Assembly (NCBI GenBank): GCA_947471105.1 | Contig: CANIYB010000002.1 | Span: forward strand, 1 to 36,020 | DNA from: Cytophagaceae bacterium | Lineage (GTDB): Bacteria > Bacteroidota > Bacteroidia > Cytophagales > Spirosomataceae | Direction of reading: 5' to 3' | Length of the DNA stretch: 36,020 nucleotides | Shown here: positions 1-36,020 of the stretch, piece by piece | How positions within the stretch are numbered: position 1 is the stretch's first letter | Layout: every line of letters starts with the position of its first letter | The notes under the pieces: model-generated | The model's database searches: none | The model's input: only the letters and a program-made list of their open reading frames with translations | What the model was told of the DNA's origin: nothing | Translations under genes and position numbers: made by a program

Positions 1-1767
<1,767 letters not shown>

Positions 1768-1823
1768 GCCATAACTGACAAGAATGTATTCTAATTAGTT
1801 AGTTTCAGCCATTATCAGGTCAT

Positions 1824-1873
1824 AAAAAAACACTCAAGTCAACAAATTTATTATGTTGATTTGAGTGTTTTTA
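1824..1873. terminator. Bidirectional intrinsic terminator between convergent genes
   Basis: AAAAAA-AACACTCAAGTCAACA (1829-1844), loop, TGTTGATTTGAGTGTT-TTT (1854-1871). 16-bp stem with one G:T wobble, A-tract and T-tract on either side, between two converging CDSs. Confidence 0.85.
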
Positions 1874-1885
1874 TCTTTCAGTAAG

Positions 1886-4858
1886 TTACTGCATCTTACT
1901 CATTTGGAAATTAAATATACCTTCTAACTCCTTGTATTTGGCAGGAGGCATTTTTGATTCTTTTAAAGAAGAAACAATTATATTCATCTCATAAGCAGCA
2001 ATTTGAATGTTACGCTCATTGGAACGAACACCCGCCGCTAAATAATAATCTAAGGATTTTGCATTCCGTTTGACCATGGTGTTTGCTATTTCTAAGGCCT
2101 TATTCTCCTCTCCTATCGATAAATACAAACCTACCATGCTAGCAGAGAATTGATCATATGGGATCACTTTGTCTGGCATCACAAAATTCAAATGATCCAA
2201 CACCTTTTTTGCTAATGGGATATTTCCTTCGCGAATCAATTGGTCTGCTAATCGGAATGTACCCAAACGAAGCGTCACACTTGGTATTCCCATGTAAAAG
2301 TCCCCATGGTAATAAATACTCGGATCATTCAATCCTCTCCAATACATTTTGTTCAACATATTATCCGCCATGATTTTGGTGTTAACAAAACCATCTTTAG
2401 CACCTGAGATTTTAAACGGCATTAATCGGTACGCATAACCCTCCAATTGCATGCTTTCCTTTAATCCCAAATATTGATCATTTGGTAAAGTAGCCGCAAA
2501 ATAAATAGGGCGTTTCCAACCTGCTACCGCATTGTTCGATATGATTTCCAATTGGACCAATTCACCTTTAAAAATATTTTTTGCCGGCAATCTCCAACCC
2601 AATCGATCAGATACAAATGGAAGAAAATCCTTAGGAAACCAATTCGATTTAGCCAATTCAGCTACGTTAACGGGCACAGACAAAGAATCTGAAGGGAATG
2701 TGTTTATTGTTTCCCCACTTTGAGTTTGAGCCTGAATTCGTGCATCATCTTTATGCAACAATTCCAAATAATCAGGAAGTGACATTTCTGAAATATTAGG
2801 ATTTTCATTGTACATGATTTGATCATTGACCCCTTCTAAAAATTGATCTTTGATCAATTTAATCGGTAAAGCTTCTGACTCATAGGTCTTACGTTTCATT
2901 TGGTCAACATACCAATCCGTGCCCAACAATGATAAATTACACACACGAACATCCGTCCTAAAACCTTCTACTTCTTGTACATACCACAGCGGGAAAGTAT
3001 CGTTATCACCTCCCGTAAATAATATAGCATTGGGTGCACATGAGTTCAATAGATTCTTGGCAAAATCAATTTGATGATATCTCCTGCTACGATCATGATC
3101 ATCCCAGTTTTGTTGGGCCATAATCATAGGTGCTGACAAACTCAGAACGGCCAATAAAGACCAACGAAGCTGAGGGGATTTGATGATTTTTGTGAGCCAC
3201 TCTGCCAACTGCATCACACCTAATCCTGCCCAAATCGCTAAAAAGTAGAAAGACCCCACGTAAATATAATCCCGCTCTCTAGGCTCAACCGGTGGAGAAT
3301 TTAAGTAAACAACTAAGGCAATTCCTGTCAGCACAAACATCATAATGGTGACTAAAAAGTCTTTTTCATCCTTGCGATACAACAGGTAAAAACCTAATAA
3401 AACTAAAATAATAGGCAAGTAATAATAATTATTTCGAGCCTTATTCTCCTTCATAATGTCAGGTAAATTGGACGTATCCTGAAACGCATTAATGGCCCAA
3501 GCGTCTTGAGCATCACTTTCTCGACCGACAAAATTCCAAAGTAAATAACGCATGTACATATGCCCCATTTGATGGCTAAACATAAACCTCAGGTTATCTC
3601 CAAAACTTGGTTTTTGACCCGCTGGAATTCCTAACATTTCTTGGTATAACTGAACATGCTGACCCGAATTACTCCATACACGTGGCAAAAGCATTTGTTG
3701 GTCTTTCTGATACACATATTCTGGCTTATTTGTGTACACCACATATTTGCCATCCTTCATCTTATAAACGGGCTCACCCTGTTTGAATTCCTCAATTTGT
3801 GCCGTATAAATAGGACCATACAATAAAGAACGTGAACCGTATTGCTCTCTTTTTAAGTATTTCAAAAAGTTCAAAATATTACTCGGATCATTCTCATTGA
3901 TCGGCGGATTATACCCTGAACGAACTAATGCAACTGTATACGTTGAGTAGCCAATCAAAAGAAACACCAATGAAAACAAAGCGACATTAAGCACCACATT
4001 TTGTTTTTTATAGGAATAACGTATTCCAAAAACAATGGCCAAAATCAATAAAACCAAGAAAAACAAAGCGCCACTTCCGTAGGAGAATCCTAGCGAATTA
4101 ACAAATTGCAATTCAAACCAAAAAGCTAGTGAAGGAACTCCAGGGATTACGCCCGAATTAACAATGCCTAAAATTAATAGGCCGATCATCATGGCAATAA
4201 AACCGCCCTTATAAGTGGGTTTCTCTTCTTTTTTGAAATAATATAAAATGGCCAATGCAGGCAAAGTAACCAAGTTCAATAAGTGAACTCCTATCGAAAG
4301 ACCTACTAAATAGGCGATGAAAAGAATCCATCGATTGGCTTCCGCTTCATCTTCAACTAATTCCCACTTAAACGCAGCCCAAACAACGATGGCCGTGAAA
4401 AAAGATGACATCGCATACACTTCAGCTTCCACCGCAGAGAACCAAAAACTATCTGAAAAAGTATACACTAAAGCACCAATAAATCCTGATAACAAGAGTA
4501 TTATGCTTTCTGGCTTAGTTAACGAATCAAAAGTTTTGTTTAAAATCTTACGTCCAATGAGAACAATGGTCCAATGCAAAAACAAAATCGTCAGGGCACT
4601 TGACACCACAGACATCATATTCACCCAAAAAGCTACTCGGCTTACGTCACCTAGGGCCAACAAGGAGAACATGCGACCAATTAATAAAAAGAGTGGAGCC
4701 CCTGGAGGATGTGGAACTTGTAATTTGTATGCACAAGCAATAAACTCTCCGCAATCCCAGAAGGATGCAGTGGGCTCAACGGTCAATGTATAGGTGACTA
4801 AGGCAATTAAAAAAACAAGCCAACCCGTTAGGTTATTAATTCGGTTAAAATTCAGCAT
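1886..4858 (-). CDS. DUF2723 family multi-pass membrane protein (TMEM260/protein O-mannosyltransferase-like)
   Basis: N-terminus GWLVFLIALVTYTLTVEPTASFWDCGEFIACAYKLQVPHPPGAPLFLLIGR is typical of DUF2723; many TM segments; soluble C-terminal tail. Confidence 0.85.
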   Translation of the reverse strand: MLNFNRINNLTGWLVFLIALVTYTLTVEPTASFWDCGEFIACAYKLQVPHPPGAPLFLLIGRMFSLLALGDVSRVAFWVNMMSVVSSALTILFLHWTIVLIGRKILNKTFDSLTKPESIILLLSGFIGALVYTFSDSFWFSAVEAEVYAMSSFFTAIVVWAAFKWELVEDEAEANRWILFIAYLVGLSIGVHLLNLVTLPALAILYYFKKEEKPTYKGGFIAMMIGLLILGIVNSGVIPGVPSLAFWFELQFVNSLGFSYGSGALFFLVLLILAIVFGIRYSYKKQNVVLNVALFSLVFLLIGYSTYTVALVRSGYNPPINENDPSNILNFLKYLKREQYGSRSLLYGPIYTAQIEEFKQGEPVYKMKDGKYVVYTNKPEYVYQKDQQMLLPRVWSNSGQHVQLYQEMLGIPAGQKPSFGDNLRFMFSHQMGHMYMRYLLWNFVGRESDAQDAWAINAFQDTSNLPDIMKENKARNNYYYLPIILVLLGFYLLYRKDEKDFLVTIMMFVLTGIALVVYLNSPPVEPRERDYIYVGSFYFLAIWAGLGVMQLAEWLTKIIKSPQLRWSLLAVLSLSAPMIMAQQNWDDHDRSRRYHQIDFAKNLLNSCAPNAILFTGGDNDTFPLWYVQEVEGFRTDVRVCNLSLLGTDWYVDQMKRKTYESEALPIKLIKDQFLEGVNDQIMYNENPNISEMSLPDYLELLHKDDARIQAQTQSGETINTFPSDSLSVPVNVAELAKSNWFPKDFLPFVSDRLGWRLPAKNIFKGELVQLEIISNNAVAGWKRPIYFAATLPNDQYLGLKESMQLEGYAYRLMPFKISGAKDGFVNTKIMADNMLNKMYWRGLNDPSIYYHGDFYMGIPSVTLRLGTFRLADQLIREGNIPLAKKVLDHLNFVMPDKVIPYDQFSASMVGLYLSIGEENKALEIANTMVKRNAKSLDYYLAAGVRSNERNIQIAAYEMNIIVSSLKESKMPPAKYKELEGIFNFQMSKMQ

Positions 4859-4874
4859 AAATCGAAATTTAAAT

Positions 4875-4882
4875 CAAAATTA
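4875..4882 (-). promoter_or_regulatory. Putative Bacteroidota -7 box TAATTTTG upstream of the DUF2723 gene
   Basis: CAAAATTA on + (TAATTTTG on -), 16 nt before the ATG at 4858; fits TAnnTTTG. No convincing -33 element seen. Confidence 0.4.
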
Positions 4883-4937
4883 GACATTTTGCCATTCAAT
4901 TTTTCGGCAAAAAAGTTAAAAAAGGTTAATGTCACTC

Positions 4938-5969
4938 TTAAGAAAACTGCTTCAAAAACCGAACATCGTTTTCGGTAAATAAGCGTAAATCTTTAATTTG
5001 ATATTTAAGCATGGTAATACGTTCAATCCCCATTCCAAACGCAAAACCATTGTATTTTGTAGAATCAATACCTACATTTTCCAAGACATTGGGGTCGACC
5101 ATACCTGCTCCGGCAATTTCTACCCAACCTGCTTGCTTACACACATTACATCCTTCGCCTTTACACAGCAAACAGGTAATATCCATTTCTGCGCTGGGTT
5201 CAGTAAAAGGAAAATAAGACGGACGGAATCGGACTTTCGTATCTTTCCCAAACATCTCCTTCGCAAAATGGTATAAAGTATCTTTTAAGTCTTTAAAACT
5301 TACGTTTTCATCTACATATAAGCCTTCCACCTGGTGAAACAAACAATGAGCTCTAGCAGAAATCGCTTCATTTCTAAACACTCTACCCGGCATTACTGAA
5401 CGAATAGGTGGTTTTTGATGCTGCATTAACCGAATTTGAACATTGGACGTATGTGTCCTTAACAACACATCGTCTTGAATTTCACCAGCTCCTTTTTCAA
5501 TAAAAAAAGTGTCTTGCATTTCCCTTGCCGGGTGATTGGCAGGAAAATTCAATGCCGTAAAATTATAAAAATCAGTTTCAATCTCAGGTCCATCCGAAAC
5601 TGAAAAACCCATCCGATTAAATATTTCTAGTATTCTAGCCCTAACCATAGTCAAAGGGTGTAAACTTCCCTGTGAAATTGGATCTGAAATCGTTAAATCA
5701 TCGGGCGATACTATATCAGCTTGGGTATTGGAGAAATTATCTTGAGCTTCAGCAAACTTAGATTCCGCTAAATTTTTTAGTCCGTTAAGCGATTGACCAA
5801 CATCCCTTCTTGTTTCAGCCGGTACATTTTTTAATTGATCAAAAAGAGCAGCTAAACGACCTTTTCTGCCCACAAATTCAATTCTAAAATTATCTAACTC
5901 CCATTCATTCGAAATAATGAATGCATTAATTTCATCTTGAATCTTTTTTATTTCCTCTTGCATCGTCAA
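4938..5969 (-). CDS. pheS: Phenylalanyl-tRNA synthetase alpha subunit
   Basis: Class II aaRS motifs: LHPLTMVRARILEIFNRMGF, FPANHPAREMQDTFF, LLRTHTSNVQIR, FRNEAISARAHCLFHQVEGLYVD, GFAFGMGIERITML. Confidence 0.96.
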   Translation of the reverse strand: MTMQEEIKKIQDEINAFIISNEWELDNFRIEFVGRKGRLAALFDQLKNVPAETRRDVGQSLNGLKNLAESKFAEAQDNFSNTQADIVSPDDLTISDPISQGSLHPLTMVRARILEIFNRMGFSVSDGPEIETDFYNFTALNFPANHPAREMQDTFFIEKGAGEIQDDVLLRTHTSNVQIRLMQHQKPPIRSVMPGRVFRNEAISARAHCLFHQVEGLYVDENVSFKDLKDTLYHFAKEMFGKDTKVRFRPSYFPFTEPSAEMDITCLLCKGEGCNVCKQAGWVEIAGAGMVDPNVLENVGIDSTKYNGFAFGMGIERITMLKYQIKDLRLFTENDVRFLKQFS

Positions 5970-5977
5970 ATATTAAT

Positions 5978-6667
5978 CTAAAAAATTTTATACCCCAAAG
6001 TCACCTGATACAGATTTAATTTAGGCGAAAAAGTTATTCCTGCAGGAATGGGTAAGGTTTTGGTCAATTGGGACAAATTACCTTCATACCGAACATCTAA
6101 CGTAAAGCCTAATAAATCGACACCGCCACCTACTTGATACGAAAATGAAGCTTTACTAGCTATTTCAGCTGCCGTTCCCACATATTTCTGGGTTACCATA
6201 TTAATTAAATCATTTAATTCTGTATCCGTTTTTAAGGTATAGGAAGCTACTGGACCCGCCATGGCATGTAAAAATTTCCAACGGAAACCCAATAAAATAG
6301 GGACATCAATATTAGTAAAGGTAAACTGTTTGGTTTGCGTTAAACCAGGAATATAAACCGACCCCCCTTTGGTCGAAAGTAAAACCTCGGGTTCAATAAA
6401 TACTTTTCTACCTAATCGGGCATATATACCACCCACGTAACTCTGTTTGGTATCCAAACTAGCTAGTAATTGATCTTTAATAACAGCGCCATTTAACGTA
6501 ACAATTCCATCCGTTTCAAGTCGCGCTAAATTCACTCCTCCTTTAATACCGATTCGGAAAAAACTACCAGTAGCCATTTTGGCTGGCATTAGAAATTGAG
6601 CCTTTACTGATGGAGTCAAAATCAGAAGTCCAAAGAAAATAATAGTGCGAAGGCGATTAAAATGCAT
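5978..6667 (-). CDS. Outer-membrane beta-barrel protein, PorT-like
   Basis: Signal peptide (MHFNRLRTIIFFGLLILTPSVKAQ), then FFRIGIKGGVNLARLE and alternating beta-strand pattern ending LYQVTLGYKIF. Start moved from 6688 to the Met preceding the signal peptide. Confidence 0.75.
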   Translation of the reverse strand: MHFNRLRTIIFFGLLILTPSVKAQFLMPAKMATGSFFRIGIKGGVNLARLETDGIVTLNGAVIKDQLLASLDTKQSYVGGIYARLGRKVFIEPEVLLSTKGGSVYIPGLTQTKQFTFTNIDVPILLGFRWKFLHAMAGPVASYTLKTDTELNDLINMVTQKYVGTAAEIASKASFSYQVGGGVDLLGFTLDVRYEGNLSQLTKTLPIPAGITFSPKLNLYQVTLGYKIF

Positions 6668-6746
6668 ATAATAAATTAGAAAAGTCAATTAGCTTGTAAA
6701 ATTATCCTTTTTCAACCGAAAAAAAAGAAAAAACCAAATCAAAGCG

Positions 6747-6754
6747 TAATTTTG
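6747..6754 (+). promoter_or_regulatory. Putative -7 box TAATTTTG upstream of radA
   Basis: TAnnTTTG match 18 nt before the GTG start at 6773. No clear -33. Confidence 0.4.
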
Positions 6755-6772
6755 AATTATAAAAAATAAAAC

Positions 6773-8152
6773 GTGGCTAAAGCTAAAACTTCCTTCTTTT
6801 GTCAATCTTGCGGACAATCAACTCCTAAATGGCTTGGGAAATGTCCATCATGTGAAGAATGGAACACTTTTGTTGAGGAATTGATTGAAACAAATACGCA
6901 TCCAGCAGAAGTTTGGAAGGATAAGTCCAGAACTAAATCTCAGGTAAAACCGAAATTATTAGCCGAAGTAACATTTGAAAACACACCCAAACTAATTTGT
7001 TCAGACCCCGAATTTAATCGCGTATTAGGCGGTGGAATTGTACCAGGTAGCTTAGTGCTGATTGGCGGCGAACCAGGGATTGGTAAATCAACGTTATTAC
7101 TACAAGTTGCGTTATCCTTGCAAGGCCCCAAAGTTTTGTATGTCACAGGGGAAGAGTCGGAGCAACAAATAAAATTACGCGCAGACCGATTAAGCACGAA
7201 ACCTGCTAATTTATATATTTTAACAGAAACAAATACCCAACAAATTTTTAAGCATTTAATTGAATTAGAGCCTGATTTAATCATCATTGACTCCATTCAG
7301 ACTTTATATTCCGACCAGATTGAATCAGGGCCGGGCAGTGTATCCCAAATCAGAGAATGCGCATTAGAACTCATGCGTTTTGCAAAAGAGAGTGCCACAC
7401 CTATATTTTTAGTTGGCCACATCACCAAAGAAGGCTCCATCGCTGGTCCAAAAGTTTTAGAACATTTAGTAGACACCGTTTTGCAATTTGAAGGCGACCG
7501 TCATTTAATTTACCGTATCCTAAGAACTACCAAAAATAGATTTGGCAGTACGTCTGAATTAGGCATTTATGAAATGCTAGGTTCGGGATTAAGACCTGTA
7601 ACTAATCCATCAGAAATTTTACTATCCCAGCGGGATGAAGCATCCTCCGGAATCGCCATTGGCACACTTTTAGAAGGAAATAGACCCTTGTTGGTTGAAA
7701 TTCAATCATTAGTGACAACCTCTAACTATGGAATGGCTCAACGCACCGCAACGGGTTATGATTCCAAAAGATTAAATATGTTATTGGCTGTTTTGGAAAA
7801 AAGAGGTGGATATAAACTAGGGACCCAGGATGTGTTTGTCAATATAACCGGGGGAATTCGGGTAGATGACCCCGCATTAGACTTGGCCACTTGCCTATCG
7901 ATGGTCTCGTCCTATGAAGATAAAATCATTGATTCTTCCATCTGTTTTGCCGCTGAGGTGGGTTTAGGTGGAGAATTAAGGTCTGTGACGCGCATAGACC
8001 AACGAATCGCCGAGGCAGAAAAGTTAGGATTCAAGCAAATATGGATTTCAAAATACAACCTTAAGGGCTTGAATTATAAACCCAAAGAGATCAAAATTCA
8101 AACGGCGGCTACCTTATTAGATGTCATTATGAACATTTGGCGTCAAAAATAG
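6773..8152 (+). CDS. radA: DNA repair protein RadA (GTG start)
   Basis: Zinc finger FFCQSCGQSTPKWLGKCPSCEEW, Walker A GGEPGIGKST, KNRFGS motif, Lon-like C-terminal region. Confidence 0.96.
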   Translation: MAKAKTSFFCQSCGQSTPKWLGKCPSCEEWNTFVEELIETNTHPAEVWKDKSRTKSQVKPKLLAEVTFENTPKLICSDPEFNRVLGGGIVPGSLVLIGGEPGIGKSTLLLQVALSLQGPKVLYVTGEESEQQIKLRADRLSTKPANLYILTETNTQQIFKHLIELEPDLIIIDSIQTLYSDQIESGPGSVSQIRECALELMRFAKESATPIFLVGHITKEGSIAGPKVLEHLVDTVLQFEGDRHLIYRILRTTKNRFGSTSELGIYEMLGSGLRPVTNPSEILLSQRDEASSGIAIGTLLEGNRPLLVEIQSLVTTSNYGMAQRTATGYDSKRLNMLLAVLEKRGGYKLGTQDVFVNITGGIRVDDPALDLATCLSMVSSYEDKIIDSSICFAAEVGLGGELRSVTRIDQRIAEAEKLGFKQIWISKYNLKGLNYKPKEIKIQTAATLLDVIMNIWRQK

Positions 8153-8888
8153 CCTTCGGATATTCGACTTGAATTAAATACAAACCATGTGCAGGTACAG
8201 ATCTACCCGCTTTTTGTCGGTCTTTGGAATTCAGTATGTTCATCAAATCCGATAATTCCCAATTTCCTAAACCAATTTCAATCATGGTTCCCACCACGCT
8301 TCGAACCATCCCTCTTAAAAACCGGTTGGCCTGAATGGTGAAGATTAATTGGTCATTCCGAATTTCCCAAAATGCTTTTTTAATATCGCAATCGAACGTA
8401 GTTACTTCCGTTTTTACTTTTGAAAAACACTGAAAATTGGTATGATTTTTCAAAATTTCTCCTGCTGAATTCATTTTTTCTAAATCCAATTTGGCTTCAA
8501 ACCAATACGCATATTTACGAATCAACGGACTTTTAGATGTAGAAATGATGTACTCATAGGTTCGCGATAATGCGTCAAACCTTGCATGAAACTCATTTGA
8601 AACAGCATATAGGGATTGAATCGCTAAAGATGTAGGCAACATTCGATTTGCCCGATACACAAAATCAGCTGCAGGAATAATTTCATCAGGTAAGTCGACA
8701 TGCGCGAATTGCTGTCGGGCATGCACTCCAGTATCCGTCCGTGAACTTCCCGTAATCTCGACTTTAAAACCTAATAGCAGGCTTAATTTCTCTTCCAATT
8801 CAGCTTGAACTGAATGAGCATTGGGTTGAATTTGGTAGCCATGAAATGAGCCGCCATCATACGAGAATTGTATTAGATAACGGCTCAT
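8127..8888 (-). CDS. truA: tRNA pseudouridine(38-40) synthase TruA
   Basis: SYDGGSFHGYQIQPN, GSSRTDTGVHARQQFAHVDL, FLRGMVRSVVGTMIEIG motifs. Confidence 0.95.
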   Translation of the reverse strand: MSRYLIQFSYDGGSFHGYQIQPNAHSVQAELEEKLSLLLGFKVEITGSSRTDTGVHARQQFAHVDLPDEIIPAADFVYRANRMLPTSLAIQSLYAVSNEFHARFDALSRTYEYIISTSKSPLIRKYAYWFEAKLDLEKMNSAGEILKNHTNFQCFSKVKTEVTTFDCDIKKAFWEIRNDQLIFTIQANRFLRGMVRSVVGTMIEIGLGNWELSDLMNILNSKDRQKAGRSVPAHGLYLIQVEYPKAIFDAKCS

Positions 8889-8892
8889 CCAA

Positions 8893-11124
8893 TTATTTCA
8901 TTAAGGCAGTTTCCAGCGCTGAATGGTAGGAATCAAAAGCTCCTTGTAACGTGGAAACTTCTTGGCCATCCACCTTCATGTCTTTACCTGCAACTTCTCC
9001 AATCAAAGAAAATACTTGGTTATTTTGATTCAAAAACGATTCAAACGAAGCTTTATTTTGAACATCCACAGAAACCATTACTCTACTTTGAGCTTCTCCA
9101 AACCAGAAAGCATCGCGGCGAATATGGGTATCCCCCTGAACAGAGAAACCTAATTTTCTAGGGAACGAAGATTCTGCCAACGTAATCAATAAACCTCCAT
9201 CTGAAACATCATGAGCAGATTGTATTAACCTAGCGCCAATTAAACCGGCGATTGATTTTTGAACCTTCTGCTCGGTTTCCAAATTAAAATGAGGCGCTGG
9301 AGTAGCTTTAATTTTTTTATAGGAATACACGTATTCAGACGAAGCAATGTCATTGACAGCTTGACCTATTAAATAAATAAGGTCTCCCTCCTTCTTGAAA
9401 TCCAAAGTCATTTTCATGCTTGGGTCTTCCAAAATACCTAACATTCCGATCGTCGGCGTAGGAAAAACAGGGCCTTCATCAGAGGACTGATTGTAAAAAC
9501 TAACATTACCACCTGTCACAGGTGTTTCAAAAGCCAAACACGCTTTTTTCATTCCTTTAATCGCTCCCACAAATTGCCAATACACCTCCGGAACGTAAGG
9601 ATTTCCAAAATTCAGGCAATTGGTAATCGCCACAGGCACACCACCGGAACAAACAATATTTCTAGCTGCTTCGGCTACGGCCATCGCACAACCCTCTTCA
9701 GGATCCGCATTGACATACCTTGAATTACAATCAACCGTTATGACAATGGATTTTTGAGAACCGTGAACCTTCACGACAGCTGCATCCGAAGGAGCATTTG
9801 TGTTTCTGTTCGCACGGCCGATCGATGAATCATATTGTTCCGCCACCCATTTTTTAGATGCGATATTGGGATGATTCATTAAAAAGTCAAAAGCCTTTGG
9901 CAATTCTTCAGCCGTTAAATCGGCGACAGAGTCAATGGAAAACTTCTTAAACTCTTGAAAATAAGCAGGTTCTTTATATTCTCGAGTGTAAACAGGCGCA
10001 CCGCCACCTAACACCAAATCATCTGCCGGCACGTCAGCCACTAATTGGCCATCCTGATAAAACTCCAATCTTTTTGTATCGGTAACAACTCCAATTTGTT
10101 CACAATTCAAATCCCACTTGTCAAAAATACGCTTCGCCTCATGCTCCCTACCCTTTTCCACGACGATCAACATACGTTCTTGGGATTCCGATAATAAAAT
10201 CTCAAATGGCTGCATATTGGCTTGACGCGTAGGAACTTTTGAAAGATCAATAATCATTCCATGCTCGCCTTTGGCGGACATTTCTGAAGTAGAACAGATA
10301 ATTCCAGCCGCTCCCATATCTTGAATTCCTATCACACAACCTGCTTCAATAATCTCCAAAGAAGCTTCCAACAATAACTTTTCTTGGAATGGATCACCTA
10401 CTTGAACTGCAGGCAATTTTTCAGAAGATTTAGCTGTAATATCCTCAGAAGCAAAGCTAGCTCCCCCAATTCCATCTTTTCCAGTAGCCGAACCCACAAT
10501 AAAAACACCATTTCCTACCCCATAAGAAGTAGCAGATGCTTGAGTCCCAACCTTCAAAATACCGGCAGAAAAGGCATTAACCAGTGGATTAGTGGAATAA
10601 CAGTCATCAAAAAATACTTCACCTCCTACGGTCGGAATACCAAAAGCATTGCCATAATCGCCAATGCCTTTAACGACACCTTTAACTAACCACTTCGTTT
10701 TGGCTAACTCTATATTTCCAAATCGAAGGGAATTTAGTTGGGCAATCGGACGCGCACCCATCGTAAAAATATCGCGGTTAATTCCACCAACACCCGTGGC
10801 CGCACCTTGATAGGGCTCCAATGCCGAGGGGTGATTGTGAGATTCTATTTTAAAAGCACATCCTAAACCGTCTCCTAGGTCAACCAACCCCGCATTTTCT
10901 TCTCCTGCTTTCGCAAGCATTCTGGGAGAATCCTTAGGCAAAGTCTTTAACCAAACAATTGAATTTTTATAAGAACAATGTTCAGACCACATCACAGAAA
11001 ATATGGAAAGCTCAGTGAAATTAGGCTTCCGACCTAAAATCTCCTGAATTCGATCATATTCTTCTGGTAGTAAACCTAATTTTTTGGCAGTTTCAACGGT
11101 AGGTAAATTGTCAATAGATTCCAC
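8893..11124 (-). CDS. purL: Phosphoribosylformylglycinamidine synthase subunit PurL (small type)
   Basis: MWSEHCSYKNS, ESHNHPSALEPYQGAATGVGGINRDIFTMGARPIA, GIQDMGAAG, TGGNVSFYNQ, SAHDVSDGGL motifs. Confidence 0.96.
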   Translation of the reverse strand: MESIDNLPTVETAKKLGLLPEEYDRIQEILGRKPNFTELSIFSVMWSEHCSYKNSIVWLKTLPKDSPRMLAKAGEENAGLVDLGDGLGCAFKIESHNHPSALEPYQGAATGVGGINRDIFTMGARPIAQLNSLRFGNIELAKTKWLVKGVVKGIGDYGNAFGIPTVGGEVFFDDCYSTNPLVNAFSAGILKVGTQASATSYGVGNGVFIVGSATGKDGIGGASFASEDITAKSSEKLPAVQVGDPFQEKLLLEASLEIIEAGCVIGIQDMGAAGIICSTSEMSAKGEHGMIIDLSKVPTRQANMQPFEILLSESQERMLIVVEKGREHEAKRIFDKWDLNCEQIGVVTDTKRLEFYQDGQLVADVPADDLVLGGGAPVYTREYKEPAYFQEFKKFSIDSVADLTAEELPKAFDFLMNHPNIASKKWVAEQYDSSIGRANRNTNAPSDAAVVKVHGSQKSIVITVDCNSRYVNADPEEGCAMAVAEAARNIVCSGGVPVAITNCLNFGNPYVPEVYWQFVGAIKGMKKACLAFETPVTGGNVSFYNQSSDEGPVFPTPTIGMLGILEDPSMKMTLDFKKEGDLIYLIGQAVNDIASSEYVYSYKKIKATPAPHFNLETEQKVQKSIAGLIGARLIQSAHDVSDGGLLITLAESSFPRKLGFSVQGDTHIRRDAFWFGEAQSRVMVSVDVQNKASFESFLNQNNQVFSLIGEVAGKDMKVDGQEVSTLQGAFDSYHSALETALMK

Positions 11125-11225
11125 AATGTAAGATTAATTTGAAAAAATATTTGCTCTTAACTAAGCAAGCTATAAAGGTAATAATTTCCACGTTGAGACC
11201 CAAAATCAAGGCCCAAAATGTATGG

Positions 11226-11831
11226 CTATTCAGCAGTATTTTGAGTTTCGACCACGCGCCAATAGGCCTTGTCGTCTGGCGTATCTAAATCCTTATATTG
11301 TACATTGAAATGACAATATAAAACGTCTTTTGCCTGTTTATGCCAAATTTCACCTAGGCCTTTCTCCCCTTTCCAGTTAAAGAACTGGGATTGAAACTGA
11401 TGAGGAATCACTACCGGAGGCGACATTTGCCCGCCAAAATCAGAAACAATAAAAAACTTGGGGTGCAATTTTCTTGCATTTTGTAATGCCGACAAGTGCG
11501 AAGACTCAATGAAAGGCAAATCGCAAAGCAAAACCATGATATCGTCCTGCTTATCAGCCAACATGCGTAGGCCTTCCGCCAAGGTCGAGCCCATCCCTTC
11601 CGACCAATGTTCACTAATGGAAAATTGGACCTTAGAATTTGTGCGTTGAAGTTTAAGCAAAATCTCGCTGGATTTTTCAGTTTCAGCGCCGATTAAGACT
11701 AAAATTTCGGAACACACGGAAAGTGCTTGTTGGCACGTCCGCTCTAATAAACTCTTTCCTAAATACTGAAACAAAATCTTAGGCTCTCCTAACCTTGAGG
11801 AACGACCCGCAGCTAATATTAATCCGATCAT
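11226..11831 (-). CDS. MocA/MobA-like nucleotidyltransferase (molybdenum cofactor cytidylyltransferase-like)
   Basis: MIGLILAAGRSSRLGEPKILFQYLGKSLLERT NTP-transferase signature, LLCDLPF, GQMSPPVVIP. Confidence 0.8.
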   Translation of the reverse strand: MIGLILAAGRSSRLGEPKILFQYLGKSLLERTCQQALSVCSEILVLIGAETEKSSEILLKLQRTNSKVQFSISEHWSEGMGSTLAEGLRMLADKQDDIMVLLCDLPFIESSHLSALQNARKLHPKFFIVSDFGGQMSPPVVIPHQFQSQFFNWKGEKGLGEIWHKQAKDVLYCHFNVQYKDLDTPDDKAYWRVVETQNTAE

Positions 11832-11914
11832 CCGATTTGGTCCATATCAAAAGGTGAGAAATCATGACTGACACGATGTTTCTTAGTATTTACTTTTAAG
11901 TTATAAACGGCCAT
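11828..11914 (-). other. 28-codon small ORF overlapping the mocA-like start (ATGA); possible truncated iorA-like 2Fe-2S subunit
   Basis: Not in the supplied track. Hand translation: MAVYNLKVNTKKHRVSHDFSPFDMDQIG*. TGA (11830-11828) overlaps ATG (11831-11829) of the downstream gene. Confidence 0.4.
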
Positions 11915-11976
11915 TTATGGATATTTTTTGCGAAATTGAATTTACAGAAAAATTATAGTTAATCCATATAGATCGC

Positions 11977-11984
11977 TATTTTTG
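11977..11984 (+). promoter_or_regulatory. Putative -7 box TATTTTTG 4 nt before the methyltransferase ATG
   Basis: TAnnTTTG match immediately upstream of ATG at 11989. Confidence 0.4.
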
Positions 11985-11988
11985 TCAC

Positions 11989-13158
11989 ATGTTAAGCCCA
12001 GAGGAACAGCATTTCATCCAAATACATGCGGAACAGGATCCTCATCAAATCGCCTTGTCGGGAAAAAAATACCCCAATTTTGATCTCAGCAAATTAGCAA
12101 GTCAAATTCAGGCTCGTCAAAAATTAGTTTTAAAATTGCCTTTTTGGGTGAGTCATACAAACCTTTTCTTTCCCCCATCGATCTCCTTAGAACAAGCTTC
12201 CTCCGAAGCGACCGCTAATTTTAAAGCCAATATCGTCCATGGAAAGGTCCTCGATGCCAGCGGTGGAATGGGCGTAGATTCGGCAGCTTTTGCTAAAAAA
12301 GCGATTGAAGTCGTGTATGTTGAAAGACAACAAAACCTCAAAGAAATCACGGCATATAATCATGCGCAATTAGGTTACACCAATATCCAACATATTCTCG
12401 GGGATGGCCTTGCCTATCTAAATCAAGCCGTTTCGACATTTGATTTTATCTACCTAGATCCGGCTCGAAGAAATGCCAAAGGAGACAAGGTCCTATTATT
12501 CAAAGACTGTGAACCCAATGTGCTAGATTTTTTACCCATGATAAAAGATAAAAGCCAATTATTGCTTAAAACAAGTCCGCTACTGGATTTGGATCGGGCC
12601 ATTTTAGAGCTGAATGGGGTGGATAAAATTTGGGTAGTTTGCGTTAAAAATGAAGTGAAAGAAATTTTATTTCTCAAGTCAAAAGATGCCACAATGGACC
12701 CCGTGATTGAAGTAATCGACTTGAATTTAAAAAATTCGCACCTTTTTTCAGGAACACTAGAGGCGGAAAAAAGAAAACTGACTAGGATAGGACCCATTTC
12801 AAATTTCCTCTATGAACCACATCCGGGCCTATTAAAAGCTGGATTTTTTAAATCAGTGGAAACAGAAAACGTTTTTAAATTAAATTCAAACACCCATTTA
12901 TATTCTTCCAAGGAGTTGGATACTAAATTTCCAGGAAAATCGTTTCAGGTCATAGAAACAGGACCTGTGGATATGGGTTGGCTTAATAAGCATTTACCTA
13001 ACAAGCAAGTGAATATTAGTACTCGAAATTTTCCAGGAAAGCCGGAAGATTTGAGAAAAAAATTGAAATTAAGTGATGGTGGGGATTTTACCTTATTTGG
13101 TTATAGAAATCATCTAAATCAAGTTGAGCTAGCGCTCACGCAAAAATGTACCATTTAG
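11989..13158 (+). CDS. Class I SAM-dependent methyltransferase with THUMP-like C-terminal domain
   Basis: VLDASGGMGVDSAAFAK (SAM motif I), YLDPARRNAKGDKV (catalytic DPA[RF]-type motif), C-terminal GPxDMGWLNKHLP...NISTRNFPGKPEDLRKKLKLSDGGDFTLFGYR. Confidence 0.8.
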   Translation: MLSPEEQHFIQIHAEQDPHQIALSGKKYPNFDLSKLASQIQARQKLVLKLPFWVSHTNLFFPPSISLEQASSEATANFKANIVHGKVLDASGGMGVDSAAFAKKAIEVVYVERQQNLKEITAYNHAQLGYTNIQHILGDGLAYLNQAVSTFDFIYLDPARRNAKGDKVLLFKDCEPNVLDFLPMIKDKSQLLLKTSPLLDLDRAILELNGVDKIWVVCVKNEVKEILFLKSKDATMDPVIEVIDLNLKNSHLFSGTLEAEKRKLTRIGPISNFLYEPHPGLLKAGFFKSVETENVFKLNSNTHLYSSKELDTKFPGKSFQVIETGPVDMGWLNKHLPNKQVNISTRNFPGKPEDLRKKLKLSDGGDFTLFGYRNHLNQVELALTQKCTI

Positions 13159-13222
13159 TCAATTATTTTAGTTAAAAGATTTAACTTTATAGCTTGTTAA
13201 TACATCAACATTTCAAAATCAT

Positions 13223-13894
13223 ATGAAAAGTCTATTAGTAGGTATTTTTATATTCATCGCATATGTTCCGTTGACGGCCCAAGTATTTTCGGGTTTGGCA
13301 GAAATCGATAAAGCTAAGAAAGAAGGCTTTTACACCTACTTAAATACGGAAGAGAAAAATGTCACGAATGCCTGGAAAGAATATTTAAAGAAGACAGGGA
13401 CTGTTGACGCCGGCAGAGCAGGCTCCATTCACGTAGACCAAGCAAGAATATCGTCCATTTCGGATAATCCGATCAACCTCCTGTCTATCATTACTGAAGA
13501 AAAAAATAAAATCAAACTTTTTGTTTCCATGCGTGTGGGGCCAGATAATTACATTCAAACGGGGCATGAAAAGTTTAAAGAAGCGAGTCAGTGGTTAGAA
13601 GATTTTGCTCAAATCATTAACCTACAAGAATCTTTGCGTAAAGAGGAAAGTAAATTGGCCGAACTCAAAAGTGCCCAATTAAAAAATCAACGATACGCGG
13701 AAAGATTAGTCCGTGAACTCGATTCAAACAAGCGGCAAACGGAACTTTTGACTAAAAAATTAGAAGAAACTAGAATTGAAAAAGAAAAAATATTAGCGAA
13801 TCAAGAGCAAAATAAGTTGGACCAAAAAGCCAATGAATTAGCTTTAGAGCAGCAAATACAACAAGTACAATCCGCCAAATCAAAAGTAAAATGA
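13223..13894 (+). CDS. Secreted/periplasmic protein with C-terminal coiled coil, uncharacterised
   Basis: Signal peptide MKSLLVGIFIFIAYVPLTAQ; long K/E/Q-rich heptad-like region (residues ~130-220). Confidence 0.7.
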   Translation: MKSLLVGIFIFIAYVPLTAQVFSGLAEIDKAKKEGFYTYLNTEEKNVTNAWKEYLKKTGTVDAGRAGSIHVDQARISSISDNPINLLSIITEEKNKIKLFVSMRVGPDNYIQTGHEKFKEASQWLEDFAQIINLQESLRKEESKLAELKSAQLKNQRYAERLVRELDSNKRQTELLTKKLEETRIEKEKILANQEQNKLDQKANELALEQQIQQVQSAKSKVK

Positions 13895-14202
13895 AAAAGA
13901 TCAACATCCTTAGCGCAGCTTTAGTCTGCCTGCTATTCCTGAGCAGTTTTGGGTTAGTGGAGTATAGTGTGATACGTCCTAAATTCAATCTGAGCATCAC
14001 GGATTCAACGAAATCAAATCAAAATAGAAATGAATTAGTGGGATCTAAGAGTTTAAGTGAAGGACAACCAACTGATCAAAAACCGGAGGAAGAAGAATCA
14101 TCTGAAAAGACAATTGTTTCTTGGACCGAGTATTTTGCCATGGCCGTTAAAACGGTTTTTCTGAAAACAGTTTCGCTGTTAATCTCTTTATTCATCTCGT
14201 AA
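13891..14202 (+). CDS. Small uncharacterised protein, N-terminal signal/TM and C-terminal hydrophobic helix
   Basis: ATGA start/stop overlap with the preceding ORF; hydrophobic N-terminus, acidic middle, hydrophobic C-terminus (VFLKTVSLLISLFIS). Confidence 0.6.
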   Translation: MKKINILSAALVCLLFLSSFGLVEYSVIRPKFNLSITDSTKSNQNRNELVGSKSLSEGQPTDQKPEEEESSEKTIVSWTEYFAMAVKTVFLKTVSLLISLFIS

Positions 14203-14213
14203 ATTATTGATTT

Positions 14214-14666
14214 ATGCCCTCATTTAACATCCAAACAAAAATTGGAGCTTCTATGCCTTTTGTTTGGTCTCAATTTAATGAGGCATTATTAAAAAAAATA
14301 TCACCTCCTTTTCCTCAAGTAGACATCAAGCGATTTGATGGTTGCAGCAAAGGAGATTTAGTCATACTTGAGATCAATTTGCTTTTCATAAAGGTCATTT
14401 GGTCATCGGAAATCACCTATTCCCATCAGGATTCGAGCCAATCTATTTTCATCGATGAGGGAATTAAGGTACCCTTTGGAATCAATTTGTGGAGACACGA
14501 GCACTCAGTGATCAAAATAGATGAGTCCCGATGTTACATTCAGGATTTTGTGACTTATAAAACATCAAATGTTTTTTTAGATATAATTTTATTTCCATTT
14601 TTGTGGGGAATGATTTTTTATCGAAAACCATTCTATAAAAAATACCTAAAGAATGTAGACCTATGA
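14214..14666 (+). CDS. SRPBCC/START-like ligand-binding family protein
   Basis: Pattern KISPPFPQVDIKRFDGCSKGDLVILEIN...IDEGIKVPFGINLWRHEHSV...FLWGMIFYRKPFYKKYLK resembles Bacteroidota SRPBCC proteins. Confidence 0.65.
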   Translation: MPSFNIQTKIGASMPFVWSQFNEALLKKISPPFPQVDIKRFDGCSKGDLVILEINLLFIKVIWSSEITYSHQDSSQSIFIDEGIKVPFGINLWRHEHSVIKIDESRCYIQDFVTYKTSNVFLDIILFPFLWGMIFYRKPFYKKYLKNVDL

Positions 14667-15904
14667 AATTAACTCTTACTCATAAAATTATCATTGGATT
14701 TATTCTTGGCCTTGCATTAGGAGAATTCTTTTATGTATTCTTTTCGCCAGAAACAAGCCATGATTTAGCTTCCAAGGTACAAGTGGTCTCCAAGATATTT
14801 TTGAGGCTGATCAAAATGATCGTAGGCCCCTTGGTCTTTTGCACCTTGGTAGTGGGCATAGCCAAATTAGGCGATTTCAAAGCCGTGGGTAGAATCGGAA
14901 TTAAAACAATAGGCTACTTTTACTTTGCCACCATTTTATCCCTGATTACTGGCCTTGTGGTGGTAAACATCACCAAGCCTGGCAGTTTACAAAGTTGGCC
15001 TAAACCCGCTGCCGGAACAGAAACAGGCATAGATGCGTCTAAAACAAAATCCATTGAAGATTTCATTCTTCATATATTCCCAGATAGTTTTTTCAAAGCC
15101 TTGGCGGAAAATGAAATCCTCCAAATTGTGATTTTCTCCTTATTCTTTGGGGTAGCATTGGGATCCATTGGAGCTACTGGAAAAAAACTGATTCATGTGA
15201 TTGATAATATTGCGGAAGTCGTGTTCAAAATGGTTAATTATGTCATGGAACTAGCACCATATGCTGTTTTCTCAGCTATGACCACGGTTGTGGCCAACAA
15301 AGGATTAAGTATATTAATCAGTTATGGGTATTTGATGATTTGCTTCTTAGGTGGATTGCTGTTCTTTACCGTTGTCATTTTGTGGCTCATATGTATTTTT
15401 AATGGCATCCCTTACTGGCGACTATTAAAAGAATTAAAAGAAGCTTTATTGATTTCTTTTTCAACCGCAAGTTCGGAAGCGTCCTTCCCGCAAACCATTG
15501 CCGCGTTGGAGAAATTTGGGTGCAGCAAGCGTATTGTTGGATTTGTATTGCCCTTAGGATACAGTTTCAATTTAGATGGATCTATGTTGTATATGACCTT
15601 TGCGACCGGATTCATTGCCCAAGCCTACGGAGTTCATTTAAGTTTAGAACAACAAATTACCATGCTATTGACCTTAATGATTACTTCCAAAGGAATTGCG
15701 GGAGTTCCAAGAGCCTCTCTAGTCATTATTGCAGGAACATTAACAATGTTCAACTTACCTGCAGAGGGAATTGCTTTGCTGTTAGGAGTCGATCCATTTT
15801 TAGATATGGGTAGAACGGTGACTTCGGTAGCAGGGAATGGAGTAGCCACTTGCGTGGTTTCGAAATGGGAAGGAGAATTTAATCCCCCAGCTGCTACTGC
15901 TTAA
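14663..15904 (+). CDS. Dicarboxylate/amino acid:cation symporter (DAACS family)
   Basis: Multi-TM; SFSTASSEASFPQTIAALEKFG serine-rich loop, LPLGYSFNLDGSMLYMTFATGFIAQA, GIAGVPRASLVIIAGTL, DPFLDMGRTVTSVAGNGVAT. Confidence 0.93.
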   Translation: MKLTLTHKIIIGFILGLALGEFFYVFFSPETSHDLASKVQVVSKIFLRLIKMIVGPLVFCTLVVGIAKLGDFKAVGRIGIKTIGYFYFATILSLITGLVVVNITKPGSLQSWPKPAAGTETGIDASKTKSIEDFILHIFPDSFFKALAENEILQIVIFSLFFGVALGSIGATGKKLIHVIDNIAEVVFKMVNYVMELAPYAVFSAMTTVVANKGLSILISYGYLMICFLGGLLFFTVVILWLICIFNGIPYWRLLKELKEALLISFSTASSEASFPQTIAALEKFGCSKRIVGFVLPLGYSFNLDGSMLYMTFATGFIAQAYGVHLSLEQQITMLLTLMITSKGIAGVPRASLVIIAGTLTMFNLPAEGIALLLGVDPFLDMGRTVTSVAGNGVATCVVSKWEGEFNPPAATA

Positions 15905-17114
15905 AAGTCATTTCCACAGCCTTGCGCGCCGGAATGATGGAGGCTAAAGTGGTAATGGTCAAGACGACTAAAGAAGTCCACACGAAATCCATTAATTCCA
16001 TTTTAATCGGATATGCATCAATCAATGCATTGGGAATACCTAATCCGATGATTCCAAAGGTTTGTTGGGCCCAAGCAAAAACAAAGCCAAAGACCATTCC
16101 TAAAATCGCCCCAGAGAAACAGATCAAAAATCCTACCCACATGATGGTTTTAAATAATTGAGATCGAGAAATACCAATTGCCAATAAAGTCCGTAGATCT
16201 TTTCTTTTCTCAATAACTAATAAAGAAAGGGAGTAAAAAAGAGTAAAGGAGGCAATTCCCATGACAAACGCCATGATTAAAAACACAAAAAGCTTTTCTA
16301 TTTTGATGGCCTTTAACAACATCGCGTGCTGTTCATCACGGGTCTGAATGGAGAAAGTGTTTCCTAAAATTTGTTTGATTTGTTGTTGGATTGTTTTTTC
16401 GTCCACCCCATTGGCCAGCATAATTTCATAGCCCGATAATTTATTTTCTGCTCCCACCAAATCGTTCATCCAATCCAACGGAACAATGACCGTTTGATTA
16501 TCGAAAGTTTGCTCCACTTCTAATACCCCAGCAGGATAAAAAATATTACTCCGTATAGCTTCCTCATTAATCGAGAATTTCCGCAAAGATTGATGATTCG
16601 GATACCAGGCTTCTATGGGCTCAACGACATTTTCAAAACTCATTCCCATGTTTAAAAAAACGCCAATGCCCACTAAAGCAAATGAATGCCCTTCACTTTT
16701 AAGAAAATAATCACCCTCGACTACTTGCTTTTTTAGCCGATTGGCCAATAAAAAAGAATCATCAACACCTTTAAAACTAGCAACGACTTGCTTCTTTCCG
16801 AAACGAAGTAATGCTTGATCTTCTAAAACGGGATTGATAAATGTGACCCCAGACAAAGCCTTTATTTGTTTCAGTTTTTCCTCAGAGATCGAGAATCGAG
16901 GTGTGTTTTTAGCAATGATTTTCAAGTCCGGATCAAACGTTTTAAATAAACCTTTTTGAAAATCCTCTAATCCATTAAAAACCGACAAAATTAAAATCAA
17001 TGCCATCACTTCCACCCCCACGCCTACCATAGAGATTCTGGATATTAAGGTGATAAATCGAGCCTTAACAGAGGAACCAAAATAGCGTTTAGCGATGAAG
17101 AGCGGAAAGTTCAA
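15894..17114 (-). CDS. FtsX-like ABC transporter permease (LolC/LolE-like)
   Basis: MNFPLFIAKRYFGSS...FITLISRISMVGVGVEVMALILILSVFNGLEDF start and C-terminal TM block with VLTITTLASIIPARKAVEMTF. Confidence 0.85.
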   Translation of the reverse strand: MNFPLFIAKRYFGSSVKARFITLISRISMVGVGVEVMALILILSVFNGLEDFQKGLFKTFDPDLKIIAKNTPRFSISEEKLKQIKALSGVTFINPVLEDQALLRFGKKQVVASFKGVDDSFLLANRLKKQVVEGDYFLKSEGHSFALVGIGVFLNMGMSFENVVEPIEAWYPNHQSLRKFSINEEAIRSNIFYPAGVLEVEQTFDNQTVIVPLDWMNDLVGAENKLSGYEIMLANGVDEKTIQQQIKQILGNTFSIQTRDEQHAMLLKAIKIEKLFVFLIMAFVMGIASFTLFYSLSLLVIEKRKDLRTLLAIGISRSQLFKTIMWVGFLICFSGAILGMVFGFVFAWAQQTFGIIGLGIPNALIDAYPIKMELMDFVWTSLVVLTITTLASIIPARKAVEMTFKQ

Positions 17115-17129
17115 TGAATTATTTGGTTA

Positions 17130-17516
17130 TTAATCGATATAATCTGAATCTATTTCATCGGAAGCGGGAGGTATCACCAAACCATCAAAAAGTGCTTCGA
17201 TTTTAGCCGCATAAGCAGCCGTATCGTCAAGAAAAAAAGCCAAATTAGGAATAATTCTAACCTGCTTTCGAATTCGATTAGCCAAAGCATTTCGAATAGC
17301 TTTGTTCTTGAATTCCAATTCGTTCATGATTTCGTTGGGCTTGTCGACCAACAAAAAACTGAGATAGCATCTTGCCAGTGACAAGTCTGGACTGATTTTA
17401 ACATCCGTAATGGTCACCATCGCACCCCCAAAAACTTCCTTAAATTCTTTTTGAAAAATTTCACTCAAATCCTTCTGAATTTGCCTACCAAACTTTTGCT
17501 GACGTTTACTTTCCAT
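17130..17516 (-). CDS. rbfA: Ribosome-binding factor A
   Basis: MESKRQQKFGRQIQKDLSEIFQKEFKEVFGGAMVTITDVKISPDLSLARCYLSFL...RIIPNLAFFLDDTAAYAAKIEALF. Start moved from 17597 to 17516, which has an AGGAG upstream. Confidence 0.92.
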   Translation of the reverse strand: MESKRQQKFGRQIQKDLSEIFQKEFKEVFGGAMVTITDVKISPDLSLARCYLSFLLVDKPNEIMNELEFKNKAIRNALANRIRKQVRIIPNLAFFLDDTAAYAAKIEALFDGLVIPPASDEIDSDYID

Positions 17517-17606
17517 AATTGCTCCTATTCTTTTCTTCTCAAAATTCTCACAAATTTCACAATAATAATTGGAATCACCGTAATTTAGTCTTTTCAAAAA
17601 GAAAAT

Positions 17607-18980
17607 ATGTTTCAGATTCTTCGTTCAAGCTCTATTTTTGTTATGATCTTCTTGATCATCATATGGCTAATAACGACTATTATCATAAGTCAATTTAATC
17701 TGCAGCCGTATACATGGGAATTTAAAAATTTCTTGATCGGCCAAAACTTAAATCACGGATATCGTATTTACAAGGATATAAGGGAAAATATTGGGCCTTT
17801 GTCGGCCAACTTCTACCAATTAATCGACTTTTTAAATATCCCAATCACTTGGAATGCCTATTTAGCCACAGGAATTATTGTTCTGCAGGCCATCATATTC
17901 CAACGAACGATCTCGCGTTATTTATTACTTCCTAGCTTAGGCAACTTACCATTTTTTATATACAGCCTATTTTTTCATTTTTCAATGGAGTTTTTAGTAC
18001 CGAACGGCTCCATGTTAGGATTACTTTTTTTGCTATTAGCTTGGAATGAGATCTTAGCCCAACAAAGCACCTTGAAAGTGAATGACCGTGTTTTCTTAAT
18101 TGGACTCTACATCGGAATAGCGAGTGTATTTTTCTTGAGCTACGCTTTATTTATATTTTGGGCCATACTGAGCCTGCTTTTTTACTCCAGTATTAATGTC
18201 AGACAAATCATTTTATTGATCGTCGGCTTTTCTCTGTTCTACATTTTTACAGGCTTAATTTTTTCCTATCGAGATAATCTTCAAGCATTTATTGACGTTT
18301 ATAAAAACTCCGCTTTCGTCGTTTATATTCCGACAACCTTACAAATCAAACAAATACTATTAGCCTATATTCCTGCTATGATTTTAGGCATTTGGGGTTT
18401 TGCAAAAGTCTTAAATAGCACCAAAATTAATTCCAATGCGCAAAAAGCCCAACAAACGAATTTGATGTGGCTCTTAATCAGTGTAATGATCATCTTTATT
18501 ATTCCCACCGTGGAGAGAATTAACCTTGTATTCTTAATGCCTTCCCTTATCTATTTTACCTTAAACCTATTTTATTTATTTAAATCCTATTGGAAGAAAG
18601 AATTGTTGATTATTACCATATTCATTGCGATGATTTTTAGCCTTTCAAATGAGTGGACTGAAGTGGGCCAACAAAGAATTATGACGCAAAAACTTAAGAT
18701 CCGAAATGAGAAAATCATGGTCTTAGGTCCCCAAATAGAAGAATATCAAAACAATCAAATGACTGGCCCCTTTGTCAATTGGGAACTTTCGAAATCCCTT
18801 TTCACTAACCTAAATCAATATAAAACAATCATCATGATGCACGATTATTTTGATAAGGATATGCCTTCGTACATTTATGACCCTGAAAGTAACTTTAAGA
18901 AATTAGGATATTACCTGCCTGAATTGACAAATCAATATTTATTGATTGATGCACACACGTATAAAAAAATCAACAACTAA
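17607..18980 (+). CDS. Multi-pass membrane protein (DUF6427-like), uncharacterised
   Basis: About 10 hydrophobic segments; contains LIGQNLNHGYRIYKDIRENIGPLSANFYQLIDF, common in Bacteroidota membrane proteins. Confidence 0.65.
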   Translation: MFQILRSSSIFVMIFLIIIWLITTIIISQFNLQPYTWEFKNFLIGQNLNHGYRIYKDIRENIGPLSANFYQLIDFLNIPITWNAYLATGIIVLQAIIFQRTISRYLLLPSLGNLPFFIYSLFFHFSMEFLVPNGSMLGLLFLLLAWNEILAQQSTLKVNDRVFLIGLYIGIASVFFLSYALFIFWAILSLLFYSSINVRQIILLIVGFSLFYIFTGLIFSYRDNLQAFIDVYKNSAFVVYIPTTLQIKQILLAYIPAMILGIWGFAKVLNSTKINSNAQKAQQTNLMWLLISVMIIFIIPTVERINLVFLMPSLIYFTLNLFYLFKSYWKKELLIITIFIAMIFSLSNEWTEVGQQRIMTQKLKIRNEKIMVLGPQIEEYQNNQMTGPFVNWELSKSLFTNLNQYKTIIMMHDYFDKDMPSYIYDPESNFKKLGYYLPELTNQYLLIDAHTYKKINN

Positions 18981-19410
18981 TTTTATCTACTCTATTTTGA
19001 TGCCTGCCACCCTCAAAGGCTGTGTCAATAAATGTTTTGAGGCATTTTTTAGCTTCGTCTAAACTAATAAAACGTACAGGCAAGCAAAGGACATTTGCAT
19101 CATTATGAAGCCTAATTAATTCGGCCACCTCAGAATTCCACGCTAAACCCGCTCGAATTCCTTGATGTTTATTGGCCGTAATGGCCACACCATTCGCACT
19201 CCCGCACAATAATAAGCCAAAATTATATTCTCCTTTTTCAACTGATTCTGCCACTGGATGGGCAAAATCTGGGTAATCTACGGAACTAGCAGAATAAGTT
19301 CCAAAATCCTGAACCTTGATATTCAAGCTTTTCAAAAAATCAATCAACTGATCTTTATAATCAAAACCTGCATGATCACCACCCACAGCAAAACTTATTT
19401 GAGAATCCAT
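18970..19410 (-). CDS. rpiB: Ribose-5-phosphate isomerase B
   Basis: MDSQISFAVGGDHAGFDYKDQLIDFLK, DFGTYSASSVDYPDFAHPVAESVE, LLCGSANGVAITANKHQGIRAGLAWN. Start moved from 19551 to 19410. Confidence 0.93.
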   Translation of the reverse strand: MDSQISFAVGGDHAGFDYKDQLIDFLKSLNIKVQDFGTYSASSVDYPDFAHPVAESVEKGEYNFGLLLCGSANGVAITANKHQGIRAGLAWNSEVAELIRLHNDANVLCLPVRFISLDEAKKCLKTFIDTAFEGGRHQNRVDKISC

Positions 19411-19431
19411 CTTCGTATTTAATAATTTATG

Positions 19432-19439
19432 CAAATGTA
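19432..19439 (-). promoter_or_regulatory. Putative -7 box TACATTTG upstream of rpiB
   Basis: CAAATGTA on +; TAnnTTTG match on -, 21 nt before the rpiB ATG. Confidence 0.4.
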
Positions 19440-19479
19440 CAGGGATATTATTTACATTTATAGACAAAACAATTAAAAT

Positions 19480-20202
19480 ATGACAGATAATCAGTGGCAA
19501 GAGGAAGAAGAGAAAATAAAAAAAGCGTTTGACGATAAAACGTGGTCTCAAATTAAATCAGAAGAATCCTGGAGAATATTTAAAATCATGAGTGAATTTG
19601 TTGAAGGCATTGACAAATTATCCAAAATTGGCCCCTGCGTATCAATTTTTGGGTCGGCCAGAACGAAACCGGAGGATAAATACTTCCAAATAGCTGAAAA
19701 AATTGCGGCTAAATTAGTCCGACATGGCTATGGGGTGATTACGGGCGGCGGCCCTGGAATTATGGAAGCGGGCAACAAAGGTGCCAAATCAGAAAATGGA
19801 CGCTCCGTAGGCTTAAACATCGAATTACCTTTTGAACAGATTCCTAATCCTTATATTGACACAGATAAAAATATCAATTTTGATTTCTTTTTTGTCCGAA
19901 AAGTAATGTTTGTCAAGTACTCCCAAGGATTCATTATAATGCCTGGGGGATTTGGAACGCTAGACGAAATGTTTGAATCCCTTACCCTCATCCAAACACA
20001 TAAAATAGGTAGATTTCCTGTGGTTTTAGTGGGCACCGAATATTGGAAAGGATTATTAGACTGGATAAAATCCACCATGATTCCAAATGGAAACATTCAT
20101 GAAGATGATCTTGAATTGTTTGCACTGGTCGATACCCCCACAGAAGCAGTCCGGGTCATTGACGATTTTTACGCTAAATATCTTTTGAAGCCCAACTTCT
20201 AA
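19480..20202 (+). CDS. LOG family protein (TIGR00730 type)
   Basis: SIFGSARTKPEDKYFQIAEKIA, VITGGGPGIMEAGNKGA, FFVRKVMFVKYSQGFIIMPGGFGTLDEMFE. Confidence 0.92.
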   Translation: MTDNQWQEEEEKIKKAFDDKTWSQIKSEESWRIFKIMSEFVEGIDKLSKIGPCVSIFGSARTKPEDKYFQIAEKIAAKLVRHGYGVITGGGPGIMEAGNKGAKSENGRSVGLNIELPFEQIPNPYIDTDKNINFDFFFVRKVMFVKYSQGFIIMPGGFGTLDEMFESLTLIQTHKIGRFPVVLVGTEYWKGLLDWIKSTMIPNGNIHEDDLELFALVDTPTEAVRVIDDFYAKYLLKPNF

Positions 20203-21866
20203 TTCTTTTTAAAAAAGGCTTTTAAATCATTTAAAGGTAAAGCGTTAAGGGTGAGTGCTTTCAGTAGTCCACCCTTACGTCCCACTTTTACCCCATATTT
20301 CATGTCTTTCAACCCCTCTATTTTATGAGCATCTGGATTGATCGATACAAAAACCCCTTTATCCATCGCCGCATAAATGTGCCGCCAATCTAAATCGAGT
20401 CGATATGGACTTGCATTCAATTCAATACTGACGCCGTTAGCGAGGCAAGCATCTAAAATTTTATGCGTATTCAAAGGATAACCGGGTCTAGAAAGCAATA
20501 GCCTGCCCGTTGGGTGACCTAAAATAGATGTATATGGATTTTCGATGGCACGAATTAAACGAGACATCGCTTTATCCAAATCCATGGTTAGGTTGGCATG
20601 CACAGAGGCCACTACATAATCAAATTGGGATAAAATAGGGTCATTGTAATCCAAAGATCCATCCGGCAGAATATCTGCTTCGATTCCTTTCAAGATGGTA
20701 AAATCAGACCACAATAAATTGAGGCGGTCAATTTCTTCATGCTGCCGATAAACATCTTCTTCCTTTAATCCACCTGCATAAGCCGCGTATTGCGAATGAT
20801 CAGCAATTCCAAAGTAATGTAAGCCTAAACTCCGACAAGCTTCTGCCATTTCTTGGAGTGTATTTTTTCCATCTGAATAAACGGAGTGGTTATGCAAGCA
20901 GCCTTGTAAATCCTGCTCTTCAATCAAATCTGTATTTTGATGTTGGCCTGCCCAGTCAAACTCTTGTAATCCCTCCCGCATTTCAGGGAGAATAAATGGC
21001 TTGTTTGATGATTGGTAAATGGACTCTTCCGTCAACAAGCTTTTACCTTGAAATTGATTGTAAAAATCAATAGATTCCAAATGATTTTCGTGAGCGCTAT
21101 GTTGAAATAAGGCGGAAACAAATTCAGATTCGTCAACCAAATGAATTTCAATGGGTATTAAATGATCTTCAAAAAAACCACGCCAAGTAAAAGGAGAAGA
21201 GGCTTGGAGATCCTCAGAGAAACCGGTAAGCTCAGAAATCTCACTTTGACTTCCAAAAATATTATCGGTTTCTATCACAAAAACTAAAGAGGTAATGACT
21301 TCGCAATTACGCCTTAATTCCCCCGAAATAGCTATTTTGTCAAATGTCACTTGCAACATGGCCAGTATGCGATCACTTAAAAATATCGCTTTATCTAACC
21401 TAAGTTTTTTCCTGTTTTCTTGAATATAAATGATTTGAGATTGAATGGACGATTGGATCGCAGAGCCAAATCCTTTTAATTTTTCAATTTGGCCATTCTG
21501 ACAAGCAATATTCAAATCCTGGAAATTTGACACATTTAGTTCCTGCCAAATGGCTCGAACTTTTTTGGCGCCCAGACCCTTTATTTTCAGAAGATCTAAG
21601 ATGCCGGGTGGCGTCTTTTCAACAATCTCTGCTAATTCCTGACAAGTTCCTGTTTGAGCAAGTTGATATATTAATTGGACGATGACTTTTCCCACACCAG
21701 GAATCAATACTAACTGATCGGGTGTCAACTGGTTTATTAACCCAGGAAACTTGTCTAATCCACGTATCGCAAAAGAAAGATTTTTAGCTTTGAACTCATT
21801 AACGCCATGTACATCCCAAAGCTTGACCAACAACTCTAACGAATCAACTAACTCATCATTTTCCAT
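20199..21866 (-). CDS. PolX-like protein: HhH repeats, degenerate family X polymerase core, C-terminal PHP phosphoesterase
   Basis: HhH motifs LIPGVGKVIVQLI and LLKIKGLGAKKV; palm-like region AISGELRRNCEVITSLVFVIE; PHP motifs LHNHSVYSDG, IADHS, GIEADI, VASVHANL, ILGHPTGRLL, INPDAH. Confidence 0.9.
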   Translation of the reverse strand: MENDELVDSLELLVKLWDVHGVNEFKAKNLSFAIRGLDKFPGLINQLTPDQLVLIPGVGKVIVQLIYQLAQTGTCQELAEIVEKTPPGILDLLKIKGLGAKKVRAIWQELNVSNFQDLNIACQNGQIEKLKGFGSAIQSSIQSQIIYIQENRKKLRLDKAIFLSDRILAMLQVTFDKIAISGELRRNCEVITSLVFVIETDNIFGSQSEISELTGFSEDLQASSPFTWRGFFEDHLIPIEIHLVDESEFVSALFQHSAHENHLESIDFYNQFQGKSLLTEESIYQSSNKPFILPEMREGLQEFDWAGQHQNTDLIEEQDLQGCLHNHSVYSDGKNTLQEMAEACRSLGLHYFGIADHSQYAAYAGGLKEEDVYRQHEEIDRLNLLWSDFTILKGIEADILPDGSLDYNDPILSQFDYVVASVHANLTMDLDKAMSRLIRAIENPYTSILGHPTGRLLLSRPGYPLNTHKILDACLANGVSIELNASPYRLDLDWRHIYAAMDKGVFVSINPDAHKIEGLKDMKYGVKVGRKGGLLKALTLNALPLNDLKAFFKKN

Positions 21867-21869
21867 TCA

Positions 21870-21877
21870 CAAATATA
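21870..21877 (-). promoter_or_regulatory. Putative -7 box TATATTTG 3 nt before the polX-like ATG
   Basis: CAAATATA on +; minus-strand reading TATATTTG-TGA-ATG. Confidence 0.4.
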
Positions 21878-22121
21878 TCATCCTCAAAGGACAAATTAAT
21901 ATAGTTGATCTAAGTTAATCATTATAGTTCCATGGTTTATATGAATCAAATGCTAGCTCATTGACTTAAAAATGAGCGCATTATCAAATGAAAATGGTAA
22001 ATTTCCAATAATTTAAATTGTATTTAGGGAAAGAATTGAAAAATTATTTCTTTTTGAAAATTAAATCAAAAATAAAATTTTAAATTATTGATTAATCAAG
22101 CAATTTATAATTTTCGAGCCT

Positions 22122-23552
22122 ATGAATTTCTCATTTGACAACTATAACGCAGAGGGCTTTTTTGACGAAATGTTTACCGAAGACGGAAAAACAAGGTCAG
22201 GATATACCTATTTTAAAGACCGCGTAGAACAGCTTACGAAGGAAGAGTTCATGCGGCGACAAATTTCTGCAGAGAGAGCATTAATGGCTATGGGTATTAC
22301 GTTCAATGTCTATTCAGAAAATGAAGGAACAGAGCGCATAATGCCCGTTGACATCATCCCAAGAATTGTCAGTGCACAGGAATGGGAGAAAATAGAAAAG
22401 GGATTAATTCAGCGAATAACGGCCTTAAATTTGTTTTTGGCCGACATATATTCTGATCAAAAAATCATCAAAGATGGCATCATTCCAAAAGAAGTCATTT
22501 ACTCATCAAAAAACTTTTTAGCGCCATGCATGGGCATTAAACCGCCTAAAAATATTTGGATCCACATCACAGGAACGGATTTAATTAGGGGAAATGATGG
22601 CGAATATATGGTTTTAGAGGATAATTTAAGATGCCCTTCTGGCGTTTCCTATATGATGGAAAACAGGGAGTTGTTGAAGCAAACATTTCCTGAAGTTGTA
22701 GCAAAAACACAAATTAGGCCCATTGCCGATTACCCGCATAAGCTATTGCAAATGCTCCGATTTATTAGCGATCGACCAGAACCTACTGTGGTGGTGCTTA
22801 CTCCTGGAATTTACAATTCAGCCTACTTTGAACATTCCTATTTGGCCCAACAAATGGGTGTCGAGTTAGTTGATGCGCGTGATTTAGTCGTGCATGAAGG
22901 CTATGTAAAAATGAGAACGACCAAAGGTTTCAAAATAGTAGATGTTATTTATAGGCGAATTGATGATACATTTTTAGACCCTAAAACTTTTAATCCGGAT
23001 TCCTTAATTGGAATTCCAGGGATATTTGATGTGTATAAAAAAGGGAAAGTTGCCTTAGCTAATGCACCTGGGACTGGCGTTGCCGACGACAAGGTGATTT
23101 ATGCCTATGTGCCTCGAATGATCAAATATTATTTAGGAGAAGAACCCATCATCGATAATGTAAAAACATATATCTGTAGTGAGCCAGATGATTTGAAGTT
23201 TGTGTTAGAAAACATCGGAGATTTGGTAGTCAAAGAGGCCAATGAGGCCGGTGGTTATGGGATGTTGATCGGTCCAAAATCGACCAAAGAAGAACAAGAG
23301 AATTTCAAAAAGTACATTTTGGCTAATCCAAGAAACTATATCGCTCAGCCAACGATTTCATTATCCCGAGTGCCATGCTTAATTGATGACCATGCGGAAG
23401 GCAGGCACGTTGATTTAAGGCCCTATATTTTATATGGAGATGGCGTGAATGTAATGCCTGGAGGATTGACCCGTGTGGCGTTGCGAAAGGGATCTTTAGT
23501 CGTAAATTCCTCTCAAGGAGGAGGTTCAAAGGATACTTGGGTGCTTTACTAG
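22122..23552 (+). CDS. Circularly permuted type 2 ATP-grasp protein (DUF404/DUF407)
   Basis: FFDEMFTEDGKTRSGY, ERIMPVDIIPRIVSAQEW, ALNLFLADIYSDQKI, EDNLRCPSGVSYMMENR, VVKEANEAGGYGMLIGP, GGLTRVALRKGSLVVNSSQGGGSKDTWVL. Confidence 0.93.
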   Translation: MNFSFDNYNAEGFFDEMFTEDGKTRSGYTYFKDRVEQLTKEEFMRRQISAERALMAMGITFNVYSENEGTERIMPVDIIPRIVSAQEWEKIEKGLIQRITALNLFLADIYSDQKIIKDGIIPKEVIYSSKNFLAPCMGIKPPKNIWIHITGTDLIRGNDGEYMVLEDNLRCPSGVSYMMENRELLKQTFPEVVAKTQIRPIADYPHKLLQMLRFISDRPEPTVVVLTPGIYNSAYFEHSYLAQQMGVELVDARDLVVHEGYVKMRTTKGFKIVDVIYRRIDDTFLDPKTFNPDSLIGIPGIFDVYKKGKVALANAPGTGVADDKVIYAYVPRMIKYYLGEEPIIDNVKTYICSEPDDLKFVLENIGDLVVKEANEAGGYGMLIGPKSTKEEQENFKKYILANPRNYIAQPTISLSRVPCLIDDHAEGRHVDLRPYILYGDGVNVMPGGLTRVALRKGSLVVNSSQGGGSKDTWVLY

Positions 23553-23563
23553 GGAAATTGTAA

Positions 23564-23583
23564 AGACGCGATTCCTCGCGTCT
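23564..23583 (+). repeat. Palindromic repeat copy 1
   Basis: AGACGCGA-TTCC-TCGCGTCT, 8-bp perfect stem, 4-nt loop. Confidence 0.9.
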
Positions 23584-23602
23584 TAATTCCAAATTCCTAT
23601 AG

Positions 23603-23622
23603 AGACGCGATTCCTCGCGTCT
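23603..23622 (+). repeat. Palindromic repeat copy 2, followed by ATTTTT (terminator-like)
   Basis: AGACGCGA-TTCC-TCGCGTCT identical to copy 1, then ATTTTTAGG. Confidence 0.9.
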
Positions 23623-23675
23623 ATTTTTAGGCGCGTAAATTAGGACATAAATTTATCACAATAATTAATGTAAAC

Positions 23676-23695
23676 AGACGCGAGGTATCGCGTCT
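23676..23695 (-). repeat. Palindromic repeat copy 3, opposite orientation
   Basis: Minus strand AGACGCGA-TACC-TCGCGTCT preceded by TGTAG; one loop difference from copies 1 and 2. Confidence 0.9.
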
Positions 23696-24934
23696 CTACA
23701 TAAAAACTTGGTTTCTAGTCAAATCATCCAACGTCTCTCTCTTCCGAATGATAACGGCTTTGCCTTGATCAATGAGCACTTCCGCTGGCAGAAATCTTGA
23801 ATTATAGTGGGATGCCATGGTAAACCCATAAGCACCGGCATTAGCTAATGCAATAATGTCACCCTCATGTACCTCATTCAAATTTCGTTCATCTTGTTTG
23901 CCATTAAAATCAAATGAAAAGGTATCGGTTTCACAAATATTTCCGACCACTCGGTAAGCTTTTTGATTACCTGAGTTTGCATTGGAAGCATTAAAAATAT
24001 AATGATAAGAACCATACATCATGGGTCTAATCAAATGATTAAGGCCAGTGTTAATTCCTAAAAAAGTCTTGATCGGATCATTTTTAACCACCGTTGCCTG
24101 TGCCAAAAAGGTTCCAGCCTCACTCACCAAAAACTTGCCTGGCTCCACCCAAAGCTTTAATTCTCGTCCATATTGACGACTAAATTCAAGAAAAGATTGG
24201 CTCATCAATTGGCCTACTTCCTGCATATCAACCCCCGGATCTTCGGGAGAATAGGGAACTTTAAATCCACCCCCTAAATCAATAATTTCCAAGTCCTTAA
24301 AGTCAAACGCAAATTCAAAAAGTGCAGATGCCGCTTCTTGAAACGTTTTACCATCTTTGATATCCGAGCCAGTATGTTGGTGCAAACCAATGACATGAAT
24401 TTTATATTGATTGACAATGGCTAAAATTTCCTTTTTTTGATGAATGGAAATACCAAATTTAGATTCAGGATGAGCGGTCATGATTTTTTCATTTCCACCA
24501 CCAAAAACATGAGGCTTAATGCGAATAAGACAAGGCTTAGTTGAGCCATATTTTTGACCAAACTTTTCAAGTACTGAAAGATTATCCAAGTTCACAATGG
24601 CGCCTTTGTCAACAGCAAATTCAATCTCCGAAAAATCAACTCCGCTCGGAGTAAAAGTTATTTGACTGCCAGCATAACCAGCCAAGATACCTAATTCTAA
24701 TTCTTGGGGAGAAACTACATCTAAATCCACTCCATTTTGCAGCATGATGCGCAAAATAGATATATTGGTATTCGCTTTACACGCATATTTAATCGATAAA
24801 GGAAAACCCTTCAATGACCCACGAAGAACTGAAATTTTTTCCCTAATTTTGTCTGCATCGTAGACATATAAGGGCGTTCCAAATTGTTGGGCCAAGTCCG
24901 TTAACTGAATACCTTGAATGGAATAATATGCCAT
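23696..24934 (-). CDS. lysA: Diaminopimelate decarboxylase
   Basis: FGTPLYVYDADKI, IKYACKANTNISIL, GLHQHTGSDIKDG, IDLGGGFKVPY, WVEPGKFLVSEAGTFLAQ, VGNICETDTF, NAGAYGFTMASHYNSRFLPAEVL. Start moved from 24979 to the Met of MAYYSIQ. Confidence 0.95.
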   Translation of the reverse strand: MAYYSIQGIQLTDLAQQFGTPLYVYDADKIREKISVLRGSLKGFPLSIKYACKANTNISILRIMLQNGVDLDVVSPQELELGILAGYAGSQITFTPSGVDFSEIEFAVDKGAIVNLDNLSVLEKFGQKYGSTKPCLIRIKPHVFGGGNEKIMTAHPESKFGISIHQKKEILAIVNQYKIHVIGLHQHTGSDIKDGKTFQEAASALFEFAFDFKDLEIIDLGGGFKVPYSPEDPGVDMQEVGQLMSQSFLEFSRQYGRELKLWVEPGKFLVSEAGTFLAQATVVKNDPIKTFLGINTGLNHLIRPMMYGSYHYIFNASNANSGNQKAYRVVGNICETDTFSFDFNGKQDERNLNEVHEGDIIALANAGAYGFTMASHYNSRFLPAEVLIDQGKAVIIRKRETLDDLTRNQVFM

Positions 24935-24952
24935 TGAAATTAAATTTAGCGA

Positions 24953-24960
24953 CAAATATA
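24953..24960 (-). promoter_or_regulatory. Putative -7 box TATATTTG upstream of lysA
   Basis: CAAATATA on +; 18 nt before the lysA ATG at 24934. Confidence 0.4.
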
Positions 24961-24979
24961 GCCCTAAAATGATCATCAA

Positions 24980-26296
24980 ATGAAATACTTATACACATTT
25001 CTTTATTTCATCGTTTGCTCAAGCGTTTTTAGTCAAATTAAAAGCGGTCCGATGCTAGGGTATTCCGAAATGAAGGAGACCTTAATTTGGATTCAAACTG
25101 AAAAGTCGTCCAAGGTTGAAATAAAATATTGGCAAAAAGATAACAAATCGAATAGCCCAGTGAAATCAACCGATCCCATTCAAACTCAAAAGCAAGATAA
25201 TTTTATTACCAAAATCATCACTGACCAAGTGGAAATGGGCAAGAAATATTCCTATGAGGTCTGGATAGATGGCAAAAAAATGAACTTTGATTATCCACTT
25301 GAATTTCAAACTCAAGCATTATGGCAATATCGAACGGATCCACCCAATTTTACTTTTGCCTTTGGATCCTGCAATTACATTAATGATGAAAATTATGATC
25401 GGCCCGGTAGACCATATGGAGGTGCCGACGAAATTTACCAGTCGATCTATCAACAAAAGCCAGATTTCATGATTTGGGGAGGAGATAATTTTTATTACCG
25501 AGAACCCGATTGGAATACAAAAACAGGAATGATCCATCGAAATGACCATACTCGAGGACAAAAATCAGTCCAAGCACTCTTAGCAAATACACATCATTAT
25601 GCTATTTGGGATGATCATGATTATGGCCCAAATGATGCAGATCGCTCATTTGTGTTAAAAAATACAGCCTTGGAATTGTTTAAGCTTTATTGGGGTAATT
25701 TAAATTATGTATTCCCGCAAGAAGCGATCACAGGCCAGTTTCAGTGGTCCGATACCGAGTTTTTCTTAATGGATGACCGTTGGTTTAAGGCGCCAAATGA
25801 TTTAAAAGATCCCGCAAAAGATTACTTTGGTCAAAAGCAATTAAATTGGCTTTTGGATGCATTAACAACCAGTAGAGCGAGTTTCAAAATCGTTGTGAAT
25901 GGAGGACAAATCATAAATCCGGCTAAAATCTTTGAAAATATGGCTAATTATGAACAAGAAAGGAATCAATTATTAAAAGAAATACAAAATAGAAATATTC
26001 CCGGAGTTGTATTTCTGTCAGGCGATCGACATACTTCTAGTTTTTGGAAACTCGAACGCCCAGGCACCTATCCCTTATATGATTTAACTGTTTCGCCATT
26101 AACTGCCGGAACAGCCACGCCTCATAAATTGGATTTAAACGAACAATTAGTTCCAGGAACAATGACTCAAGAACGAGCATTTGCCACAGTCAGTGTGTCA
26201 GGCCCATTAAAAGATCGCACATTAAATATTACTTTACGTGACGTAAAGGGAGATGTTTTGTGGAAACAAGAATTAAAATCAAATTTATTAAAATAA
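24980..26296 (+). CDS. Alkaline phosphatase D family (PhoD-like) metallophosphatase, secreted
   Basis: Signal peptide; FAFGSCNYINDE, PDFMIWGGDNFYYRE, HHYAIWDDHDYGPNDADRSF, MDDRWFKAP, VVFLSGDRHTSSFW. Confidence 0.92.
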   Translation: MKYLYTFLYFIVCSSVFSQIKSGPMLGYSEMKETLIWIQTEKSSKVEIKYWQKDNKSNSPVKSTDPIQTQKQDNFITKIITDQVEMGKKYSYEVWIDGKKMNFDYPLEFQTQALWQYRTDPPNFTFAFGSCNYINDENYDRPGRPYGGADEIYQSIYQQKPDFMIWGGDNFYYREPDWNTKTGMIHRNDHTRGQKSVQALLANTHHYAIWDDHDYGPNDADRSFVLKNTALELFKLYWGNLNYVFPQEAITGQFQWSDTEFFLMDDRWFKAPNDLKDPAKDYFGQKQLNWLLDALTTSRASFKIVVNGGQIINPAKIFENMANYEQERNQLLKEIQNRNIPGVVFLSGDRHTSSFWKLERPGTYPLYDLTVSPLTAGTATPHKLDLNEQLVPGTMTQERAFATVSVSGPLKDRTLNITLRDVKGDVLWKQELKSNLLK

Positions 26297-26297
26297 G

Positions 26298-26735
26298 ATG
26301 GAAGTAGTTTTAAAGAGGATAGATGATGATTTTCATTTTGAAGGAATGGGCAACTCCTCCGTTCCGGTTCATATAGACGCCGCCGAGGGTATAGGTGGAC
26401 ATAATGCAGGTGCTAGACCGATGGAATTACTACTTATGGGTATCGGTGGATGTACCGCCATAGATGTTATTTTAATTCTAAAAAAGCAACGCCAAGCAAT
26501 TGAAGATTTTCAAATTAGAATTTCAGGAAACCGAGAAAAAATAGAAGGGACCGAGAAAACACCTTTTAATGAAATCAACATTCAATTTGAACTAAAAGGC
26601 GCCATCGATGGAAAAAAAGCATTAAAAGCAATCCAATTATCGATGGAGAAATATTGCTCGGCTACGGCCCAACTAGAACCCAGCGCCAAAATAACACATA
26701 CCTTAGTTTTAAACTCAAATCAATTTATAGCCTAA
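26298..26735 (+). CDS. OsmC family protein
   Basis: [21 protein letters not shown] and [12 protein letters not shown] (both conserved Cys). Confidence 0.92.
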
Positions 26736-26736
26736 C

Positions 26737-27531
26737 ATGCAAGCTTATTTAGATCTACTTACCCACATAAAAGAAAAAGGCACCTATAAATCGGATCGTA
26801 CAGGCACAGGTACAACCAGTGTTTTTGGGTACCAAATGCGTTTCAATTTAGCCGATGGATTTCCATTGGTCACCACGAAAAAAACACATTTGAAATCCAT
26901 CATCTATGAATTACTTTGGTTTTTAAAAGGAGAAACAAATACGGCCTATTTAAAAGAAAACAATGTCAGTATTTGGGATGAGTGGGCAAGCCCAACGGGA
27001 GATTTAGGACCAGTATATGGCAAACAATGGCGTTCTTGGGAAGGAGCTGATGGTCAAGTCATTGACCAAATAAAAGATGTTATTCATACCTTAAAAACAA
27101 ATCCCGATTCAAGGCGAATTATCGTAAGTGCTTGGAATGTGGCCGATTTACCTAAAATGGCTCTAATGCCTTGTCACGCCTTTTTCCAATTTTACGTGGC
27201 GGATGGTAAATTATCATGCCAACTATACCAAAGGTCCGCCGATGTGTTTTTAGGTGTCCCGTTCAATATCGCTAGCTATGCGCTTTTAACGATGATGGTG
27301 GCCCAAGTTTGTGATTTAGCTTTAGGTGACTTTGTATGGACCGGTGGTGATACACACCTTTATAGCAATCACATGGAACAAGTTGACCTACAATTGACCC
27401 GTAGCCCTCGCCCATTGCCCACTATGCGAATCAATCCTGACAAGAAAGACCTACTCGATTTTGTTTTTGAAGATTTTACCTTAGAAAATTACGACCCATA
27501 TCCAGGCATTAAAGCACCTGTAGCTATTTAG
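26737..27531 (+). CDS. thyA: Thymidylate synthase
   Basis: [72 protein letters not shown]. Confidence 0.97.
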
Positions 27532-28490
27532 GCAATCAGCATTTTGATGATATCTGCAGCTGAAAATCCTTTCGATTCTGCCTTATAAGATAAAATAATA
27601 CGGTGTTGTAACACGGCTACTGCCACCTCGCGAACATCTTCCTCATTAGGAGAATATCGACCATGCATCAAAGACCTGCATTTTGCAGCCAAAATTAAAT
27701 TCTGAGAAGCGCGTGGTCCAGCACCCCAGGTGATAAATTCTTTGGTAGATTCTGCTGCCAATTCATTATCTGGTCTAGTTTTATGGACCAAGGTAACTGC
27801 CGCTTCAACCACATGATCTGAAACAGGAACACGTCTAATTAAATCTTGATAAGCTAATAAAGAACTAATCGTCAATAACGGTTTAATGTCAACATCTACC
27901 CTCGTTTGTTCCGTCATGCGAACCACATTAATTTCATCCTGAAAACTAGGGTATTCTAATTTAATCATGAATAAAAAACGATCTAATTGGGCCTCTGGTA
28001 GCGGATATGTTCCCTCCTGCTCAATCGGATTTTGAGTAGCAAAGACTAGAAAAGGTTTAGGCAGTTCAAAACTTGTCCCCGATACAGACACCGTTTCCTC
28101 TTGCATAGCTTCTAAAAGCGCTGATTGAGTTTTGGGTGGAGTCCGATTAATCTCGTCAGCCAATACTAAATTCGTAAATACAGGACCGCGATTAAATACA
28201 AAGTTGCGATTAGCATCCAAGATTTCAGATCCTATGATATCCGAAGGCATTAAATCGGGTGTAAACTGGATTCGTTTAAAATCCAAAGCGACCAATGAGG
28301 AAATGGTGTGAACTAAACGAGTCTTTGCCAAACCGGGAACTCCGACCAGCAAACAATGACCTTGACAAAATAATGCATTAAGCATTAATTCAATGGTTAA
28401 ATCTTGGCCTACTACCCTTTGATGAATAGCCGCTTTTAAAGCCTGAATGTCTTCAAAAAATGTTTCGGCAAGTTTAACGTCGTTCATCAT
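27528..28490 (-). CDS. MoxR family AAA+ ATPase
   Basis: [35 protein letters not shown] (Walker A), [21 protein letters not shown] (Walker B), [25 protein letters not shown]. Start moved from 28544 to 28490 (or 28487). Confidence 0.95.
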
Positions 28491-28492
28491 AC

Positions 28493-29869
28493 TTATTGAG
28501 AAGCTCCTCCTGATGATCCGCCAACAGTCCCAAGCGTATTGCAACTCTTAAACTCGTCATCAATGTAAATAAATACGTCCTCCTTTGCTTTTAAAAACCA
28601 TTTTTCAATCGCATCATTCTTCTTACGCGTCAAAGCAATATTTGAAATTTTCTGATAATCCTCCTTTAAGTTTGCAAAATGAGGCGGATGCTTTGCCTTA
28701 AAATACAAAATACGAACAGCACTTCGGCCGTCCTCAGTTCGGTAAGGAATAGGAGTAGAAATGGTCCCCACTTTCATGGAATCAATCGAAAAGTACAAAC
28801 CTGGTTCCATCGTTCCGTCAAAAGGAATTCGGTATGAGCGACTTCCCATATCCATAATTAACCCCCCAGCATCCTGCGTTCCCTTGTCCTGAGAATGATC
28901 ACGAGCAGCGGCATCAAACTTAATAGAATCACGTTGGATCAAAACTCGAATACTGTCTAAGTATTTAGTAGGCTCCGTTAAATCTAATTTTTGATAATCT
29001 GGTCTAAGCAAAATATGCCTGGCATGATATTCCTGTCCACGTACGTCTAATAACTGAATCATGTGAAAACCAAACTCACTTTCTACCACTTCCGACATTT
29101 GATTTGGCTTTAACTTTAAGGCAGCGGCTTCAAACGGTGCAACCATCTGGCCACGCTTAGAGAAACCTAAATCTCCTCCACGTTTACCACTTCCCAAATC
29201 CTCCGAATATAATTTCGCCAATTCTTCAAAGCTTTCCCCCTTTTCTATTCGCCTGCGGTAATCTAACAGACGAGAAATCAATTCATTTTTTTGATCTTTA
29301 TTGGGTTGGGCTAAGCGAACGATGTGTCCAACCTCAACTTCCGAAGGCAAATAGGGCAATGAGTCCGTCGGAATAGTACCAAAAAATGCAGCCACTTCCT
29401 TAGGGGTTATTTTGACATCATCTGTAATTTTGTCTTGCATTTTACGACCCGTCATTTGCTCTTTCAAATTGGCCCTCAACTCCTCTTTCATGGTTGCTAT
29501 GGGTTTGCCAAAAGCCTCCACAATATTCTTTGCAGTGCCATATTGTTGCTCCATTTGATCCATTCGAGAATTCAACTCTATATCAATACGCTTATCTTCG
29601 ACAATGACTGAGTCAATTTCAGCTTTTGCCAACATAAGTTTGTTGATTACTAATCCTTCTAAAATTTGGCAACGATCTGGAGTGTTGGCTTGACCGCTAG
29701 ATTGATATTGCTGAAACTGTTGTTCAATCTCTGATTTTAGGATATAATGGTTATCCACTTTGGCAATAATCTTATCCAATAACTGAGCCGTATTTGCTTC
29801 TTGGGCTACACTTGTGATTGAAAGTAAACAACCCACTACTCCTAAAAATAAATTCTTAATCCTCATCAT
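28493..29869 (-). CDS. SurA-like peptidyl-prolyl cis-trans isomerase (parvulin)
   Basis: Signal peptide; ILDKIIAKVDNHYILKSEIEQQ SurA N-domain; LYSEDLGSGKRGGDLGFSKRGQMVAPFEAAALKLKPNQMSEVVESEFGFHMIQLLDVRG rotamase motif. Confidence 0.92.
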   Translation of the reverse strand: MMRIKNLFLGVVGCLLSITSVAQEANTAQLLDKIIAKVDNHYILKSEIEQQFQQYQSSGQANTPDRCQILEGLVINKLMLAKAEIDSVIVEDKRIDIELNSRMDQMEQQYGTAKNIVEAFGKPIATMKEELRANLKEQMTGRKMQDKITDDVKITPKEVAAFFGTIPTDSLPYLPSEVEVGHIVRLAQPNKDQKNELISRLLDYRRRIEKGESFEELAKLYSEDLGSGKRGGDLGFSKRGQMVAPFEAAALKLKPNQMSEVVESEFGFHMIQLLDVRGQEYHARHILLRPDYQKLDLTEPTKYLDSIRVLIQRDSIKFDAAARDHSQDKGTQDAGGLIMDMGSRSYRIPFDGTMEPGLYFSIDSMKVGTISTPIPYRTEDGRSAVRILYFKAKHPPHFANLKEDYQKISNIALTRKKNDAIEKWFLKAKEDVFIYIDDEFKSCNTLGTVGGSSGGASQ

Positions 29870-29871
29870 GT

Positions 29872-32136
29872 CTATTGCATTATTTTATTTAACTCATCCT
29901 CTTGTCGGATGATAGGAAAACTCTTTTTCAAATTTAATATCCAATTTTGTTCTAATTCAGCCTGTAAATTCCTAATAATTGAACTTCTAGCCTCAGAAAA
30001 ACTCTTTAAACGCTCTTTCTCAATATTTTTAACGTCAACAAAATAATATCTACCCGCTTTTTCGAAATTCTTTTTACCTACTTCCCACGGAATACTATCC
30101 AATATCGCATTTTCTCCACGTTTGAAAAAACCTTCTTCTGCCAAAAGACTCATGGGCTTAATGGCATTAAACCGTTTAACCACGTCTTCCATCGATTGAG
30201 AATAGAACTTTAATGAAACACGCGAATTTTTAGTTTTATCCGTTTTCGAAGCAGACTTCAAATTTCCCTCTAATTTTTCAATAATCCGAGTGTTTGCAAT
30301 TCCCTTTTTATTTAAATAAGAGGCAACTCGATTAATTCTTCCCTGAGCCAGACTATCCAATTCACTCGAATCATGATGTCCAGAAATTTCAATGACATAC
30401 TCTCGATTCTTGGCCATTAATATAAATAATTCTTGTAAAAGTTTGGTAGACGCTTCGGTCAATTGACTTTGTCCAAACTGAAACAAAAGATCAGGAAACC
30501 GCTTGTTCATCGGATAGGGCGCCGACTTCAATAACTCTAGAGCATCTGAGAGTGTCTTTGCATTATCTGCAATGACCAATTTAGCTTCCAAACGACTTGG
30601 CATCGTGAACTTTAACGCATTGGAAGCATAGTATTTTTGTTGGCGTACCGAATCTAACGAAGGCTCAAAAATCTCCTTTTCCGTAATTTTACTATACAAG
30701 CTGCCCTCATAGAATTCCTTCATTTGATCCTTAAAGGCAGGGTATTTTACTTCCAAATGTTGTTCCTCCGCCTGAAGTGTAAATAAATCGATAAATTGTT
30801 CCAACCAAAATTCTTCGGAGATGGTCGGCAAATACCCCAAAGCCTTAATCTTTTTTCTTTGTTGGTCTACGATAAAAGCATAAAACTCCTTAATCGTAAA
30901 AGACTTTTGGTCGATGGAGAATAATGGAAAATTAAGATATACCTCGTCACCTACACGATCCTGAGCAAAGCGCTCTAGAGCTACCTTTTTATTTGCCTCA
31001 TTAATCAAAACTTTGTTTTCTTGTCGGACACGCTTCATGAAAGAAGCCTTTATGATGGCACTACGTTCAGAATCAGTCAACACCTTTTGCCTTAAATATT
31101 CAGCCATCTCCTCATAACTTAATATGGGCTTCTTGTCTAATAATTTAAAGATTTGCCAACCTAAATTGGTCCGAATAGGTTCTGTATAATCACCCAAACG
31201 TTGGATATTAAATAATTTATCTTGTAGTTCTTCTGATAATTCAGACGAAGAATACCAACGCCTTAATTCGCCTCCTCTACCTTTCGAATAGGGATCTTCT
31301 GAAAAGTTTCTACAAATTGTTTCAAATGTATCATCCCCCTTCACTAAATATTTTTGTACCTGATCGATCTTATTTTTTGCCTCCACTTGCAAATTGGTAG
31401 CTGCCGTTACAGGTACTGAAATTAATATATGAGCTAAACGGATTTTACCTTGATTAGGCCGAATATCTAAGACTTCGATGATGTGATATCCAGTCTCAGT
31501 CCGAATAATACCCGAATGCTGACCCTTCTCCAGGGAATAAATTGCATTTTCAAGGGGATATTTAGTTTGAAGGATGGAGACATACCCTAATAATCCTCCC
31601 CTAGGCGCCGACATATCATCCTCAGAAAACTTAGTCGCTAATACTTTAAAATCTTCCCCAGCGACAAGTTTTTTGCGAATGTTGTCAATTTTCTGAAAGG
31701 CCAACAAAGTATCCGCGGCACTAGGATTGATGGGTAATTTCACGAGAATCTGAGCAATCTGCTTCTCAAATTTAGATCGCTGATAGGCTTCCCTTACCAA
31801 GGTCTCTAATTGATCATTATCGATCAAGTATGGACTGGCTAATTCCTTCCTAAAACTTTGATATTCATCTTGAAATCCAGGAGATGAAGGTATTTTAGCT
31901 TCCTCAGCAGCTAATATCTTGATTTGATAATCAATGTAATCCGACAAAAACTTTTGCTTATTCCCCGATTTGATACTATCACTCTCTAATAATCTTCTGT
32001 AATCTTTCTCAAAAAGGGAGGAACTGATTTTCTTATTTCCAATTTGTAGCACAAAATCAGATTGAGCCTTAGACAAATTAGACAACAAGCCCACTCCGAA
32101 AAACAACAAAATTAAAAAACGTATTTTTAAACGCAT
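29872..32136 (-). CDS. Parvulin-type peptidyl-prolyl isomerase with two rotamase-like regions and an internal OmpA-like domain
   Basis: FSEDDMSAPRGGLLGYVS...SGIIRTETGYHIIEVLDIRP and FSEDPYSKGRGGELRRW...TEPIRTNLGWQIFKLLDKKP (rotamase); residues ~550-646 look OmpA-like. Confidence 0.88.
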   Translation of the reverse strand: MRLKIRFLILLFFGVGLLSNLSKAQSDFVLQIGNKKISSSLFEKDYRRLLESDSIKSGNKQKFLSDYIDYQIKILAAEEAKIPSSPGFQDEYQSFRKELASPYLIDNDQLETLVREAYQRSKFEKQIAQILVKLPINPSAADTLLAFQKIDNIRKKLVAGEDFKVLATKFSEDDMSAPRGGLLGYVSILQTKYPLENAIYSLEKGQHSGIIRTETGYHIIEVLDIRPNQGKIRLAHILISVPVTAATNLQVEAKNKIDQVQKYLVKGDDTFETICRNFSEDPYSKGRGGELRRWYSSSELSEELQDKLFNIQRLGDYTEPIRTNLGWQIFKLLDKKPILSYEEMAEYLRQKVLTDSERSAIIKASFMKRVRQENKVLINEANKKVALERFAQDRVGDEVYLNFPLFSIDQKSFTIKEFYAFIVDQQRKKIKALGYLPTISEEFWLEQFIDLFTLQAEEQHLEVKYPAFKDQMKEFYEGSLYSKITEKEIFEPSLDSVRQQKYYASNALKFTMPSRLEAKLVIADNAKTLSDALELLKSAPYPMNKRFPDLLFQFGQSQLTEASTKLLQELFILMAKNREYVIEISGHHDSSELDSLAQGRINRVASYLNKKGIANTRIIEKLEGNLKSASKTDKTKNSRVSLKFYSQSMEDVVKRFNAIKPMSLLAEEGFFKRGENAILDSIPWEVGKKNFEKAGRYYFVDVKNIEKERLKSFSEARSSIIRNLQAELEQNWILNLKKSFPIIRQEDELNKIMQ

Positions 32137-32210
32137 AAAATTTAAAATCCTTGGGGCTTAATTGACCTAGATAAGCCGATAAAATTACGAAAAATCATTG
32201 AGAAAGTGAT

Positions 32211-32915
32211 CTATTTGACAATATCCTTGACCTTTATTTCATACCCAAATTCATAATGAAAGGAATTTATGGCTGAATCTTTGCCCTTCCATTGAATGCG
32301 TTTAATTCTGGGTCTATTTTGAAGAGACAAATCTTCCCAACTCCATACCCCTTCAGAAATACCTAATAAATCATCTCGATCTAAAGTGGCTAAAAAATCC
32401 AATCCCACAGAACTTAATCTCGTGCCCCACAAAAACCAACCTAATGGATTACTTGCAGAACTCCACTCAATGAATGTCAAGGGGATTTGAAGCGCATTAC
32501 TGTACGTGCTTACTTTGTTCAAAATTTTTTGACTCTTTGAATAGTCATCTATTTCCCAAAGGGCGATTTGTATGCCTAATTTTTGTCCTTCTTTTAACTC
32601 TAAACGTAAACCAGGTATTGAATCCAAATTCATTTTAGCCCCTTTTTTAACCTTCCCTAGGTAATGGGTTCCGTGTGCTGCTTTAACTACGGAATCTTTT
32701 TCCACCACACTGAGACTATAGGTGACGAACAACTCATCATATCGCGTTAAATTTTCTTGTATGTCGTGAGCGATTAAAGGCTTAAGTAGTAGATCAACTT
32801 GCTTGCTTTTCAGCTGAACCTTCTTAGTAGCTACATTTTCTTGTGGGGACAATCGTCTACCTGAATGACACCCGAACAGGCAAACAGCAAACATGAGTAT
32901 ACTAAATTTATGCAT
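32211..32915 (-). CDS. Putative lipoprotein, uncharacterised
   Basis: Lipobox MHKFSILMFAVCLFGCHSG; TAATG stop/start overlap with the upstream gene. Start moved from 32969 to 32915. Confidence 0.75.
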   Translation of the reverse strand: MHKFSILMFAVCLFGCHSGRRLSPQENVATKKVQLKSKQVDLLLKPLIAHDIQENLTRYDELFVTYSLSVVEKDSVVKAAHGTHYLGKVKKGAKMNLDSIPGLRLELKEGQKLGIQIALWEIDDYSKSQKILNKVSTYSNALQIPLTFIEWSSASNPLGWFLWGTRLSSVGLDFLATLDRDDLLGISEGVWSWEDLSLQNRPRIKRIQWKGKDSAINSFHYEFGYEIKVKDIVK

Positions 32916-33961
32916 TAATTTCCCTGAGGTTCTTGTTGGGTCAAGCAATGAAAACTTCCTTGCCCCCAAATAATTTTTTTGGCCGATAAACCTATAACGG
33001 GTCTATCGGTAAATAATTGTGTTAAGAGATTTAAAGCGATCTCATCCTGAGGACAATCAAATGTGGGAACGAGAACCCCTGCATTGGAAATGTAAAAATT
33101 GGCATACGAACCAGGCGCCCTAAATTCATCTATGATCACTGGATCCGGCATAGGCAATTCAACTATGGTCAGCTGCTTGCCTGAAATTAAACGCATTTGA
33201 GATAATTCTTTTAAGTTTTTCGCTAACACCTCATGATTTTCATCGGATTTTTTAGGCTCCACCATGGCGATAACAGTATCTGAATTTACAAACCGAACCG
33301 TATCATCAATGTGACCATCCGTATCATCTCCGACAATCCCATCACTCACCCAAAGCACTTGGTCCACCCCATAATACTCCATCAGGTATTCTTCGATTTG
33401 ACCTTGGTTTAAATGAGGGTTTCTGTTGGCATTCAGCAAACAAGACCTACTCGTCAATAAACTTCCCGCTCCATTAAACTCAACGGATCCGCCTTCCATG
33501 ATAATTTTGGGCTGGGCAAACGGCAAACCTAACGATTGAGCGATCCCAACAGGTATTTTATTATCATCATCAAATGGCGGATATTTCCCACCCCAAGCAT
33601 TATATTCCCAATCTACAATCATCCGAGAATCTGTATGCTGATGAATTAAAAATGCAGGACCATGATCTCGACACCATGCATCATTCGTTGGTCGAATATG
33701 GCATTTAATTTGATCTGGACTTATCCCATATAAAGGTAATCGGCCCTCAATAAACTCTTTTAACGCAAGATCATGGACATTGATATTCACTAGCTCTCCT
33801 ACCGAAATCGCCTTAATCAACTGAAAATATTCAGGATACATGTCAGGCAATTTTTCTGCTTGCCATGAATGGTCGTTATGTGGAAAAGTAATCCAAGTGG
33901 CCTTATGAGGATGCCATTCGGGAGGAAAATAATATCCTTGTGATTTTGGAGTCATGCCCAT
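32915..33961 (-). CDS. Agmatine deiminase / peptidylarginine deiminase family protein
   Basis: PPEWHPHKATWITFPHNDHSW, RPTNDAWCRDHGPAFL, MEGGSVEFNGAGSLLTSRSCLLNANRN, GDDTDGHIDDTVRFV, GQGSFHCLTQQEP with C-terminal catalytic Cys. Confidence 0.92.
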   Translation of the reverse strand: MGMTPKSQGYYFPPEWHPHKATWITFPHNDHSWQAEKLPDMYPEYFQLIKAISVGELVNINVHDLALKEFIEGRLPLYGISPDQIKCHIRPTNDAWCRDHGPAFLIHQHTDSRMIVDWEYNAWGGKYPPFDDDNKIPVGIAQSLGLPFAQPKIIMEGGSVEFNGAGSLLTSRSCLLNANRNPHLNQGQIEEYLMEYYGVDQVLWVSDGIVGDDTDGHIDDTVRFVNSDTVIAMVEPKKSDENHEVLAKNLKELSQMRLISGKQLTIVELPMPDPVIIDEFRAPGSYANFYISNAGVLVPTFDCPQDEIALNLLTQLFTDRPVIGLSAKKIIWGQGSFHCLTQQEPQGN

Positions 33962-33965
33962 GCAA

Positions 33966-34724
33966 TTATAATTGTGCAATCAATCGTAAGCCTTCTAAGG
34001 TGATTAACTTATTCACTTCATCAAAGGAAGATTCCAAGGGAGTCAAAATAGATGACAATCCACCCGTGGCTAATACTTTAATGTGAGCACCTTTTTCGGC
34101 TTTGATTTGAAAAATCATTTCCTTCACTAAACCTACATAGCCCCATAATATCCCTGATTGAATCGCTGAAACAGTATCAAACCCTAAGGCCGATTCTGGC
34201 ATTTCAAGAGGCACTTCAGGTAATTGGGCCGTTTGGGAAAACAAAGATTTCACCGCTGTTTTCAATCCTGGGGCAATGGAAACACCTTGCATTTTCCCCT
34301 GTGCATCCACTAATGTAAAGGTTAATGCGGTACCAAAGTCAACGATGAGCACATCCGTTTTATAATTCAAATGCGCATATACCGAATTAGCGACTAAGTC
34401 AGAACCAATTTCATCTGGGCTAATGACCTCAATGGGCAAATTCACATACAATTCAGTGCCCATGCACTTCGATTTTTTCCCCGACCAAAAATCAATACCC
34501 TTCTGAATTTGAGGTAAGACCGATGGAACGACCGAACTGATTAAGATGGAATCGGGTTGATAGGATTCAAAACCCTTCTCTTTTAACTCCCGAACTAACC
34601 ACATTTGCAGGCGCAATGGGCTCCATGGCTGATGCGTAGGAGTGCGTAAAATAGCTTTCCAAGTATTCTCGGCATAAAATCCAAATACGATGTCCGTATT
34701 TCCAATGTCAATGACTAATAGCAT
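33966..34724 (-). CDS. coaX: Type III pantothenate kinase
   Basis: MLLVIDIGNTDIVFGFY, PDEIGSDLVANSVYAHL, LIVDFGTALTFTLVD, GVSIAPGLKTAVKSLF. Start moved from 34781 to 34724. Confidence 0.95.
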   Translation of the reverse strand: MLLVIDIGNTDIVFGFYAENTWKAILRTPTHQPWSPLRLQMWLVRELKEKGFESYQPDSILISSVVPSVLPQIQKGIDFWSGKKSKCMGTELYVNLPIEVISPDEIGSDLVANSVYAHLNYKTDVLIVDFGTALTFTLVDAQGKMQGVSIAPGLKTAVKSLFSQTAQLPEVPLEMPESALGFDTVSAIQSGILWGYVGLVKEMIFQIKAEKGAHIKVLATGGLSSILTPLESSFDEVNKLITLEGLRLIAQL

Positions 34725-34726
34725 AA

Positions 34727-36020
34727 TTAAGCGGGTAAATCTTTTTCTAATCCAGCTGATAAGATGGGAAATCTTAACCAAGATTTAGGGTCTAAACTAT
34801 AATCATCCACATGAAATCCAGGTGCATAACGCTCCCGTTTCCATTGATTTCTTGCCCAAAGCCTGTAAAAACGATGTGTAAATTCAATTAATTTATCTTT
34901 CGGAAACTTGGATTGATACATGTCAATAATAAGTTTCTGACATTCCTCAGGAGATTTTCGATCATAAAAAGCCAATCGTTCCAAGTCATTTAATATCGGA
35001 TATGGCATCAAATCTTCCTCATCCACTTGATGACTTCCTAATGGCCTAAGCTCGGCACTCGGTTCAAGCGTGTTGACCCGGTGTAAACCTGCCATTTTAT
35101 GCCCATCAAGCGGTCCATGCATTTCTGCCCAAATCAACCATTTTCTCAAAAATGTTTTATCTATTCCGGCAATGGGTGATATTGATCCCGAAGTATCTCC
35201 ATCCATCGTCGCATATCCTACGCTCGCCTCTGAACGATTTGAAGTAGCTAAAAGTAAGGCATTGTTAATATTAGCAAACATCCACGCACTTGGACTTCTT
35301 ACTCGAGCTTGTACATTTTGCAAGGTAATATCATCTGATTCCCAAGATAAAGTACGATCGATAGCGCCCTCAATCAAGGTTCGATAGCCCTTTACCAGCG
35401 CATCAATATCAATTTCAAAATGAGTCGAACCTATAAATTCAGCCAACTCTTTTGCTGATTGTCGCGTATCACTGGAAGAATTCACGGTACCTTGATAGAT
35501 TGTGGTCAATAATTTTGACATTAAAACACTCAAGTTTTCAACCGAATCTATCCAAGGGATATAGGCTAATTTTTGTTTGAGTCCTTGAAATCCTATTTCT
35601 TTTTCTGCTAAATGCATTGCCATAAAACAAAGCGAACTAATGGCTGAGGAATCTGCACCGCCTGATAAGGAAACCACATATCCAAAGGATTTAGACTTTC
35701 GCAGGTAATCAAACAGACCTAATGATATGGCCCGAGCAAATTCCTCCTCTTTCATGTATGTTGAATCTTCCCAAGGATATATTAAATTTTCTGATGCTGG
35801 TTGATCCGTTTCGGAAACCTCTGTTGTGGATTTAATTATATCATCTGCAAGGGAAGATATAGTTCGAAGGTCTACAGCAGAATAAATTAAATTTGAATCA
35901 GCAAATGAAAACCGCTTGGATTCCACTGTAATTCGGCCATTCTGAGCAATGTAAGCATCTCCATCAAAAATGACTCGGCCAGATTCATTGCCCAATAAAT
36001 TGGCAAACAAATAAACGCCC
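34727..36020 (-). CDS. nadE: Glutamine-dependent NAD+ synthase, 5' partial (runs off the window)
   Basis: Frame open to the edge (GVYLFANLLGNESGRVIFDG...); VVSLSGGADSSAISSL P-loop, LATSNRSEASVGYATMDGDTSGSISPIAGIDKTFLRKWL. Confidence 0.94.
   Translation of the reverse strand, partial: GVYLFANLLGNESGRVIFDGDAYIAQNGRITVESKRFSFADSNLIYSAVDLRTISSLADDIIKSTTEVSETDQPASENLIYPWEDSTYMKEEEFARAISLGLFDYLRKSKSFGYVVSLSGGADSSAISSLCFMAMHLAEKEIGFQGLKQKLAYIPWIDSVENLSVLMSKLLTTIYQGTVNSSSDTRQSAKELAEFIGSTHFEIDIDALVKGYRTLIEGAIDRTLSWESDDITLQNVQARVRSPSAWMFANINNALLLATSNRSEASVGYATMDGDTSGSISPIAGIDKTFLRKWLIWAEMHGPLDGHKMAGLHRVNTLEPSAELRPLGSHQVDEEDLMPYPILNDLERLAFYDRKSPEECQKLIIDMYQSKFPKDKLIEFTHRFYRLWARNQWKRERYAPGFHVDDYSLDPKSWLRFPILSAGLEKDLPA

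Follow-up and report, generated by a model that had tools for sequence, protein, structure and literature searches.

A predicted OmpA-like domain nested in a degenerate parvulin of a SurA/PrsA-kind chaperone from Cytophagales

OmpA domains and parvulin chaperones are both known kinds of protein, and it is their nested combination that marks the locus described here. In a 36,020-nucleotide stretch of DNA from a Cytophagaceae bacterium (hereafter the window), a gene for a multi-domain peptidyl-prolyl isomerase (PPIase) carries an OmpA-like domain in its interior, which raises the question of what such a domain might be doing inside a chaperone and whether it could hold the cell wall. The route of outer-membrane proteins (OMPs) through the wall to the unusual BAM complex of Bacteroidota is an active question, and if a chaperone carried an envelope-docking module of its own, where this OMP step takes place could be tested. 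The nested OmpA-in-parvulin architecture, its order-wide retention and its altered motif were undescribed in the open-access literature that we searched.

The gene, its protein and its neighbours

The PPIase gene and the parts of its product were assigned as follows.

29872..32136, minus strand: PPIase gene, an open reading frame for a periplasmic multi-domain parvulin/SurA-type chaperone of 754 aa
32065..32136, minus strand: signal peptide, residues 1-24, without a lipobox (from sequence)
31780..32064, minus strand: putative SurA_N-like chaperone segment, residues 25-119 (weak Pfam SurA_N_3; place relative to the parvulin domains)
31453..31779, minus strand: parvulin (rotamase) domain 1, residues ~120-228 (PF13616 at 124-225)
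31111..31452, minus strand: parvulin (rotamase) domain 2, residues ~229-342 (PF00639 at 236-333)
30607..30984, minus strand: predicted second helical SurA_N-like chaperone unit, residues ~385-510 (AF2 helices; PEB4/CBF2/PrsA chain matches; hhalign)
30511..30606, minus strand: predicted third, degenerate parvulin, beta1-alpha1, residues ~511-542 (AF2; PF13145 in OmpA-less homologues)
30193..30510, minus strand: inserted OmpA-like domain, residues ~543-648 (PF00691; AF2; alignment with OmpA-less homologues)
30013..30192, minus strand: predicted third parvulin, alpha2 to beta4, residues ~649-708 (AF2; alignment with OmpA-less homologues)
29875..30012, minus strand: long C-terminal helix, residues ~709-754 (AF2 helix 717-739; conserved EARGxVIxDYQxxLExxW)

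The protein matches the rotamase families strongly (PF00639, E 4.5e-40; also PF13616), and possesses the two PF00639/PF13616 domains and the signal peptide by which SurA/PrsA-type proteins are recognized. Against the E. coli SurA equivalog NF008038 it scores 90.7 bits, where the NCBIfam cut-off demands 394, and the SurA_N_3 match of segment 25-119 is weak (Pfam, E 0.11). The signal peptide of the window's protein is an ordinary one; in a pattern scan many of its orthologs in the family and order showed a lipobox-like pattern, and these would be membrane-anchored. In the window's genus parvulin domains 1 and 2 (31111-31779, minus strand) each lack one of the two characteristic histidines, the regions reading AQIL...GYHII in domain 1 and AHIL...GWQIF in domain 2, and distant orthologs retain both; the loss suggests that isomerase activity in this genus may be weak. 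In one genome of the family (G092:C26:41174-43431) the gene lies in two overlapping frames with a break at residue 539, just upstream of the OmpA domain, which is either a real split or a sequencing frameshift.

Two further genes complete the cluster.

28493..29869, minus strand: next gene, SurA-like PPIase of 458 aa (PF00639, E 1.6e-32; SurA_N, E 8e-7)
27528..28544, minus strand: third gene of the cluster, MoxR-type AAA ATPase (from sequence)

The 754-aa PPIase gene is the first of a Bacteroidota operon that also contains SurA and MoxR. Among the loci examined, the ortholog has SurA downstream in 114 and MoxR in 72, several loci being too short to show MoxR, and much of the phylum conserves the cluster of PPIase, a ~290-aa SurA_N-like lipoprotein gene, SurA and MoxR. 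The parvulin-chaperone context proposed in an earlier, sequence-only reading of the window is supported, as is its OMP-biogenesis setting, SurA being the very next gene, and gene context and family together point to a putative role of the 754-aa protein in OMP biogenesis. In B. thetaiotaomicron, Bt3848, called SurA, co-purifies with BamA (PMC12578637). We also considered whether the 754-aa PPIase could be one of the PPI-fold lipoproteins of BAM (BamM/J/K), but rejected this, as these are described as surface lipoproteins (PMC12611786, PMC12578637). In most of the Bacteroidota examined (loci L111, L071, L145) the ~290-aa lipoprotein gene separates the two PPIase genes; the window's family lacks it, and SurA follows the PPIase gene directly (29869-29875, minus strand). 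Upstream (32211-32969, minus strand) is a gene for a probable lipoprotein of 252 aa with no significant Pfam match, which stays beside the PPIase gene within the genus and, weakly, in some of the family.

The nested domain and its host fold

The Pfam OmpA family (PF00691) matches residues 551-636 of the whole protein with E 2.2e-9 and 38.0 bits (curated cut-off 27.2), and the cut-out piece alone with E 4.3e-11. An AF2 model of residues 385-754, built from an alignment of 83 homologues, has a mean pLDDT of 95.5 and ~97 over the OmpA domain. Foldseek matched the OmpA part of this model to E. coli Pal (1oap; rmsd 1.7 Å, TM 0.80) and A. baumannii Pal (4g4w; TM 0.83), as well as to solved PorE, OmpA and MotB domains, and the best PDB match of an order-wide profile of the insert was PorE. 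In the predicted structure residues ~543-648 have the OmpA/Pal fold, and the OmpA-like domain claimed by the sequence-only reading is upheld by both the above-threshold Pfam match and the Pal/OmpA fold of the model. Its coordinates (residue 550 at base 30489 and residue 646 at base 30199, minus strand) and quoted sequence were exact, and the two preceding rotamase regions (PF00639, PF13616) and the tail of ~100 aa after the domain are present as described.

That the domain is an internal insertion was likewise correct: alignment with ~30 OmpA-less homologues gives a clean insertion of ~105 residues at ~543-648, and an Aquimarina homologue lacks exactly the OmpA stretch. What that reading had overlooked is the host of the insertion, a third, degenerate parvulin. 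The elements of the AF2 model run strand 515-523, helix 526-535, the OmpA domain, helix 649-659 and strands 664-672, 687-693 and 696-706, so that in the model the insert sits between alpha1 and alpha2 of a third parvulin fold. Profile-profile comparison (hhalign) of this domain with parvulin domains 1 and 2 detected no kinship, and its assignment therefore stands on Pfam and structure. PF13145 (Rotamase_2) is found in the C-half of 22/32 OmpA-less homologues (best E 5.5e-9), and an AF2 model of one such C-half (pLDDT 91.2) matches PEB4 in Foldseek (E 1.9e-6, probability 1.00), its whole-chain matches being PEB4, H. pylori CBF2 and PrsA (E 1.9e-6 and worse); the chain-level TM is low (0.2-0.3), which probably reflects domain arrangement. 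Together the whole-chain matches and PF13145 point to the C-half as a second SurA/PEB4-like unit, predicted to consist of a helical chaperone part, the degenerate parvulin and the long C-terminal helix. Comparison by hhalign of the N-terminal segment with the linker that forms the SurA_N-like unit (~385-510) gave prob 54% and E 1.3e-4. At four other loci (L135, L136, L137 and L138) unrelated Lys/Arg-rich, helical-looking inserts of ~60-80 residues occupy about the same place, from which this parvulin loop seems to be generally tolerant of insertions.

Distribution and origin of the insertion

The PPIase ortholog was found full-length in 120 of 121 genomes of the window's family, with the insert present in every family member read. 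Within the order, 69 of 77 complete orthologs match to the end of the profile, the remaining 8 genomes stopping before the insert (families f3, f15 and f18). Elsewhere in the class the match ends before the insert in all genomes except one (G225), making these relatives natural controls, and among the genomes sampled from the rest of the phylum an OmpA-like insert occurs only in family f84 (PF00691, E 1.4e-8 and 3.7e-4). The OmpA insertion is typical of one order and almost absent elsewhere in the phylum.

In a tree of the host protein with the insert columns left out, the proteins of the order form one region. Family f3 is nested among OmpA-bearing proteins, and its lack of the insert looks like a loss. 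Family f84 falls far off, within a clade that has full support and whose other proteins lack OmpA, and its two examples, from another class (L132, L133), carry the insert after alpha2 of the third parvulin and not before it. The tree of OmpA domains did not separate the f84 inserts from those of the order: the branch that sets ordinary domains apart leaves the two together. Because of the host tree and the different insertion point we consider the f84 insertion probably independent, giving at least two insertions in the phylum.

The exceptional genome, G225, is classified outside the order and carries an OmpA insert at the same site (L097:1-1600) with the full canonical motif HTDSKGTDQRNMNLSKKRA. 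This insert groups with CHU_0125/PorE domains (100/98), its host protein falls in the clade of the order, and a single clade uniting it with the order's inserts was not rejected (AU p 0.16). A wholly independent insertion in this genome was given up on the latter two grounds, and replacement, retention of the old motif and gene transfer are all compatible with its position. Since the canonical motif is complete in the G225 insert, a wall-binding form of the nested architecture probably exists.

Pocket residues and readings of the insert

The OmpA pocket motif is TD(x)7NxxLSxxRA, in which the Asp, Asn and Arg are the most critical residues (PMC5104382). A. baumannii OmpA requires D271 and R286 for diaminopimelate (DAP) binding (PMC6572160), and TagL requires Asn494, Leu497 and Arg501 for wall binding, which mutation of the Asn or Arg abolishes (PMC8253398). 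We compared these positions in 33 order-level inserts, in a larger, family-heavy sample of inserts (n=87) and in a reference set of 35 ordinary OmpA domains taken from the window's genome and five other genomes.

30370..30372, minus strand: Asp589, the GHxD Asp; variable (18/33 order-level, 64/87 larger sample)
30361..30363, minus strand: Glu592; near-invariant (30/33 order-level; 86/87 plus one Asp in the larger sample)
30337..30339, minus strand: Arg600, the LSxxR Arg; invariant (33/33 and 87/87)

The ordinary domains possess the Asn in 35/35, the Arg in 35/35 and the Asp in 32/35 cases, and the window's genome has five further OmpA domains, all of which retain the ordinary motif, Asn included. 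In contrast, the motif Asn is present in none of the 33 order-level inserts. Asp589 and Arg600 both occur in the window's protein, as the sequence-only reading had it, with 10 residues between them, and the loop that it called about 4 residues shorter is indeed so: the Asp-Arg spacing is 10 in 28/33 order-level inserts versus 14 in 33/35 ordinary domains. Lack of conservation of the Asp and Arg in orthologues, which that reading named as grounds for refutation, applies to the Asp and not to the Arg, and a congener with 95% identity over the whole protein has Asn in place of Asp589 (L006/L017, GHHNASE). The terminal NRR is also eroded, with the last Arg retained in 16/33 order-level inserts. 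On the other hand, Glu592, three residues past the Asp position and absent from ordinary OmpA domains, occupies a column whose conservation is second only to that of the Arg within the insert. The insert thus has neither the conserved Asp and Arg pair nor the motif Asn of a DAP-binding domain, and the supposition that the DAP site is intact is not borne out.

These residues bear on four readings of the insert. Chance resemblance, or an artefact of assembly or annotation, we regard as practically negligible: nothing was found in its favour, and it is ruled out by the E value of the piece (4e-11), the unbroken reading frame and the recurrence of the architecture in well over 100 independent genomes. 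A tentative possibility is a peptidoglycan-tethered foldase, in which the insert would anchor the chaperone to the wall through standard binding of meso-diaminopimelate. The fold and the Asp589 and Arg600 of the window's protein speak for it, as does the complete motif of the G225 insert, and the lipid anchors of many orthologs would make a Pal-like bridge from membrane to wall. However, the missing Asn and the shorter loop weigh against standard DAP binding, as do the inconstant Asp (lost even in the close congener), the TagL mutants and an altered motif in Treponema pallidum Tp0624, where Asp is replaced by Ala and Asn by Glu/Gln and DAP is not bound (PMC5104382). Of the wall-tethered PPIase proposed earlier, the OmpA fold, the insertion and the chaperone setting stand and the intact DAP site does not, which leaves a putative tether plausible. 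We think it rather improbable that the OmpA fold is a mere structural spacer, or a protein-protein interface without a small-molecule pocket, in which Glu592 and Arg600 would form an internal salt bridge shaping the shortened loop; most pocket residues are lost, including Asn and NRR, and the absence of the insert from f3, f15 and f18 indicates that it is not essential everywhere, but exactly two charged pocket residues are near-absolutely conserved in otherwise fast-evolving domains. That the Arg and Glu are conserved although the rest of the domain diverges strongly is an argument for a working pocket, and the near-invariance of Glu alongside erosion of Asn and Asp for one that has been rebuilt rather than merely lost.

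Most likely, then, the insert descends from a PorE/Pal-type cell-wall binder and serves as a docking module whose pocket has been remodelled, and we favour, with moderate confidence, a SurA/PrsA-kind OMP chaperone that carries this module nested within it. Such a chaperone, soluble here and often lipid-anchored in relatives, would serve OMP biogenesis in the periplasm alongside the SurA of the adjacent gene, its C-half being a second chaperone unit whose parvulin has presumably lost its catalytic sequence. In an ancestor of the order a Pal/PorE-type OmpA domain would have been inserted between helices 1 and 2 of this dead parvulin, where it probably serves for docking, fixing the chaperone at a single envelope site or steering it there. 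As the carboxylate-binding Arg has been kept, the DAP-gripping Asn and often the Asp lost, and the Glu gained, the rebuilt pocket may hold either peptidoglycan in a changed mode or another ligand. What the analysis establishes is the architecture, insertion site, distribution, residue conservation and gene cluster, together with the predicted fold; docking, client proteins and the part played in OMP biogenesis are inferred. More speculatively, the threading of a wall-binding domain into a periplasmic chaperone's dead isomerase domain might have happened repeatedly, on at least two occasions in the phylum, and in Cytophagales a new Glu/Arg pocket might hold a new ligand and fix an OMP chaperone at a defined envelope site, although we would call this whole scenario unlikely as yet. 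The insert offers an example of a cell-wall-binding fold being rebuilt, and its two nearly invariant residues point to a candidate ligand site.

Comparison with the closest known systems places these features in context. With the PF00691 family (Pal, the PorE C-terminal domain 6top, and A. baumannii OmpA 3td3) the insert shares the beta-alpha-beta-alpha-beta fold, an above-cut-off Pfam match and the Arg of the LSxxR helix; it differs in being nested and not C-terminal, in its loop shorter by 4 residues, and in its absent Asn, variable Asp and new near-invariant Glu. The CHU_0125/PorE family (NF053607, NF052230), to whose OmpA domain the G225 insert is most closely related, has the canonical cell-wall motif in a C-terminal placement and no chaperone domains. 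Tp0624 is likewise a periplasmic protein of modular build whose OmpA-like domain has diverged, with an altered DAP motif and a retained Arg, but it lacks parvulin domains and carries the OmpA-like domain at its C-terminus (PMC5104382). The window's PPIase resembles SurA, PrsA, PEB4 (Cj0596) and Cj1289 in its parvulin units, putative SurA_N-like units and signal peptide, and its gene clusters with SurA; unlike these proteins, it comprises two tandem chaperone units with a degenerate, OmpA-split third parvulin. The insert-in-flap domains of FKBP-type chaperones are likewise additional domains within a prolyl-isomerase fold, and they alter what the chaperone holds; there the host is an FKBP fold and not a parvulin, and the insert is not OmpA-like.
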